Positions 1 to 64,000 of a stretch of 64,000 nucleotides of DNA are shown here, piece after piece. Under the pieces are notes generated by a model. The model did not search any database and was not told where the DNA came from. It worked only from the letters and a program-made list of their open reading frames with translations. Each line of letters opens with the position of its first letter. Position 1 is the first letter of the stretch. This stretch comes from Candidatus Neomarinimicrobiota bacterium (GTDB taxonomy: Bacteria > Fidelibacterota > UBA2242 > B5-G15). A program made the translations under genes and the position numbers. The DNA is taken from positions 12,549-76,548 of the forward strand of contig JACDNV010000011.1 of assembly GCA_017656425.1 (NCBI GenBank). The letters run 5' to 3'.

Positions 1-799
1 GTGCACAGAAAAGCATACCAACCCATGGATAATTATCGTTAAAATACCATGCCATCCTTGTTACCTCTTTTACAGGTGCCCATGTAGCCTGCACACCATC
101 AGGAACAATCGGTTTCCATAAATTGAACATCTCAGAACCGGCTATAGCTTTCATCTCTCCCCATCCACCAAGAAACTTCAAACCAAAAATTGTTACGAGT
201 GCTGAACCAATTATCAGTATTATAGTCTGTATCGCTTCAGTATATGCTACAGCTCTCATACCACCTAAAACTGTATATAATCCAGTAATCAATATCACAA
301 GAAGCGAACCAATATAAAAACTATCCAATCCAAGGAATCTTATTTCAGGCAATAAGACAGAAAATACAATACCTCCTGCAAAAATACCCACAGCTATTTT
401 AGTCAATATATAAGCAATAAGAGAGATACCCGATAATACTGTTCGTGCAGTAGGAGAAAACCTTTTCTCAAGAAACTCAGGTGTTGTAAAGACCTTTGAT
501 CTCATATAAAAAGGAACCATAACCCATGCAAGAACCAGAAGACACCATGCATGTAACTCATAATGTGCCATTGCAACCCCATCGGTCGCACCAGTACCAG
601 CCAGACCAACTATGTGTTCAGAGCCAATATTGGAGGCAAATATGGAAGCTCCTATTATGAACCAACCGAGGTGTCTACCGGCTAAGAAATAGTCATCGGC
701 AGTTTTTTTCTGCCTTTTCATTACTACCCATGCTATACCAAGGATAAATGCAAAATAGGCAAATATAATTAACCAGTCAATGGGATATAACGCCTTCAC
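1..799 (-). CDS. Sodium/solute symporter (SSS/SLC5 family), N-terminal part
   Basis: Partial gene running off the left edge. I read it from a GTG at 799-797 with GGAGG at 806-810 as its ribosome site. About 266 codons are open to the window edge. The translation has the family hallmarks: an N-terminal helix, FLAGRHLGW, then SNIGSEHIVGLAG, a long series of hydrophobic segments, and YTVLGGMRAVAYTEAIQ, which matches the Na+-binding region of SGLT-type carriers. It should import a sugar or related solute with Na+ across the inner membrane. The next gene downstream in the same direction would lie outside the window. Galactose mutarotase lies just upstream, a pairing also known for vSGLT-like sugar transporters, which supports a hexose substrate. 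Substrate remains inferred. Confidence 0.88.
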   Translation of the reverse strand, partial: MKALYPIDWLIIFAYFAFILGIAWVVMKRQKKTADDYFLAGRHLGWFIIGASIFASNIGSEHIVGLAGTGATDGVAMAHYELHAWCLLVLAWVMVPFYMRSKVFTTPEFLEKRFSPTARTVLSGISLIAYILTKIAVGIFAGGIVFSVLLPEIRFLGLDSFYIGSLLVILITGLYTVLGGMRAVAYTEAIQTIILIIGSALVTIFGLKFLGGWGEMKAIAGSEMFNLWKPIVPDGVQATWAPVKEVTRMAWYFNDNYPWVGMLFCA

Positions 800-832
800 T
801 GTACACCTCCAGGTTTTTTTATGTTTTATAAA

Positions 833-1975
833 CTACTTTACAGAAAATTTAAATATGGTTGTGTGAGTATATGTCTCTCCTGGTCTTAATACAGCTGATG
901 GAAAATTTGGATGGTTAGGTGCATCAGGAAAATTCTGGGGCTCCAGACATAATGATGTTCTAAAATTATACTTCACACCACCTTTGCCTTTCTTCGTACC
1001 GTCCAGAAAATTTCCTGAATAAAACTGAATTCCAGGCTGGTCTGTCAACAACTCCATGTTAATTCCACTCTCAGGAGAATAAAGCTCGACTACTTTTCTT
1101 ATCTGTCCGTTATAACTATTTAAAACCCAATTATGATCATATCCACCAGCAAATTTCAACGGTTCATAATCTTTATCAATATCCTGCCCGATTTGTTTTG
1201 GCTTTCTGAAATCCATCGGTGTCCCGGTAACATCTCTTAACTCACCCGTGGGTATAAGTTCCTTATTAGTTGGAGTAAAATAATCTGCATCTATCATCAA
1301 TTGATGGTTTAGGATTGTATTATCAAACGAACCGCTTAAATTGAAGTACCCGTGACTTGTCATATTTACAATAGTAGGTTTATCTGTCGTTGCTTTAAAT
1401 GATATTTTCAATTCATTCCGATCTTTAAAAAGAGAATATGTAACCTTCGCATGAAGATTCCCTGGATACCCCTCTTCGCCATCAGGACTATCGAGAGATA
1501 AAACCAAAGAGACACAGGAATCATCAGATACTGTTCTGGCATCCCATAACTTTTTCCCAAAATGATTTTTACCTCCATGCAAATGATTTTCACCATTATT
1601 TATTGTTAATTGATACTCTTTTCCATCAAGGGTAAACCGTCCTTTTTTAATTCTATTTGCAAATCTGCCAACTACGATTCCAAAAAATGAATCATCTGCT
1701 ATATAATCATCCAATGAATCAAAACCCGCAAGAACATCTACCAACTTCCCATTTTTATCGGGAACAAAAATTGAAACGAGAATACCACCATAATTTGTAA
1801 TCTTAACAGCCATATCATTGTTATTTTTCAAGGTATAAAGGAAAACATCTTTACCATTGAATGTCCCAAATTTCTCTTTCATAATATGCCTCCTATTTTT
1901 TTGACAACCAGTATAGAGTATCATAACTATTATAATAACAAAAAAATTGCATAACAAATAAATTTCCTTTCTCAT
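833..1975 (-). CDS. galM: Aldose 1-epimerase (galactose mutarotase), lipoprotein form
   Basis: Interconverts alpha and beta anomers of aldohexoses. The family motifs are present: NHLHGG near residue 130, SHGYFNLSG with the catalytic His in the middle third, and CLEPQNFPDAPN with the catalytic Glu near residue 345. The first 31 residues form a hydrophobic signal with a lipobox (LYTGC), so the long form should be a membrane-anchored lipoprotein, as is common in FCB bacteria. A second ATG at codon 32 (1882) has its own AGGAGG site at 1888-1894, so a cytoplasmic form could also be made. It lies 33 bp upstream of the symporter gene in one transcription unit, consistent with sugar uptake. Confidence 0.93.
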   Translation of the reverse strand: MRKEIYLLCNFFVIIIVMILYTGCQKNRRHIMKEKFGTFNGKDVFLYTLKNNNDMAVKITNYGGILVSIFVPDKNGKLVDVLAGFDSLDDYIADDSFFGIVVGRFANRIKKGRFTLDGKEYQLTINNGENHLHGGKNHFGKKLWDARTVSDDSCVSLVLSLDSPDGEEGYPGNLHAKVTYSLFKDRNELKISFKATTDKPTIVNMTSHGYFNLSGSFDNTILNHQLMIDADYFTPTNKELIPTGELRDVTGTPMDFRKPKQIGQDIDKDYEPLKFAGGYDHNWVLNSYNGQIRKVVELYSPESGINMELLTDQPGIQFYSGNFLDGTKKGKGGVKYNFRTSLCLEPQNFPDAPNHPNFPSAVLRPGETYTHTTIFKFSVK

Positions 1976-2196
1976 TTTTCACCTCATTTATTATTCCCCA
2001 CAAAAGCTCTGCATTTTTTCTTTAAAATAAGCAATTTTTCATGCACCGTAAAAATAAACATTTTGAATCTACCAAAGCAATGTTTTTTAAGTTACATAAC
2101 AATATCTTTATAGTATGCTTGTTAACAGTTTATATTTACTCACTTTAATTTCCACAAAAATATCATTTTAAAATACTATGCGTTGCGGTTATAAAT

Positions 2197-2571
2197 CTAA
2201 CAAATCGAACTAACAATCTTTAAGGTTAATAAATACATAACCAGAACCCAGAGAAAACTCAAAAGCGTACCAATTAGAAAATACTCAGTCAGCCTCATCT
2301 TTGTTCTATTATCACCAGAAATATCTCCGAACCTATAGATTGCCTTCATTGTTAGCAAAAACCCTATCAGCGACCGCTCTCCCATTACTAAAAGAATAAA
2401 AATTAGAGTTCTTTCTATTATACCAATATACTTTCCCGCACTATCAAATCCCTTTGGTAGATCATTTATTTTAAATGGCCTCATTACTGTCTTCACAAAA
2501 AAAGAGCCTGCAAACGCTACTAGAAGCCATGCAACAGAATATATAAAATATTTTATTACCTGATCAGACAT
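2197..2571 (-). CDS. Small membrane protein resembling the C-terminal part of DUF3307 proteins
   Basis: A 124-residue protein with about three hydrophobic segments (near 10-28, 50-75 and 95-120). The stretch from GKYIGIIERTLIFILLVMGE through the charged middle to TEYFLIGTLLS resembles the C-terminal half of DUF3307 membrane proteins, which are often encoded beside SatD. It is shorter than a full DUF3307 protein, so it may be a minimal or degraded family member. It lies 116 bp downstream of satD, separated by two copies of a palindrome that may control it. Function is unknown. Confidence 0.6.
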   Translation of the reverse strand: MSDQVIKYFIYSVAWLLVAFAGSFFVKTVMRPFKINDLPKGFDSAGKYIGIIERTLIFILLVMGERSLIGFLLTMKAIYRFGDISGDNRTKMRLTEYFLIGTLLSFLWVLVMYLLTLKIVSSIC

Positions 2572-2640
2572 ACTGCAACGCGTAAATTCAATCCAGCTTA
2601 TCTTTTATCAATATAGTTTCTTTAAGTATCTCATATATTT

Positions 2641-2687
2641 CAACCCTATATGGTTAATAATACAATACTTAACCTTATATGGTTGAA
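2641..2687. promoter_or_regulatory. Pair of near-palindromic sites between satD and the DUF3307-like gene
   Basis: Two copies of AACC-N-TATATGGTT occur at 2642-2655 and 2671-2684, spaced 29 bp, each an imperfect inverted repeat (AACC facing GGTT). The second ends right at the satD stop codon. The pair lies upstream of the DUF3307-like gene start at 2571, where a promoter would be expected. SatD itself carries a C-terminal helix-turn-helix-like stretch, so it is a candidate binder. This is inference from symmetry and position only. Confidence 0.45.
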
Positions 2688-3302
2688 TTATTTAATAATC
2701 ACATTGTCAATTGTAAATATTGAATCTATAATCTGCCTTATTGAATAGTTATTGATGTACTTATTTATTGATTCGGGGGACACTCTCTCAACATCAGCGA
2801 CTTTTGTTATACTTCTTAATTGTTTATACAATACAAACCTTCGAAAGGTCAATTCGTCCCATCTCCTCAATATCTGAGACATCAATACAAGATTATTATT
2901 TATAAGGTCAATAAATTCCTCTTTAAAATCACCTTTAATTCTAAAATAACAATTTTTCTTTTTTATCTCATCTAAAGCTCTGCGAGCATATTCAAAGGCA
3001 GAACCCATCATCTCGCCAGGGTTTTCCCTGATTTCTGTATCAATCTGTCCTATACCAATTCCAAAGCGAAACACCAATGGATAAGTCTCAGCCAGTATGG
3101 TAAATGCTAATTCAATGGGACATGACATCAATACTCCCTGTATTTCATCACCCCTTGTTACCACAAAACCAGATATCGGTTTTATCTTCTTATTTATACT
3201 CTTTATCTTTCGCGGTAAATTTTTAATATAGTTCTGGTTTCCCTCATCACGAGATTTAATCACATCAGCAGTGATAACTATATACTTTCCTTTTATCGCC
3301 AT
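2688..3302 (-). CDS. SatD family protein
   Basis: 204 residues. The start resembles SatD family proteins: an N-terminal ITADVIKSRD segment, a central region with TRGDEIQGVL, and FRFGIGIGQIDTE, which looks like a degenerate nucleotide-cyclase-like fold. The C-terminal 60 residues read as a sigma-factor-like helix-turn-helix (TKVADVERVSPESINKYINN). The role of the family is not well defined. The neighbouring DUF3307-like membrane protein is the usual partner. The gene lies 13 bp downstream of hldD and is probably read from the same transcript. Confidence 0.75.
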   Translation of the reverse strand: MAIKGKYIVITADVIKSRDEGNQNYIKNLPRKIKSINKKIKPISGFVVTRGDEIQGVLMSCPIELAFTILAETYPLVFRFGIGIGQIDTEIRENPGEMMGSAFEYARRALDEIKKKNCYFRIKGDFKEEFIDLINNNLVLMSQILRRWDELTFRRFVLYKQLRSITKVADVERVSPESINKYINNYSIRQIIDSIFTIDNVIIK

Positions 3303-3314
3303 AAAATAAATATC

Positions 3315-4271
3315 CTAATTTTCATTTACCTGTAGCCATTCATAATATTTCTTGATACCCTGTTCTAAAGGAGTAAATTTATCCTGATAACCAGCCTCTC
3401 TTAAATTAGTTAAATCTGCCTTTGTAAAACTCTGGTATTTTTCCTTTAGCCCTGGAGGAAATGGAACGTATTCTACTTCACCTTTACCCAATATGTTTTT
3501 CCAAATATTGAAAACCTCATTAAAACTCCTTGCTATACCAGTACCCACATTAAAAATACCTTTATACTTTTTGTTAGAATTTATTGCAAAAAATAGATTC
3601 ACCTTTGCAACATCTTCAACATATACAAAATCCCTCAATTGTTCACCTGGGTCATACCCATCGGAACCTTCAAATAACCTCACTACCCCTTCCCCTTTTA
3701 ACTGATTGTATATCTGGTATACCATCGACGACATTTCACCCTTATGTCTTTCTCCTGGGCCATATACATTAAAGTATCTCAACCCAACTAAGGTTATATC
3801 GACATTTTTAATGATCCTGCGCACATAATTATCGAACAAAAGCTTCGAAAATCCATAAATATTTACAGGAACTTCATTAACCCTATCTATTCTAGAATCT
3901 CTATTCTTTCCGTATACTGCAGCACTTGAAGCATATATAAAATCGATGCCTCTTGAAATTGCATAGTTTAATAACTTTTTCGAATAATTATAATTGTTAT
4001 CTAACATATATTTTCCATTATATTCGGTTGTATCGGTACAAGCCCCCTGATGAAAGATTACTTTTATCTGATTGCCAGCTTTTTCTTTCTCAATGCACTC
4101 TATAAATTCGTCTTTGTCCATATAATCGAAAAATCTTGCCGTCCTTATATTCTCAAATTTAGATCCATCTTTTAAATCATCAACTATAATTATATTATCG
4201 ATTCCCTCATTGTTTAGCAGTTTAACTATATTACTGCCTATAAATCCTGCCCCACCTGTTACTACATACAT
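3315..4271 (-). CDS. hldD: ADP-L-glycero-D-manno-heptose 6-epimerase
   Basis: Short-chain dehydrogenase/epimerase of 318 residues that makes ADP-L-glycero-D-manno-heptose for LPS inner core. It has the N-terminal NAD(P)-binding GGAGFIGSN, then the family block FHQGACTDTTEYNGKYM, the serine segment YASSAAVYG and the YxxxK pair in YGFSK. GLRYFNVYGPGE follows. It lies 19 bp downstream of the heptose kinase gene, forming a heptose pair. The extended HQGACTDTTE block separates it from generic GalE-type epimerases. Confidence 0.94.
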   Translation of the reverse strand: MYVVTGGAGFIGSNIVKLLNNEGIDNIIIVDDLKDGSKFENIRTARFFDYMDKDEFIECIEKEKAGNQIKVIFHQGACTDTTEYNGKYMLDNNYNYSKKLLNYAISRGIDFIYASSAAVYGKNRDSRIDRVNEVPVNIYGFSKLLFDNYVRRIIKNVDITLVGLRYFNVYGPGERHKGEMSSMVYQIYNQLKGEGVVRLFEGSDGYDPGEQLRDFVYVEDVAKVNLFFAINSNKKYKGIFNVGTGIARSFNEVFNIWKNILGKGEVEYVPFPPGLKEKYQSFTKADLTNLREAGYQDKFTPLEQGIKKYYEWLQVNEN

Positions 4272-4289
4272 ATATAGCCCTCCAGCGCA

Positions 4290-5270
4290 TCAAGTTACAT
4301 CTTTAAGTGCACCATTTTTCATCTCATTCATCAACTCGAATTGATTGACAGTTGCTGTACCTATTTTTCCAACTACTATACCAGATGCAAGGTTCGCTAT
4401 TTCACCTGATATAAAACAGTCGCCAGTAATGGCGAAAACCGCCGAAAATGTACCAATAAAGGTATCTCCGGCCCCACTGACATCATACACTTCCTTTGCA
4501 CGGGTTGGTATTCTCTTATACTCCCCATCTTTTTTCTGTATGAAGACACCATTTTCTCCAAGGGTTACAACTAATCCATCAAGCTCATATTTGTCTATTA
4601 ATGACGTAGAAAACTTCTTAATATCATTAATAGTCAGATCAAGCTTCGAAACAGCCCACTTAAACTCATTAAAATTAGGCTTTATGATCGTAGCTCCAGT
4701 GTACTTGTTATAATTGTCACCCTTGGGATCTATCACAACCGGTACTTTGCCTCTTAACATCGAAATAATTTCTTTTGTGAGCTCAGGAGCCATTAATCCC
4801 TTTGCATAATCGGAAATAACAGCTACATCATGACCACCACTTATATCCTTAATAAACTTAATTATGTCATTTTGAATTTTATCTTCAACATAACGAACTT
4901 CTTCCTCATCGATACGCACCACTTGTTGCTTATGTGCTATAACCCTCGTCTTAACCGTTGTAATCCTTTTATCTCTAAATATTTTTGTCTTTATACCAGC
5001 TCTATCAAAAAGCTTCTTTAATATTTTTGAATTTTCATCATGACCTGCCAATCCTATACACATTACATTACAACCAAGTGCTCTCATATTCAAAGCAACA
5101 TTACCCGCTCCACCCGGTCTATACTCAATACTCTCTACTTTAACAATAGGTACAGGTGCCTCAGGAGAAATTCTACTTACACTGCCCCAGATATATTTAT
5201 CAAGTATAAAATCACCAATTATAAGTGCATTAACTTTTTCAAAATTTTTAACGATTTCTAAAAAATCCAT
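4290..5270 (-). CDS. D-glycero-beta-D-manno-heptose-7-phosphate kinase (PfkB family)
   Basis: PfkB-type sugar kinase of 326 residues, matching only the N-terminal kinase domain of HldE. RPGGAGNVALNMRALG binds the sugar and DVSGAGDTFIG near residue 260 carries the catalytic Asp. It phosphorylates heptose 7-phosphate at C1. The cytidylyltransferase-like second domain of HldE is absent, so a separate nucleotidyltransferase must exist elsewhere. It lies directly between hldD and the WlbA-like dehydrogenase, with a 1-bp gap to the latter. Confidence 0.9.
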   Translation of the reverse strand: MDFLEIVKNFEKVNALIIGDFILDKYIWGSVSRISPEAPVPIVKVESIEYRPGGAGNVALNMRALGCNVMCIGLAGHDENSKILKKLFDRAGIKTKIFRDKRITTVKTRVIAHKQQVVRIDEEEVRYVEDKIQNDIIKFIKDISGGHDVAVISDYAKGLMAPELTKEIISMLRGKVPVVIDPKGDNYNKYTGATIIKPNFNEFKWAVSKLDLTINDIKKFSTSLIDKYELDGLVVTLGENGVFIQKKDGEYKRIPTRAKEVYDVSGAGDTFIGTFSAVFAITGDCFISGEIANLASGIVVGKIGTATVNQFELMNEMKNGALKDVT

Positions 5271-5271
5271 C

Positions 5272-6249
5272 TTACTTGATCAACTTATCTATTAATGGAT
5301 GGTCAAAACTTTTATCAACCCCCTCTGCTTTGGCGTTCCTTATTTGATAAACAAGCTCAATCGAAGGTCTTACACTATCAACACCAGGTCCTTCACCTTT
5401 TAGTATTTTCTCGTACATTATTGTATGTAAATCTTCAAAACCTGAAGAAAATTCTAATTCCTTTCCATCTATCTCAATTGATCTAAAACTCCTAATACCA
5501 TCCCTCCTGACCACTTCAGGCAAGTCATTATAATCCAGAGAAAGAAACCATTTTACTCTCGCTCTTTCAAGTTCAAGAATCCCGACACATTTCTTCTCAT
5601 TTGAAAGGAGCACTACTGTGTTTTCTGCTTTGCCAAAAATCCACAATAACATATCAAAAAAATGTATCCCGATATTCGTAGCCACACCTCCAGATTTTGA
5701 TAAATCGCCCTTCCATGAGTAAAAATACCATCTACCTCTTGGTGTAATATATGTTAGATTAATATCGTGTTTTTTAATACCGCCACCCTGCTTTAACAAA
5801 GATGATTCAGAATCAATACGTTTTTTTAAATCTTTAATAGTTTTATGTTCTCTCAGCTGCAGAATTCCCCATACTTTTCTACCATATTCTTTTTCAAGCT
5901 CCTTTAAAGCATCGAGATTCCAGGGGTTCATAACCATGGGTTTTTCGCAGATCGCATCAGCACCGACACGAAGAGCAAAACGAATATGTGCATCATGCAA
6001 ATAATTCGGTGAACATATACTGACGTAATGTATTCTTTTATCTTTTCCCAACCTTCTCAACTTTTCGACATGGCGATCAAATCTTTCAAACTCTGTAAAA
6101 AAATCCACATCAAAAAAATACCTATCCATTACACCAACTGCATCGTGAGGATCCAAAGCTGCAACGAGTCTGTTTCCCGTTTCCTTTATAGCTTTCATAT
6201 GCCTTGGTGCTATATAACCCGCTGCCCCGATAAGTGCAAAATTCTTCAT
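5272..6249 (-). CDS. Gfo/Idh/MocA oxidoreductase, WbpB/WlbA-like UDP-GlcNAcA 3-dehydrogenase
   Basis: NAD-dependent dehydrogenase of the Gfo/Idh/MocA family. The N-terminus FALIGAAGYIAPRHMKAI and the block CSPNYLHDAHIRFALR followed by CEKPMVMNPWN are typical of WlbA/WbpB, which oxidises UDP-N-acetylglucosaminuronate at C3. I prefer the ATG at 6249, which has GAGGTG just upstream, over the TTG at 6264. An N-acetyltransferase (WbpD-like) and aminotransferase (WbpE-like) lie upstream on the same strand. The three together would make UDP-2,3-diacetamido-2,3-dideoxyglucuronate for a surface polysaccharide. Confidence 0.88.
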   Translation of the reverse strand: MKNFALIGAAGYIAPRHMKAIKETGNRLVAALDPHDAVGVMDRYFFDVDFFTEFERFDRHVEKLRRLGKDKRIHYVSICSPNYLHDAHIRFALRVGADAICEKPMVMNPWNLDALKELEKEYGRKVWGILQLREHKTIKDLKKRIDSESSLLKQGGGIKKHDINLTYITPRGRWYFYSWKGDLSKSGGVATNIGIHFFDMLLWIFGKAENTVVLLSNEKKCVGILELERARVKWFLSLDYNDLPEVVRRDGIRSFRSIEIDGKELEFSSGFEDLHTIMYEKILKGEGPGVDSVRPSIELVYQIRNAKAEGVDKSFDHPLIDKLIK

Positions 6250-6301
6250 ATTCACCTCAACCAAAAATCACAAAACATAAGGTTCTTTCCAAATTTCAAT
6301 A

Positions 6302-6637
6302 TTATCTAACATTTTTCAAAATTTTATAAGCTTCAGCATCAAGCATAATACCTGCTCTTATTATATTGTCAAAGGTACCGTATGGCCTATCTGTTAATAA
6401 AGAACAAACAGCTTCCCTGAATCTTAATAGTTCTTTTAACCTATCCCTCCACTTGACATCTTCTATCATATAATCCAGCAATACCAATGCTCCATATATA
6501 TGCCTTTTTACCAAATTTAAATCTTTTTCTACAAAACGACTGGCTTTAATCAAATCACTTATTACATTAAGAATCTGAGATGCAGAGTCAAGCTGTTTAT
6601 ATCTATCCCCAATTCCCTCATACCAGTATTTCATCAT
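6302..6637 (-). CDS. Small all-helical protein of unknown function
   Basis: About 111 residues from the ATG at 6637, rich in predicted helix (ASQILNVISDLIKASRFVEK, then two more helical stretches) and without a signal peptide or membrane segment. I do not recognise the family. It begins inside the 3' end of the DUF5674-like gene (overlap of about 20 bp), so the two are probably translated together. Its position between WbpB-like and WbpD-like genes is unusual because neither is a known sugar enzyme. Start choice is uncertain: several ATG codons lie close together and none has a strong ribosome site. Confidence 0.5.
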   Translation of the reverse strand: MMKYWYEGIGDRYKQLDSASQILNVISDLIKASRFVEKDLNLVKRHIYGALVLLDYMIEDVKWRDRLKELLRFREAVCSLLTDRPYGTFDNIIRAGIMLDAEAYKILKNVR

Positions 6638-6992
6638 CACCCAAAACATATTCATTGACAATATTCTTGATTTTCCTTTTTATCTCTTTATCGGCTATCT
6701 CCATACTTAAATTATTTAATTCAGGCTTTATATTAATCAAAGCGACATACTCTATCCTTTCCTCTGCTTTTCTAAAGGGATAGATATTTATTCCCCATAT
6801 ATTTCTATAATCTGAACCCTTCTCTATTAAAATCTCCTCAGAGTCAGAGTGCAAATATCCTCCAAGTGCTATGACGCCTTTTTCTATATCAACCGAAGCC
6901 TTTACCATATCGGAAAAATACATCCTACAATATTTTTTTAGTTCATCGGTGCTAACTTTCTTATTCAATATCTTTATTCCGGAATTACCCAT
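6618..6992 (-). CDS. DUF5674-like protein
   Basis: 124 residues. The block YCRMYFSDMVKASVDIEKG, then GGYLHSDSEEILIEKGS, WGINIYPF and IEYVALINIKPE resembles DUF5674 proteins, whose conserved core reads G-hydrophobic-L-H-D/S-E followed by W-G-I-N-L-Y-P and an I-N-I-R-P stretch. Function is unknown. It sits 9 bp after the WbpD-like acetyltransferase gene on the same strand and overlaps the next small gene, so it is part of the polysaccharide transcript. Family call is from recall of the motif pattern. Confidence 0.6.
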   Translation of the reverse strand: MGNSGIKILNKKVSTDELKKYCRMYFSDMVKASVDIEKGVIALGGYLHSDSEEILIEKGSDYRNIWGINIYPFRKAEERIEYVALINIKPELNNLSMEIADKEIKRKIKNIVNEYVLGDDEILV

Positions 6993-7001
6993 TCTTAAAT
7001 A

Positions 7002-7625
7002 CTATAAATTGATTAACTTTTCACCATTATATTTATATTTCAATCCACATTTTGAACATGTATAGTTCTTAACCTCATCTGGTTTTTCCTTTTTCATAAC
7101 CGATTCCTCAGGAAACTTCTCAAGAATATTACCACATTCGCAAACCCAACCCCTAATTCTTGATGGAACCCCTATCACAAATGCATAATCAGGTACATCC
7201 TTTGTCACAACAGCTCCAGCTGCAATAAACGCGTGTCGACCAATAGTTACCCCACAGATTATTGTAGCATTAGCACCAATAGAAGCTCCCTCCTTTACCA
7301 GCGTCTTAACATAATATTCAGAACCCCTTTGAGGATATTTACATCTGGGAAATTTTATATTTGTAAAAACCATACTTGGTCCACAAAAGACATAATCTTC
7401 CAGTTTCACACCCTCATATATTGATACATTGTTTTGAATTTTACAGTAATTACCTATTACAACATTCGGCCCAATATTCACATTTTGACCTAACGTGCAG
7501 TATTTCCCTATCTTCGCATTTCTCTGTACATGGGAAAAATGCCATATCCTAGTTCCTTCACCAATCTCAACGCCGTCATCAATATAACTCGACTCGTGGA
7601 CGAAAAACTTTCCCTCTTTTTCCAT
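7002..7625 (-). CDS. WbpD-like N-acetyltransferase with zinc-ribbon tail
   Basis: Left-handed beta-helix acyltransferase of 207 residues. Hexapeptide repeats run from about 15 to 150 (VEIGEGTRIWHFSHV, IGKYCTLGQNVNIGPNV, IGANATIICGVTIGRHAFI). The C-terminus carries two cysteine pairs, CECG near 163 and CSKCG near 195, likely a zinc ribbon found in WbpD/WlbB relatives. It should acetylate the 3-amino group of UDP-2-acetamido-3-amino-glucuronate. The WbpE-like aminotransferase that would make this substrate is encoded 20 bp upstream. Confidence 0.9.
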   Translation of the reverse strand: MEKEGKFFVHESSYIDDGVEIGEGTRIWHFSHVQRNAKIGKYCTLGQNVNIGPNVVIGNYCKIQNNVSIYEGVKLEDYVFCGPSMVFTNIKFPRCKYPQRGSEYYVKTLVKEGASIGANATIICGVTIGRHAFIAAGAVVTKDVPDYAFVIGVPSRIRGWVCECGNILEKFPEESVMKKEKPDEVKNYTCSKCGLKYKYNGEKLINL

Positions 7626-7645
7626 ACTTACCTCAATACATATTA

Positions 7646-8785
7646 TTAGTTATCATAAAATTCATAAATCTTTTCCACTATATAATTTTGCTGCTCCCTT
7701 GTCAGACCTGGGAAAATCGGTATTGCCAGTGAATGTTTTGCCAGGTATTCAGATACTGGAAAATCTCCCTCCCTATAACCAAGATATTTAAAGCACTCCT
7801 GTAAATGAAAAGGTATGGGGTAATAGATTTCACACCCAATTTTATTATTTAATAGATAATCTTTCAATTCGTCTCTTCTATCGGGAACAACGATCACATA
7901 TTGATTAAAAATATGAAAAGAAAAATCATAAACGACGGTTGGCGTTCTAATACAGCTGTTTTTAAATTTTTCATTATAGTATTTTGCATTCTCCTGCCTT
8001 ATCCTGTGCCACTCATCCAGTTTTTTTAATTTAATTCTCAAAATTCCAGCCTGAATTTCATCAAGTCTAAAATTACCCCCAACCATAGTATGATAATATT
8101 TGGGATGAGCACCATGGTTTCTCAACTTTTTTATCCTATCTGCTAAGTCTCCATCGTTCGTCGTAACCAAACCACCATCACCCATACAGCCGAGATTTTT
8201 ACTTGGGAAAAAGGAAAAACACCCTATAAGCCCAATAGAACCAGCTCTTCTAATACCATACTTAGATGGATATCTCGCACCTATTGATTGAGCAGCATCT
8301 TCTATAACAGGTATTCCATACTCTGATGCTATATCAAGAACCTCATCCATTTTACAACATTGACCAAAGAGATGTACGACGATAATAGCCTTTACTTTTT
8401 TTATTTTATCACTATTTTTCTCAAACCATTCCTTTAATTTTTCTGGATCAATGTTAAACGTATCTTTTTCTACATCGATAAATACCGGAGTCGCCGATAA
8501 TCTTGCAATTACACCCGCTGTAGCAAAGAATGAATAGTTGCTGGTAATCACAATGTCACCATGACCCACATCAAGAGCCATAAGTGAAACTAAAAGAGCA
8601 TCAGAACCAGAAGAGACACCAATAGCATATTTTGCTTCGCAGTAGTTCGCTATTTCTTTTTCGAACTCTTCAACTTCGGGACCTAAAATATAACGGCATG
8701 AATCAACTATTTTGGTTATCTTCTCCAAAAGTTGATCCCTTATCGGCTCGTTCTGAAATCTCAAATCCAATAAAGGTACCTTCAT
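7646..8785 (-). CDS. DegT/DnrJ/EryC1 aminotransferase, WbpE-like
   Basis: PLP-dependent sugar aminotransferase of 379 residues. It has SSGSDALLVSLMALDVG near residue 58, the Asp of VIEDAAQSIGARY near 185, and the PLP lysine in SFFPSKNLG near 205. MVGGNFRLDEIQAGIL is the usual substrate-binding block. In this context it transfers an amino group to the 3-keto sugar from the WbpB-like enzyme. It is the first gene of the WbpE-D-B cluster and has a 77-bp gap to the SLC13 gene upstream. Confidence 0.9.
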   Translation of the reverse strand: MKVPLLDLRFQNEPIRDQLLEKITKIVDSCRYILGPEVEEFEKEIANYCEAKYAIGVSSGSDALLVSLMALDVGHGDIVITSNYSFFATAGVIARLSATPVFIDVEKDTFNIDPEKLKEWFEKNSDKIKKVKAIIVVHLFGQCCKMDEVLDIASEYGIPVIEDAAQSIGARYPSKYGIRRAGSIGLIGCFSFFPSKNLGCMGDGGLVTTNDGDLADRIKKLRNHGAHPKYYHTMVGGNFRLDEIQAGILRIKLKKLDEWHRIRQENAKYYNEKFKNSCIRTPTVVYDFSFHIFNQYVIVVPDRRDELKDYLLNNKIGCEIYYPIPFHLQECFKYLGYREGDFPVSEYLAKHSLAIPIFPGLTREQQNYIVEKIYEFYDN

Positions 8786-8862
8786 CTCTACCTCATAGTG
8801 TATAAAAAGCTTACAAATCCGATAAAAAATTTAATATAACAACATCATCCAAAATTGATGAT

Positions 8863-10641
8863 TTACATATAGAATAGTAACCATGCTATAATTGTTACTG
8901 CAATACCGACAAAAATATTCATTAAAACGCCAATTTTTATAAAATCCATGAACTTATATCCACCAGGTCCATACACCATAAGATTTGTTTGGTATCCAAT
9001 AGGAGTTGCAAAACTGGCTGACGCAGCAATAGCAAGAACAATGAAAAGAGGTCTTGGATTCATGCCGGCAATAGTCGCCGTCGAGTATGCTATTGGGAAC
9101 ATGATTGCAGCCGCGGCATTGTTCGTAATAAGCTCTGTATATATACTTGTCAGAAAAAATATTCCAGCTATAACACCAACTTCACCAAAAATTTGCAAAT
9201 TTCCAATAATGCCCTTTGCAATGAGTTGTGCCAATCCAGAGTTTTCCAGCGCCTTCCCTATACCAAAAGAGCTTGCAATAATCAGTAGAACATTTAAATC
9301 CACAGAGTCCTTTGCTCTATCTAAACTGATAACTCCCACGCCAACCAGTAATACTGCAGCTAATGAAGCAGCCAGAATAAGCGGCAGGATTTTTAAACTC
9401 GCAACGATTATCATTAAAACAAATACAACCGCGGAAAAAATAATTTTCCACTTTGGTTTTGAATAAACATCAACACTTTTCGAAACCAGAGAAAAATCTG
9501 ATTTATTATACCATTTCTTGTCAAAACCATCTTTGGCAAGAAGAAGTAAAGTATCACCGGCTCTTACTACAATATCACCAACCTTCTGCTTGATTCTCTC
9601 CCCGCTTCTATGAATTGCAAGTATTACAGCATCATAGACACTTCTGAAGTTACTTTCTCTTATATTTTTCCCAACAAGATTGGAAGATTGAGAAACCACT
9701 GCTTCATAAAGTTTTAACACATCGGAATCATAATTCGAAAGGTCAAACTCACTATCCTTCACAACTTCCAAACCAGGTATTTTCTGCAAATCAACAATAG
9801 TCTCAGGAAGCCCTGTGAAAAATAACCTATCTCCTTCATATATTTTTTCATCCGGTGATACAGGGGCAATTATTTCTCCCTGTCTTTCAATCTGAAATAA
9901 AAATAATCCCTTAAGATGACGTAATCCAGCGGCATGAATTGTCTTTCCGATATGTGGAAATTGAGAATTTACCTTCATTTCAGTAACAAATTCTCTGGCA
10001 TTTTGGCCAAGGTTCTGAATTATATCTTTACGATCAGGAAGTACTCTTTTCCCAATGAATGCAACCCATAGAATACCCAATAATGCAATCGGCAACCCAA
10101 TCTTGGTAATTTCAAAAAATCCAAAACCTTCTATTCCTCTTTGAATCATCATACCATGAACTACTAAATTTGTACTTGTCCCTATAAGTGTACATACACC
10201 ACCTAAAATTGCTGCATATGAAATAGGTATTAAAATTCTGGATGGAGCAATATCATTTTTCCTTGCCCACCTTTTAACAGCAGGTATTAAAGCTGCAACA
10301 ACAGGAGTATTATTTATAAAGGCTGAAATAAAAGAAACAGGGAACATAAATCTGATATATGTTCTGACTCCGATACCACCTCTGCCTTTTAATAAAATAT
10401 TAATTATGTTATCTATAAGTCCAGATGCTTGTAGGGATGTACTGATTACATATAAAATAGCGACAGTGAGCATCCCTGTATTTGAAAAACCTGCAAAAGC
10501 TTCTCTTATATTAATTACACCACCTAAGGTTAATAAGATAAGGGCAGTAAATACCGTGTATGAAGGCTTAAAATATTCCTTTATAAGAAAAAATGACATT
10601 AAGATTAAAATTGTAGCTGTATAAATCAACTGGAAATTCAT
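8863..10641 (-). CDS. SLC13/DASS permease with two TrkA-C (RCK_C) domains
   Basis: 592-residue inner-membrane carrier. Two halves of transmembrane helices (about 1-200 and 400-592) flank two cytoplasmic RCK_C domains near 225-310 and 315-395. Family motifs include FINNTPVVAALIP near 107-119 and TELITNNAAAAIMFPIA in the second half, plus GTSTNLVVHGMM and GYQTNLMVYGPGGY. Plant and algal SAC1-like relatives transport sulfate. The gene follows sat-cysC with a 1-bp gap, so sulfate is the likely substrate, but this is inferred from context. Confidence 0.9.
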   Translation of the reverse strand: MNFQLIYTATILILMSFFLIKEYFKPSYTVFTALILLTLGGVINIREAFAGFSNTGMLTVAILYVISTSLQASGLIDNIINILLKGRGGIGVRTYIRFMFPVSFISAFINNTPVVAALIPAVKRWARKNDIAPSRILIPISYAAILGGVCTLIGTSTNLVVHGMMIQRGIEGFGFFEITKIGLPIALLGILWVAFIGKRVLPDRKDIIQNLGQNAREFVTEMKVNSQFPHIGKTIHAAGLRHLKGLFLFQIERQGEIIAPVSPDEKIYEGDRLFFTGLPETIVDLQKIPGLEVVKDSEFDLSNYDSDVLKLYEAVVSQSSNLVGKNIRESNFRSVYDAVILAIHRSGERIKQKVGDIVVRAGDTLLLLAKDGFDKKWYNKSDFSLVSKSVDVYSKPKWKIIFSAVVFVLMIIVASLKILPLILAASLAAVLLVGVGVISLDRAKDSVDLNVLLIIASSFGIGKALENSGLAQLIAKGIIGNLQIFGEVGVIAGIFFLTSIYTELITNNAAAAIMFPIAYSTATIAGMNPRPLFIVLAIAASASFATPIGYQTNLMVYGPGGYKFMDFIKIGVLMNIFVGIAVTIIAWLLFYM

Positions 10642-10642
10642 A

Positions 10643-12649
10643 TTAGAACTGGTCAGGGTTTATAATCATATTGGCTTTTAGATAATCAATAATTTTCTTA
10701 ACAGATTCGTTTACATCTAACCTATCAGTTTCGATTACTATTTCAGGGTTATCAGGTTCTTCATAAGGAGCTGATATCCCTGTAAATTCTTTTATCTCTC
10801 CCAATCTGGCTTTTTTATATAATCCCTTTACGTCTCTTTTTTCACATATCTCAAGCGGAGCTTTTACATACACTTCAATAAACTCACCTTCTTTTAAAAG
10901 ATTTCTTGCTCTTTGTCTATCTTTTTTATATGGAGATATAAAAGAGGTAATGACAATAAATCCGGCGTCAGCAAAAAGTTTTGCTACCTCCCCAATTCTG
11001 CGGATATTTTCTTCTCTATCCTCAGGTGAAAAACCGAGGTCACTATTTAGCCCATGTCTTATATTATCACCATCAAGAATATAAACATTACATCCAGCAT
11101 CAAAAAGTCTCCTTTGCAACTCAGTAGCAATGGTCGACTTTCCACTCCCCGAAAGACCTGTCAACCATATTACAACTGCCCTATGTCCGTTCCTTTTTTC
11201 CCTATCCTCCTTCATTATTTTGGTATCATGCCAAATCACAATCTTTTCATCTTTATTATTATTTTTCTGGTAATAATCCATCAAAATATCAGCCACCTCT
11301 TTTCTCATAACCCGTTCATCAATGGGTTTCCCTTCCTGCAATCTTTTACGAAGCTCCTTCCCAGATATTGAAATGATTTTATAACCTTTATCCTTGTATT
11401 CGTCAACAAGCCTCACCTTTCCCAGTTCTTCAAAATACGCAGCATATCCAACTCTAAAAGGTTTTATTTCAAGTTTTCCACGTAATTTATCAAACTTCTC
11501 TTGAGCCTCAAAGTCACCCCATATTGGAGTCCCATCGTCAAAGGGAGCGTCAGCATGTTTCCTCCCAATTATGATATCCGTAAACCCATAATTCTGCCTA
11601 TAAATTGCATGCATAATTGCTTCTTTGGGACCAGCATAAAACATTTTCATATCCATTGCAATCAATATCACCTGATCCGTTAGATCATAGCCAACCTTTT
11701 TCCATAGCTCATCATCCTTGTCTCCAAGACCAAGTAATTTATTCTCTATTAAGGTAATATATGTTTCCATTCGTACTTCAGCTGGGACATCGTCACTTTT
11801 TGTTGCTCCTATCAGTGGGTTCAGTGCAGCTCCCGCAAAATATCCTTGTCTTGTAAGTTGCTCAAGCGCATATACTATTGTGTATTCATGTGCTCTGTGC
11901 AATGCATTTCTTGTCTGAAATGCTACAATCCTATCCCACCCTCTCTTTTTGAATAAATTCCTTGTCTGACGAGGTGACATCAAATATTTTTCATATTTAT
12001 TTGATCTTGGCCTTCGGAACGCCCATATTTTTCCACCTATAAGGTAATCCCTTGGATCATCATTAAATATTCTTGCCCCTGGATGGTCAGTTCTTTCTGT
12101 TTGATAGACAATACAATTGTATTTCCTTTTATCAAAATAAAAAATGTCTTCAATTTTCAATAGACCTATTATTTCTCCTTTTTCTGTCCTTACCAGGACA
12201 GTATCCCCCTCCTGAAAATTTTCTATCTCTTCTGTCGAAGTAGGGAACGATATAGGAATTGTCCATGCGTATCTCTGTCCATTCCTTACTATCACCTCCT
12301 CATCTAAAACTCTATTAAACTCTTCAGAATTCATTGGTCCTTCAAGAGGTGATAAAACACCATCCGCAATTCTATAAAATATAGAAACATCAGCATCCGA
12401 TATACTGTAAATCTTAAAATCTTTAGAATTTTTAATAATATAATCTTTCTCATAATCTGGCAGGAATCTATCTACAAGGCCACATCCTCCATGTGGTTTT
12501 GGTATCGTCTTGTATTCACGAAGTCGCCGAAGGCGATTTCCCGAAGGGCAAGCGAAGCGCAGAGTGAATACTTTGTTAGGAGCTGTGGCGTTCCTTCGTG
12601 AATACAACATTGCAAAATGAAGATTGCAATGTGCAAATTGCAAAGTCAT
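10643..12649 (-). CDS. Bifunctional sulfate adenylyltransferase / adenylylsulfate kinase, interrupted at its 5' end
   Basis: Sat-CysC fusion making APS and then PAPS from sulfate. The Sat domain spans about 49-470 ([12 protein letters not shown], then [16 protein letters not shown]). The APS kinase domain follows from about 487 ([10 protein letters not shown]-loop, [11 protein letters not shown]). The conserved start of Sat, [15 protein letters not shown], begins only at residue 49. Residues 1-48 are encoded by the inserted four-helix element (12508-13051) and do not resemble any Sat. Translation can start at ATG 12649, which has AAGGAGG ending 6 bases upstream inside the four-helix gene, and overlaps that gene's stop as ATGA. 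The ancestral start is probably ATG 13057. The QTRNP motif reads QTRNA here. Confidence 0.9.
12510..12607. repeat. Inverted repeat enclosing nested GC-rich hairpins at the left end of the element
   Basis: A perfect 13-bp inverted repeat, TTGTATTCACGAA at 12510-12522 and its complement at 12595-12607, encloses short stems: TCGCC-GAA-GGCGA, CCC-GAA-GGG and GCG-AA-GCGC, each with a GAA or AA loop. A further GTGAATAC copy lies at 12564-12571. The region is markedly GC-richer than the surrounding genome. It could fold as a branched structure in DNA or RNA and is part of the element terminus. On the minus strand it is also translated as part of the Sat N-terminal extension. Confidence 0.7.
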
Positions 12650-13020
12650 TTTCCCCCTCCTTTCGCAGTGATTACCGATTTTGCAACAATTTTGATCAAT
12701 TCGTTTGATTCAGCCAATAATGGTTGTAGCTCATTGCCAGAAATTAAGTCGCTTCTCTCCACCAGTTTCAGCCAATATAAAGACTCTCGTAATTCCTTCA
12801 AGACGAGTTGCATCTTATCTATAAAATCGGCTCTACTTTCTGCTCCACATGCCTCTTCATAATTTGCCCCAGAAGACGAAGCAGCTCGCATTAGCTGATT
12901 TGCTATGTACCGTCCCACAGCAGTCCTTTTAAGTCTAACTGTCAATTTAATGCTACTTGCTGCGAACTCTAATAGCCGTTCTGATAAATCGCTTCTATTT
13001 TTGCATTTTTCAATTTGCAT
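12646..13020 (-). CDS. Four-helix-bundle protein (S23 / IVS family)
   Basis: 124 residues with the clear family pattern: [18 protein letters not shown], then [46 protein letters not shown] and [12 protein letters not shown]. Relatives are encoded in intervening sequences of 23S rRNA genes, and the fold is shared with the Avd protein of diversity-generating retroelements. Molecular function is not established. Its ATG overlaps the 15-codon leader that starts at the host sat ATG. Its last codons (GGGK then stop) encode the RBS used by the next ATG, with an ATGA overlap at 12646-12649. There is no RBS of its own at the start, so translational coupling to the leader is likely. Confidence 0.93.
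12650..12661 (-). promoter_or_regulatory. Ribosome binding site inside the four-helix gene that restarts sat translation
   Basis: AGGAGG at 12656-12661 followed by six bases and then ATG at 12649-12647. The purines also encode the C-terminal Gly-Gly-Gly-Lys of the four-helix protein. This site decides the present start of the Sat-CysC frame. Confidence 0.7.
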
Positions 13021-13057
13021 TCTGCATTCTGCATTGAGACATTGCGCTTAACGACAT
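13010..13057 (-). CDS. 15-codon leader ORF from the ancestral sat start codon
   Basis: The ATG at 13057 is preceded by GGAGGAG at 13062-13068, a strong ribosome site and almost certainly the original sat start. After two codons it enters the inserted element and reads [15 protein letters not shown] then TGA at 13012-13010. The stop lies within the first codons of the four-helix gene (ATG at 13020), an overlap of 11 bases. This arrangement suits termination and re-initiation. Whether the peptide itself matters is unknown. Confidence 0.65.
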   Translation of the reverse strand: MSLSAMSQCRMQNAN

Positions 13058-13125
13058 TAAACTCCTCCGTCTATACAAAATAAGTTGTCTACAGTAAAGT
13101 ATTTTAATTTCTTGTTAGGGTTTGT

Positions 13126-13137
13126 TATAGATCTATA
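13126..13137. promoter_or_regulatory. Perfect 12-bp palindrome upstream of sat
   Basis: TATAGATCTATA lies in the 110-bp gap between the tyrosine-kinase stop codon (13168) and the ancestral sat ATG (13057). It may be an operator for the sulfate genes. AT-rich palindromes also arise by chance in this genome, and I see no promoter hexamers with good spacing around it. Confidence 0.3.
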
Positions 13138-13167
13138 TAGCAAAATATAACTATACTACCTTTTGCT

Positions 13168-15552
13168 TTATCGAATCTTCGACCTAAATATATTCCTGGT
13201 TAGCTCACTGCCTGTCTTCTTCTTTCTTTTCTTTTTCTTTCCCCCGTCGCCATAGTAATGGTAGTAATAATAGTAGTAACTACCATATCCAGCCGAAACA
13301 CTCACCTCATTCAATACTGCCCCTATGACATTACAATTAACGTGTGATAGTAATTCCATGGTACGTTGTAACGCTGCCGAATCAGTTTTGTTTGCCCTGA
13401 CAACAAGTACAATACCATCTGTTATTTTCGCCAGAACGGTCGCATCGGTTACCGCTATTACTGGAGGTGTATCAAATATTATAATATCATATGTCTTTTT
13501 CAATTCTTCTAAAATCACCAGCATTCTATTTGAGGCAAGTAATTCAGATGGGTTTGGCGGTGTCTCACCACATGGAACTAAATAAAGATTATCTATTTCT
13601 GTTTCACTAATTACATTATTTAAAGGCACCATATCAAGAATTGCATGTGCTATTCCGGGTTCCTTCGATATACCAAACACCTTATGGAGTATTGGCTTTC
13701 TAAGGTCTGAATCAATCAATATTGTTTTTCTACCCAAATTGGCAAAAGTAATTGCTAAATTAGCTGCTGTTGTTGACTTTCCTTCACCGGGACCGGAACT
13801 CGACACAATCATCGTCTGAACGGGCTTGTCCGGGCTTGAGAATTGAATGTTTGTTCGCAGTGTTCTGTATGACTCAGCAACAGAGGATTTTGGATCGTAG
13901 TGCGTCACTAGCCTGGCTTTCAAACTCTCTCCACTTTCATAATCCTGCGATACCTTCTGAAATTTATCTAAAGCAGTTCTGACATCTATCTCAGGCACAA
14001 TCCCTATCGCTGATAAACCATAATTTTGTAACTCCTCTGCGGTCTTTATAGATCTATCAAAATATTCCCTAACAAAGGCAAAACCAACACCTAAAAATAC
14101 ACCTACAAGTAACCCAAGTATAAGGTTTAATTTTTTATTGGGCTTTACAGGCTTTTCCGGTGGTATAGCAGGGTCAACTATTCTCACATTACTCATCTTA
14201 CTTGCTTCAGTAATTCTTGATTCCTGATACTTTGTCTTTAGTAGCATATATAACTTATCATTTACCTGTCTTTCTCTATCAAGGCGAGCATACATTAAAC
14301 TCTTCTCAGGGAGTTTATTAAATTCTTTGTTATATCTATCTACCATATTTTTATATTCTTTGGACTTTGTTTCAAGCTCAATTAACGCTACCTGATTAAA
14401 AAAAACATCCCTCACTAATTCCATCGATATTTTAGACTGGTCTTCGGTAGTTATACCATAATTGGTCATTCTCTGTGCTTCAGCAACTAATTTCTCTTTT
14501 AACTGATTTATCCTTTTGTCATATTCTCTTATCACATCACTATTTGGTTCATACCCGTGAGTAACAATTGCAGCTGCTTTCTCGGCTTCCACTTCCGCTA
14601 TCACTTTTTTTAATTGCTCTATAAGAGGATTAGAAATATTTATTGCTTCCTGTACAATCCACTTCTCTCTTTCGTTCAATAGTCTTTGTTGATTATCTAA
14701 TTTTTTTCTCAAAGCCTGAACCTGGGCTACAGTAGCATAGTATTCCGCTTCAATTGAGGTCATCTGGTCTATTAATGTCTTCGCAGCCTCCTCAAGTGCA
14801 AAGACACCCTGCTTTTCTTGAAATTCTTTTAACCTTTCCTCAGCTCTTTGCAAATCCCTTTCAACTTTTTTTAGTTGCTCTTCAAGAAAATTCTTGGTTT
14901 CTACTACCTCGCTCCTGTTAAACTCAAGGTCCATTTCATAATATTCCTGAGCAATCGTATTGGCGATTAGCGACGCCTCCACCGGATCAAAAGAACGCAC
15001 TATAATGCGAATTGCCTCTGTCTCTCTAATAGGCTCTATCTTCATAGATTCGTGAAGCTTCTTTACAAAATATCTATCTAAGGTATCCTCTTCAGCTAGC
15101 TCTTCCCCAGCACCAAATATTCTTTTTACTGCATCTTTTAGACCAGCTAATCTTTCCATTATATTCAAGCCAGGTGTTTTAAGCTCTCTTGTTTCAAGAA
15201 GGTACAGACTATCAGAATATGGTGAATTCTTTAAAGATTTTATTACTCTTCTTCCAAGAGCAAAACTTTTCAATACCTCCACTTCATTATTTACCTTCAA
15301 ATATTGACTGGGCATAAATGGTGATGTGAAAAGAGTAGCCTGCCCCTGAGGGGAAACAAGCATCACAAGAGCCTTCGCTTCATATTGAGGTGGAGCGGTA
15401 AATGTAAAATAAACAGTAGCAGCTAGAACAATTAATATTATCGTTATGATAATCCATCTATTCCTATATAAGACACTAATATAGTCCCTCAGACTTATCT
15501 CTTTCTCATCAAAACCATTCTGTGATTTTATATTTAAATTATCACCATTCAT
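13168..15552 (-). CDS. Wzc-type polysaccharide co-polymerase / bacterial tyrosine autokinase
   Basis: 794 residues. A Wzz domain (about 20-110) with a transmembrane helix near 32-50 is followed by long coiled coils (about 215-300 and 390-430), a GNVR-like segment and a second membrane helix near 480. The cytoplasmic BY-kinase has Walker A GPGEGKSTT, Walker A' ILIDSDLRKP and Walker B IIIFDTPPV. A tyrosine cluster (YGSYYYYYYHYYGDGG) precedes a lysine-rich tail. It controls chain length and export of capsule or exopolysaccharide by cycles of autophosphorylation. It lies just upstream of the sulfate and sugar-nucleotide genes, fitting a surface-polysaccharide block. Confidence 0.93.
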   Translation of the reverse strand: MNGDNLNIKSQNGFDEKEISLRDYISVLYRNRWIIITIILIVLAATVYFTFTAPPQYEAKALVMLVSPQGQATLFTSPFMPSQYLKVNNEVEVLKSFALGRRVIKSLKNSPYSDSLYLLETRELKTPGLNIMERLAGLKDAVKRIFGAGEELAEEDTLDRYFVKKLHESMKIEPIRETEAIRIIVRSFDPVEASLIANTIAQEYYEMDLEFNRSEVVETKNFLEEQLKKVERDLQRAEERLKEFQEKQGVFALEEAAKTLIDQMTSIEAEYYATVAQVQALRKKLDNQQRLLNEREKWIVQEAINISNPLIEQLKKVIAEVEAEKAAAIVTHGYEPNSDVIREYDKRINQLKEKLVAEAQRMTNYGITTEDQSKISMELVRDVFFNQVALIELETKSKEYKNMVDRYNKEFNKLPEKSLMYARLDRERQVNDKLYMLLKTKYQESRITEASKMSNVRIVDPAIPPEKPVKPNKKLNLILGLLVGVFLGVGFAFVREYFDRSIKTAEELQNYGLSAIGIVPEIDVRTALDKFQKVSQDYESGESLKARLVTHYDPKSSVAESYRTLRTNIQFSSPDKPVQTMIVSSSGPGEGKSTTAANLAITFANLGRKTILIDSDLRKPILHKVFGISKEPGIAHAILDMVPLNNVISETEIDNLYLVPCGETPPNPSELLASNRMLVILEELKKTYDIIIFDTPPVIAVTDATVLAKITDGIVLVVRANKTDSAALQRTMELLSHVNCNVIGAVLNEVSVSAGYGSYYYYYYHYYGDGGKKKKRKKKTGSELTRNIFRSKIR

Positions 15553-16526
15553 TTATATCCACCATAAATTTCCACATTTCTTAACCTTACGTTTAACTTA
15601 ATAAAATAATACAATCCAAGCAACGTTAATGTGACAAATCCCACACCATGTAATACAATAGAAAATCCCTGGGAAACATCTCTCGAATAACCTAAATATA
15701 ACATCACTCCTATTACTCCTGCATGAAAAGTACCAATATATCCGGGAGCAGATGGTATAGAAACTGCGATAGAAGATGCAAAAAACAATAAAATAATTTC
15801 TTTAAATCCAATATATATATTATACGATAAACCAATGGTATATATAAACAAAATACTCAGAAACCAAACCAAAAAGGAAAAAAAGGCTAAACTCACCTTT
15901 CTTTTAACCATAATCAACGATCTCAAACCACCCAATAATTTTAAAATTCTTTCCCCAATCCCTTTATCCAATTTATTGATTTGATTTACAATCATTGAGT
16001 AATTCTTCTCTCTTATAAACAAAAAAATATAACCTAAAACTAACAAAAACACAAATAATATCAATCCGTATATAGCAATAGTATTTATCCACACAGGTAT
16101 ATCATGTATTAACAGTAAAGCAAGTAAGAATATAGTTATAAACACTATCGTATCAATCGTTCTTTCTACAATAACCGTCCCGAATATCGACATTTTAGAC
16201 GTATTTTCATTATCACCCAATACGTATGCGCGTAATATTTCACCCATTCTGAAAGGAAACACATTATTCCCAAAATAACCTATGGCAGTAGCACCAAAAA
16301 CCTTACGCAAATCTATTACCTTGACTTCATCCAGAATTATCTTCCATCTTACTGCCCTAAAAAATATATTCACAATTTGTAATATTATAGAAAGTACAAG
16401 CATAAAAATATTTACATCTGATAAACTTTTAGCAAACTGTGAAAAGTCAAAATTCTTGAAACCCAGGTAAATCCCAAGAGCACTTATCATCAAACCGACT
16501 ATAGTCCTAACAAAATTTTTGCTAAT
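15549..16526 (-). CDS. Lysylphosphatidylglycerol synthase TM-like (UPF0104/AglD-type) membrane protein
   Basis: Integral membrane protein with about seven to eight helices. FRAVRWKIILDE near the N-terminus, FGNNVFPFRMGEILRAY and PSAPGYIGTFHAGVIG are the family hallmarks. It may be a glycolipid- or polysaccharide-linked flippase-type component. The gene overlaps the Wzc start by 4 bp. Start is uncertain: TTG 16493 and ATG 16490 lack a ribosome site and would cut the first helix short. The in-frame ATT at 16526 has AGAGG six bases upstream and restores that helix; I give that longer form. Confidence 0.78.
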   Translation of the reverse strand: MSKNFVRTIVGLMISALGIYLGFKNFDFSQFAKSLSDVNIFMLVLSIILQIVNIFFRAVRWKIILDEVKVIDLRKVFGATAIGYFGNNVFPFRMGEILRAYVLGDNENTSKMSIFGTVIVERTIDTIVFITIFLLALLLIHDIPVWINTIAIYGLILFVFLLVLGYIFLFIREKNYSMIVNQINKLDKGIGERILKLLGGLRSLIMVKRKVSLAFFSFLVWFLSILFIYTIGLSYNIYIGFKEIILLFFASSIAVSIPSAPGYIGTFHAGVIGVMLYLGYSRDVSQGFSIVLHGVGFVTLTLLGLYYFIKLNVRLRNVEIYGGYK

Positions 16527-16528
16527 CT

Positions 16529-17161
16529 TTAACCTCTTAAATCAACAAGAGTTTTTATAAATAGATTTTTTGTATCGAATAAATCTTCAGGAACATTTGT
16601 AAATTGGGTTTTGTATATTTTCATAACATATCTTACATGTTCTATATCTATGTAGCTGATTTCCCGAATCTCGCTACTACCTTCATCAATCAAAACTTTT
16701 ATGTCTTTAAAATATAGCTCACCATACCTATAGCTTAAATTTAAAACCCTATTATGTTTCATCTCTTCGATAGAAAGCAATCTAAAATTTCTATAGTTTC
16801 CGATAAATATATCATGCACAAGTCTTAATGCTGATGTGGTATCGAAATTTTCCACAACTAGTTGACTATCGTTATATGTGTAGGTATATAAATATTTACC
16901 ATTACAAATAATTACCTGATCAGGAAAATCGATACGAAACTTATTCCGATTGATATACAGTAAGCACCTCTCAACAGAACTCGTATCATCGTTGTCTATT
17001 TGTATTGCCTCAATATCTAACTTCACATTGTTTTGAACAAAATACTTATTCCTAATTGACGAAAATTCCTTCTCCAATAGCTGAGATTGAGCAGATATCA
17101 AAGATACCATTAGAATAAAATATAAAAATACATATCCTTTTATAAAAAATTTGCCAATCAT
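16529..17161 (-). CDS. lolA: LolA-like outer-membrane lipoprotein carrier protein
   Basis: 210 residues with an N-terminal signal sequence (YVFLYFILMVSLISAQS). The rest matches the LolA half-barrel layout: an N-terminal helix (LLEKEFSSIRNKYF), strands with SSVERCLLYINRNKFRIDFP and ICNGKYLYTYTYNDSQLVVE, and a hinge segment near 110-130. It should carry lipoproteins through the periplasm. It lies 18 bp after ftsK, a neighbour pair seen in many bacteria. Confidence 0.8.
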   Translation of the reverse strand: MIGKFFIKGYVFLYFILMVSLISAQSQLLEKEFSSIRNKYFVQNNVKLDIEAIQIDNDDTSSVERCLLYINRNKFRIDFPDQVIICNGKYLYTYTYNDSQLVVENFDTTSALRLVHDIFIGNYRNFRLLSIEEMKHNRVLNLSYRYGELYFKDIKVLIDEGSSEIREISYIDIEHVRYVMKIYKTQFTNVPEDLFDTKNLFIKTLVDLRG

Positions 17162-17179
17162 CTTATATCTAATATTTTA

Positions 17180-19405
17180 TTAAAAATTATTTTCTTCTTT
17201 ATCTTCGTTATCTAATCCTTCAAGATAATCCTCTCCTACAAGAACATCCCGTGGTTTACTACCAATCGCAGGTCCTACTATACCAGCCATCTCAAGCTGA
17301 TCCATAATGCGCGCTGCCCTTGCAAAACCAATTTTCAATCTTCTTTGTAACAACGAAATCGAACCTTGCTGATGCATTATGACCAACTTCATTGCTTTCT
17401 CAAAGAGAGGGTCTCTCTCTCCGCCACCATAAAATTCTTCCTGTTCCTGATAATCGGGATTCTTCAGCTCCATTTCTTCAGGTTGAGGCTGCTTTATAAT
17501 ATGAGCAAGTATTCTTTCAACCTCATCAAGAGAGATAAAAGCGTTGTGGAGGCGCTGAGGTTCAGGATTTGTACTCGTAACAATCAACATGTCACCTCTA
17601 CCAAGCAATTTCTCTGCACCATTTGCATCAATTATTGTTCGAGAGTCAACCTTCGATGCTACCTGAAAAGCAATCCTCGATGGAAAATTAGCCTTAATCA
17701 ATCCAGTGATTACATCAACTGAGGGTCTCTGAGTTGCAATAACAAGGTGTATTCCAACAGCCCTTGACATTTGTGCCAATCTTGTTATCGGATCTTCCAC
17801 CTCCTTTGATGACATTAGCATTAAGTCAGCCAGTTCATCTATTATTACAACAATATAGGGTAATAGTTCACCATCAAATTGCCCCAATTTTACTTTGTTA
17901 TTGTACTCCTCTATATTTCGAACAACTGCATTGGCTAAAATATCATACCTTCTTTCCATTTCCGCTTCTACTGCACGCAATGCCACCAAAGCATTATCTG
18001 CACGCGTTATCACATCTTCATCAATATACTCGCAGGTCAACAAATGATAGCCCTTAAGAGCCCTGTATAATGATAACTCTAATTTCTTGGGATCTATCAG
18101 TAAAAATTTCACCTCATTAGGATAAGCTTTAAACAGAATTGAAGCTATTATTGTGTTTATACACACACTCTTACCAGATCCCGTAGCACCTGCAATCAAT
18201 AAATGTGGCATTGTCGCTAAATCAAAAACACAAACATCTCCGGAAGTGGTTTTACCAAGTGCAATTGTAACTTTAGATTTTGCTTTTTGAAATTTTTCTG
18301 AGCTGATTATCTCACGTAAATAGACCAGAGCTGGTTTCCGATTTGGAATTTCCACTCCAACCACTGAAGTCCCAGGAATTGGTGCTACTATCCTTATTCG
18401 CTTTGCTTTTAAAACTCTTGCTAAATCATCTGCAAGAGCAGCTATCCTGCCTACACGAACTCCCGATGCAGGCTCTACTTCATATCTCGTAATGATAGGA
18501 CCAGGGGACACATTTACTACCTTACCACTAAGGCCAAAAGTCTCTAAGGTTTCTTCAAGTATTCTTGAATTTTCTGTTATTTCTTCTTTTGAAATTAATT
18601 TTTCTTCTCCCTTAGGCTCATTTAAAAGTTCTATCGGTGGTAATTTATAATTTGCTTTAGTTTCATCACTTCTTACAGCTTCTATGTCTTTCTTGTGCTC
18701 AGCTACTACTTTTGGTTCATATTTTTCAACTATCTTTTCATTTTCTTTGGATATTAATTGCTCAATAGTTTCACTTCTTTTCACATCAACATCTTTGTTG
18801 ATTATTTGATCCTTAAACTCAGTTTTTCTGACCTTTTTTTCTTCTCTAATCTTTTTCAATTTTGCTGGTCTTTCGTACCTCCTCCAGAAAATTAACTTTT
18901 CAATTGGACTATAAAAACTCCAGCTAAAATATCCTCTTATATCAACAAGTACAACAATCACAAGAAATATTATAGTGCCTATAAAACCAAGAAAATCATA
19001 TATCATTCGACAAAGCATTCCTCCCAATAATCCACTATATCTAAAACCAACAAGCCCATATATTCCACTCCTAACAGATGGTAAGGACAAAAATATTGAT
19101 GTGACAAGCGCTAATATCAAGATATAAACTGTAAATCTTAGAAGGCTTTTAAAATTTCTATTCGCAAAGACCCACCATCCCCACAGTATGAGCAACAATG
19201 GTATTACATAACTCGCTACACCTATAGTATACTTAATAAGGTAATGTGAAACATAGACACCAAGTATCCCCATCCAATTGTGTATCCTTACGTCTTTTGG
19301 AATTGATGGTTCTTCTAAAGGATCATACGAAATAAGACTAAGGAAAAGGAAAATCCCGAGTGCTATTAAAAGAATTCCTAATATTTCCTGTCTTCTTCTA
19401 TCCAT
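17180..19405 (-). CDS. ftsK: DNA translocase FtsK
   Basis: 741 residues. Four or so transmembrane helices in the first 170 residues anchor it at the septum, followed by a charged linker (about 180-270), the alpha-beta motor with Walker A GATGSGKSVCIN near 410 and Walker B VVIIDELADLM near 515, and the C-terminal gamma winged helix (SISLLQRRLKIGFARAAR). It pumps chromosomal DNA during division and acts with XerCD. It overlaps the GcvT stop by 8 bp. Confidence 0.96.
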   Translation of the reverse strand: MDRRRQEILGILLIALGIFLFLSLISYDPLEEPSIPKDVRIHNWMGILGVYVSHYLIKYTIGVASYVIPLLLILWGWWVFANRNFKSLLRFTVYILILALVTSIFLSLPSVRSGIYGLVGFRYSGLLGGMLCRMIYDFLGFIGTIIFLVIVVLVDIRGYFSWSFYSPIEKLIFWRRYERPAKLKKIREEKKVRKTEFKDQIINKDVDVKRSETIEQLISKENEKIVEKYEPKVVAEHKKDIEAVRSDETKANYKLPPIELLNEPKGEEKLISKEEITENSRILEETLETFGLSGKVVNVSPGPIITRYEVEPASGVRVGRIAALADDLARVLKAKRIRIVAPIPGTSVVGVEIPNRKPALVYLREIISSEKFQKAKSKVTIALGKTTSGDVCVFDLATMPHLLIAGATGSGKSVCINTIIASILFKAYPNEVKFLLIDPKKLELSLYRALKGYHLLTCEYIDEDVITRADNALVALRAVEAEMERRYDILANAVVRNIEEYNNKVKLGQFDGELLPYIVVIIDELADLMLMSSKEVEDPITRLAQMSRAVGIHLVIATQRPSVDVITGLIKANFPSRIAFQVASKVDSRTIIDANGAEKLLGRGDMLIVTSTNPEPQRLHNAFISLDEVERILAHIIKQPQPEEMELKNPDYQEQEEFYGGGERDPLFEKAMKLVIMHQQGSISLLQRRLKIGFARAARIMDQLEMAGIVGPAIGSKPRDVLVGEDYLEGLDNEDKEENNF

Positions 19406-20498
19406 ATGTCCGGGGCTTCATAAAAGGCGGTTTAACCACCTCCATCTCTAACCTTTTACCCCGGTAATCTATATAAATTTTATTTCCAATTCCACTATAT
19501 TCTTTTAAAACATAACCAAGTCCTATTGGCTTATTCAAAACCGGCGATATGCTACCACTTGTCACAAAGCCAATTTCTCTATCATCTATATAAATCTTAT
19601 AACCGTGTCTTGGAATACCTTTATCTTTTACTACAAAGGCAACCAGTTTCCTCTTTGGACCATTTTCCTTCTCTTTTATGAGAATTTTTCTCCCAATAAA
19701 ATCTCCTTTATTAAAATCAACAATCCATCCGAGTCCAGCTTCTATAGGATTGGTATTCTCATCTATATCATTACCGTAAAGGCAGTATTTCATTTCTAAT
19801 CGAAGTGTATCTCTGGCACCAAGTCCTGCCGGTTTCAGACCATATTTTTCCCCTACATCAAGCAGCACATCCCATATCTTACAACTGTCCTCAATATTAT
19901 GAAAAATCTCATAACCTACCTCTCCCGTATAACCCGTTCTTGAGATTATTACATCCACACCGGCAACCCTGCCATTACAGAAATGGTAATAATTCAGTTC
20001 CTCAAGATTTATATCGCTAATTTCCCCAAGTATATACGTTGATTTTGGACCCTGAACAGCTATTAAGCCTGCCTTATCGGATATATTTTTTAATTCAACC
20101 CCACTTATCAAATTTTTTTGAAGCCATAAGAAGTCTTTATCTATATTAGAAGCATTAACCACCATTAAAAAATAATCATTAAATCTGTATACAATAATAT
20201 CGTCAACGATTCCAGAGTTCTCATAACACATTGCACTGTATTGAGCCTGACCAGGGATTAATTTAGAAACATTATTGACAGTAATATAATTTAAAAATTC
20301 CTCACTCTTTTCACCCGAAATATAAAATTCTCCCATATGAGATACATCAAATAAACCTGCATTATTTCTCACATTTAAATGTTCATCAACAATACTTGTA
20401 TACTGAAGGGGCATCAAAAATCCGGCAAAGGGGATCACTTTAGCTCCCAGTTCAACATGCCTATCGTAAAGAGCTGTTTTCTTTAACTCTTCTATCAT
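19398..20498 (-). CDS. gcvT: Aminomethyltransferase (glycine cleavage T protein)
   Basis: Tetrahydrofolate-dependent aminomethyltransferase of about 366 residues. Conserved blocks include FAGFLMPLQYTSIVDEHLNV, LFDVSHMGEF, ISRTGYTGEVGYEIF and GLGARDTLRLEM. The ATG at 20498 follows AGGG with good spacing and lies inside the preceding stop region, so I prefer it over TTG 20516. No other gcv genes are nearby. The full length and intact folate residues argue for the T protein rather than the related YgfZ. Confidence 0.93.
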   Translation of the reverse strand: MIEELKKTALYDRHVELGAKVIPFAGFLMPLQYTSIVDEHLNVRNNAGLFDVSHMGEFYISGEKSEEFLNYITVNNVSKLIPGQAQYSAMCYENSGIVDDIIVYRFNDYFLMVVNASNIDKDFLWLQKNLISGVELKNISDKAGLIAVQGPKSTYILGEISDINLEELNYYHFCNGRVAGVDVIISRTGYTGEVGYEIFHNIEDSCKIWDVLLDVGEKYGLKPAGLGARDTLRLEMKYCLYGNDIDENTNPIEAGLGWIVDFNKGDFIGRKILIKEKENGPKRKLVAFVVKDKGIPRHGYKIYIDDREIGFVTSGSISPVLNKPIGLGYVLKEYSGIGNKIYIDYRGKRLEMEVVKPPFMKPRTYG

Positions 20499-20505
20499 AG
20501 CAGCC

Positions 20506-21702
20506 CTAATTTTCAAGCCATTCTTTTAGTCTATTCAATCCCTCTCTTATTTCATCTTTTGTAACACCTGAATATGCAATTCGAATATAGTATCTTTTTT
20601 CATCAGGTAATCTTCTTCCAAAATGTGACCTCGTTGTAAATGCCACACCGGTATCGGCTATAGCCCTGAATACAAGTTCATCGAGAGATTTGATACCCTT
20701 CTTATCCATTGCTTCGGTAACGTCAGGAAAAAGATAAAATGTCGTATCTGGTTTATATACCCTAACTCCATTAATTGAATTTAATATATCACATGCTATA
20801 TTGCGTCTTTCTTCTAATTCTTGAATCATGTTTTTATAATCTTTATCAGGGCCTTTAATTGCAGAAATTCCAGCATATTGAACGAAATGGTTTGTACATG
20901 ATTCTATATTAACATTCAATTTATTTATAACGTCAATTATCCTTTTTGGACCTATCGCAGCACCAAGTCTCCAGCCTGTCATAGCGTACTTCTTAGAAAA
21001 GGTATACAAAATAATTGTCCTATTTTTTAAGCCAGAGAATGAAACGATGCTGCGAGTTTTACCCCTATATCTAATATCAAAATATGCTTCATCAGAAAGA
21101 ACATATAAATCATTTTTTAAAATTAATTCAGAGAGTGCTTCCATTTCACCATCTGAAGATTCTACACCAAGTGGATTATGACAATTATTATAAATTATTG
21201 CTTTTGTTTTTTTGGTAATCAGAGACTCAAGATTTCCTATATCAATTTTAAATCCTTCGTTGGTTTCTAAAAATCTATAAGGCTTCGGTATACCTCCGAA
21301 ATATTCAATCTGAGATTCATATATTGGATAGCCAGGTGACGGATATAGAACCTCATCCCCTGGATTTATCACTGCCTGTATAAACTTACCAATAACCGGT
21401 TTACCTCCGGGTTGTATAGATACCTCATTATAGTCATATTTAACTCCTCTTGAATTCGTAACATCTTCAGCAATAGCATCCCTTAATGCTAATATGCCTG
21501 GACTTGGCGAATACCCTGTTTTCCCATCTTTTATAGCTTTAAATGCAATATCTACAATATGTTCTGGAGTTGGGAAATTCAAATCACCGATATGAAAGGG
21601 ATAAATTTTATATCCTTTGTTCTTCCATTCAAAAGTCAGTTCCGATATTTTAAAAGCAGTCTCCGTACCGAGATTTTTAAGCCTTTTTGCCAAACTCATC
21701 AT
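20506..21702 (-). CDS. Class I/II aminotransferase
   Basis: PLP-dependent fold-type I enzyme of 398 residues. NNCHNPLG near 172, LSDEAYFDIRY near 205 and the PLP lysine in YTFSKKYAMTGWRLG near 240 are clear. It resembles aspartate- or LL-diaminopimelate-type aminotransferases, but the substrate cannot be set from sequence alone. A GAGGAA site precedes two adjacent ATG codons. It lies 6 bp after ruvA in the same direction. Confidence 0.85.
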   Translation of the reverse strand: MMSLAKRLKNLGTETAFKISELTFEWKNKGYKIYPFHIGDLNFPTPEHIVDIAFKAIKDGKTGYSPSPGILALRDAIAEDVTNSRGVKYDYNEVSIQPGGKPVIGKFIQAVINPGDEVLYPSPGYPIYESQIEYFGGIPKPYRFLETNEGFKIDIGNLESLITKKTKAIIYNNCHNPLGVESSDGEMEALSELILKNDLYVLSDEAYFDIRYRGKTRSIVSFSGLKNRTIILYTFSKKYAMTGWRLGAAIGPKRIIDVINKLNVNIESCTNHFVQYAGISAIKGPDKDYKNMIQELEERRNIACDILNSINGVRVYKPDTTFYLFPDVTEAMDKKGIKSLDELVFRAIADTGVAFTTRSHFGRRLPDEKRYYIRIAYSGVTKDEIREGLNRLKEWLEN

Positions 21703-21708
21703 TTCCTC

Positions 21709-22302
21709 TTATAGACTTTTTAACGCTTCCTTTATCAATTCCTCGACGTTTGCCCCACTCCCAAGTTTTTTATATGCCTTAAAAACCAAATTTTTCGCCT
21801 CATTCTTTTTATATCCAAGCGTCATTAATGCAATAACTGCCTCTTCAATTTTCCCAGAAATGAAAAAATTTAAGTCTTCAATATCCGCTTCTTTATGAAG
21901 TGAAGCAAACTTTTCCCTCAATTCTACAATAATTCTATTTGCAGTTTTTATGCCAATTCCGGGTATCATCGTAAGCGCTGATATATCCCCAGCACCTATC
22001 CTTTCCTTAAACTGCTCAGGTGAAGTACCTGACAATATAGTTATAGCCATTTTGGGTCCTATGCCAGAGATACTTATTAATTGTAAAAATAGTTCTCTTT
22101 CCTCTTTTGTATAAAAACCATATAGAGATCTTACATCATCGCGTACATACAGATGAATAAAAAGCTTTACAATTTCACCAGTTGAAGGAAGTCTTTCGTA
22201 AGTAGATATCGGTATGGATATCTTATAACCCAAGCCATTTACATCGATTACAACCTCTGTTGGTCTTTTTTCAATCAACTTACCAGTTATATAATCATAC
22301 AT
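21709..22302 (-). CDS. ruvA: Holliday junction DNA helicase subunit RuvA
   Basis: 197 residues with an OB-fold start (MYDYITGKLIEKRPTEVVID), two helix-hairpin-helix motifs (SISGIGPKMAITILSG and MIPGIGIKTANRIIVEL) and a C-terminal domain that would contact RuvB. It binds four-way junctions. It abuts ruvC with no gap. RuvB is not in the window. Confidence 0.96.
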   Translation of the reverse strand: MYDYITGKLIEKRPTEVVIDVNGLGYKISIPISTYERLPSTGEIVKLFIHLYVRDDVRSLYGFYTKEERELFLQLISISGIGPKMAITILSGTSPEQFKERIGAGDISALTMIPGIGIKTANRIIVELREKFASLHKEADIEDLNFFISGKIEEAVIALMTLGYKKNEAKNLVFKAYKKLGSGANVEELIKEALKSL

Positions 22303-22797
22303 TTATCCCTCTCTCCATTTATTTTGATTAAAATAACATATAGCTATTGCCAGCGCATCACTTTCATCATAATCGAGCTTACTTTTTTCAAGATCAAGAA
22401 TTCTCTTAACCATAAAATTAACCTGGTCCTTAGTAGCAGAACCGTTCCCTACAACTGATACCTTTATTTTAGCAGGGGAAAATTCCTCTATAGCAAGTCC
22501 ATGCAATTTACCTGCAAGAAGCACAATCCCTCTTGCCTGACCCATTTTCAATGCTGTCTGAATATTTTGTGCATATATAGCCTGCTCTACAGCCATTACA
22601 TTCGGCTTCCACTTCTTTATTACTTCTGTTAAACCATTAAAAATTGTCTTTAATCTATCCGGGAAAGAGTATTTTGATGATGTTATAATCTGTCCTGAAG
22701 TTATATATTGAAGTCTGTTTTCTCTAACTTGGAGAATCCCATATCCAGTTTTAAAAACCCCTGGATCAACACCAATAATCTTAATAGAATTACCCAT
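22303..22797 (-). CDS. ruvC: Crossover junction endodeoxyribonuclease RuvC
   Basis: 164 residues of RNase H fold. The acidic active site is intact: D11 in IGVDPG, E71 in VEQAIYAQN, and D144/D147 in YDESDALAIA. It resolves Holliday junctions with RuvAB. It overlaps the yebC stop by one base, forming the common yebC-ruvC-ruvA order. Confidence 0.96.
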   Translation of the reverse strand: MGNSIKIIGVDPGVFKTGYGILQVRENRLQYITSGQIITSSKYSFPDRLKTIFNGLTEVIKKWKPNVMAVEQAIYAQNIQTALKMGQARGIVLLAGKLHGLAIEEFSPAKIKVSVVGNGSATKDQVNFMVKRILDLEKSKLDYDESDALAIAICYFNQNKWREG

Positions 22798-23552
22798 TAA
22801 AAAGAACTGGTTACTTTCTTAAGAATCTCTTCATCTATATCAAAATTTGCATAGACTTTCTGAACATCATCATGATCTTCGAGTGTCTCCACAAGACTCA
22901 GTATCTTTTGCGCATTGTTTTCATCTACATTAACGGTATTTTTTGGAATCATGGATATCGCAGATTCAAGTATTGGAACATTTTTTTCTTCGAAGGCTTT
23001 TTTCACACTTTCTAAATTTGAAGGATCAGTCGTTATTTCATATGCGTCCTCAGTTATATTTATATCTTCAGCACCGGACTCAGTGGCAATTATCAAAATA
23101 TCATCTTCAGAAAATGCATTTTTTTTAACTGTTATAGTACCTTTTTTTTCGAACATCCACGAAACGCTGCCTGAAGTTGCCAAATTACCGCCATACTTTG
23201 ATAAAATATGCCTTATTTCAGATACCGTTCTATTTTTATTATCAGTCAAGACCTCAATATAAATGGCAACTCCGGCAGGACCATATGCCTCGTAAACCAC
23301 CTCTTCATAATTAACACCTTCAATTTCACCACAACCTTTAGCAATAGCCTTCTCTATATTTGACATAGGCATATTATGTGCCTTTGCTTGCTGAATAGCC
23401 TGCCTTAATCTTGGGTTTGAATCCTCGTCTGGACCACCCAATTTAGCCGCTACCTGTATTTCCCTTATTAATTTGGTAAAAATCTTGCCTCTTCTTGCAT
23501 CATTTACAGCTTTCTTTCTTTTTATTTGTGCCCATTTGCTATGTCCAGCCAT
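22797..23552 (-). CDS. yebC: YebC/PmpR family translation or transcription factor
   Basis: 251 residues opening with the signature MAGHSKWAQIKRKK followed by GKIFTKLIREI, and carrying YEAYGPAGVAIYIE in the middle. The family is full length here. Members were described as transcription regulators and more recently linked to relief of ribosome stalling at proline stretches. Location upstream of ruvC is conserved across bacteria. Confidence 0.95.
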   Translation of the reverse strand: MAGHSKWAQIKRKKAVNDARRGKIFTKLIREIQVAAKLGGPDEDSNPRLRQAIQQAKAHNMPMSNIEKAIAKGCGEIEGVNYEEVVYEAYGPAGVAIYIEVLTDNKNRTVSEIRHILSKYGGNLATSGSVSWMFEKKGTITVKKNAFSEDDILIIATESGAEDINITEDAYEITTDPSNLESVKKAFEEKNVPILESAISMIPKNTVNVDENNAQKILSLVETLEDHDDVQKVYANFDIDEEILKKVTSSF

Positions 23553-23565
23553 TAATCACTCCTAC

Positions 23566-24039
23566 TTAATATTTCTTTATATTTTCTTTTACTTCTATTC
23601 TTGTTCTTATTATCCAAGCATCTTTCAATCCCGATTCTATCGCAATTTTTAACAATCGCTCCGCTTCTTCTCGAGTCAGGCAATTACCTACTCTTATTTT
23701 ATAATAAGGAGAATTGAATACTTTTTCAACCTCTTCATTTGGAAACAATTCTTTGCAGTATCTAAATAGCGAATCAGCAAGATAAAAATCATCAGCAGAG
23801 AATACCTGAACCTTATACCCAACTGTCTCTCTGACTCTCACACTATCGACTCTAATCTCCCCTTCATTAGTTCCCGTAAATATCTCATAAATCATTACTC
23901 CATCAAAAATTGAAATTGGTGGCTCATTAAGTTTCACTGGATCAAATGATTCATCTTGGACTATAGTAGAATCAGGCAGACCAGTAGCAAATTGAAATAA
24001 AATCACTAATAAAGTTAAACTATATAACATCTTTCGCAT
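23566..24039 (-). CDS. Secreted SPOR-like domain protein
   Basis: About 157 residues with a signal sequence (MLYSLTLLVILFQFATGLP). The C-terminal half (VGYKVQVFSADDFYLADSLF to YKIRVGNCLTREEAERLLKI) has the beta-alpha-beta pattern of a SPOR domain, which binds glycan strands lacking peptide stems at division sites. It lies between yebC and the bat genes. The start may also be GTG 24045. Overall function is not known. Confidence 0.75.
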   Translation of the reverse strand: MRKMLYSLTLLVILFQFATGLPDSTIVQDESFDPVKLNEPPISIFDGVMIYEIFTGTNEGEIRVDSVRVRETVGYKVQVFSADDFYLADSLFRYCKELFPNEEVEKVFNSPYYKIRVGNCLTREEAERLLKIAIESGLKDAWIIRTRIEVKENIKKY

Positions 24040-24096
24040 AATCACAACTCATTATATTAAATTTAAAGACATTTATATTCAATTAAAACGCTATTA

Positions 24097-24858
24097 TTAA
24101 ATAATACCAATAGTATTCTCTCTTACCCACCCCTGCTTTCCATCGGGTAGTTCAATCCTCAACCATTGGTCTTCTTTATAAAGCACTCTGACTTTTAGCC
24201 CTTCATGAATAATAAACAAAACTACACTACCTTCCTGAGGTGCTGATAAACATTCAAGTGATGGAATCAAAACTATACCATAATTATTTGTATTCTCATC
24301 ACAAAACTTATCTATCAATAAAACTAAATTAATCAACAACAAAATCGCAACTACAGCGATTATAAATTTTAAAACCCTCTTAATTACAGTAGAACTGATA
24401 AAATTATAACCAACAAATATAAATGATAACAATAGCATCCAGAAAGATAAAATTTTAGCCCAACCACTTGAAGAATATATATTTTTTAGATTTCTGTACC
24501 ATTCTATTAAGAAAAATGGAGGTGGTACTTCTATTCTGTCCTTAATCCTCAGATTAGCTAACTTCAGATTGAACCTAGCATCACCATTTTTAGGATTCAA
24601 TTTTAACGCTTTTTCATAATAAAGAATTGAATATCCCAGCTTTCCCATTCGATAATAGGCATTCCCTATATTATAATATATTTTATCGGACTCATAATCA
24701 TTATCAATAATTTTCTTATAAATCTCTATACTTCCAGGATAATCACCAGAAATGTATTTTTTATTAGCATCTTCATATAGCTTTTGAACACTCAATACAT
24801 CTGGCAACACAACTTCTACTAATAATAATATGATAATCAATTCTGACAAATGCCTCAT
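24097..24858 (-). CDS. BatE-like TPR and SH3 membrane protein
   Basis: 253 residues: N-terminal signal, two tetratricopeptide repeats (about 25-95, with YYNIGNAYYRMGKLGYSILY), two hydrophobic segments near 130-185, and a C-terminal SH3-like domain (about 195-253, EDQWLRIELPDGKQGWV). This layout is that of BatE, the last component of the aerotolerance (Bat) operon. It overlaps batD by 4 bp. Confidence 0.85.
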   Translation of the reverse strand: MRHLSELIIILLLVEVVLPDVLSVQKLYEDANKKYISGDYPGSIEIYKKIIDNDYESDKIYYNIGNAYYRMGKLGYSILYYEKALKLNPKNGDARFNLKLANLRIKDRIEVPPPFFLIEWYRNLKNIYSSSGWAKILSFWMLLLSFIFVGYNFISSTVIKRVLKFIIAVVAILLLINLVLLIDKFCDENTNNYGIVLIPSLECLSAPQEGSVVLFIIHEGLKVRVLYKEDQWLRIELPDGKQGWVRENTIGII

Positions 24859-26654
24859 ATGGTCTCCGAAAGTAGCGTCAACACCCTCTCCGTCTCGTTA
24901 ACTAACTCTCTTATATTTTTACCTAATGAAATTGGTGAAAAACGCATCTCATTTAATTGGGATAAAAGCTCAATAACTGTCTTCACATCCTCTTCTCTCA
25001 ATCTCCCATTTATCGCATTTAAAATAACTTCAATGTCTGGTATTCTATTTTCAAGGAGTAATCGATCAGATACAAAGCGGGCAATTACCATATATAGTTC
25101 TGTAGCTATTAGCTTTTCTGTCCCTGTCTCTAACTTAGTTTTTATCTCTTCCAGCCTCTTTTTAGCAACCTGGAGTGCCTTTCTTCTACGTAAAACTTTT
25201 TCATTTTTAAAAATATTTATTTTATAATACTTGAGTCCATAAGAAATGGTGATATTGAATATTGAAATACCGAGAATAAGCCAGAACCATAAACTTTTTA
25301 TAAATGACTCACCTACTCTCTTTAAATGTATATTACCTGTATATATAAACCTAATATCTTCACTTAATAGCATTACTTCATCTTTCGACATACTTGCATA
25401 TGAATCTGTTAAAACTCCAGAAGTAGGGACAACCTTTACCCAATGAGACATACTTTCAGTTACTTCATATTTTTTTGTCACAGGATTAAAATAATGCAGT
25501 TTGATAGAGGGAATGTAGAAATCTTTACCAGCTCTTGGGATCAGCACATACTCATAAACAACTCTGCCTCTAATCCCGTCTCCGCTATTGTCGGTGGAAC
25601 GTTCAACCTCTGGCTCAAAAATATCAACATAATCAGGCAGGTTTGGTGGATTCAATTTTACAAGATTGATATTACCAATTCCATCCACGATATATCTAAG
25701 AGTAACGGCTTGATTCTGCTTCATGATGTTGGAATCTACCATCGAATATATTTTGAATTTACCAACAGCTCCGGAGAAATCGGCTGGTTTACCAGCTTCC
25801 GGCAATGGTTTGACATTGATTTTTATAGGCTTTGAAGATACTGATATCACTTTTGTCTGCGTGAAAAATGGGCTATCAAAAAAAGGATCATTAAAAAAAT
25901 CATCAAATATTGACCCTGACCTTTTTCGCGGAACAACTACCTCACAACTGATGACCATGGGATCTATTGTTAGCTCACCTGATATTGTCGGAAAATAAGC
26001 AATCCTCTGTAGCTCCGCTTTTTTATATCTGACGCCTTCGATTATTTCTGATTCTATTTCTGGATTGTTACTAGCAGGAAAAGCCTCCGCCCAAAAACCT
26101 CTTGCATCAGGTAGTTTATCTCTTGAAAATGTTCTTATGCTTGTTCTAAAATACAGTACAAAAGAAACATTAACTTCCTCACCGATATAAGCTTCTTCTT
26201 TGCTAGGAATAGCTTTTAAAAACACAGTCATGGACTCAGTTAACTGCTGCTGGCTCTTATCTGCAGGTTTTTTAGCAGTTCCTGATCTTGCAAGAACTTT
26301 CACTGTAACTTTATTAGTCGAATACGCTCGTCTACCTATTTTTATAGTAATTGGTTTTATTGTAATCTCGCCTATTTTGGTAGGAGCTAATCTCCAAGTC
26401 ACAGATTTATATGAGCTCACTTTCCCATTGATAATTTGAATCTGACTGGATTGTGACGGACCTGATATAACTACATAATCATTTGATCTTGGTAAATTTA
26501 TTTCAGGAAAATAGTTCGCCCCTTCTAATTCTACAGTAAAATCAAAAACTTCATCTTCGTATATAGTATTCTTATCAACATACGCTTTTATCTTTACCTG
26601 TGCAGAAAAGGAAAGTGAAAAAATTAATAGGTTTAATAGTAATGCCCTTTTCAT
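24855..26654 (-). CDS. BatD family protein
   Basis: 599 residues with a signal sequence, several Ig-like beta domains (about 20-430; VKIKAYVDKNTIYEDEVFDF at the start), a single transmembrane helix near 450 and a cytoplasmic helical tail. This is the standard BatD layout. Bat proteins are linked to envelope integrity and stress resistance in FCB bacteria and spirochaetes, though the biochemical role is unclear. It lies 7 bp after batC. Confidence 0.9.
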   Translation of the reverse strand: MKRALLLNLLIFSLSFSAQVKIKAYVDKNTIYEDEVFDFTVELEGANYFPEINLPRSNDYVVISGPSQSSQIQIINGKVSSYKSVTWRLAPTKIGEITIKPITIKIGRRAYSTNKVTVKVLARSGTAKKPADKSQQQLTESMTVFLKAIPSKEEAYIGEEVNVSFVLYFRTSIRTFSRDKLPDARGFWAEAFPASNNPEIESEIIEGVRYKKAELQRIAYFPTISGELTIDPMVISCEVVVPRKRSGSIFDDFFNDPFFDSPFFTQTKVISVSSKPIKINVKPLPEAGKPADFSGAVGKFKIYSMVDSNIMKQNQAVTLRYIVDGIGNINLVKLNPPNLPDYVDIFEPEVERSTDNSGDGIRGRVVYEYVLIPRAGKDFYIPSIKLHYFNPVTKKYEVTESMSHWVKVVPTSGVLTDSYASMSKDEVMLLSEDIRFIYTGNIHLKRVGESFIKSLWFWLILGISIFNITISYGLKYYKINIFKNEKVLRRRKALQVAKKRLEEIKTKLETGTEKLIATELYMVIARFVSDRLLLENRIPDIEVILNAINGRLREEDVKTVIELLSQLNEMRFSPISLGKNIRELVNETERVLTLLSETI

Positions 26655-26661
26655 ATGTCCC

Positions 26662-27354
26662 CTACCAGTCTTTATCTCTTTTTATGCCTGGTGCTCTCAT
26701 CCTTAACTTTTCTTTTAAATATTCCTTTTCCTTTTCACCCAATGCATCAAGAATTGGTTTGTACTGTTCCTTTTTATTCTCTTTTTTCCGTTCGTTTTTA
26801 CTTAATTGTTCTGATACAGATTGTTTCTGGTCTTTCTTCTTATCCTTCTGATTTTGTTGCTGACTTTTATCTGTTTGCTGCTTCTGCTTTTTTTTATTTT
26901 TATCCTCTTTATTATTTTCCTTTCGGGACTTTTTCTGCTGATTTTTCATTAATAAGCTGTTAACCAATTCATAGTTATGCTTGGCATCATAGTCCATTGG
27001 ATTTAAGAGTATTGCCTTTCTATAAAACTGCAAACTTTCCTGAAGTTTACCAGATTTAAAAAGAGTGTTCCCTATATTATAATAAACTGCAGATTTTTTT
27101 ATGGAATCCTTAATAGTAATCGATTTTTCAAATTCTCGCAATGCATCATTATATTCACCCATCTTATAAAGCACATCTCCCTTCCCGAAATGGGCCTCTT
27201 CCATATCGGAATTTTTATTTAACACAATTTCATATTTTTTTAAAAGATCTTTATATTTGCCCTTTTTATAGAGATTTATTTCACCTTTGGCAAATAAAAA
27301 TTCTATTAAAAGAATGATCACAATAAGCGTTAGAATTAATTTGCCCCTTCTCAC
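26662..27354 (-). CDS. BatC-like TPR protein
   Basis: 230 residues: signal anchor, about three TPR repeats (40-140; YNDALREFEKSITIK and YYNIGNTLFKSGKLQESLQF), then a low-complexity Lys/Gln tail from about 140 to 200 and a C-terminal MRAPGIKRDKDW. TPR proteins of this kind are the C component of the Bat complex. It overlaps batB by 4 bp. Confidence 0.85.
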   Translation of the reverse strand: MRRGKLILTLIVIILLIEFLFAKGEINLYKKGKYKDLLKKYEIVLNKNSDMEEAHFGKGDVLYKMGEYNDALREFEKSITIKDSIKKSAVYYNIGNTLFKSGKLQESLQFYRKAILLNPMDYDAKHNYELVNSLLMKNQQKKSRKENNKEDKNKKKQKQQTDKSQQQNQKDKKKDQKQSVSEQLSKNERKKENKKEQYKPILDALGEKEKEYLKEKLRMRAPGIKRDKDW

Positions 27355-28370
27355 CTCGATACCTTTTTCTCCAGTATAAAAAACTCGCTTAATATCAATA
27401 ACAATCCTATTATAAGGAAAATCTGATACCTGTGCTTAAACCCAGAATATTCATGCGTCCACAATTCTTTCTTATCAAGTTTAAAAATATCATCATAAAT
27501 ATTATTAAAAACAGTAGCTTCTGTTCCCAAATGATAGTATTTTCCTCCGGTCTCCACTGCTATCTTCTTCAAAACGGCATCCGATAAATGAGTTATTACA
27601 ATTTTACCATCTTTATCCTTTTTAAAACCAGTCTTATTACCGTGCTTATCATATATTGGTATAGGTGCACCAGAATACGAACCGACACCAACAGTATAAA
27701 CTATTACATTGTTATTTCTGACCTGCTCTATTGACTTTTCAATATCACCTTCATGATCTTCACCATCGGAAATTAAGATAACAACTTTACTTTTAGTCCC
27801 ACCGGATTCTTTACTTTTATCAAAAATATTAAAGGCTGTATTTAACGCTTCGGCAATAGCTGTGCCCTGTACTCCAATTATATCGGTATCTATAAGATCA
27901 AGGAAAAGTTTCGCAGCACTATAGTCAAGCGTCAAAGGACAAACCGGATAGCTTATCCCGGCAAATGCCACAAGACCAACTCTATCACCTTTTAGTTTAT
28001 CGATCAGTTTACTCACCTCATATTTTGCTCTTACAAGTCGATTTGGAGTTACATCTTCTGCCTTCATACTCAATGAAGTATCAAAACATATAACAATATC
28101 TACTCCCTTCCTTTTCACAAGTTGGAGCTTTGTACCAATCTGTGGTCCAATAAGGGCAATTATTAGAAAAAATATACCACAAATTATAAGTACATCTTTT
28201 ATTTTTCTTCTCTTGATTCCCTCACCATCTATAATTCTTTTAAGAGTATCACTATTTGAAAATCTCTTCAAGTAGACTTTATTCATCCGATAATAAATAA
28301 AAACTGATAAAATCAAAATTAAAATGGTAATAAATGTCCATAAGTACTGAATGTTAGCAAACTTTATCAT
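27351..28370 (-). CDS. batB: BatB, von Willebrand factor A membrane protein
   Basis: About 339 residues. Two N-terminal helices, a periplasmic or cytoplasmic VWA domain with an intact MIDAS motif (CFDTSLSM near 97, later a Thr and SDGEDHEGD), and a C-terminal helix. The ATG at 28370 gives the usual family start (MIKFANIQYLWTF) and follows AGGA; the upstream ATG overlaps batA more than needed. It pairs with BatA as the twin VWA proteins of the operon. Confidence 0.92.
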   Translation of the reverse strand: MIKFANIQYLWTFITILILILSVFIYYRMNKVYLKRFSNSDTLKRIIDGEGIKRRKIKDVLIICGIFFLIIALIGPQIGTKLQLVKRKGVDIVICFDTSLSMKAEDVTPNRLVRAKYEVSKLIDKLKGDRVGLVAFAGISYPVCPLTLDYSAAKLFLDLIDTDIIGVQGTAIAEALNTAFNIFDKSKESGGTKSKVVILISDGEDHEGDIEKSIEQVRNNNVIVYTVGVGSYSGAPIPIYDKHGNKTGFKKDKDGKIVITHLSDAVLKKIAVETGGKYYHLGTEATVFNNIYDDIFKLDKKELWTHEYSGFKHRYQIFLIIGLLLILSEFFILEKKVSR

Positions 28371-28372
28371 AA

Positions 28373-29368
28373 TTAAGGTCCTACTCTCCACACATTCCGT
28401 TCAAATATAAAACCCATAACAAATAACATAATTGCTGGAAATAGAAACAGATGGTACAAATCTTTAAAGTTCATATATTCTTTAACTTTTATATCTGATT
28501 TTTCAAGGCTATTTATCTCATCATAAATTTTTTCGAGACTTCTTTCATCAGTCGCCCTAAAATATTTTCCACCAGTCATTTCCGCCATTTTCTGTAATAA
28601 TTCCTCGTCTATCTCTACATCTACCATTCTATATTGAATAGACCCGTCAGGTAAAACCACTGGATATGGTGCCTTTCCTCTTCTTCCAGCCCCAATAGTG
28701 TATACCTTAATTCCGTATGCTTGCGCCATGTCGGCAGCAGTTAATGGATCAAGCTCTCCAGCATTATTTCTACCATCAGATAGTAAAATAACTATTTTAC
28801 TGACAGATTGACTTCCCTTTAGTCTATTTACTGCATGCGCAAGCGCCATCCCAATTGCAGTACCATCGTATTTTTCGTCAACAAAAGTAACTCTATTAAG
28901 TAACTCATTCAATATACCATAATCTACCGTAAGAGGACACTGCAGGAAACTCACTGCACCAAATACAATCAACCCTATTCGATCATTGTGTCTCTCATTA
29001 ATAAACTTGCGGGCAACTGCTTTTACAGCTTCAAGTCGATTTGGCTGAAAATCTGCAGCTCGCATACTTCCTGAAATATCAACCACAAGCATTATATCTA
29101 TACCTTTAGTTATAAATTCTTTTTCTGTCAAACCCTTTTGTGGTCTTGCTAACGCTAATATTAAAAGGACAATTGAAAATAGTTTTATGCCTTTTAATAA
29201 ATATACCTTCCTTTTAGCGGAATCTATGCCGACTATTTCTCGTAAAGATTTAAAATTGGAATATTTAATGGATGTATAAAGAACTCTATCTTTCCTTCTT
29301 GTCCAGAGGATGATGAATGGAATTATTAATAAAAAAGCAAGAAAATACCAATCGGTGAATATTATCAT
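28373..29368 (-). CDS. batA: BatA, von Willebrand factor A membrane protein
   Basis: About 331 residues with two N-terminal helices, a VWA domain carrying MIDAS VVDISGSMRAADF and SDGRNNAG, and a final helix. It overlaps the gatA stop region slightly if the longer ORF is used; ATG 29368 after AAGAAG matches the family start. In most operons a MoxR ATPase and a DUF58 protein precede batA. Here gatA takes that place. Confidence 0.92.
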   Translation of the reverse strand: MIIFTDWYFLAFLLIIPFIILWTRRKDRVLYTSIKYSNFKSLREIVGIDSAKRKVYLLKGIKLFSIVLLILALARPQKGLTEKEFITKGIDIMLVVDISGSMRAADFQPNRLEAVKAVARKFINERHNDRIGLIVFGAVSFLQCPLTVDYGILNELLNRVTFVDEKYDGTAIGMALAHAVNRLKGSQSVSKIVILLSDGRNNAGELDPLTAADMAQAYGIKVYTIGAGRRGKAPYPVVLPDGSIQYRMVDVEIDEELLQKMAEMTGGKYFRATDERSLEKIYDEINSLEKSDIKVKEYMNFKDLYHLFLFPAIMLFVMGFIFERNVWRVGP

Positions 29369-29388
29369 AATATCTTCTTTTCGAATAA

Positions 29389-30777
29389 TCAAAAGCCAAT
29401 TTCTGACTCTATATAATGACCAACCTGAAAAATTGTTTCTTCTTTAAAATAATCAGCAATAAGCTGAATTCCTATAGGTAGACCATCCTTGGACTTACCT
29501 GCAGGGATATTCATAGCAGGCAATCCGGCAAGGCTTGCAGATGTAGTATAAATATCACTAAGATACATAGATAGAGGATCCTCAACCTTACTACCTATCT
29601 CAAATGCCGTTGTTGGGCTTGTTGGTGTTAATATAATATCCACATTTTTAAATGCTTCCACAAAATCGTCTTTAATCAGTTTTCTTACACGCTGAGCTTT
29701 ATTGTAATATGCTTCATAATAACCAGCTGAGAGTACATACGTACCTAGCATAATACGTCTTTTTACCTCATTACCAAAACCATCATGTCGTGTATCATTA
29801 TACATGCTAATTAGATTACCTTTCCTTACGCTCAGTCCATATTTGACACCATCATAACGCGCAAGATTGGAAGATGCTTCTGCTGTTGCAATTATATAAT
29901 AAGTTGCTATTGTATATTTTGTATGGGGAAGGCTAATATTTACTATCTCAGCGCCTCTTTTCTCCAATTCATTTATATAATATTTAATCCTATCCTCTAT
30001 TTCTTTATCCAGCCCTTCTTCAAAATACTCTTTTGGCACGCCAATTTTTATTCCATTAATATCCCTCTCCAAATTTTCTATATAATTATCGACAGGAACA
30101 TCCACGCTTGTGGAATCCATTACATCATATCCTGATATTATTTGCAGTAGCAATGCCGTATCATATATATTTTTCGCAAACACTCCTATCTGATCCAAAC
30201 TGGAAGCAAAGGCAACCAAACCATATCTCGATACCCTCCCATAAGTAGGTTTTATTCCCACTACTCCACAAAATGAAGCAGGCTGTCTTATAGAACCGCC
30301 AGTATCAGAACCAAGTGCCATATCAACAAGTCTTCCTGCAACCGCGGCAGCTGACCCACCACTTGATCCACCAGGAACCATCTTTTCATTTACAGGATTT
30401 CTTGTAGGACCGAAATAAGAGTGCTCCGTTGATGAACCCATTGCAAATTCATCAAGATTCGTCTTACCTATAATAAGTCCATCCTCAGCTATTATTTTTT
30501 CCACGACCGTCGCATTATACGGCGGGATGAAATTCTCCAGTATACGGGAGGCACAAGTTGTCGGATAACCTTTTACACATATATTATCTTTTATACCAAT
30601 AATCTTGCCAGCTAACTTACCAGCTTTTCCTTGAGTGATTTTATTTTCTATCATGGCTGCAATTTCAACAGCATCATTTACTACATTAATAAAAGCATTG
30701 TATGGATTATTTTTCCTTATTTTTTCAATTATATTAATAGTTCTTTCCCGTAGAGAGGACTTAGTCATTTCTTTCAT
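29389..30777 (-). CDS. gatA: Glutamyl-tRNA(Gln) amidotransferase subunit A
   Basis: 462-residue amidase. The Ser-cisSer-Lys triad is visible: Lys in [10 protein letters not shown], serines in [13 protein letters not shown] and [16 protein letters not shown]. With GatB and GatC it converts Glu-tRNA(Gln) to Gln-tRNA(Gln). GatB and GatC are not in this window. The start follows AGGGAGA with good spacing. It is transcribed with tatA. Confidence 0.95.
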
Positions 30778-30796
30778 TCCGTTTCTCCCTGAAATT

Positions 30797-31021
30797 TTAT
30801 TCTTTTTTCTCTGACTCTTTCTCTTTCTTTGGTGGCTCTATATACTTATCTTCCTTGATCGATTCGTTTATCTCTTCTTCAATTTCCTTTGTGGCTTTTT
30901 TAAACTCTTTTAAGCTCTTACCGAGCCCTCTCGCAAGTTCTGGTAATCTCTTTGCACCAAAAAGCAATAGCAGTACTAAAAGTATCAGCAATATCTCTCC
31001 AAATCCAAGGTTTCCAAACAT
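30797..31021 (-). CDS. tatA: Sec-independent protein translocase TatA
   Basis: 74 residues: one short transmembrane helix ([20 protein letters not shown]) including the FGAKRLPE hinge, followed by an amphipathic helix and a charged tail. It forms the pore for folded protein export by the Tat system. No TatC is in the window. It lies between gatA and a DUF4321 protein. Confidence 0.94.
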
Positions 31022-31035
31022 TGCTCACCTCCAAA

Positions 31036-31311
31036 TTATCTCCAGAACCTTAAAAGGTAATAGGCCACTAAAAGACCAATTATACCTATAAGGTTCAATT
31101 TTAAAGTAAAGCCAATTGTTAGAGAAAATAAAACCAGATCAACTACACTCGGACCAAGCATGATATCAATAGACCTCAAGAATACATCCTTAACGACACC
31201 GTCAGGTAAAGCATATTTTATAATTTCTCCAAATAATGAACCAATCATCAAACCAATTAACAAAATACCGAGCGCAAATAAAACGCTAAATCTACCTCTT
31301 GACCTTTCCAC
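31036..31311 (-). CDS. DUF4321 small membrane protein
   Basis: 91 residues with two hydrophobic helices (about 10-30 and 55-88). GLMIGSLFGEIIKYALP and SIDIMLGPSVVDLVLFSLTIGFTLKLN match the DUF4321 pattern, an unstudied family. It abuts purQ with no gap, so it is probably cotranscribed with the purine genes. Confidence 0.75.
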   Translation of the reverse strand: MERSRGRFSVLFALGILLIGLMIGSLFGEIIKYALPDGVVKDVFLRSIDIMLGPSVVDLVLFSLTIGFTLKLNLIGIIGLLVAYYLLRFWR

Positions 31312-31998
31312 TTAATTCTTCCCAATCAAAGATTTAAAAATTCCCAACCCATCATCAGAACCAAGTATTTTTTCCGATGCTCTTTCGGGATGTGGCATCA
31401 TACCAAGTACATTACCCTCTTTATTTAGTATCCCTGCAATATTCAAGATTGATCCGTTTGGATTCGCCAGATCAGTGACGTTTCCGTCACTGTCACAGTA
31501 CTGAAATACTATTCTGCCATTATCCTGTAATTCCTTTACAGTATTATCATCTGCGAAATAATTACCGCTATAGTGAGCAATAGGCATTTTCAATACCTGT
31601 CCATCTTTTAGATTTCTTGTGAAAATAGTATCTTTATTTGAAACCCTTATATATACCTCTTCACATCTAAATCTCATTCCATTATTTGGAATTAATGCAC
31701 CAGGAAGCAAACCTGCCTCAAGCAATATTTGAAATCCATTACATATACCCATAATTGGATTCCCACGCTTTGCCAGTCTCATAACTTCCTGCATTACAGG
31801 GGAAAACCTCGCTATAGCGCCTGCCCTAAGGTAATCACCATAGGAAAATCCACCTGGTAATATAATTGCGTCGTAACCACGTAAATCTGATTCCTTATGC
31901 CATATTAGATTGGTTTGAACCTTTAATATTTTCCTAAAAACGTAATAAGAATCATAATCGCAATTTGATCCAGGAAAAACCACAATTCCTACTTTCAT
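31312..31998 (-). CDS. purQ: Phosphoribosylformylglycinamidine synthase subunit PurQ
   Basis: 228-residue class I glutamine amidotransferase. The nucleophile is Cys86 in [15 protein letters not shown] and the His-Glu pair is in [10 protein letters not shown]. It supplies ammonia for FGAM formation in purine synthesis, with PurS (next gene, 4-bp overlap) and PurL, which is not in the window. Confidence 0.96.
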
Positions 31999-32252
31999 TT
32001 CCCTTCCTCAACAACTTCAAATTCATAACTCTGAATAACGGGATTAGCAAGCAGCCTATCACAAGCATTCTTTGTAACCTCTTTTGCTTTATTAACATCT
32101 ATACCTGACCCAAAACTCAACTCGAAGTATTTACCTGTATGAACTTCCTCAATTCCCTCAAATCCCAGCGACTTTAAAGCATTATTTATTGTTTTCCCTT
32201 CCGGATCCAGTATTCCAGGTTTGTATCTGACTATAATTTTAGCTTTAACCAT
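31995..32252 (-). CDS. purS: Phosphoribosylformylglycinamidine synthase subunit PurS
   Basis: 85 residues from ATG 32252 ([19 protein letters not shown]), preceded by GGGGAGA. It bridges PurQ and PurL in the FGAM synthase complex. The upstream in-frame codons to 32303 overlap pssA and do not look like PurS. The short overlap with pssA suggests coupled translation. Confidence 0.93.
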
Positions 32253-32985
32253 TTCTTTCTCCCCTTCTTCTCGCAATAACAATCCTGGGTTCTTCATATC
32301 CATTCATCCAATTTATTATATGATATACGATGAATAGAGTGAAAAATGGAAATATCACAAAACCAGGTTTAATAACCATAGAAATAAAAATTAATAAAAT
32401 AATAGCCGATCTAATAGAATAATGAATACTTCTCTTAAAACTTATATGTGGAAGCAGGCTAAATCTAATTTTGCTCACCATAAGAAATGAAAGAGTAACA
32501 ACCATCGGAAGAAGTATCCTCGGATCACCGTAATTTTTATAAATGCTATAATTGAACCACAGGTAAGAAGTCATAGTAATCGCACTTACTGGCACCGGCA
32601 AACCAAGATAATAGCTTTTTCTTCCTGTTGACTGAGCAATAACATTGAAGCGAGCAAGTCTAATAGCCCCAAAAAGTAGAGGGAAAAAGGCTATCATTGC
32701 ACCAACTATCTCGAGTTCGGACAAATACACATTATAAATCAATATAGATGGAGCGAGACAAAATGAAACTATATCAGCAAGAGAGTCAAACTCTATCCCA
32801 AACCTTGAATCTTTCCCAATTAATCTGGCTACCTTACCATCCAGAGCATCAAAAATTGAAGCAAGTATTATCAATATGATTGCAGAAATATAAGCTCCCT
32901 CAATCACCTTTGTAATAGCAAAAAAGCCCGAGAATAAATTCAATATAGTAAATAAACTGGGTATAAATGAGGTCTTAAGTCTCAA
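32245..32985 (-). CDS. pssA: CDP-diacylglycerol-serine O-phosphatidyltransferase
   Basis: 246-residue CDP-alcohol phosphatidyltransferase with several helices. The catalytic motif is complete: DALDGKVARLIGKDSRFGIEFDSLAD. It makes phosphatidylserine. Its start overlaps the psd stop as ATGA, so the two steps to phosphatidylethanolamine are coupled. Confidence 0.95.
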   Translation of the reverse strand: MRLKTSFIPSLFTILNLFSGFFAITKVIEGAYISAIILIILASIFDALDGKVARLIGKDSRFGIEFDSLADIVSFCLAPSILIYNVYLSELEIVGAMIAFFPLLFGAIRLARFNVIAQSTGRKSYYLGLPVPVSAITMTSYLWFNYSIYKNYGDPRILLPMVVTLSFLMVSKIRFSLLPHISFKRSIHYSIRSAIILLIFISMVIKPGFVIFPFFTLFIVYHIINWMNGYEEPRIVIARRRGERNG

Positions 32986-33623
32986 TTTATTTCTCCTATA
33001 ATAGTTTGACCTGCTTTTACTTTCTGACCTATACTTACATTAATGCTCGAAGTAATAGGAATTATCAAATCGACTCTCGATCCAAACATAATCATACCGA
33101 TTCTCTGCCCCTTCAAAACTTTATCATCCTCACAAACATAACTTACAATACGTCTTGCAATTACACCAGCGATTTGTTTAACTACAAAATTGTACTTTCC
33201 ATTATTGAAATATATTACGTTTTTTTCATTTTCTTTATCAGCCTTTTTTTTATAAGCAGCAATGAATTTCCCTTCCTTATATTCTATTTTTTTCACGGTT
33301 CCAGGAAGAGGTGCCCTATTAACATGAACATCGAATAAAGACATAAAAATCGAAATTAAAATCGAATTACCGCAGAAGTGGTCATTAACCTCTTCAATTT
33401 TTATTATTCTCCCATCAGCAGGAGATACTATAATTTTGTCCCCACCAGGTATAATTCTCTCAGGGTCACGGAAGAAATAAATGGTAAAACCAAATAGGAA
33501 AAGCGAAATGATAAAAAGAACATTTATAATATCCGATTTTATAAATATCATCAGTATAGCAAGAGTAAACGACAATAAAAAAGAAGGAAAAATTATTTTA
33601 ACACCCTCTTTAGCAATTTTCAT
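32982..33623 (-). CDS. psd: Phosphatidylserine decarboxylase, short type
   Basis: 213 residues with N-terminal hydrophobic anchors (about 13-52). SPADGRIIKIEEV and DVHVNRAPLPGTV are conserved, and the self-cleavage site lies in MFGSRVDLIIP, where Ser becomes the pyruvoyl group. It makes phosphatidylethanolamine from the product of pssA. The short length marks the archaeal-type/PSD-A subclass. Confidence 0.95.
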   Translation of the reverse strand: MKIAKEGVKIIFPSFLLSFTLAILMIFIKSDIINVLFIISLFLFGFTIYFFRDPERIIPGGDKIIVSPADGRIIKIEEVNDHFCGNSILISIFMSLFDVHVNRAPLPGTVKKIEYKEGKFIAAYKKKADKENEKNVIYFNNGKYNFVVKQIAGVIARRIVSYVCEDDKVLKGQRIGMIMFGSRVDLIIPITSSINVSIGQKVKAGQTIIGEIN

Positions 33624-33634
33624 AAAATAGCCCT

Positions 33635-34933
33635 CTACGAATTCCCTAAAACATTCTCATAAATATAATCAACTTTTTTAAGAATTCTACTCTCATTAAA
33701 AACTTCCTTTAGTTCATCCTTTTTAATCCTAGCTCTAACATTACTATCCTTCAGTAATAATTCTAAAAAATCTTTCTTTGTTCTCCATGCTTCCATTGCA
33801 TTTTTCTGAACTATTTCGTATGCTTGTTCTCTTGTAAATCCCGCCTCTACTAATTTAAGAAGTACCCCCTGTGAGTATATAAGTCCTTTTGTAAGATTCA
33901 AATTCCTCTTCATATTCTCGGGATATACAGCAAGTCCAGATAGTATTTTTATCATATCATTTAGCATAAAATCTATAACTATGCACGCATCTGGAATTAT
34001 CACTCTTTCAGTGGATGAGTGCGATATATCCCTCTCGTGCCAGAGAGCTATATTCTCCATTGCAGTCAGGCTATACCCTCTTAATAATCTAGATAATCCA
34101 CAGATGCGCTCACACATTACGGGATTTCTTTTATGTGGCATTGCTGAAGAACCTTTTTGTCTTCTACCAAATGGTTCCTCTGCTTCTAGTACCTCTGTTC
34201 TTTGCAGATGTCTTATTTCAAGAGCAATTTTCTCCAGAAGTGCTCCTATTAGTGCTATCGTATTTATAAAGAAAGCATGCCTATCTCTTTGTAATACCTG
34301 ATTTGATATTGAGGCAGGTTTTAGTCCTAGATTCTTACATACCCTTTTTTCTACCTCATGGTCAATATAAAAATATGTACCAACTGCACCTGAGATTTTC
34401 CCAAAACTTATCTGCTCTACTGCAAGTTTAAATCGCTCAATATTTCTTTTCAACTCCTCATACCAAATTAAAAATTTCAACCCAAATGTTATCGGTTCTG
34501 CATGTATACCATGAGTTCTCCCAATCATTATCAAGTTTTTATATTTAAAAGCTTTCTCTTTCAGAATTTCTAGGAGTTTGTTAAGTCTTTTTTGAATCAA
34601 CTCTGATGCCTCTTTAATTTGAAGTGAAAGAGCTGTGTCAAGCAAATCTGATGAGGTCATCCCCATATGAATAAATCTTGAAGAGGGACCCACATATTCA
34701 GCTACATTGCTAAGAAATGCAATAACATCATGTCTTACCTCTTCCTCTATTTGCTTTATCCTATCAACGTTAAAGTTTGCTTTCTCTTCAATAATCCTGA
34801 AATCTTTTTCTGGTAACTTGCCCATATCTTTGTATACTCGACATACTTCAACCTCTACCTTTAACCAGGTACGAAATTTGTTCTCCTCACTCCATATATT
34901 CCCCATTTCAGGCAAAGTATATCTTTCAATCAT
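33635..34933 (-). CDS. purB: Adenylosuccinate lyase
   Basis: 432 residues. The family signature GSSAMPHKRNP sits near 265, with TSSDLLDTALS near 90 and GRTHGIHAEPITFG near 140. It acts at two steps of purine synthesis (SAICAR to AICAR, adenylosuccinate to AMP). It lies 11 bp upstream of psd, in a purine/phospholipid operon. Confidence 0.96.
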   Translation of the reverse strand: MIERYTLPEMGNIWSEENKFRTWLKVEVEVCRVYKDMGKLPEKDFRIIEEKANFNVDRIKQIEEEVRHDVIAFLSNVAEYVGPSSRFIHMGMTSSDLLDTALSLQIKEASELIQKRLNKLLEILKEKAFKYKNLIMIGRTHGIHAEPITFGLKFLIWYEELKRNIERFKLAVEQISFGKISGAVGTYFYIDHEVEKRVCKNLGLKPASISNQVLQRDRHAFFINTIALIGALLEKIALEIRHLQRTEVLEAEEPFGRRQKGSSAMPHKRNPVMCERICGLSRLLRGYSLTAMENIALWHERDISHSSTERVIIPDACIVIDFMLNDMIKILSGLAVYPENMKRNLNLTKGLIYSQGVLLKLVEAGFTREQAYEIVQKNAMEAWRTKKDFLELLLKDSNVRARIKKDELKEVFNESRILKKVDYIYENVLGNS

Positions 34934-34941
34934 GCCAACTC

Positions 34942-36021
34942 CTATTCAAGCACTAATTGAAATTCTATCCTTTTTCCATCTCTGATACCAACAAATTTTA
35001 CAATGTCTCCTCTCTTATAAAAATTCTCCTGTATCTCATCTATTATATCATACTTGTTTTTTATTTTCCTATTGTTTATTTGTATTAATATATCGCCAAT
35101 TTTTATTCCCGCTTTTTCAGCTGAGCTTCCCTTTTTTACATTGGTCACGATCACTCCAGCCACTTCTTCCAGCCCAAGATACCTTGCAAGAAAAACATCT
35201 ATATCCTGAACAGTCAGACCTGTTCTGAATGATCGGTCCACTTTCCCATATTTCTTCAATTCTTCCACAACTACCTTGACTCTATTTATAGGAATTGCAA
35301 ATCCAATCCCTATTGATCCTTCGCTCAAAGCACTTCCTGTAAAAATGAAAGTATTTATTCCAATTACCTCACCATTCACATTAACAAGGGGTCCACCGCT
35401 ATTGCCCGCATTTATAGATGCATCTGTCTGTATCATATCCTGATAGACTCTTCCACTTTCCTGCTTTCCAAAATCAATGTCCACGCCAGAAACTATACCA
35501 ACAGTTGCTACAGGATTGTGAGCAACATTAAAAAGTCCAAAGGGATTGCCTAGTGCCACGACCCATTCACCAACAATTATATCGTCGGAATCACCAAGCT
35601 TTGCGTATTTAAAATTTTTACCATCTATTTTGAGTAGTGCTATATCCGTGAGATTATCCACCCCGACTATCTTTGCTTCAAATTCTCTACCTCCCACTAA
35701 GGATACAACAACTTTTTCCGCATTTTCTATTACATGTGCATTTGTTACTATATAACCATTAGAACTTATTATAAATCCAGAGCCCAAACTTTGAACTCTC
35801 CTTCTTATGATTTGCTCCGGGAACAAAAACCGCAATAGTGGATCATCAAAAAATGAACCTGTCACATACTCCTGGATAGCTATAACATTTATCCCCGCAA
35901 CAGCTGGACCAACATCTTCAATAGCACGAGTTATTGCATTTCTTCGAGAACAGTCTATATCACTCTGGGCATAAACTAAAACTATTAGTACAAATATGTT
36001 AATTAAAATCTTAAATTTCAT
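34942..36021 (-). CDS. HtrA-like trypsin serine protease with one PDZ domain
   Basis: 359 residues with a signal peptide (1-18, ending VYAQS). The catalytic triad is complete: H96 in [10 protein letters not shown]126 in NLTDIALL, and S208 in NAGNSGGP. One PDZ domain follows (about 265-355, [20 protein letters not shown]). It should act in periplasmic protein quality control. Only one PDZ is present, as in DegS or HhoA types rather than DegP. Confidence 0.93.
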
Positions 36022-36662
36022 TTTCCCACTTTTCTCCAGTCTTCAAGGAATCTATTTATACCCATATCTGTCAATGGATGCTTTATCATCTTCTCCAGCA
36101 CTGTAAATGGAATAGTACAAATATCAGCTCCAATTAACGCAGCTTCAACAATATGAAGAGGATTTCTAATACTTGCTACTATAACCTGAGTTTTAAAATT
36201 ATAATTTCTATAAATCTGTACTATCTGTTCTACTAACTCCATTCCTATATGACTTATATCATCCAGGCGCCCCACAAAAGGTGATACATATGTCGAACCA
36301 GCTTTTGCAGTAAGTATTGCCTGCAGAGAAGAAAAAACAAGTGTCGTGTTTGTTTTTATTCCTTCTGAAGTGAGAATTTTTATAGCTTTTAACCCCTCAA
36401 GAGTAATTGGAATTTTTATGACTATATTATCACCTATTTTTGCCAGCTCCCTTGCCTCTTTTACCATTCCTTCTGCATCAAGACTTACGACCTCAGCACT
36501 TACAGGACCATCAACTATACCGCAAATATCCTTCAAAATCTCCCTGAAATTACCTTTTTCCCTACTTAATAAAGTAGGATTTGTCGTCACACCATCAAGT
36601 ATACCCCATGATTGGGCCATTTTTATCTGTTCAATATTCGCAGTATCGATAAAAATTTTCAT
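36018..36662 (-). CDS. Transaldolase-like protein (small TalB/FSA type)
   Basis: 214-residue beta-barrel enzyme. [27 protein letters not shown] and the Schiff-base Lys83 in [13 protein letters not shown] are clear, with [11 protein letters not shown] following. The short form acts as transaldolase or fructose-6-phosphate aldolase; which reaction cannot be settled here. It overlaps the htrA-like start by 4 bp. Confidence 0.92.
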
Positions 36663-36677
36663 CTCCCCCCTCTTTTT

Positions 36678-37412
36678 CTAATAAACTACCTCTTTCAAGA
36701 ATAAACCTCTGGCTGGTGCACTTATAACTTGCACTCTATTATCCTTATTTTCAAGTAGATTTTTGAAGTCCTCAATTGTATAACGACCTCGGGCAACTTC
36801 AATCATTGTTCCAACCAACATTCGTACCATTGTCTGTAAGAATCTATTTGCTGAAATTGTATAAATGAAAAAATCACCTTCATCTTTCCAAAAAGATTCA
36901 ATAACATTACATTCTTTGTTTTTAACTACACAGGTAGATTTGCAAAATCTTTCAAAATTTCGCCTACCTAATATCATATCACTACAGATTTTAAGCTTAT
37001 TGAAATCAAACTCGAAATGTGGCTTCCAGCTATATATTCTTTCAAAAGGACTATAGTTTTTAGTTATTTTATAAATATAGGTCCGCTTCTTTGCCGAAAA
37101 GCGGGCATGAAACTTCTTATCTACTTCCTCACAGGACTTTACATTTATATCTGGTGGTGTTCCAGAGTTGATTACTATTCTTACCTTTTCAACCGATAAA
37201 TTAGTATTAAGATCAAAATGTGCTACCTGTCCGAGAGCATGCACTCCTGCATCAGTTCTTCCCGCCCCTACCACGTTCACCCTTTCCCCACTACCAAGAG
37301 GTTGTAATGCATCTTCTATTGCCTGCTGGATTGTTCTTGAGCTTTTTTGCCTCTGCCATCCAGCATAATTTGTACCGTCGTATTCGACTATTATTTTAAA
37401 CCTTTTAGACAT
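36678..37412 (-). CDS. truA: tRNA pseudouridine(38-40) synthase TruA
   Basis: About 244 residues from ATG 37412 (MSKRFKIIVEYDGTNYAGWQ). The catalytic Asp54 is in GAGRTDAGVHALGQ. It modifies tRNA anticodon arms. The upstream TTG at 37430 is less likely. The start overlaps the ecfT stop by 8 bp. Confidence 0.95.
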   Translation of the reverse strand: MSKRFKIIVEYDGTNYAGWQRQKSSRTIQQAIEDALQPLGSGERVNVVGAGRTDAGVHALGQVAHFDLNTNLSVEKVRIVINSGTPPDINVKSCEEVDKKFHARFSAKKRTYIYKITKNYSPFERIYSWKPHFEFDFNKLKICSDMILGRRNFERFCKSTCVVKNKECNVIESFWKDEGDFFIYTISANRFLQTMVRMLVGTMIEVARGRYTIEDFKNLLENKDNRVQVISAPARGLFLKEVVY

Positions 37413-38139
37413 ATATGATTGTAATTGCAAATGAAGTGATCAATAAAAATAAAATCCAATCCTTTAAAACAAATTTCAATCTTTTATAATAAGTACGCTT
37501 TCCCTTTCCATATCCTCTAATGTACATCGATAAAGAGAGAGTATCTGCTTTTTTCAAGATATACACCATCAAAGGAGATAGGATATTTTTAAACTCTTTG
37601 ATTCTACCAATTACCGTACTGTTCCGATCAACATTAAAAAAATTCCTATAACTCTGGTCAATATCCTTCACCTCCCTTTTAACTATAGGAAAAAATCTAA
37701 TACCAATAAAAATTATCATGAAAAGATCATCAACTGGAAACTTCAGCTTCTTTAATGGACACAATATAGAATAGACCGAATCAATCAGTTCAATTCCATT
37801 TATCCAGTTGAACGCAAACCCGGATACTAAAAATAGATTTAATAATCTGATTGTAAACATAATGGAGACTAATAATCCTTCATAGCTAAAGGTAAATCTA
37901 ACCCCTCCTATTGAAAAATTAAGTGAGGTAAAAATCACATGTATAGTCAGTGTCAACGGAATAAATACCAGAAAAAGCCTGACTGAATCTATGACTCTAT
38001 TTAAATATTTACTTACGATTAAAAACAGTACAAATAAAAGCAAAATAATGGATTGGAATAATAAATTTGTCTTTACAAAAATAATTACCAGCAAAGCAAT
38101 AATTATGAAGAGCTTGACTCTGGGATCAAATTTTACCAT
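37405..38139 (-). CDS. EcfT/CbiQ-type transmembrane protein
   Basis: 244 residues with about five helices (MVKFDPRVKLFIIIALLVII start) and a cytoplasmic region with the ALSMYIRGY-like segment (LSLSMYIRGYGKGKRTYYK) typical of the T component that couples ECF ATPases. No EcfA ATPase or substrate-binding S component is in the window, so the partner genes must be elsewhere. Overlaps the DUF5683-like gene by 7 bp. Confidence 0.85.
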   Translation of the reverse strand: MVKFDPRVKLFIIIALLVIIFVKTNLLFQSIILLLFVLFLIVSKYLNRVIDSVRLFLVFIPLTLTIHVIFTSLNFSIGGVRFTFSYEGLLVSIMFTIRLLNLFLVSGFAFNWINGIELIDSVYSILCPLKKLKFPVDDLFMIIFIGIRFFPIVKREVKDIDQSYRNFFNVDRNSTVIGRIKEFKNILSPLMVYILKKADTLSLSMYIRGYGKGKRTYYKRLKFVLKDWILFLLITSFAITIIYV

Positions 38140-38780
38140 TTCAAATCCAGACTAATTGAGGTTACAACCCCTGGTAAATGGTAAAATCGTGGTCTCAAAG
38201 ATAATTCGGGTTCTTCAAGCCTTTTTCTAGTTATAGCAATAATATCTATTGCACTTACTATTCTATTAACCGCAAGCCCAGCAAAAAGCATTGATGCGTT
38301 ACGATAAAATATACCACTTCTTATTCTGTACTTATCAAATCTTTTCTTATTGGCTTCACTATCCCATGCCCAGAAGTATTTCTCATTCAAGGGATATACC
38401 AAGTCTATCTGCCTATTCCTGAGCTTTTGCTCATTGTATTCATATATATTCAGGTAATTTCCTACATCTGTAAAATATTGCATATCTTTGCCATCAGGAT
38501 CTATCTCAGCGTGTGACACAGCAAAAGCTACTACTGTATTATAATACAATCTGCCGTAATATCTTGACAATACATATCCAGCCATAAGACCCAAATCAGC
38601 AAGGTTCAGTAAATATCCTCTCTGGTGTCTACCCAATGTATGCTCCCCCCAACCAGGAAATATCAAAGATTTTAAAAGAATAACCCTTGCTTCACCAAAA
38701 CTTAATTTTTCTTCCTCCTGAGCAGTGATAGTGCTTACCACAAGGATTATCGCCAAAGAAAAAACCAATAACTTTTTCAT
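38133..38780 (-). CDS. DUF5683-like membrane-associated protein
   Basis: About 215 residues from ATG 38780, which follows GGAAGAG and starts a normal signal peptide (KKLLVFSLAIILVVSTITA). Then AFGxA-like KSLIFPGWGEHTLGRHQRGYLL and two later hydrophobic stretches. The PGWG-x-GR pattern resembles DUF5683 proteins of the FCB group. Function unknown. It overlaps lnt by 4 bp. Confidence 0.65.
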   Translation of the reverse strand: MKKLLVFSLAIILVVSTITAQEEEKLSFGEARVILLKSLIFPGWGEHTLGRHQRGYLLNLADLGLMAGYVLSRYYGRLYYNTVVAFAVSHAEIDPDGKDMQYFTDVGNYLNIYEYNEQKLRNRQIDLVYPLNEKYFWAWDSEANKKRFDKYRIRSGIFYRNASMLFAGLAVNRIVSAIDIIAITRKRLEEPELSLRPRFYHLPGVVTSISLDLKW

Positions 38781-40351
38781 CGATTCTCTTCCTTCCTCTT
38801 TATAAATATAGCAACAATCAACACAGCCAAAGTTATTGTATTGAGTATAGAAAACCAATCCCCTATTTTAGTATTCAAACTTCCTGTACCTGTTAAAACA
38901 TCAGCTACTAAATAACCTTTCTTATTAAAACCTATCTTTCTCTTAACCTTTCCATCTGGCATTATAATCATTGATACCCCAGTATTCGCTGCTCTTACCA
39001 CAGGAATTCTATTCTCAACAGCTCTAAATCTGGATATTTCAGCGTGGAGATAAGGAGCTGAAGTCATACCAAACCAAGCGTCATTTGATATGACTACAAG
39101 CATTTCAGAACCTTTTTTTACCCCTTTTCTTACAATATCTGGAAATGATGATTCATAACAGATAGCAACAGTGAACTTCACCTCACTTTTACTGTTGGTG
39201 TCTGATGTATTACTAGTATTTATTTTAAATATAGTAATACTATCACCCGATTCAAAATTACCCTGTCCAAAATTTATATTTCCTAACTCTGGGAATACAC
39301 TTGATAAAGGGATATATTCTCCAAGAGGAACCAGCCTCAATTTACTGTAAGTAGGAATACTTCCCTCATCAGGTGGTATAAGGAAAGCAGAGTTATAATA
39401 TTTGTACTCTCCGCCTATTCTTTTAAAATCAGGTACACCAGTCAATAAATAAACCTTATGCTCTTTCATTTTATTTCTAATTCTTACCATTTCACCGTGC
39501 TGGTTTAGACGCAGATATACAGGAACTGCAGTCTCAGGCCAGACTACCAGATTCACATTATGCTCTGCAACCGAATCCGTGTAGTTATATAAAGTATTCA
39601 TAACATCATCGTAATAAATTTTAGTCCACTTTTCGTTTGGATCAATGTTCGGCTGTACAATCCCAACTCGAATGAATTTCCCTTTGTTCGATTTTTCAGA
39701 ATACATTGATATTCTGATGATTCCATAAATAAAAACTATGGCGAAAGAAATGCAAATAAAGCTCAGAAGAATTTTCCTTGCTCTAAGACTAATATTCTTA
39801 AAAAACAAAAGATATAATATAGAATTAACCATTACCACAAAAAAACTCAATCCAAATGACCCAAAAATATCAGAAATCTGGATTAATGGTAAAAAATACA
39901 ACTGCGTATAGCAGAGATTATTCCATGTGAAACCGAACCTTCCCAGCGACCTCAAATATTCAATGCTAACCCAGATGACGGGAAGCAGTGCAATAGCTTT
40001 AATCGCACCAAGCTTTTTTCCTAGCAGACCAAAGATAAAGCCTATCATAGCATAATTCAATGAAAGGAAAAGCACAGCAGAAATCATAGATAGCACCGCC
40101 CAATACCATTCTGTACCTTTATTTAATGAAAGCCAATATAATATTCCAAGATTCAACATTACTCCGAATAAAAATCCCTTTTCAACCCCTAGGTTGAATT
40201 TATCTCTTTCAAAAGCATAGATTAAGGGAATCAATGCCATATACGATATAAAACCAAGCTTGAGTGGAGGAAATCCAGTAATGACAAGAATTCCAGATAT
40301 TATTACAAGAATGTTTGGATGCAGCCTGTTAAAAATCTTCTTCACTATCAT
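38777..40351 (-). CDS. lnt: Apolipoprotein N-acyltransferase
   Basis: About 524 residues: six to seven N-terminal helices and a nitrilase domain from about 225. The catalytic triad residues are visible as Glu in VVWPETAVPV, Lys in YSKLRLVPLGEYIP and Cys in AICYESSFPD. It adds the third acyl chain to lipoproteins. The start is uncertain; I chose ATG 40351. TTG 40393 lies deeper in ruvX. Neither has a well-spaced ribosome site. Confidence 0.93.
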   Translation of the reverse strand: MIVKKIFNRLHPNILVIISGILVITGFPPLKLGFISYMALIPLIYAFERDKFNLGVEKGFLFGVMLNLGILYWLSLNKGTEWYWAVLSMISAVLFLSLNYAMIGFIFGLLGKKLGAIKAIALLPVIWVSIEYLRSLGRFGFTWNNLCYTQLYFLPLIQISDIFGSFGLSFFVVMVNSILYLLFFKNISLRARKILLSFICISFAIVFIYGIIRISMYSEKSNKGKFIRVGIVQPNIDPNEKWTKIYYDDVMNTLYNYTDSVAEHNVNLVVWPETAVPVYLRLNQHGEMVRIRNKMKEHKVYLLTGVPDFKRIGGEYKYYNSAFLIPPDEGSIPTYSKLRLVPLGEYIPLSSVFPELGNINFGQGNFESGDSITIFKINTSNTSDTNSKSEVKFTVAICYESSFPDIVRKGVKKGSEMLVVISNDAWFGMTSAPYLHAEISRFRAVENRIPVVRAANTGVSMIIMPDGKVKRKIGFNKKGYLVADVLTGTGSLNTKIGDWFSILNTITLAVLIVAIFIKRKEENR

Positions 40352-40787
40352 TGGAATGCTTTGGATATCCTCCCACTTTACCCCTCGAATCAAGATAGGT
40401 CTGCAAGATTAGTGAAGCAGATATCATATCAACTTTATGTTTATTATGCCTAATTTTTTCACCTTTGAAATGCATGGTTCTCATCGCTTCAGCAGTAGTC
40501 AGTCTCTCATCTATAATAAAAATCCCGATATCAATAACCTTTTTTAGTTTATCAACAAACTCTCTTACCTTTATAGTTTGCTTAGTGTCACCACCACTCA
40601 TTGACAAAGGCATACCAACAATAAGAGCCTCAACATTATTTTCTTTTATCTCTCTTAATATTTCATCAAAAATATTATCTCCATTATTGATGATCACCTT
40701 ATACGGTGATGCAATAATCTTTAACTCATCGGATAAAGCTATACCTATTCTTTTATCACCATAGTCTATTCCCATTAATCTTCCCAT
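40329..40787 (-). CDS. ruvX: YqgF/RuvX family RNase H-fold protein
   Basis: 152 residues with the acidic site GIDYGDKRIGIALSDE at the start, DERLTTAEA near 108 and KVDMISASLILQTYLD near 122. The family acts in pre-16S rRNA 5' end processing and was also proposed as a resolvase. It overlaps the lnt 5' end. Confidence 0.93.
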   Translation of the reverse strand: MGRLMGIDYGDKRIGIALSDELKIIASPYKVIINNGDNIFDEILREIKENNVEALIVGMPLSMSGGDTKQTIKVREFVDKLKKVIDIGIFIIDERLTTAEAMRTMHFKGEKIRHNKHKVDMISASLILQTYLDSRGKVGGYPKHSNDSEEDF

Positions 40788-40850
40788 AACTGTCTCTTTT
40801 TTTATTTTTTCTATATATTTTTATAAAAATAATATGGCTAAAAAGAAATA

Positions 40851-43025
40851 TTATCTCCTTTCAATGCTTATTATACCAGGGACTCTATAAACCCTTTCAA
40901 TAACTTTATTTAAATGATCAATGTTACCGACCTGTATCAGCAATGACACGTTAGCAAGCGATTCATCCACCTTGCCTTCAACACCCACAATATTGGTATT
41001 TGTGTAGGTTATCGCATCCATTATGTCGCGAAGTAGACCTTTTCTCTCCTGAGCAAGTATCTTTATTGGAACCGTAAACTGTTGTCCCTTACCAACATCC
41101 CACTCAACATTAATAATCCTATCGGTCGAATCGATCATTGCTGGTATATTTTTACAATCGTTTTTATGAATTATAATACCTCTACCTCTACTGATAAATC
41201 CCAGAATTTCATCACCCGGGATTGGATTGCAACACTTTGCAAAGGACACCATCATGTTTTTTATACCATCGATTTTAACACCTCGTATGGAGGTAATAGT
41301 TCTTTGATAAATGAGCTTTTCGTAATCCTCTTTTTCAATTTCCTCTTTTTTATGAGGAAAAAGCTTTGAATATATGCTGTGAACAGTTATAATTCCGCTT
41401 CCTACCGCCTCATAAAGTTTGTTTATATCTTTGTAGCCAAAAACATCCAGATTTTCACAAATGGTTTTTAAAAATTTTATATCCTTATGCCTTCTATCCT
41501 CTTTTTCTAATATTTCTTTTCCGAGCTTTATGGACTCATCCTGCTGAATCTTCCTTAACCATCTTTTTATAGAACCGATCGCTTTCCCTGTCTTTACAAA
41601 CTTAAGCCAGGCATAGCTTGGTCTCTGATTCTCAGAAGTCAAAATTTCTACTGTTTGACCACTTTTAAGCTCCGTATTCAACGGAACAATCCTGCCGTCT
41701 ACTTTTGCACCAATACACTTATAACCAACTTCTGTATGCACAGCGAAAGCAAAATCAACAGGTGTAGCACCCTTTGGTAATCTAATAAGATCTCCTTTTG
41801 GAGTAAAAACAAAAATCTCATCTTTGAATAAATCTATCTTCAATGTTTCAAGAAACTCTCTTGGATTCCCTGACTCTGTTTTCAATATTTCAATCAAATC
41901 CCTAAGCCAGCTAATGTATTTGTCTAACTCATCTGGTTTATCCTTTGACTCCTTATATCTCCAGTGTGCTGCTACACCCTCCTCGGCAACCAGATCCATC
42001 TCCTCGGTTCTTATTTGCACCTCTACCACTTTTCCATCTGGACCACGTACCGTTGTATGAATCGATCTATATCCATTGGTTTTAGGATTTGCAATATAAT
42101 CTTTAAATCTTTCCATAATCGGGGTATAGATACTATGAACAATACCGAGTATCGAATAACAATTTTCTTTTGTATCGGTAATTAATCGAATTGCCATTAG
42201 ATCATAAATTTCCTCGAAAGATTTATGACGCACCTGCATTTTTTTATATATTGAATAGTAATTCTTCGTCCTTCCTATTATCCTCGCCGGAATACCCTGT
42301 TCCTTCAAAGCTTTCTCTATCGGAATGGAAAACTTATTTATATATTCTTCCTGAGCCTTTTTGCTTGCCTTTAATTTCTGGTGAATATATCTGTAAGCAT
42401 CATAATCAAGCGTTTTTAAAACTAAATCTTCCAGCTCTGATTTAATTTTGAACATTCCAAGTCTATGGGCAAGAGGTGCATACACATCACGAGTTTCAGT
42501 AGCTATCCTCAGTTGCTTAACAGAAGGTAAATACTTCAAAGTCTGCATATTATGTAATCTATCAGCAAGTTTAATAATTATTACCCGTATGTCATCTGCA
42601 ACACTTAACAATAATTTTCTAAAATTATCAGCTTGCTCTTCCTTTTTGCTGATAAAAGAAATTCCACTTATTTTTGTAACACCCTCTACGAGATTAGCAA
42701 CATCCTCACCGAATACTTCTTTTATATCATCATAAGTTATATTAGAGTCTTCAATCGTATCATGAAGGAGACCACCCATAACTGTAGCTACATCCATACC
42801 GAGTTCTGCAAGAGTCATTGCAACTCTATAGCAATGCTCAAAATATGGTTCTCCAGAAAGTCTTTTCTGCCCCTTATGAGTAGACTTCGCAAATTTATAA
42901 GCAGTCCACAATTTCTCATAATGCTCGGTAACATCATGGCCACTACTCATAATGGCATAAATAAGGTCTATAAACTTCTTTGGTCTTTTCTCTACGGTTT
43001 TCTTTTCTACCTTGACCTCTGCCAT
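40851..43025 (-). CDS. Bifunctional (p)ppGpp synthetase/hydrolase Rel
   Basis: 724 residues. The HD hydrolase is intact (HDTIEDSNI near 90 and KLADRLHNMQTL), as is the synthetase (DYIANPKTNGYRSIHTTV near 330). TGS (about 405-465, FTPKGDLIRLPKGATPVDFA), zinc-finger-like and ACT (about 650-724) domains follow. Both activities should be present, so this is probably the sole long RSH protein. It stands between dnaB and ruvX with a 20-bp gap to dnaB. Confidence 0.95.
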   Translation of the reverse strand: MAEVKVEKKTVEKRPKKFIDLIYAIMSSGHDVTEHYEKLWTAYKFAKSTHKGQKRLSGEPYFEHCYRVAMTLAELGMDVATVMGGLLHDTIEDSNITYDDIKEVFGEDVANLVEGVTKISGISFISKKEEQADNFRKLLLSVADDIRVIIIKLADRLHNMQTLKYLPSVKQLRIATETRDVYAPLAHRLGMFKIKSELEDLVLKTLDYDAYRYIHQKLKASKKAQEEYINKFSIPIEKALKEQGIPARIIGRTKNYYSIYKKMQVRHKSFEEIYDLMAIRLITDTKENCYSILGIVHSIYTPIMERFKDYIANPKTNGYRSIHTTVRGPDGKVVEVQIRTEEMDLVAEEGVAAHWRYKESKDKPDELDKYISWLRDLIEILKTESGNPREFLETLKIDLFKDEIFVFTPKGDLIRLPKGATPVDFAFAVHTEVGYKCIGAKVDGRIVPLNTELKSGQTVEILTSENQRPSYAWLKFVKTGKAIGSIKRWLRKIQQDESIKLGKEILEKEDRRHKDIKFLKTICENLDVFGYKDINKLYEAVGSGIITVHSIYSKLFPHKKEEIEKEDYEKLIYQRTITSIRGVKIDGIKNMMVSFAKCCNPIPGDEILGFISRGRGIIIHKNDCKNIPAMIDSTDRIINVEWDVGKGQQFTVPIKILAQERKGLLRDIMDAITYTNTNIVGVEGKVDESLANVSLLIQVGNIDHLNKVIERVYRVPGIISIERR

Positions 43026-43045
43026 AAATTATCTTTATTTGTATT

Positions 43046-44470
43046 TTAAAAGGTATTTGATATTGCTTCCTCCCGAGGAGGTGAATAATCTTCAAATCTA
43101 GCGTATCTATCAATAAAAACTGCTTTTACGGTGTCTATTGGACCATTTCTTTGCTTTGCAACAATAATTTCAGCTTTCTTTTCCTCATCATGGCTTATCC
43201 CCTCTTTTTCCCTGCTCTTCTTATACATTACAGGTCTATAGACAAAAATTACCACATCCGCATCTTGTTCTATTGCTCCCGACTCTCTTAAATCAGATAG
43301 TTGTGGACGGTGATCACCACCTCGCTGCTCAGGTGCTCTTGACAATTGTGACAATGCTACCACAGGAATATCAAGCTCTTTTGCCAGTGCTTTCAAACCC
43401 CTTGAAATCTCAGCAATCTCCTGCTGTCTACTATCGGAAGCTCTTGTGGCTCTGATTAATTGAAGATAATCAATAAAAATTACCTTTACATCCTTTTCAG
43501 CCTTTAATCTTCTTGCTTTTGCCCTGATTTCAAGCATTGTAGGAGAGGGAGAATCATCTATGTAGATAGGAGCCTTTGCCAGTTCACCTGATTTTACACT
43601 CAGCTTCGACCATTGTTCACGAGGTAATCTCCCGGTTCGCACAAGATGGCTATCTACTCTTGCTTCCGCACAAAGCAATCTCATGGCTATCTGATAATCA
43701 GCCATTTCAAGGCTGAAAAAGCCAACGGGAATTCTCCATTCCACCGCCGCATTTCTTGCGATAGTCAGTGCCAAGGCTGTCTTACCCATACCCGGTCTAC
43801 CAGCAATAATAACGAGATCCCCGTTGTGGAATCCTGATGTAAGACTGTCTAGGTCTGATAGCCCTGTTGGGACACCTGTTGTATCCCACTTTTTATTATG
43901 AATCGCATCAAGATATTCAAAAGTTTCAGAAAGCACATCTTCAAATTTCTTAAAACCAGCCTTTAGTCTTCTTTCTGATAGAGCAAATATTCTCTCTTCA
44001 GCTCTATCTAATATGTAAAATACATCTTCTTTTCCCTCATATGCTTCTGACTGGATTTCGTTAGCTGCACTGATCAATTTTCTTAAAGTGGATTTTTCAA
44101 GCACAATCTGGGCATAGTATTCTATATTTGCAGCTGATGGGATAGACTCCACGAGCCCGGTTATGTAATAAGCCCCACCAGCCAATTCAAGCTTATTATC
44201 TCTTTTCAATCTATCTATTACACTAAGCTGATCGACTGGCTGAGCTTCGTTAAAAAGCTCCACCATTGCGCCAAAAATAACTTGATGTTGTGTGCTGTAA
44301 AAATCACCTTGCTCAAGATATTGGAGAGCTTTACTAACAGCCTCTTTTTCCAGCATCATAGCTCCGAGGACCGCTTGTTCCACCTCTATAGAATGAGGTG
44401 GAACTCTCAGCACTTCACTAATGCCCACATCAGAACTATTTCTTTTGTCATTTGACTTACTCCTTGCCAT
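43046..44470 (-). CDS. dnaB: Replicative DNA helicase DnaB
   Basis: 474 residues: N-terminal domain (PPHSIEVEQAVLGAMMLE), linker, then the RecA-like domain with Walker A GRPGMGKTALALTIA near 220, Walker B FIDYLQLI, and the arginine-finger loop near 395. It unwinds DNA at the replication fork. No intein is present. It is encoded 1 bp after the uracil-DNA glycosylase gene. Confidence 0.97.
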   Translation of the reverse strand: MARSKSNDKRNSSDVGISEVLRVPPHSIEVEQAVLGAMMLEKEAVSKALQYLEQGDFYSTQHQVIFGAMVELFNEAQPVDQLSVIDRLKRDNKLELAGGAYYITGLVESIPSAANIEYYAQIVLEKSTLRKLISAANEIQSEAYEGKEDVFYILDRAEERIFALSERRLKAGFKKFEDVLSETFEYLDAIHNKKWDTTGVPTGLSDLDSLTSGFHNGDLVIIAGRPGMGKTALALTIARNAAVEWRIPVGFFSLEMADYQIAMRLLCAEARVDSHLVRTGRLPREQWSKLSVKSGELAKAPIYIDDSPSPTMLEIRAKARRLKAEKDVKVIFIDYLQLIRATRASDSRQQEIAEISRGLKALAKELDIPVVALSQLSRAPEQRGGDHRPQLSDLRESGAIEQDADVVIFVYRPVMYKKSREKEGISHDEEKKAEIIVAKQRNGPIDTVKAVFIDRYARFEDYSPPREEAISNTF

Positions 44471-44471
44471 T

Positions 44472-45125
44472 TCAATCCGCCTCTTTTAAATAAATTTCTT
44501 TTATTTTTTCAAAATCCTCAACTATTGCCTTTTCCAGATTTGGATTTCTAAGTACAGCAGCAGGATGGTAAGTTACCATTAAATCTATATTATGATATTT
44601 AAAAATAGAATGTCTGAATTGACCAAGCGTATACTCCATTTTTAATAAAGCCTTCGCCGCGGTTAATCCAAGGCATACAATCAATTTTGGATTTATCAAT
44701 TGTAATTGGGCAATCAGATAGGGCTCGCACTGTGAAATCTCGAAAGAACTTGGTGTACGATTATTCGGTGGTCGACATTTCAACACATTACCGATAAAGA
44801 CTTCATTTCTGTCAATTCCAACCATCTTAAATAGTCTATTAAGTAGCATCCCCGCTCTTCCAACAAACGGCTTGCCCTGTAGATCTTCGTCCCGCCCCGG
44901 AGCCTCGCCAATAAAAACTATATCAGCTTGCAGATTGCCAGATCCAAAAACTGTATTTGTTCTTGTCTTATGCAAATTACATTTCTTACAATTTTCTACG
45001 GCTTTTTTTATCTCGTTTAATTTTTCTATTGGATTTATTATCACTTTACCAGGTTCTTCAGTAAGAATTAACTCATCACCAAACAGTTCCATTTGTTGTT
45101 TTAAATATTTTTCAACCACGTTCAA
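44472..45125 (-). CDS. Uracil-DNA glycosylase, type 4 (4Fe-4S)
   Basis: About 217 residues. [20 protein letters not shown] is the family 4 signature. Four cysteines that hold a 4Fe-4S cluster are present (CKKC near 46, CRPPNN and SQCEPYL), and [10 protein letters not shown] closes the active site. It removes uracil from DNA. The start is uncertain: TTG 45125 lies just after the coaBC stop with GAAGG upstream; TTG 45146 would overlap coaBC. Confidence 0.92.
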
Positions 45126-45126
45126 A

Positions 45127-46317
45127 TTACCTTCCCTCGCCCGCAACTATTTCAATCAATTCTCTTGCAATGTCTATCTTTTTATCTTTTAATAAATCCC
45201 ATTTATTCCCATTCTTTGAATATAGGACTATTTCATTGTAATCAGACTCAAAAGCAGTATCTACCTTTGTTGGATCATTCCAAGCTATATAATCAATACC
45301 TTTTTCTCTCAATTTCTTTAATGTATTTTCTTTCCCATTGACAGTTTCTACACTAAATCCAACCACTACAGTATCAGGATAATTTTTCTTGTATGCCTTT
45401 ATAATATCTTCAGCATAACTAATTTTAACTGTTCTTACACCATCTGATTTCTTTATCTTGCCATTGAACTTTTCGGGTACAAAATCCTCAATAGCAGCTG
45501 CCATAAATAAATAATCAGCATCTTTCATTTCCAGAAGAGCTTTCAACATCTGCTGGCTAGTCTGGACTTCAATATACTCTATAAATGGTATCTTTTTCAG
45601 ATTATTTGGTCCTGCTATCAGAGTCACATCCGCTCCCATTATATATGCTTGCTCAGCTATTGCAAACCCCATTTTGCCGCTTGATCTGTTGGAAATAAAT
45701 CGTATATCATCGATATATTCACGTGTCGGGCCAGCAGTCACAACAACTTTTTTCCCTGTAAGAAACTTCTTTTTACCTAATTTTCTCAATATTGCCAAGA
45801 GAATTTTATCTTCGTCAGCAAGCCTTCCAATACCACAGGTTTTACAGGCAAGTTCCCCTTCTTCACTTTCAACAATTTCATATCCAAGATTTCTTAATTT
45901 TTTCATATTTTCCTGAGTTACTGGATTCAAATACATTCTGTCATTCATTGCAGGAGCAATCAAGGTATCAATTCCTTTCACCATCGCTATCGTAGTAAGC
46001 AGATTATCTGCAATTCCATTTGCAATCTTTCCTATAATATTAGCTGTCGCCGGACAGATAACTAGTAGATCTGCTCCCCTTGCAAGATCTATATGAACTG
46101 TACCTTTTGCTTCGCTTTCAAACATTTCGGAAAAAACAGGATTCCCTGTTAATGTCTCAAACAATAGTGGACTGATAAATTTCTTAGCTGAGTCAGTCAT
46201 AATCACAGTAATATCAGCTCCTTCGCCTCTGATCAGATGACGTATTATACCTGCTGATTTGTAAATAGCTATACTTCCAGTTAATCCAAAAAGTATTTTT
46301 TTATCCTTCAGTCTCAT
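45127..46317 (-). CDS. coaBC: Bifunctional phosphopantothenoylcysteine decarboxylase/synthetase
   Basis: About 396 residues. The CoaC flavoprotein half has [16 protein letters not shown] and [17 protein letters not shown]. The cysteine segment reads [11 protein letters not shown], a variant of the usual ACGYxGxGRM loop. The CoaB half starts near 190 with [23 protein letters not shown]. It makes 4'-phosphopantetheine for CoA. ATG 46317 overlaps the rpoZ stop and is preceded by AAGCAGG; it fits the family start better than 46350. Confidence 0.94.
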
Positions 46318-46609
46318 CCTGCTTCTCTTCAGATTTTGAATAAGTTGCATATCTGTACTCTATTCTTCCACCAAGCATCTCTTTTAGAGCCATAGTCGTC
46401 GGTTTTTCAATCTTATCGTAATCGATTTCCTGTTCCTCTTCAAAATCTTCGAAATACTCTTCCAGGGCTTCACTTTTATACACGACTGGATTTTTAGCAA
46501 CTCTCAATGCATTGATCTGGTTTGCCCTTCTTGCCATAGCAACAATAATTTCAAAAACATCCTTTGACTTCTGCAATAGCTTACCAAATTCAATAGTGTC
46601 TACTGCCAT
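46301..46609 (-). CDS. rpoZ: DNA-directed RNA polymerase omega subunit
   Basis: 102 residues. IVAMARRANQINALRVAKN is the RpoZ/Rpb6 core, and EKPTTMALKEMLGGRIEYRY is the usual C-terminal segment. The gmk-rpoZ-coaBC order is conserved in many bacteria. It overlaps gmk by 20 bp. Confidence 0.92.
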   Translation of the reverse strand: MAVDTIEFGKLLQKSKDVFEIIVAMARRANQINALRVAKNPVVYKSEALEEYFEDFEEEQEIDYDKIEKPTTMALKEMLGGRIEYRYATYSKSEEKQDETEG

Positions 46610-47168
46610 TTTTCTTCACCTCCTCAATTATTTCCAAAACTTTATTCACTGTTTCATCCAGCCTATCATTTACTATTTTGTAATCATATTGTTCACCAAG
46701 TTTTAACTCCTGGTGAGCTCTCTTTTTTCTCATTCTCAATGAATCCTCATTATCAGTTCCTCGTGATCTTAATCTTCTATCAAGCTCCTCTTCACTCGGG
46801 GGCAGTAAAAATATCGACACGGAATTTTCTGGATAAAATTTCCTAATATTCAAACCACCCTTCACATCAACATCAAGAAGTAAAATTTTCCCGTCTCTAA
46901 TTGCTTTCTCAAGCGCCGATTTCAATGTACCATAATAATTATGAAAAATCTCTTCCCACTCGGCAAATTCACCTCTTTTTATCTTTTTTTCAAATTCATC
47001 CCTGGTCAAAAAATAATATTCCCTGCCATTTACCTCCCCAGGTCTTGGGCTTCGTGTAGTGCAGGATACGGAAAACTCGAAACCATTATTAGTCTCAAGC
47101 AATTTTTTACAGACAGTGGTTTTGCCTGTCCCTGATGGCGCTGATATAATAACCAGTAACCCACTCAT
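46590..47168 (-). CDS. gmk: Guanylate kinase
   Basis: 192 residues with P-loop SAPSGTGKTTV at 9-19, GMP-binding SCTTRSPRPGEVNGREYYF, and a lid region. It phosphorylates GMP to GDP. The yicC-gmk-rpoZ-coaBC order is a well-known bacterial cluster. Overlaps yicC by 4 bp. Confidence 0.96.
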   Translation of the reverse strand: MSGLLVIISAPSGTGKTTVCKKLLETNNGFEFSVSCTTRSPRPGEVNGREYYFLTRDEFEKKIKRGEFAEWEEIFHNYYGTLKSALEKAIRDGKILLLDVDVKGGLNIRKFYPENSVSIFLLPPSEEELDRRLRSRGTDNEDSLRMRKKRAHQELKLGEQYDYKIVNDRLDETVNKVLEIIEEVKKNGSRHY

Positions 47169-48046
47169 AATATATTTTGAGCCTGCTCTCTTATCTTTTC
47201 CAGTTCATCTTTAATATTTACAACTATGTGTGAAATCTGAGCATTTTCGGACTTTGACCCAATTGTATTTGCTTCTCTATTCATTTCCTGGATGAGAAAT
47301 TGTAATTTCTTACCAACAGGTTGATCTAACTCTATAAATTTTTTAAATTGACTGATATGAGAATGGAGCCTATCGCACTCTTCCGTGATATCAAGCTTTC
47401 TCGATAAAATACTAGCCTCCATAATGAGACGATTTTCATCAATTTCAACATCTTCCAATAGTAGCCGAACTTTCTCTTTTAACTTTTTAAAAATCTCCTC
47501 TTTATTCTTTTTATACAGATCTTCTATTCTACCAAGATCCTTTTCAATATTTCCAAGATATGAATAAAAAAATTCCTGTATGGCTTTCCCCTCTTCAGCT
47601 CTCATTGAATCCACTTTATCTAAAGCTTCTATCAGAACTTCTTTAACAGGTTCAAAATACTTCTGAGCATCAACTTCAGGGATGGTCAATTCAGAATAAT
47701 CTGAGATACTTAAGATATGTGATAGATTTATCCTTTCTCTGATACCCAACTCTACTGTTGCTTTCCTCAGCTCATCGTAATATCTTCTCATCAACGGGAT
47801 ATTTAAATGCAAATAATCAAAGTTTACTTTATCATCATTACCTATGTTTATCACAACTTTAATAGAACCACGATTCAGTTTTTCGGAGATCAATTTCTTA
47901 AACTCATCTTCATAATCTGATAAAAACTCAGGCATTTTCAGATAAATATCTATAAATCTATTATTCAATGACTTGACCTCTATGGTAACCTCTCCAATCT
48001 CCATCATCTTTGTTACTTTTCCGTATCCCGTCATACTTTTTATCAT
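47165..48046 (-). CDS. YicC/YloC family endoribonuclease-like protein
   Basis: 293 residues opening with MIKSMTGYGKV and LNNRFIDIYLKMPEFL, and ending with EKIREQAQNIL; both ends are family hallmarks. Members have been reported as endoribonucleases. It is the first gene of the gmk cluster and is preceded by a 506-bp gene-free stretch that should hold its promoter. Confidence 0.94.
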   Translation of the reverse strand: MIKSMTGYGKVTKMMEIGEVTIEVKSLNNRFIDIYLKMPEFLSDYEDEFKKLISEKLNRGSIKVVINIGNDDKVNFDYLHLNIPLMRRYYDELRKATVELGIRERINLSHILSISDYSELTIPEVDAQKYFEPVKEVLIEALDKVDSMRAEEGKAIQEFFYSYLGNIEKDLGRIEDLYKKNKEEIFKKLKEKVRLLLEDVEIDENRLIMEASILSRKLDITEECDRLHSHISQFKKFIELDQPVGKKLQFLIQEMNREANTIGSKSENAQISHIVVNIKDELEKIREQAQNIL

Positions 48047-48552
48047 TAGCGAATATCCTCAATCATCTACCAGTATTAATTTAAAAATTAAGTAAAACAA
48101 TAATCAACTTCTGGAATTCACATAAGCCTCTGATTATCAATTTATATTGTGACTTTTTTTATTTTTAAAATTATATAATACTTTAAACAAGTGAACATAT
48201 TAAACTATATCAATCTACACAAATAATCATAAAGAACTTTATTTTAACTTCTTTATAAAATTATTGAAAAGTGCCTATTAGTGTAAATATGCCTAACAAA
48301 AGCAATATGAAGCAATCAGTATGGCAATCATTAAAAAAATATAGTGTTTCAAAAATTTGACAGTTGACAAGGAAAAATTAAAATTCTTTTTTTATATTTT
48401 ATGACATAATATGGTCTATTAATATTTTTAAAGCCTGAAATAAAATTCGAAATGATGCCAGAGTATCTCTATCTGTTAATATGTTTAGACTGGGAATTTG
48501 TATTATAAAATAAGCCACCATCTTATAATCATTTTTACTTATAAACTTTTCC
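48047..48552. other. 506-bp gene-free stretch upstream of yicC
   Basis: Very AT-rich, with no ORF I can support. It must contain the promoter of the yicC operon on the minus strand. On the plus strand TTGACA at 48357-48362 and TAAAAT at 48379-48384 (16-bp spacing) form a promoter-like pair that points toward the 3' end of the porin gene. AT-rich DNA produces such pairs by chance. I saw no tRNA-like or convincing hairpin structure. Confidence 0.4.
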
Positions 48553-49749
48553 TCAGAAATAATACTTCACTTTTAGAAATAACAGATCATTACTATCAAA
48601 CCTTCCAAAAAAGCTATCCCTATTCCCATTAAAAATAAATCCGCCGACCAAAATATTCAGATTATCAATCATATCCAGTTCAAGATTTAACCCCGACATA
48701 AACGACTCATCTTCAATATTATACAATAAAATCAATGCTGGCTTTATTGTCTCATTAGCAGATTTGTAGTTTAAAAATGTAGTAAAAATACGTCTCCTTT
48801 CCTCCTGAATAATTTTAGGATTGTAATCAGCAATTCTCTCTTCAATATACTGCATACTTATGTTTAAATTCATAAGCAACTCATAATCAAATCCAACACA
48901 ATATTGATAAAATGGGCTTTTAACTGAAGTTAAATCAATCGTGCTGAAATGTCTTTGTTTGTAATATCCACCCTCACCTCTTAAGACAATCGCTCCAAAG
49001 GGCTGAGAAAAACCAAACCCGTAAAAGGTAAACCATCGATAGGTTTTCATAATTAAGCTATCTTCCATACTTATCTTCATTATAGGAGTATACTCCATCT
49101 TTCTTAAAAATACCAATGATAAATCAGTTCCAAAAAGAAATGTAGAGAATCTACCACCTAGACCAACATTGGCTAAGTTATTTTCAACCTTTTTATCCAT
49201 TATTTTAAATCCCTGAAACGCTGGCGGAAACTGAATGGAAAATATTGACCACCTACCTGTTGAAGGTAGTACTGAGTTCTTAAATTCTGGAATAGCAATA
49301 ATTTCAAAACCACTATTACCCCTATATATTTTCCCTCTCAGAATATTTACCGGAGTTCTTATATCATTAAAATCTTGAAGTAAAAAGTACGAGAGGTCAA
49401 GTGGGTTGACTATATCATTAACAAAATATCCATCAACCTTACCCCACACTACGTGCTGTCTGCCAAGTTTTAAACTAAACCATGAAGAAAAATACTCAAC
49501 CCACGCTTCACGAAGTGATATTACCTCACTTTGCTTATTTAAATCATGTAAAAAATCAACTACAAATAGACCATGCAGATTTTCTGTATAAGCTTCCGTA
49601 TTTAACTGGAATCTATTGTATTCAATAAGAAACTCATGTTCACCCCCGATTTGGACCGCATAGAAACTCTTTAAAACCCCATTTATTGTATATTCTACTG
49701 ATAGAACAATCTTTATAGTAAGAAAAACCAACAAAATAAGCTTTTTCAT
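48553..49749 (-). CDS. Outer-membrane porin-like beta-barrel protein
   Basis: 398 residues with a signal peptide (KKLILLVFLTIKIVLSV) and alternating beta pattern to the end, finishing with an aromatic C-terminus (LFLKVKYYF). WVEYFSSWFSLKLGRQHVVWGKVDGYFVNDIVNPLD resembles DUF1302-like channels found with RND exporters. It is the last gene of the tetR-RND-lolA-like operon, 2 bp after the LolA-like gene. Confidence 0.72.
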   Translation of the reverse strand: MKKLILLVFLTIKIVLSVEYTINGVLKSFYAVQIGGEHEFLIEYNRFQLNTEAYTENLHGLFVVDFLHDLNKQSEVISLREAWVEYFSSWFSLKLGRQHVVWGKVDGYFVNDIVNPLDLSYFLLQDFNDIRTPVNILRGKIYRGNSGFEIIAIPEFKNSVLPSTGRWSIFSIQFPPAFQGFKIMDKKVENNLANVGLGGRFSTFLFGTDLSLVFLRKMEYTPIMKISMEDSLIMKTYRWFTFYGFGFSQPFGAIVLRGEGGYYKQRHFSTIDLTSVKSPFYQYCVGFDYELLMNLNISMQYIEERIADYNPKIIQEERRRIFTTFLNYKSANETIKPALILLYNIEDESFMSGLNLELDMIDNLNILVGGFIFNGNRDSFFGRFDSNDLLFLKVKYYF

Positions 49750-49751
49750 GG

Positions 49752-50543
49752 TTACTTCCCCAATAATAATATTCTTCCAGACTCAAGCATACTTACTGTA
49801 AAAATATTTTCTTCTAGAGGTTTATCATAGGCTATATCCTCAATTTCTATAATCGTCTTATGCTTTTTCTGAATATTATTCATTTGAAGTTTTGTGTATA
49901 ACCATCTGCCATTTGCATTCTCCAAACGATCACAAACCATACGTTTTAACAGATTACCATTATTGTCGAAATAATCCACCCTCTTTATAACCCATTTCTC
50001 TGGTAATACCCAGAGGATTCGCTTACTGTAGGTTGGTTCCTTCTCTAAAGGAATCGCCTCTATTTTAAAACATTCAACGCTATCAATTACCTCCTTCCCA
50101 ATTAACTCAAACTTATCCTCATCAAGGCTTCTGCCTCCAAGGTCATCATAGGTAAAGTCAGTTCCCATAAAATACTCACTTTTACTCTTACCAGCTATCC
50201 TTTTTACTCTCTTTACTGCAGGTAGATACAACCACCTATCATCATCCTTAGAAGGAATATTATAGCTCCAGACCAGAAGTGCAGTCCCCCGTATATCGTT
50301 TGGATAGTCGAAAACCACAAGCGTCTTCTTATCAACATCTCCCTTTTCATAATCTTCCTCAAACCTTACGACAGTTCTCTCCCTCTTCTGCCCTCTCTTA
50401 TTTATTAAAATCATTCTGGATTTAGCAACAGCAGTTTTATATTTATTTTCCTTATCAACCTTCTCCATTATTTCACGGCCTGTTTGAGACAAAACTATTG
50501 AAAAATAAAAAACTGAAATGATAAAAATTATGATCTTTCTCAT
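49752..50543 (-). CDS. Outer-membrane lipoprotein-sorting-like protein (LolA superfamily)
   Basis: 263 residues with a signal peptide. The mature part has the LolA-like half-barrel pattern described for DUF4292/LolA-related proteins encoded with RND transporters: KSRMILINKRGQKRERTVV, KTLVVFDYPNDIRGTALLVW, then DDRWLYLPAVKRVKRIAGKS and YFMGTDFTYDDLGGR. It probably carries a lipid or lipoprotein between the RND pump and the outer membrane. It overlaps the small membrane gene by 4 bp. Confidence 0.85.
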   Translation of the reverse strand: MRKIIIFIISVFYFSIVLSQTGREIMEKVDKENKYKTAVAKSRMILINKRGQKRERTVVRFEEDYEKGDVDKKTLVVFDYPNDIRGTALLVWSYNIPSKDDDRWLYLPAVKRVKRIAGKSKSEYFMGTDFTYDDLGGRSLDEDKFELIGKEVIDSVECFKIEAIPLEKEPTYSKRILWVLPEKWVIKRVDYFDNNGNLLKRMVCDRLENANGRWLYTKLQMNNIQKKHKTIIEIEDIAYDKPLEENIFTVSMLESGRILLLGK

Positions 50544-50878
50544 TTTACTCCCCTCCTTCCATATACAATCATCATAACAGGTGGTGTTAAAAATAAACTC
50601 ATGAAAAATGCCTTAAGAAACCTTTTTCTGAATTTGAACTCAGCTACTCCCGACGCCTGGAGACATATTATAAAATATATTGCAATTACAATACTCAAAT
50701 TATCCAGTAAAAAATTTCCAATAGAGGCCCACCATCCGCTATTGTAAGGTAATTGCTCTTTAAACCATCCAATAAACCAGTCAAAAAATCTATACAGCCA
50801 ATAGCCAATGATACCGACAGAGCCAATTATAAAGATTCTTTGAAAAACAAAATCAATTTTTTTCTCTTTTTCTTTCAT
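50540..50878 (-). CDS. Small membrane protein within the RND operon
   Basis: About 112 residues from ATG 50878 (preceded by GGGAGAG), with three hydrophobic segments (about 15-33, 55-75 and 90-107) and a basic C-terminus. I do not recognise a family. It overlaps the MMPL gene stop region and the LolA-like start, so it is firmly embedded in the operon and may be an accessory subunit of the pump. Confidence 0.65.
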   Translation of the reverse strand: MKEKEKKIDFVFQRIFIIGSVGIIGYWLYRFFDWFIGWFKEQLPYNSGWWASIGNFLLDNLSIVIAIYFIICLQASGVAEFKFRKRFLKAFFMSLFLTPPVMMIVYGRRGVK

Positions 50879-53138
50879 AGAAAAACTCTCCCTTAATTGA
50901 AACAATTACAACAGGTATCAACGTCAAAGCTCCCATCAGACAGGTTGCTATGGAGAAAATAATTAAAAATCCGAAAAAGTAAATCGGTAAAAATCTTGAA
51001 AAGAAAAGCACACTAAAGCCCACTATAACTGACAGTGCATTGTACACTATACCTTTACCGGTGGTATTTAGAGTCTGTAGTATGGATTCTTCTTTACTTA
51101 AACCGGAATTAAGTTCCTTTCTAAATCTGTAAATAAAGTGAATTGTATAATCCACTCCCACACCAATCATAATACTCGAAAGCATCATAGTAGCTACATT
51201 CAGCTCAATCTTCAAATACCCCATAAGTCCGAACACGACTGCCATAGCCACTATAAGCGGGATTATAGAAACTAATCCAGTCCGAATTGATTTAAAAAAA
51301 ACAGCACAGACTATAAAAACAAGCACTATTGAAAATGCAAGACTATATGCCTGTCCTCTAACTATCAAATTTACAAGCTCACCAATTACTACTGCCATCC
51401 CCGTGACTACTGGAAATTCTTCCCGTGATAAATTCTTTTTAATAAAATTCTTTACCTTATTAATTATCCTTAAAATAGTCGTGGAACTCACCACATCCAC
51501 CCTTGCAACTATTTGAGCCTGACTGTATTCGTAGTCCACAAGAAAATCAAAATCCTCTGGATCACCAGTCATCGAATACAAAAGAAAATATTGTGAGATC
51601 AGATTCCTATTATCTGGTATGACTTCATACTCAACACTATCGGAATGAAACGCTCTATTCATTTTCTTTACAACATCGACAATAGACATTGGATTTGTAA
51701 CATGATCCAGACTTTCAAGATATTCTTCCAATGTCTCTATCTTTCTTAACATTACAGGTGATTTGATATCACCTTTAGCCATAATATTTATCTGGGATGT
51801 ACCACCGAAGTTTTTATCTACCTCCTCATGGGCAACTCTCAAAGGATTATTCTCTTTCCAGTAATGCAGAGGATTCGTATCCACAACTATTTTGCTTATG
51901 CCCGGTACTAATATAATCGATATCAAAATTGAAGTCATAAGAAATAGTTTTCTCCTTTTCAATAAAATTCTTCCCATTCTAACTAGAATGTTATTTTTAT
52001 CCGTATCATTCTTCCGGATATCTATAAGTACCGTCGGCTGACCTATTATATTTAAAAATGCAGGTACAAATGTTATACTTAAAATAAAAGCGATACCAAT
52101 CCCAAAACTTGCAAAAAGTCCCATTATTCTTGCAGGTGGTGCTATATGAGATTGCAATCCCAGAAAACCTATAATTGTTGTAATACCAGCCATAAATATC
52201 GGCGTCATTACCTTTTTTAAGGCCCCATAAACTGCCTCTACATGATTCTTCAACAATCTATATTCTTCATAATAATGAGCTACTAAATGAATACTGTAAT
52301 CATTTGCAATGGCTATCAACATTACAGGTAGAAGCATGTCAATAAAGACAAATTTAACTTTCAGTAACGACATTAACCCTACTGTATTTATTATGCTCAT
52401 TATTACTACCACAAGCGGTAAAAACGCTCCAGCCCAACTCTTGAAACTGAAAACAAGAAGCAATATCATTAAAATTATCCCCAGTGGAAGGTAAACCTTT
52501 AAATCCCTTCTCATATCCCGCATCATGAGATATCTAATTATTGGAAAACCAGCAACCTTTATATCTTCGGGACTTCTATATTTTTCAGCTATCTCTTTAA
52601 AAAATTCGTAAATCTCCCTATCAGCCTCTTTACTAGTAATCGTGGATAATAGGGCTACGATTGCCGTATGCCTAAAATCCTCTGTCACAATTCTTTTATA
52701 AATCTGGTCATTATCAATTATTTTTCTTCTTAATTCTGCAAAATCCTCTTCACTTTTTAATGGTAATTCTTCAATTAAATCCCTTACTTCAAAACCGAAT
52801 TCGGTTCCCTTTATTTCATTTGCATTTGTCAGAGCCAAAACTTTTGATACATAGGGATTCTTTTCAATTTCAGAAACCATACTATTAATTTTTAAAAGGG
52901 TTCCGTTATTCAAAATATTATCATCAGATATTGAAACAATAACAACTTCCGAACCTCCAAAAATAGCCTCAAGAGTATCAATATTTCTTATAACTTCATG
53001 ATCTGTTGGCATCATTGATTTAAAATCAGGGTCAATCTGAAGATAGTAAATATTACTGCCTAAAATTAATGTTAGAAGTATCCAAAAGAAAACAACACAT
53101 CTTGGGTATCTGGAAATTAAACCTATTAGCCACCTCAT
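50853..53138 (-). CDS. RND-superfamily exporter (MMPL/HpnN-type)
   Basis: 761 residues with the two-fold layout of MMPL permeases: one helix, a large periplasmic domain (about 35-190), five helices (195-370 with MLIAIANDYSIHLVAHYYEE), then helix, second periplasmic domain (about 410-600) and five helices with MLSSIMIGVGVDYTIHFIYRFRK. The Asp-Tyr pairs in both halves are the proton-relay residues. It likely exports a lipid or hydrophobic compound. Overlaps tetR by 4 bp. Confidence 0.92.
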   Translation of the reverse strand: MRWLIGLISRYPRCVVFFWILLTLILGSNIYYLQIDPDFKSMMPTDHEVIRNIDTLEAIFGGSEVVIVSISDDNILNNGTLLKINSMVSEIEKNPYVSKVLALTNANEIKGTEFGFEVRDLIEELPLKSEEDFAELRRKIIDNDQIYKRIVTEDFRHTAIVALLSTITSKEADREIYEFFKEIAEKYRSPEDIKVAGFPIIRYLMMRDMRRDLKVYLPLGIILMILLLVFSFKSWAGAFLPLVVVIMSIINTVGLMSLLKVKFVFIDMLLPVMLIAIANDYSIHLVAHYYEEYRLLKNHVEAVYGALKKVMTPIFMAGITTIIGFLGLQSHIAPPARIMGLFASFGIGIAFILSITFVPAFLNIIGQPTVLIDIRKNDTDKNNILVRMGRILLKRRKLFLMTSILISIILVPGISKIVVDTNPLHYWKENNPLRVAHEEVDKNFGGTSQINIMAKGDIKSPVMLRKIETLEEYLESLDHVTNPMSIVDVVKKMNRAFHSDSVEYEVIPDNRNLISQYFLLYSMTGDPEDFDFLVDYEYSQAQIVARVDVVSSTTILRIINKVKNFIKKNLSREEFPVVTGMAVVIGELVNLIVRGQAYSLAFSIVLVFIVCAVFFKSIRTGLVSIIPLIVAMAVVFGLMGYLKIELNVATMMLSSIMIGVGVDYTIHFIYRFRKELNSGLSKEESILQTLNTTGKGIVYNALSVIVGFSVLFFSRFLPIYFFGFLIIFSIATCLMGALTLIPVVIVSIKGEFFYERKREKN

Positions 53139-53773
53139 TTCTCACCTAATAATTTAGCTATATCAACTTTAACATTTTCCTCTAATATCCCATTAAACAT
53201 GATCACGAGTAAATGAATTAGACTTTCTCTAATATTAAATTTATATTCAAGAAATATTTCAGGCATAAATACATTTTGAACTATAGAGGAGATTAAAAAT
53301 AAAAAGAAATCAATATTTAGACTTTTTTTAATAAGTCTTTGCTTTTGAGCTTTTTGTATTACTGGTTTCAGAGATTCTATTATACCCAATCTGAAGCTAT
53401 TTATCTCTTCCCATACACTCCTATGTTTTATGGATATTTCATACATAAATTCAGCCTTTATAGGGACAATCTTTTCATATATTATTTTATAGAAGTTGAT
53501 TAGATATTCCAGAGGCTTATTTTTTAAATACTCAATTTCATCGATTTTTATTTTTACTTCAAATAGATAGTACAGTATGCTTGCACGAATAAATTCATCC
53601 TTATTTTTGAAATATTTGTACAGCGTTTTTTTACTGACCCCATGTATTCTACATAACCTTTCAATATTCACACTGACAATACCCTGCTCTATGATTTGCT
53701 TATTGGCAAATCTTATTATATTCATTATTTTTTCAGGAAATTTATTATACTTTGGAAACGCAATCTGTTCCAT
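53135..53773 (-). CDS. TetR/AcrR family transcriptional regulator
   Basis: 212 residues. The N-terminal helix-turn-helix reads IERLCRIHGVSKKTLYKYFKNKDEFI near 43-68; the helical C-terminal part would bind a ligand. As the first gene of the RND operon it probably represses its own promoter, where a palindrome overlaps the -10 box. The start lies only 8 bases after that -10, so the message may have almost no leader. Confidence 0.93.
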   Translation of the reverse strand: MEQIAFPKYNKFPEKIMNIIRFANKQIIEQGIVSVNIERLCRIHGVSKKTLYKYFKNKDEFIRASILYYLFEVKIKIDEIEYLKNKPLEYLINFYKIIYEKIVPIKAEFMYEISIKHRSVWEEINSFRLGIIESLKPVIQKAQKQRLIKKSLNIDFFLFLISSIVQNVFMPEIFLEYKFNIRESLIHLLVIMFNGILEENVKVDIAKLLGEK

Positions 53774-53776
53774 GCG

Positions 53777-53790
53777 TGTTTATATTAACA
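53777..53790. promoter_or_regulatory. Palindrome overlapping the tetR -10 box
   Basis: TGTTTATATTAACA is a 14-bp inverted repeat with one mismatched pair. It covers the -10 hexamer of the tetR promoter and is the natural candidate for an autoregulatory TetR operator. TetR operators are often of this size. Binding is inferred. Confidence 0.45.
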
Positions 53791-53811
53791 TTTTTTTACA
53801 CAGAAAGTCAA
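53782..53811 (-). promoter_or_regulatory. Promoter of the tetR-RND operon
   Basis: On the minus strand TTGACT (53811-53806), 18 bp, TAATAT (53787-53782), then 8 bases to the ATG at 53773. A start site 6-8 bases after the -10 would lie at or next to the ATG, giving a leaderless or near-leaderless message. Confidence 0.6.
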
Positions 53812-53857
53812 TTTATTTTTGGTAATTCTAATATTTATATTTTATATTCAATTCGTG

Positions 53858-54385
53858 ATGAATAAGAAAAGTAAAATTATGAGAAGGAGAGAATCTGTGG
53901 TCTTTTTATCAAAGAAGATACCCTTTAATATTATTATTGCTATTTTGTTTATTTTTATTCTCACCCCAAATTTCACTTTTTCCAAAGAAAATGAAACCCT
54001 GCCATATCTAGAAATTGGGATTACAAAATCAATTCTAATCAATCCAAGTATTGGCTACTGGTACAATAAAAAAGGCATTCGAATATCCGGTATGTATCTT
54101 AACAAAAATTCTAACGAACTACATATTAACTTCGGCTATTCTCTATATGACTCAAGAAGAACTCAGCACAGCATTAATCTCCTAACGAGCTGGATAACAG
54201 GCAGTGACCCCGGAGCGGATTATAAATATGCAGCCACGGGCGTTGCCTACAGTCTGAATTATCGGGGATTCTTTTTTGAACTTGGACTTGCATACCCATG
54301 GAGAGATGATATAGGAAATCTAAAAAATGATCCTGTAGTACCCTGTGGCTATATCGGCTATATTTACCGCTTTCGACCAAAGTAA
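53858..54385 (+). CDS. Hypothetical secreted protein, possibly outer-membrane
   Basis: About 175 residues. A basic N-terminus and hydrophobic stretch (FNIIIAILFIFILTPNFTFS) form a signal. The mature part is rich in aromatic residues and alternating strands (IGYWYNKKGIRISGMYLN, YAATGVAYSLNYRGFFFELG) and ends in IYRFRPK, suggesting a small beta-barrel. No family recognised. The start may be ATG 53858 or 53879; neither has a clear ribosome site. It is divergent from tetR. Confidence 0.55.
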   Translation: MNKKSKIMRRRESVVFLSKKIPFNIIIAILFIFILTPNFTFSKENETLPYLEIGITKSILINPSIGYWYNKKGIRISGMYLNKNSNELHINFGYSLYDSRRTQHSINLLTSWITGSDPGADYKYAATGVAYSLNYRGFFFELGLAYPWRDDIGNLKNDPVVPCGYIGYIYRFRPK

Positions 54386-54471
54386 TCTTATATGATAAAT
54401 ATCCCAGGTGCAAAATAATAATTTCAAAGATGGTTTTTTATCAAATCATATAAATTACATCCGGATTTTTT

Positions 54472-55266
54472 ATGAGATTGGGAAAATTTTATTCATTTAT
54501 AGTTTTACCATTTATTCTCTATCTACTATCCGTAAATTTTTTATTTACTCCAAAAATATATCTAAACATCATCTTAATAATACCACTTATCATAACCCTT
54601 ATTATATCAACCATATTTGTAAAAAGACTCATCGGCATATTATTCCATGTAACAATCGCATCTTTATTAACTGTATTTCTAATAATCAATAGTACAACAT
54701 TTCCCATCGAAATAACTCTCGAAAAAAATAAAGACTACAGCAATCCCCTATTAAAATCACATAATATTGAATCTATTACTCTTAGTAACCTCATTTTTGA
54801 TAAAGACCCAGTAAGTGGCAGATTAAAAAACATTAAAAGTAATATAATATTAAATAACGTTGATACAATTCATATTAAAATAAATAAACCTGCTAAGTAC
54901 AATGGATTAAAATTCCTGCAAAAATCAATTGGTAAAAGATTCTATTTTTATACATATATAAATGATTCAACATACCTACTTTCGGCTGGCGATACCATTA
55001 GATTAGGATTAAAAACCCTTATCACAGTTCGAAATTATATCCCTGGTGAGGGTGTTGGTATTAATGTCAACGGTAATTACTACTTAATTCCACTAAATCG
55101 CCAAATGACCATTGACTCATTAAAAATAGCTATTAATTCAATGTATACAAAAGAAACTAACACAATAATGGTAATACAAACAAAAGGCAGGAGATTATTA
55201 TTAATATTAACCTTTGCCTACATGATTTTACTTCTCATAATACTGGTGAAATCGAATGAGTATTGA
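54472..55266 (+). CDS. ResB/Ccs1-like cytochrome c biogenesis protein
   Basis: 264 residues: two to three N-terminal helices (about 8-75), a periplasmic domain (80-230; KPAKYNGLKFLQKSIG recalls the ResB segment that follows a hydrophobic core), and a C-terminal helix (240-260). It is shorter than typical Ccs1. It overlaps the CcsA gene by 11 bp, which is the main support. With CcsA it would form system II, moving heme across the membrane and attaching it to apocytochrome c. Confidence 0.72.
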   Translation: MRLGKFYSFIVLPFILYLLSVNFLFTPKIYLNIILIIPLIITLIISTIFVKRLIGILFHVTIASLLTVFLIINSTTFPIEITLEKNKDYSNPLLKSHNIESITLSNLIFDKDPVSGRLKNIKSNIILNNVDTIHIKINKPAKYNGLKFLQKSIGKRFYFYTYINDSTYLLSAGDTIRLGLKTLITVRNYIPGEGVGINVNGNYYLIPLNRQMTIDSLKIAINSMYTKETNTIMVIQTKGRRLLLILTFAYMILLLIILVKSNEY

Positions 55267-55993
55267 AAACATCCTTTTATTTCTCGGTACATTCATAGCA
55301 ATAATAACATTTTTCACAAGAAATCGAAATAAATTTTTAGATACTTCACTAAATCTTGTTTTAGGCCTTCTAATATGCTCAATAGAAATTTATCGAATAA
55401 TACATTTTGGACTTGTTCCATTTTACAAAGTCTTTGATATTATCTTGATTATAGTAATTCTTCTAATCACGAAAAATATCTTAATCAAAATAAATAGTAT
55501 AAAATATTCAAACCTGCTTCATGCATTTATAGTTTTACTACTTTTAGTCGCAATATTTCTGCCATCAAAATATAAACAACCTTCTCACTTACCCCCTATT
55601 TTAAACAGCATATTTTTCTATATACATGTTCCTCTATATATCATCAGTTATTTTTCCCTTTTCTCTGCCTCCATTGGTAGTCTTATTTACTTGATGAAGA
55701 GAAATATTCCAGATTGGCTGAAAAAATCAATTAATATCGACACAATTATGTCATTTTATCTCATGAATCTCGGCTTAATATCGGGTGCAATTTGGGCAGA
55801 CAATACATGGGGAAGTTTCTGGTCGTGGGATCCTAAAGAAAACATTTCTTTAGCCATAGTTCTTCTTCTTTCAATTTATTTCCACACAAAAAGTGAGAAA
55901 TCAAAATCTATAATTATTATTTTATCAACAATGTTGGTGTTTTTTAATTTTTTATTATTAAATTTCATTGTTAAAGGACTTCATTCATATTAA
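55256..55993 (+). CDS. ccsA: CcsA/ResC-type heme exporter (system II)
   Basis: 245 residues with about seven helices. The tryptophan-rich heme-binding loop reads WADNTWGSFWSWDPKEN near 182-198. His residues expected for heme ligation occur in YIHVPLYIISYFS near 125 and IKGLHSY at the C-terminus. Together with the ResB-like protein it makes a minimal cytochrome c synthase. No c-type cytochrome is encoded in the window. Confidence 0.9.
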   Translation: MSIENILLFLGTFIAIITFFTRNRNKFLDTSLNLVLGLLICSIEIYRIIHFGLVPFYKVFDIILIIVILLITKNILIKINSIKYSNLLHAFIVLLLLVAIFLPSKYKQPSHLPPILNSIFFYIHVPLYIISYFSLFSASIGSLIYLMKRNIPDWLKKSINIDTIMSFYLMNLGLISGAIWADNTWGSFWSWDPKENISLAIVLLLSIYFHTKSEKSKSIIIILSTMLVFFNFLLLNFIVKGLHSY

Positions 55994-56107
55994 GAGTTGA
56001 TTTTTGCTATATTATTTATTATAATTGTATCAACATGTATATATAAATAATTTGGCATACATATGCGTTCATTTCAAAATACAAAAATATAAGTGGAACA
56101 AACTTAA

Positions 56108-57511
56108 ATGATTAACTATTTAGAACTATTTAATTACGTACAAAAAGAAATTAAGGAAATTGATAGAGAAAAAGATCACCGGATAAAAATACATAAGATA
56201 TTGAATTTTATTTCAAAAACAGGCTGGGAAAGAGTTATCTTGAAGATTATCAATAAATCCTATGAGGTTTTGGAAGTTATAACCAATAGCACCAATAATC
56301 TCTATATTTCAGCAGTTAATACGAAAGAATTAATTAAGCAGAGAAAGATTCTAACAAGCAATCTAGTAAATAAATGGGCTATCGGAGATTTTTTCTATCT
56401 CCCGTGGTATGATTCAGAGGCAAGGAAAATAATAAGTAATGGATTAGATTCAGCAGTACCTGTTGAAGCAAAAAAAGGACTTTGGCATGAAAATGACCTT
56501 CTCTATACCATAATTAGACATGAAGAAGAACCTATCGCTCTGCTTATTCTTGACAAACCCACTGATGGACAAGCTCCCACAATAACCAAGCTCAATCCTA
56601 TATCTATTTTTAAAAATTATATAAAGGAGATTCTGATCAATAAGCGAATTATAGACAACCTTGTTTCATACAAGAATTTCATTAGTACTATTTTTAAAAT
56701 AGGAACAGATATCGTAATTGAGACCAATTCAGCCGATAATATAGTGAATATTAACAGAGCAATAGAAAATATCTTTCCTGTAATGAGCGATAAACTAATA
56801 AACAAAAATATTGAGTTTCTCAGAGAATTCTTTTTACCAGAAGACTTCTTTCTTACATTTAGAAAGGCAAAAGTAACTTTAAAAACTCAATTTTCTAACT
56901 TCAGATATACAAGAAAAGGGACAAACCCAATAGATTTAAGTGTTATTTTTCTTCCAAAAATTTATCTTGACAAGTATAATGGAATGTACATTTTTATATG
57001 TACCACTGATGTAAAATTTACATCAGAATTAAATATGCTAATTGGGAATTTTGTAACCGTAATGGGCGAAAGAATAACTACAAAAACGTCTTATGAAACC
57101 AGAAAAGATGAATTATACAAATGGATAATGAACAAATTTAATTTCAAGAATATGCGATTATATGAGAAAAAACCTGATCAGGATATCTTAATTTGCACTC
57201 ATTTTCAAAGTGAAAAATATAGTTATTCTTCCTCTGAATTTAATCATCCATACAATAGGAATAGCCTAGCCGCAAATGCATTACTTGAAAATGAAATCCT
57301 TATACTTGAAAAAGGTCAAACTCATATCAGGGATATAAGAAGATTCTGGGATAAATTAGAAACGGAGGCTTCAATAGCTATCCCTATTATCAATAATGAA
57401 AATCGCAAAGTCGTTGTAACATTTGACTATCAACCGGGGATTTTCAATTTAGTCCCTAATAACAAATTAATAATCAGATTCTGGGCATTGATATTATCAT
57501 TTTTTATATGA
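56108..57511 (+). CDS. Sensor-like protein with probable GAF-PAS-GAF domains and no output domain
   Basis: 467 residues, cytoplasmic. The first 165 residues look like a GAF domain (NFISKTGWERVILKII to EPIALLILDKP), 180-310 look like a PAS-type domain (GTDIVIETNSADNIVNINRA to IYLDKYNGMYIFICTTD), and 330-467 look like a second GAF (SLAANALLENEILIL to ASIAIPIINNENRKVVVTF). No histidine kinase, GGDEF or DNA-binding region follows. It overlaps the lipoprotein gene by 4 bp. Domain calls are by pattern, so moderate certainty. Confidence 0.55.
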   Translation: MINYLELFNYVQKEIKEIDREKDHRIKIHKILNFISKTGWERVILKIINKSYEVLEVITNSTNNLYISAVNTKELIKQRKILTSNLVNKWAIGDFFYLPWYDSEARKIISNGLDSAVPVEAKKGLWHENDLLYTIIRHEEEPIALLILDKPTDGQAPTITKLNPISIFKNYIKEILINKRIIDNLVSYKNFISTIFKIGTDIVIETNSADNIVNINRAIENIFPVMSDKLINKNIEFLREFFLPEDFFLTFRKAKVTLKTQFSNFRYTRKGTNPIDLSVIFLPKIYLDKYNGMYIFICTTDVKFTSELNMLIGNFVTVMGERITTKTSYETRKDELYKWIMNKFNFKNMRLYEKKPDQDILICTHFQSEKYSYSSSEFNHPYNRNSLAANALLENEILILEKGQTHIRDIRRFWDKLETEASIAIPIINNENRKVVVTFDYQPGIFNLVPNNKLIIRFWALILSFFI

Positions 57512-58437
57512 TTCACAATAGAATATCATTTTTTGTACCTATATACTTTTTGATTTTATTTATAGGCTGTTCTCATACCAGTCAGGTAAAAGTCAATGTC
57601 TCCAATGATATATTCTCCGATTTTGAGAATCTGAACCTAATTACCTTACCTGAAAAAAAGGTAAAATTCATTGCTAAAAACCTCAACTCCGAGTCATATA
57701 AAAGCACATTGCTTCAAGAGTTAAACTCAAAGATAGACGAAACCAGAGAAATAACAGACTCTCTTAGAAACCTTTATAATAATCTCACAACCTTAAAAAA
57801 GCGCATAACTATTGAGCAATCAAAAGAATACATCAAATATATAAAAGCTGATCTCAACCGAGTTGCCACAAGTAAAAATGATTTAATTTTAAGATTAAAA
57901 ATTTCCAATACTGGTACTTTGACATCACTTGTAGAAAATATATGCTATGAATATAAATCAAAAATATTGAAGACTTCAAAAATAGAACTTTTACTTTCTC
58001 CCGGCAGTTATGCCGTAGTAGAAGATACATTACCTAATTTTAGTGATACATCTAACATAAACATTAAAACAATTTCTGTAGAAGTACTGGATTTTGCGAA
58101 ATTAAAAGAAATCGAAAGAAGATTAAAAGATATTGAAACATCATTAGCTGAGCTGGAACTTGAATATCAATCAATGTGTACCCAGATTAAAAATATACTC
58201 GATAAACATTACACAATACCATTAATAAAAATCATGGATCAAAACCTTAAAGACATGAATGTTAATTCATTAAAATTATTTCCACCCTGTGACACTACGA
58301 TTACCTGCCCTACTGGCAGTGTACTCTTTTTCTATACTTACAATCAGGAAAAATGCTATCAGTGGTTTGTTCCTGTAAAATCAAAAGTTCAAACAGTAAA
58401 TATTACAAAAGATAATACCAATCCGCTTATTAAATAA
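57508..58437 (+). CDS. Lipoprotein with coiled coils, function unknown
   Basis: 309 residues with a lipoprotein signal (FVPIYFLILFIGCSHTS, lipobox FIGC). Two coiled-coil stretches lie near 70-115 (ELNSKIDETREITDSLRNLY) and 200-235 (KLKEIERRLKDIETSLAELE). A beta-rich part sits between them. I do not recognise a family. It is translationally coupled to the GAF-PAS-GAF gene (overlap 4 bp) and ends 1 bp from the convergent peptidase gene. Confidence 0.6.
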   Translation: MIHNRISFFVPIYFLILFIGCSHTSQVKVNVSNDIFSDFENLNLITLPEKKVKFIAKNLNSESYKSTLLQELNSKIDETREITDSLRNLYNNLTTLKKRITIEQSKEYIKYIKADLNRVATSKNDLILRLKISNTGTLTSLVENICYEYKSKILKTSKIELLLSPGSYAVVEDTLPNFSDTSNINIKTISVEVLDFAKLKEIERRLKDIETSLAELELEYQSMCTQIKNILDKHYTIPLIKIMDQNLKDMNVNSLKLFPPCDTTITCPTGSVLFFYTYNQEKCYQWFVPVKSKVQTVNITKDNTNPLIK

Positions 58438-58438
58438 T

Positions 58439-60115
58439 TTATTTACAAAACTCATTAACAAAATACTTTGCATTTAGCTCCGTGCCAGTGGCTATTTTAA
58501 TAAGTTCATCCCACCTATATAATTTTCCTGATCTAAAGACCTTTTTTATAAAGAAGTTACCAAGTTCTTTATTGCCGAAAAATTTCATACCACTGACACT
58601 TTCTATTCCTTTTTGCCTCATAAGTGCAAAAAGAAACTGGCTTGCCAATATCTCACCAAGCATATAGTTATGATAATAAACTGGATACGAACAAATATGA
58701 ATTTTAGTTGCCCAGTCCGGTTTATTCCTGCCCTCTATAGGATGAACCATTTGATATTTTCGAACAAGTTCCCACCACAAACTGTTTAAATCCTGATCGG
58801 GATTACTGTAGAGTTCTTTTTCAAATCTATACATCACCTGTGTCCAACGGGAGAATATTAACTGCTCTGCTTTTAACATATTTTTTACATTAGTAAAAAT
58901 TTCATTTAATATACTAACTTCCACACATAGTGCCTCCTTTATCCAGACAGGATTTTTGCTTAATCTACCGAAGAACATTGCAACCGCCTCAGTAATAAAG
59001 GAATGAGATGGATCTATTAAAAAGAAAGGTAATCTCTTATCTATATAAACTTCATACACAGCATGCCCGAGTTCGTGTAATATAGTATTCATCCAGTATT
59101 CCGATGGCACAACGTTTACCATAATCCTTACATCTCCTCTGCGGTCAATATGGGTACAATAAGCATGGGGATACTTACCCTCACGTTCGTATAGATCACT
59201 TCGTGCAAGAATCTTTGATACATCCATTCCAATACTTTTATAAAATTTTGAAGCTAGTATAATAATATCTTTATCAGCATATAATTCATTGAGATTCACA
59301 TTATATATATCAGGAGCTTCCTGAAAAAAAGGGTCTGAATAATGGTAAGGTCTTAATTCATCTTCTTTTATTCCAAATCTTTTTGCAAGATACGCATCAA
59401 GTTCTTTTTTTAGTTCAATAAAAGGTTCCCTGGTATGTTCATCAAGCTGATCAAATAATCTGTCAAGCTGTCCCGGTTCAAACTCCTGAATAAAAAGCAT
59501 CAAGTAAAAGTAATTATCAAACCCGAGAGAATTGGCTAACTTATTTCTCAATTTTACCAGTTTAATAACATCATTGGCAACAATGTCACCAACTTGCTTT
59601 GATGCATCCCACGCTTTCCTTCTTAACTCAAGATCATTGGATGATTTGAGAATTTTTTTAATATCATTACCTGATACGGGCTTCCCATCTATTTTTCCCC
59701 GGAAAGTATTAAACTTTTGCTCAACTTTTGAAGATAGCTCAGTTATTTGTTTTACTAAATTTGTATCAGCCTGGTTTACTAAAAATTCTCGATAGAGTAA
59801 ATCAAATGTTCTTTTTAAAATTCTATCCTTAATTTCAATAGAATTTCTGAATTTCTTAATAATTTCAAAATCTCTTTTGCTAGATAGTATCCTTTTATAT
59901 TGTAGGCTATAATTTGAATATTCTTTGTAATAATTATTCTCACCAGTAACTGTTGCATTCCAGTAAGATAGATTCATATTTTTATAGACTGGTTCTACGA
60001 TTCTTGTAAGACTATCCAGATAACTTTTTGCATCCAAGGCTATTTCTCCTTTCTTCGAACAAAAATTAATTAATACAAAAATGCTAATGAAAATTAAAAT
60101 TAACTTATTTTTCAT
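58439..60115 (-). CDS. M2-like zinc peptidyl-dipeptidase, lipoprotein
   Basis: 558 residues. The signal ends in a lipobox-like INFCSKKG. The gluzincin site is HELGHAVYE near 348 (HExxH), with the third ligand Glu in SFITEAVAMFFGRL about 25 residues on. RPYHYSDPFFQEAPDIY precedes it, as in angiotensin-converting-enzyme-type M2 peptidases and M3 relatives. It would trim peptides at the outer side of a membrane. It is the only minus-strand gene in this end of the window and converges with the lipoprotein gene. Confidence 0.85.
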   Translation of the reverse strand: MKNKLILIFISIFVLINFCSKKGEIALDAKSYLDSLTRIVEPVYKNMNLSYWNATVTGENNYYKEYSNYSLQYKRILSSKRDFEIIKKFRNSIEIKDRILKRTFDLLYREFLVNQADTNLVKQITELSSKVEQKFNTFRGKIDGKPVSGNDIKKILKSSNDLELRRKAWDASKQVGDIVANDVIKLVKLRNKLANSLGFDNYFYLMLFIQEFEPGQLDRLFDQLDEHTREPFIELKKELDAYLAKRFGIKEDELRPYHYSDPFFQEAPDIYNVNLNELYADKDIIILASKFYKSIGMDVSKILARSDLYEREGKYPHAYCTHIDRRGDVRIMVNVVPSEYWMNTILHELGHAVYEVYIDKRLPFFLIDPSHSFITEAVAMFFGRLSKNPVWIKEALCVEVSILNEIFTNVKNMLKAEQLIFSRWTQVMYRFEKELYSNPDQDLNSLWWELVRKYQMVHPIEGRNKPDWATKIHICSYPVYYHNYMLGEILASQFLFALMRQKGIESVSGMKFFGNKELGNFFIKKVFRSGKLYRWDELIKIATGTELNAKYFVNEFCK

Positions 60116-60227
60116 AACACCCTCAATTATTAATTTCCATTTCTTACTGATTCCATGGGAAATAACAAATTTCCCAATTTATAAGCAACTTTAAAATTTG
60201 ATCTACATCACATTTTTTTTGAAAAAC

Positions 60228-60256
60228 TTGAAATTTTTATAAATATTCATTATAGT
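60228..60256 (+). promoter_or_regulatory. Sigma-70-type promoter for the small membrane protein/ybjQ genes
   Basis: TTGAAA at 60228-60233, exactly 17 bp, then TATAGT at 60251-60256. The predicted start near 60263 leaves a leader of about 17 bases with AGGGAG before ATG 60280. Spacing and hexamers are both good. Confidence 0.6.
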
Positions 60257-60279
60257 AACTACTGTTAAAATAGGGAGTT

Positions 60280-60486
60280 ATGGTAGAAATAATAGCATAT
60301 ATAATATTAGGTTCTATTCAATTACTTTTTATAATTCTAATGATTTATGGCATGATAAAAGTACTTCCTTATGGAATAATTGGGTTGTTGCTTATAACTG
60401 GCTTTGGATTGCTTCTCATAAAAGCAATAAAAGATAGGTTAAAAAGTAAAGAAGATAATTATTATTCTAAAAACATTGAAAAATAA
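60280..60486 (+). CDS. Small two-helix membrane protein
   Basis: 68 residues with two hydrophobic helices (about 3-25 and 28-48) and a charged C-terminal tail (IKDRLKSKEDNYYSKN). No family recognised. It has a well-placed promoter and precedes ybjQ by 11 bp, suggesting cotranscription. AGGGAG lies only 2 bases from the ATG, which is a short spacing. Confidence 0.65.
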   Translation: MVEIIAYIILGSIQLLFIILMIYGMIKVLPYGIIGLLLITGFGLLLIKAIKDRLKSKEDNYYSKNIEK

Positions 60487-60497
60487 AGGACAAAATC

Positions 60498-60821
60498 ATG
60501 ATTTTAACAACACAGGATTTTTTAGCAGGATATGATATCACCGATACACTGGGTCTTGTAAAAGGTAACACCATTAGAACAAGACACATAGGAAAAGATA
60601 TATTAGCCTTCGTAAGAAATATTGTCGGTGGTGAAATACCTGAGTATACGAAAATGATGGCCGAAGCAAGAGAGCAAGCAATTGATAGAATGATAAAAGA
60701 AGCCGAAGAAAAAGGAGCTGATGGGATCGTTGGCATTAGATTTACTACATCAACAGTAATGCAGGGGGCAGCAGAGCTACTTGTCTACGGTACTGCTGTT
60801 AAGATAAAAAAGAAAAAGTAA
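60498..60821 (+). CDS. YbjQ/UPF0145 family heavy-metal-binding-like protein
   Basis: 107 residues. The start (MILTTQDFLAGYDITDTLGLVKGNTI) and the block AREQAIDRMIKEAEEKGADGIVGIRF are family hallmarks. Members form pentameric rings; a heavy-metal role was proposed from the fold but is not established. It lies between a small membrane protein and a metallo-hydrolase gene. Confidence 0.92.
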   Translation: MILTTQDFLAGYDITDTLGLVKGNTIRTRHIGKDILAFVRNIVGGEIPEYTKMMAEAREQAIDRMIKEAEEKGADGIVGIRFTTSTVMQGAAELLVYGTAVKIKKKK

Positions 60822-60845
60822 ACTGTCCGTTAAAATGGAGCAAAA

Positions 60846-61796
60846 ATGAGAATAAAGTTCTGGGGGGTAAGGGGTTCTATTCCAACGCCCGCAAGCTCTA
60901 TTCAAATTAAAGAAAAAATATTTGCTATATTAAAGGAAATACCCGACAATGCATTAAAAAGCAAATCATCCATTATTGATTTTGTAAATAAACTGGATAA
61001 TGTTTATACAGGTGTAATAGGCGGAAATACATCATGTATAGAATTAAGAGTAAATGACAAATTTATTATTTTTGACATGGGTACTGGGATCCGGGTACTC
61101 GGAAGTTATATAATGAAAAATGGATTATATGACATGATAAAAGAATTTCACATTTTTTTAAGTCATACTCACTGGGATCATATAATGGGTTTCCCATTCT
61201 TCGCGCCCGCTCATTTTCCAAAAACAAAACTATTCTTTTACAGTGTACATCCTGACCTTGAAGAACGATTAAGAATACAGCAGGATTTTCGGTTTTTCCC
61301 TGTCTCTCTTGATCATATGGCTTCAGAAAAAACTTTTATTAAACTGGATCCAGAATCAGAGATTGATATAGAAGGTGTAAAAATTAAAAACAAAGCTTTA
61401 TATCATCCCGGAGGTTCCTACGGTTTTCGTGTTGTGTACGAGGATAAAATATTCGTATATGCGACTGATTCAGAGTTTAAGAATTCTACAAAAAATGGGA
61501 ATGAAAAATACATAGAATTTTTCAAAAACGCTGATGTGCTAGTATTCGATGCCCAGTACACCTTTGAAGAAGCCGTTCATAAAGAAGACTGGGGACACAG
61601 TTCAGCGCTAATAGGTGTTGATTTTTCAATTGCAGCTAAAGTCAAGAAATTGGTACTCTTTCATCACGAACCAGAACGAAATGATTTTGAAATTTATTCG
61701 GTATACAAAAAGGCTACCGATTATAAAAATATAAATTACCCAAAATCAGACCTCGAGATTCTCCTTGCCTACGAAGGCTTAACAATAGACATCTGA
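60846..61796 (+). CDS. Metallo-beta-lactamase-fold hydrolase
   Basis: 316 residues beginning MRIKFWGVRGSIPTP, typical of MBL proteins related to cAMP phosphodiesterases and RNase Z. The metal site HTHWDH spans 107-112, with more ligands in ALYHPGG, YATDSEF and LFHHEPE. Substrate is unknown; cyclic nucleotide or phosphodiester hydrolysis is plausible. It follows ybjQ by 24 bp. Confidence 0.88.
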   Translation: MRIKFWGVRGSIPTPASSIQIKEKIFAILKEIPDNALKSKSSIIDFVNKLDNVYTGVIGGNTSCIELRVNDKFIIFDMGTGIRVLGSYIMKNGLYDMIKEFHIFLSHTHWDHIMGFPFFAPAHFPKTKLFFYSVHPDLEERLRIQQDFRFFPVSLDHMASEKTFIKLDPESEIDIEGVKIKNKALYHPGGSYGFRVVYEDKIFVYATDSEFKNSTKNGNEKYIEFFKNADVLVFDAQYTFEEAVHKEDWGHSSALIGVDFSIAAKVKKLVLFHHEPERNDFEIYSVYKKATDYKNINYPKSDLEILLAYEGLTIDI

Positions 61797-61926
61797 TCTA
61801 ACCATTTCATTTAAAATAAAGTAAACAACAACAAATCAAATAATACTTGTGGTATAAATTTTGTAATTTTTAAACATAAGTTATTTAATTTTTTAAACTT
61901 AGAGGGTATAGCAAGGAATAAACAAG

Positions 61927-62113
61927 ATGGAAGACCTAGAAGGCATAAAAGCCCTTTTCAAAAAACGTCAAGAAACCACATTAAAGAAAGCTATTGAAAA
62001 GATCCCTTAAAAAAGAAAACAATTTAAAACTAAATCCAACATTGATATCGACACTGTATTATTTGCCAAATGAAGAGCTGATCAAAAAATATGGAGAAAA
62101 ACTCGAATTCTGA
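61927..62113 (+). pseudogene. Possible broken small gene
   Basis: ATG 61927, preceded by AAGGAAT, opens 27 codons (start MEDLEGIKALFKKRQETTLK) and stops at 62008-62010. In another frame, through a run of A residues near 61999-62020, the sequence continues as helical-looking protein (KKENNLKLNPTL, then LPNEELIKKYGEKLEF) to TGA at 62111-62113. A single frameshift would join a protein of about 62 residues. No family recognised. The rest of the 462-bp gap to the GH10 gene (61797-62303) holds nothing else I can support. Confidence 0.35.
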
Positions 62114-62303
62114 AGAAAATATCCTTTTACCAATAAAACAAGCTTTCATGTACCAAACCAAGCTCCTGGTAATTCCGCCTCAGTAAACAAATAAGTTTAT
62201 AAATATCATATTTTTATACTAAATTGATGATAAATTGTCAGAGATTTTATAAGTTTTAGTGGATAGTTATTTTAAAATAAAAAGCATTCTGGGAGATGAA
62301 AAA

Positions 62304-63560
62304 GTGAAAATTAAAAAAATTACTTTAGCAGTAGCTATGTGGGGAATTATTTTTAATATCTATCCACAGGATGATATCCGTTCAAAAATAACTCCTGAAG
62401 CTATTGAATCAAGAATTAAAGAAATAAGGATGGGTGAAATCATAGTAAAAACAAAACCAGGGGCAGAAGTAACTGTTGAGCAGACAAGACATGAATTTCT
62501 ATTTGGAACATGTATAACAGATAATCTTGCAGAAAAAGCACCTAATGCTATGTCTGAAAAAGATCGCAGAATGTTTCTTAAGATACTAAAGGAAAACTTT
62601 AACTACGCCGTTCATGAAAATGCCCTAAAATGGTATGACTGCGAGATCGAAAGAGGTAAGGTGGATTATTACCTCGCGGATAGAATCTGGGAAATGTGTA
62701 ATGAACTTGGAATTCCAATGCGTGGTCATTGTATTTTCTGGGCTAAGGACAAGTACATTATGCCCTGGTTGAATGAATTGAACACAGATGAATTACGCAA
62801 AGCAGTCATTGAAAGAGCAAAAAGTGTTGTGGCACATTTTAAGGGTCGAATAACGGAATACGACCTGAATAACGAAATGATTCATGGAGACTTCTTCAGG
62901 CGCAGACTTGGTTATGGCATAATTAATGAGATGGCATATGCAGCTTTATCTGTAGATCCTGATATAACTTTATTTGTAAATGACTACGGAATAATTGCTG
63001 AAGGGGGATACAATGCAAGTACATATATTGAGCAGATAAAAAATCTTCTGAATATGGGCGTCCCAATAGGAGGCATTGGTGTCCAAGCTCACGTAATCAC
63101 TTCGAAGCCGGACAATAAAATGGGAATAAAATATACAACTCCTGAATTGGTACAAAGAAATCTGGATAGATTAAGTCAATTCAATTTACCGATAAAAATA
63201 ACAGAGTGTCTATTCTATGGCGATACAGAGGAAGAAAAAGCTGAGGAACTCAAAAAATTCTTTCCCATCTTTTTTGCCCATCCAAAAGTAGAAGCAATAA
63301 TTATGTGGGGATTCTGGGAAAAGGGACACTGGATACCCGAAACTGCTATGTGGAAAAAGGACTGGACTCCGACTCCACAGGCAAAAGCATATAGGGAACT
63401 GGTATTCAAAGAATGGTGGACTGTCGAAAGGGGTAAAGCTAATAAAAATGGAATCTTTAAAGTCCGTGGTTTTTATGGAAATTATAAAATAACGTCAATT
63501 GGTAAAACTAAAGAGATAACATTAAAGAAAAAGGATGGCAAGGCAATCATCGAATTCTAA
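62304..63560 (+). CDS. GH10 endo-1,4-beta-xylanase
   Basis: About 418 residues from GTG 62304, which follows GGGAG with 8-base spacing and gives a clean signal peptide (MKIKKITLAVAMWGIIFNIY). GH10 features: RGHCIFWAKDKYIMPWL, the acid/base Glu in EYDLNNEMIHG, and the nucleophile Glu in KITECLFYG. NDYGIIAEGG and MWGFWEKGHW follow the family order. It should hydrolyse xylan outside the cytoplasm. An earlier in-frame GTG at 62259 would place a charged stretch before the signal and is less likely. A C-terminal 60-residue beta segment may be a small binding domain. Confidence 0.92.
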   Translation: MKIKKITLAVAMWGIIFNIYPQDDIRSKITPEAIESRIKEIRMGEIIVKTKPGAEVTVEQTRHEFLFGTCITDNLAEKAPNAMSEKDRRMFLKILKENFNYAVHENALKWYDCEIERGKVDYYLADRIWEMCNELGIPMRGHCIFWAKDKYIMPWLNELNTDELRKAVIERAKSVVAHFKGRITEYDLNNEMIHGDFFRRRLGYGIINEMAYAALSVDPDITLFVNDYGIIAEGGYNASTYIEQIKNLLNMGVPIGGIGVQAHVITSKPDNKMGIKYTTPELVQRNLDRLSQFNLPIKITECLFYGDTEEEKAEELKKFFPIFFAHPKVEAIIMWGFWEKGHWIPETAMWKKDWTPTPQAKAYRELVFKEWWTVERGKANKNGIFKVRGFYGNYKITSIGKTKEITLKKKDGKAIIEF

Positions 63561-63626
63561 ATTGATAAATGATTGATTTTTAAAATTTTAATCTTTTTTA
63601 AACTCTTCAAAAACAAAGTCACAACA

Positions 63627-63825
63627 TCTTGTATTAACGAAGTCGCTGAAGGCGATTTCCCAAAGTGTAAGATAGCCTTACGGCAATTGCAAAATGAAGA
63701 TTGCAAAGTGCAAAAGTCAAATTTATTTCTGTCTACATTTTGAGTGCAAAAGTCAAATCTGGCAAAAGGCGATTTTGCATTTTTCAATTTGCATTCTGCA
63801 TTCTGCATTGAGCCTTTGCGCTTAA
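63627..63825. repeat. Mini-unit 1 of the four-helix element
   Basis: 199 bp bounded by the same ends as the sat insertion: TCTTGTATT at its left and GCGCTTAA at its right. It carries the TCGCTGAAGGCGA-type hairpin, the GCAATTGCAAAATGAAGA segment and the TTTGCATTTTTCAATTTGC segment, but has about 75 bp of unrelated sequence in place of the four-helix gene. Its exit frame on the minus strand is broken by a TAG and the flanking CG on its left has decayed to CA, so it looks older than unit 2. Confidence 0.8.
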
Positions 63826-63827
63826 CG

Positions 63828-64000
63828 TCTTGTATTCACGAAGTCGCCGAAGGCGATTTCCCAAAGGGCAAGATAGCCTTACGGCAATTGCAAAATGAAG
63901 ATTGCAATGTGCAAAAGTCAAATTTATTTCTGTATACATTTTGAGTACAAAAGCCAAATCTGACAAAAGACGATTTTGCATTTTTCAATTTGCATTCTGC
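63828..64000. repeat. Mini-unit 2 of the four-helix element, cut by the window end
   Basis: Starts right after a single shared CG (63826-63827) that joins it to unit 1, giving a period of 201 bp. Over the 173 bp visible it aligns to unit 1 without gaps and with about 11 substitutions by my count. On the minus strand an ATG at 63981, four bases after the leader-type TGA (63987-63985), opens a frame that runs through the left end and across the junction in the same phase used to enter sat. The array may continue beyond the window. Confidence 0.8.

Follow-up and report, generated by a model that had tools for sequence, protein, structure and literature searches.

A four-helix-bundle gene in a probable integron-type cassette inserted after the second codon of sat-cysC

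For integron integrases 5'-GNT-3' is sufficient, which may be extended to GTTRRRY, and GAT is tolerated at secondary sites; IntI1 requires nothing beyond GNT/GTTRRRY (PMC10127599). The presence of cassettes at secondary sites (Recchia and Hall 1995, as cited in PMC10127599) and their insertion at genomic attG sites by integron integrases (Loot et al. 2024, as cited in PMC12444791) have both been reported. IntI1 also excises and inserts cassettes in which attC is missing and the end is formed by 14-18 nt of attI (AAACAAAGTTRRRY, AATAAAATGTTRRRY; delta-attI cassettes; PMC12901181). Arrays of at least two attC sites that lack an integrase are termed CALIN (PMC12444791). A separate class of element, the intervening sequence (IVS) of 23S rRNA with an S23 ORF, carries a gene of the PF05635 family between mutually complementary repeats (PMC4990558).

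The window, the whole stretch of 64,000 nt of DNA that was analysed, contains an insertion in the sat-cysC gene that has likenesses to each of these systems. As in the 23S rRNA IVS, a PF05635 gene lies between mutually complementary repeats; unlike the IVS, the element is inserted in a protein gene, sat, instead of helix 9, 25 or 45 of the rRNA, and it is inserted precisely, with defined cassette-like ends. With integron cassettes at secondary or attG sites, the element shares the G^TT cut, the GTTRRRY joints, the lack of duplication, G^NT/G^WT targets, head-to-tail arrays and, for the sat copy and a homologue from a Desulfobacteraceae genome (L086), an attC-like end. It differs from them in that no intact integrase and no integron platform were seen here, most units are without attC, and dozens of gene-less units are present at about 15-19 sites. 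Cassette arrays without a linked integrase are also a feature of CALIN, but an attC-like site was found here in the sat copy only, not the two or more that define a CALIN.

Precise insertion into sat and its effect on the reading frame

A 546-bp mobile cassette lies on the minus strand exactly after codon 2 of sat-cysC (Table 1). As a sequence-only reading of this DNA had proposed, the insert splits sat from its natural start: the ribosome binding site GGAGGAG is followed by TTTA, by ATG TCG and then by the left end of the element. The right end of the element reads AAGACG (CG at 12507-12506), and sat resumes at 12505 with ATA CCA AAA CCA CAT GGA GG. Rejoining of ATG TCG with ATA CCA AAA restored the IPKPHGG frame, bearing out the exact target reconstruction claimed in that reading. 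When sat-cysC of relatives was compared for an empty site, the sat of G001, the nearest relative with the gene (same family; 75% at the amino acid level), was found to be free of the element and to start ATG TCG TTA CCG GAG CCA CAT GGA GG. Because this element-free gene starts ATG TCG TTA, the empty site is real. The two ends of the element also meet head to tail elsewhere in the genome, at all 22 internal array joints, and the inner ORF proposed to encode a four-helix-bundle protein matched PF05635 with an E value of 8e-15. The insertion into sat is real and precise.

Table 1. Positions of the element, its parts and its target in the window
Feature	Position	Strand	Basis or remark
Inserted element, TTAAGCGC...ACAAGACG	12506..13051	-	Bounds set by the empty site of a relative and by arrays elsewhere
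Left half of target, sat codons 1-2 (ATG TCG)	13052..13057	-	Sequence; empty site of a relative
Native sat ribosome binding site, GGAGGAG	13062..13068	-	Sequence
Four-helix-bundle gene, 124 aa, PF05635 (23S rRNA-intervening sequence protein family)	12646..13020	-	PDB 2rld relative
attC-like site: R'' TCCTAAC, L'' GTATTCAC ... L' GTGAATAC, crossover G	12506..12581	-	Box pairing; 0/2000 shuffles
Shine-Dalgarno-like GGAGGGGG ahead of fused sat start	12653..12660	-	Sequence
sat-cysC frame, start now within the element	10643..12649	-	48 extra residues, then IPKPHGG
201-bp gene-less unit of the element family, right end AAGATG	63625..63825	-	
Next array unit, interrupted by the contig end	63826..64000	-	

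The native sat start now opens a short frame that closes at the start of the four-helix-bundle gene. The fused Sat-CysC ORF is 668 aa long, and the 48 residues before IPKPHGG, correctly singled out as foreign to Sat, are encoded by the element. The ATG of this ORF overlaps the stop codon of the four-helix-bundle gene (ATGA) and is preceded by GGAGGGGG, and the frame that it opens passes through the end of the element into Sat. This arrangement suggests translational coupling between the stop of the four-helix-bundle gene and the sat ATG. Sat with the 48-residue extension is probably still made, because the element provides a ribosome binding site, the overlapping ATG and an open exit frame. 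In the ferritin and start-codon insertions, too, the frame leaving the element stays open and in phase; in PepF it does not.

Copies, joints and targets across the genome

A whole-genome search for the element yielded 110 matching pieces. Four of the copies carry the gene, and at least 28 more are short but complete, 24 of them exactly 201 bp long. Some copies stand alone and others are joined head to tail, up to six in a row, at about 15-19 places, many of them at contig ends. Removal of the copies restored ferritin (GGG AAG^ATA AAT, with ^ at the joint), an M3 peptidase (PepF) with the joint beside its HExxH motif (GAT G^TA AGT), and a dus fragment lying antisense to its copies. Alignment of restored ferritin, PepF and Dus to PDB homologues revealed no gap at the junction. 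The antisense copies form a two-unit array in the tRNA-dihydrouridine synthase gene (L042; G000:C7:13444-13849), where the dus frame also ends soon after the joint and the gene looks decayed. The left end of the element had no match in 245 other genomes of the phylum or in viral contigs. A self-splicing RNA was rejected, as Rfam held no match for the element and the element as a whole folds with an ordinary energy (z 0.2).

All 22 internal array joints read ...AAGA(C/T)G^(T/A)TA..., with CG at 20 and TG at two, both in one array. Nearly all joints read ...G^TTAAGC, a few units starting instead with ATAAGC or TTAGGC, and the unit start TTAAGC creates a GTTRRRY box at the joint. Unit boundaries are therefore located at G^TT with GTTRRRY at the joint, as in integron cassettes. 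The last 9 bases of the 201-bp units were altered in 7/9 array-terminal units (for example L034, L036, L037, L045 and L047) as compared with 2/15 internal units, with equal divergence of the unit bodies. A target/element hybrid overlap was considered for these altered right ends and rejected, since the positions, compared by eye, do not fit.

To the left and right of the element, 15 and 14 flanks were surveyed, respectively, giving 10 paired sites. The dinucleotide on the left was TG at eight sites, CG at three, AA at two, and AG and AT at one each; CG was present at the right end of the element in 10/14. Insertion had been attributed to a 2-bp CG junction, and the survey contradicted this claim: CG predominates at internal array joints, but the left flanks of insertion sites show no consistent CG, and the left and right dinucleotides were the same in only 3/10 pairs. 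Because the left flank varies and the two sides agree so seldom, CG is the element's own right end, neither a shared nor a duplicated target dinucleotide. The sat target TCG ends in CG as well, by chance. A shared 2-bp CG core was ruled out by the same flank table; a 2-bp-core recombinase (IS607-like serine or IS110-like) could account for CG at 20/22 internal junctions, but with TG at most left flanks and so few matching pairs it is a highly improbable mover of the element.

The target logo showed G at -1 in 12/15 sites (p 2e-7) and little else within 25 nt; right of the cut, W was found at +1 in 12/14, T at +2 in 11/14 and A at +3 in 10/14. Reconstructed sites read GNT in 6/10 cases as compared with 5.6% of the background (P 5e-6). 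The target is G^WTA without duplication, as for the secondary (attG) sites of integron integrases.

An unduplicated target, right-end hairpins and tandem arrays would also be consistent with single-strand HUH transposition (IS200/IS605-, REP- or Helitron-like) of a non-autonomous element with terminal hairpins. However, the target spans both sides of the cut and is not a left-flank tetranucleotide, and neither the Y1 transposase acting on the ends nor the left tetra- or pentanucleotide target of IS200/IS605 was found. Only one Y1 gene was found in the genome; it forms a RAYT-like module within another gene, its REP-like ends are unrelated to the element, and HUH transposition, judged by this Y1 gene and by the target, is accordingly quite unlikely. 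This module (L059; G000:C5:24938-28171), whose REP-like ends read TGIPAC..., lies in frame within a methylase/restriction-type ORF.

attC-like ends and the candidate recombinase

When the sat copy was closed on itself, the R'' box paired with GTTAAGC, formed by its own left end, at 6/7 positions with one bottom-strand wobble, and the L boxes paired at 8/8; no shuffle of the tail scored as well as its R and L boxes. The minimum-energy fold favours another pairing, so the site is attC-like and perhaps decayed. L086, the best outside relative of the four-helix-bundle protein, matches the left end of the element at 18/22 bases. Its end site pairs at 7/7 (R) and 8/8 (L) positions (0/2000 shuffles), and the bottom strand is predicted to adopt a complete attC hairpin, more stable than the fold of the top strand. 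Boxes thus pair in both the sat copy and L086, with the full fold in L086 only, and L086 carries what is, judged by these predicted structures, a textbook attC. The 201-bp units and the other three gene-bearing copies have no R'' box but have kept the right half of the site. A scan for canonical attC downstream of four-helix-bundle genes found nothing convincing. The L086 genome also holds a second, decayed four-helix-bundle cassette in which the gene has been replaced by other sequence (L216; G041:C162:11228-11713).

Four-helix-bundle genes in many phyla lie between operon genes, including livH-livM, leuC-leuD and hisS-purA (L050-L053, L074-L079, L083, L088-L104). The heptamer-like repeats flanking them look complementary (GAGTTTG/CAAACTC, TGCAAAG/CTTTGCA) and may form IVS-like RNA stems.

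In this genome, no IntI scored above the curated cut-off, but two intI relics, broken by stop codons and a deletion, were found. The main segments of these relics are mostly 43-49% identical to the IntI of relatives as compared with about 30-35% to Xer. IntI above the cut-off was found in 9/23 genomes of the order, and the L086 genome encodes three intact integron integrases (480, 437 and 370 bits). The latter (L220-L222; G041:C28, C124 and C64) are unlinked, with no obvious adjoining array in the contexts inspected, and a simple scan for R and L boxes around the IntI genes of relatives turned up no convincing attC. Because no convincing attC or array was seen beside them, the integrases of the relatives and of the L086 genome may be solo integrases. 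This genome yielded neither an intact IntI nor an attI, nor any array of canonical attC sites. Two more decayed tyrosine recombinases of Xer/phage type were observed (L172, G000:C8:103416; L173, C18:33404), and L173 also contains short repeated stretches.

Intact XerC/XerD are present in this genome, and another tyrosine recombinase, such as these host enzymes used by an IMEX-like element, might act on a double-stranded inverted-arm site, CTTCGTGAATA-CAAGACG-TTAAGCGCAAAG. At the array junction the inverted arms match imperfectly (about 7/11, by eye), and under this explanation the 201-bp units would need no attC. However, the targets show G^WTA only, with no similarity to the arms, and would be left unexplained. 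The explanation would also make coincidences of the dead intI genes and of the homologue's attC. Xer-dependent elements use dif-like sites. We therefore regard a Xer-type mover as unlikely.

The four-helix-bundle protein family may resemble DGR Avd, and the protein, as putative kin of Avd and of the rRNA IVS proteins, might help a reverse transcriptase insert the element via RNA. For IVS elements, mobility has been proposed in which the ORF serves as a component (PMC4990558). However, no reverse transcriptase, the mark of retroelements and group II introns, was found in the genome at E 0.001, Rfam gave no match, and the gene-less 201-bp units are as precise as the gene-bearing ones. A retroelement is thus very hard to credit.

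Collectively, these data make it likely that the element belongs to an integron-cassette-like mobile family, present at about 15-19 attG sites and moved by a now-dead IntI. Each unit starts with TTAAGC (G^TTAAGC being the GTTRRRY box), ends with ...AATACAAGACG, and either carries the four-helix-bundle gene or is gene-less. A tyrosine recombinase of the IntI type would cut between G and TT and insert units at attG sites, G^WTA, without duplication; new units would enter beside old ones to give head-to-tail arrays. One unit entered sat directly behind its second codon. In this genome, intI now survives only as pseudogenes. We infer IntI as the mover from the joints, the targets and the intI relics. 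For the sat copy and L086 an integron-type mechanism has good support, and for the whole family it is probable.

The 201-bp units are the commonest form, yet they are without canonical attC, which counts against the integron reading. Their ends, AATACAAGACGTTAAGC, resemble the delta-attI consensus AAACAAAGTTRRRY / AATAAAATGTTRRRY, and by analogy these units may have been moved by IntI too, through the attI-like end. Delta-attI cassettes similarly have a short attI-like end before GTTRRRY in place of attC and are mobile with IntI1. They differ in being resistance cassettes inside class 1 and 2 integrons. As a model for the 201-bp units they offer a precedent, not proof. There is a smaller chance that the 201-bp units are a new minimal kind of mobile unit: gene-less, attC-less cassettes with an attI-like simple site that would multiply like MITEs across a genome and interrupt protein genes time and again, helped in their mobility by the four-helix-bundle protein.

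Significance for cassettes and S23 elements

The sequence-only reading had held that such an insertion was not known as described. This was too strong, as duplication-free G^WT insertion and head-to-tail joining are known for integron integrases (PMC10127599; PMC12444791), but the cargo and the scale outside an integron appear to be undescribed. A search for literature linking four-helix-bundle genes with integrons found nothing.

The present case is one natural genome with about 15-19 such sites, some of them intragenic, in which the enzyme is already dead. To our knowledge, integron cassettes that have inserted outside integrons have been seen mostly in experiments and in a few plasmid cases. 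The mobility of S23/four-helix-bundle elements has, as far as we know, been an open question since the 1990s. Now that their ends are defined and both an empty site and a candidate for the enzyme are available, the question of their mobility becomes testable.
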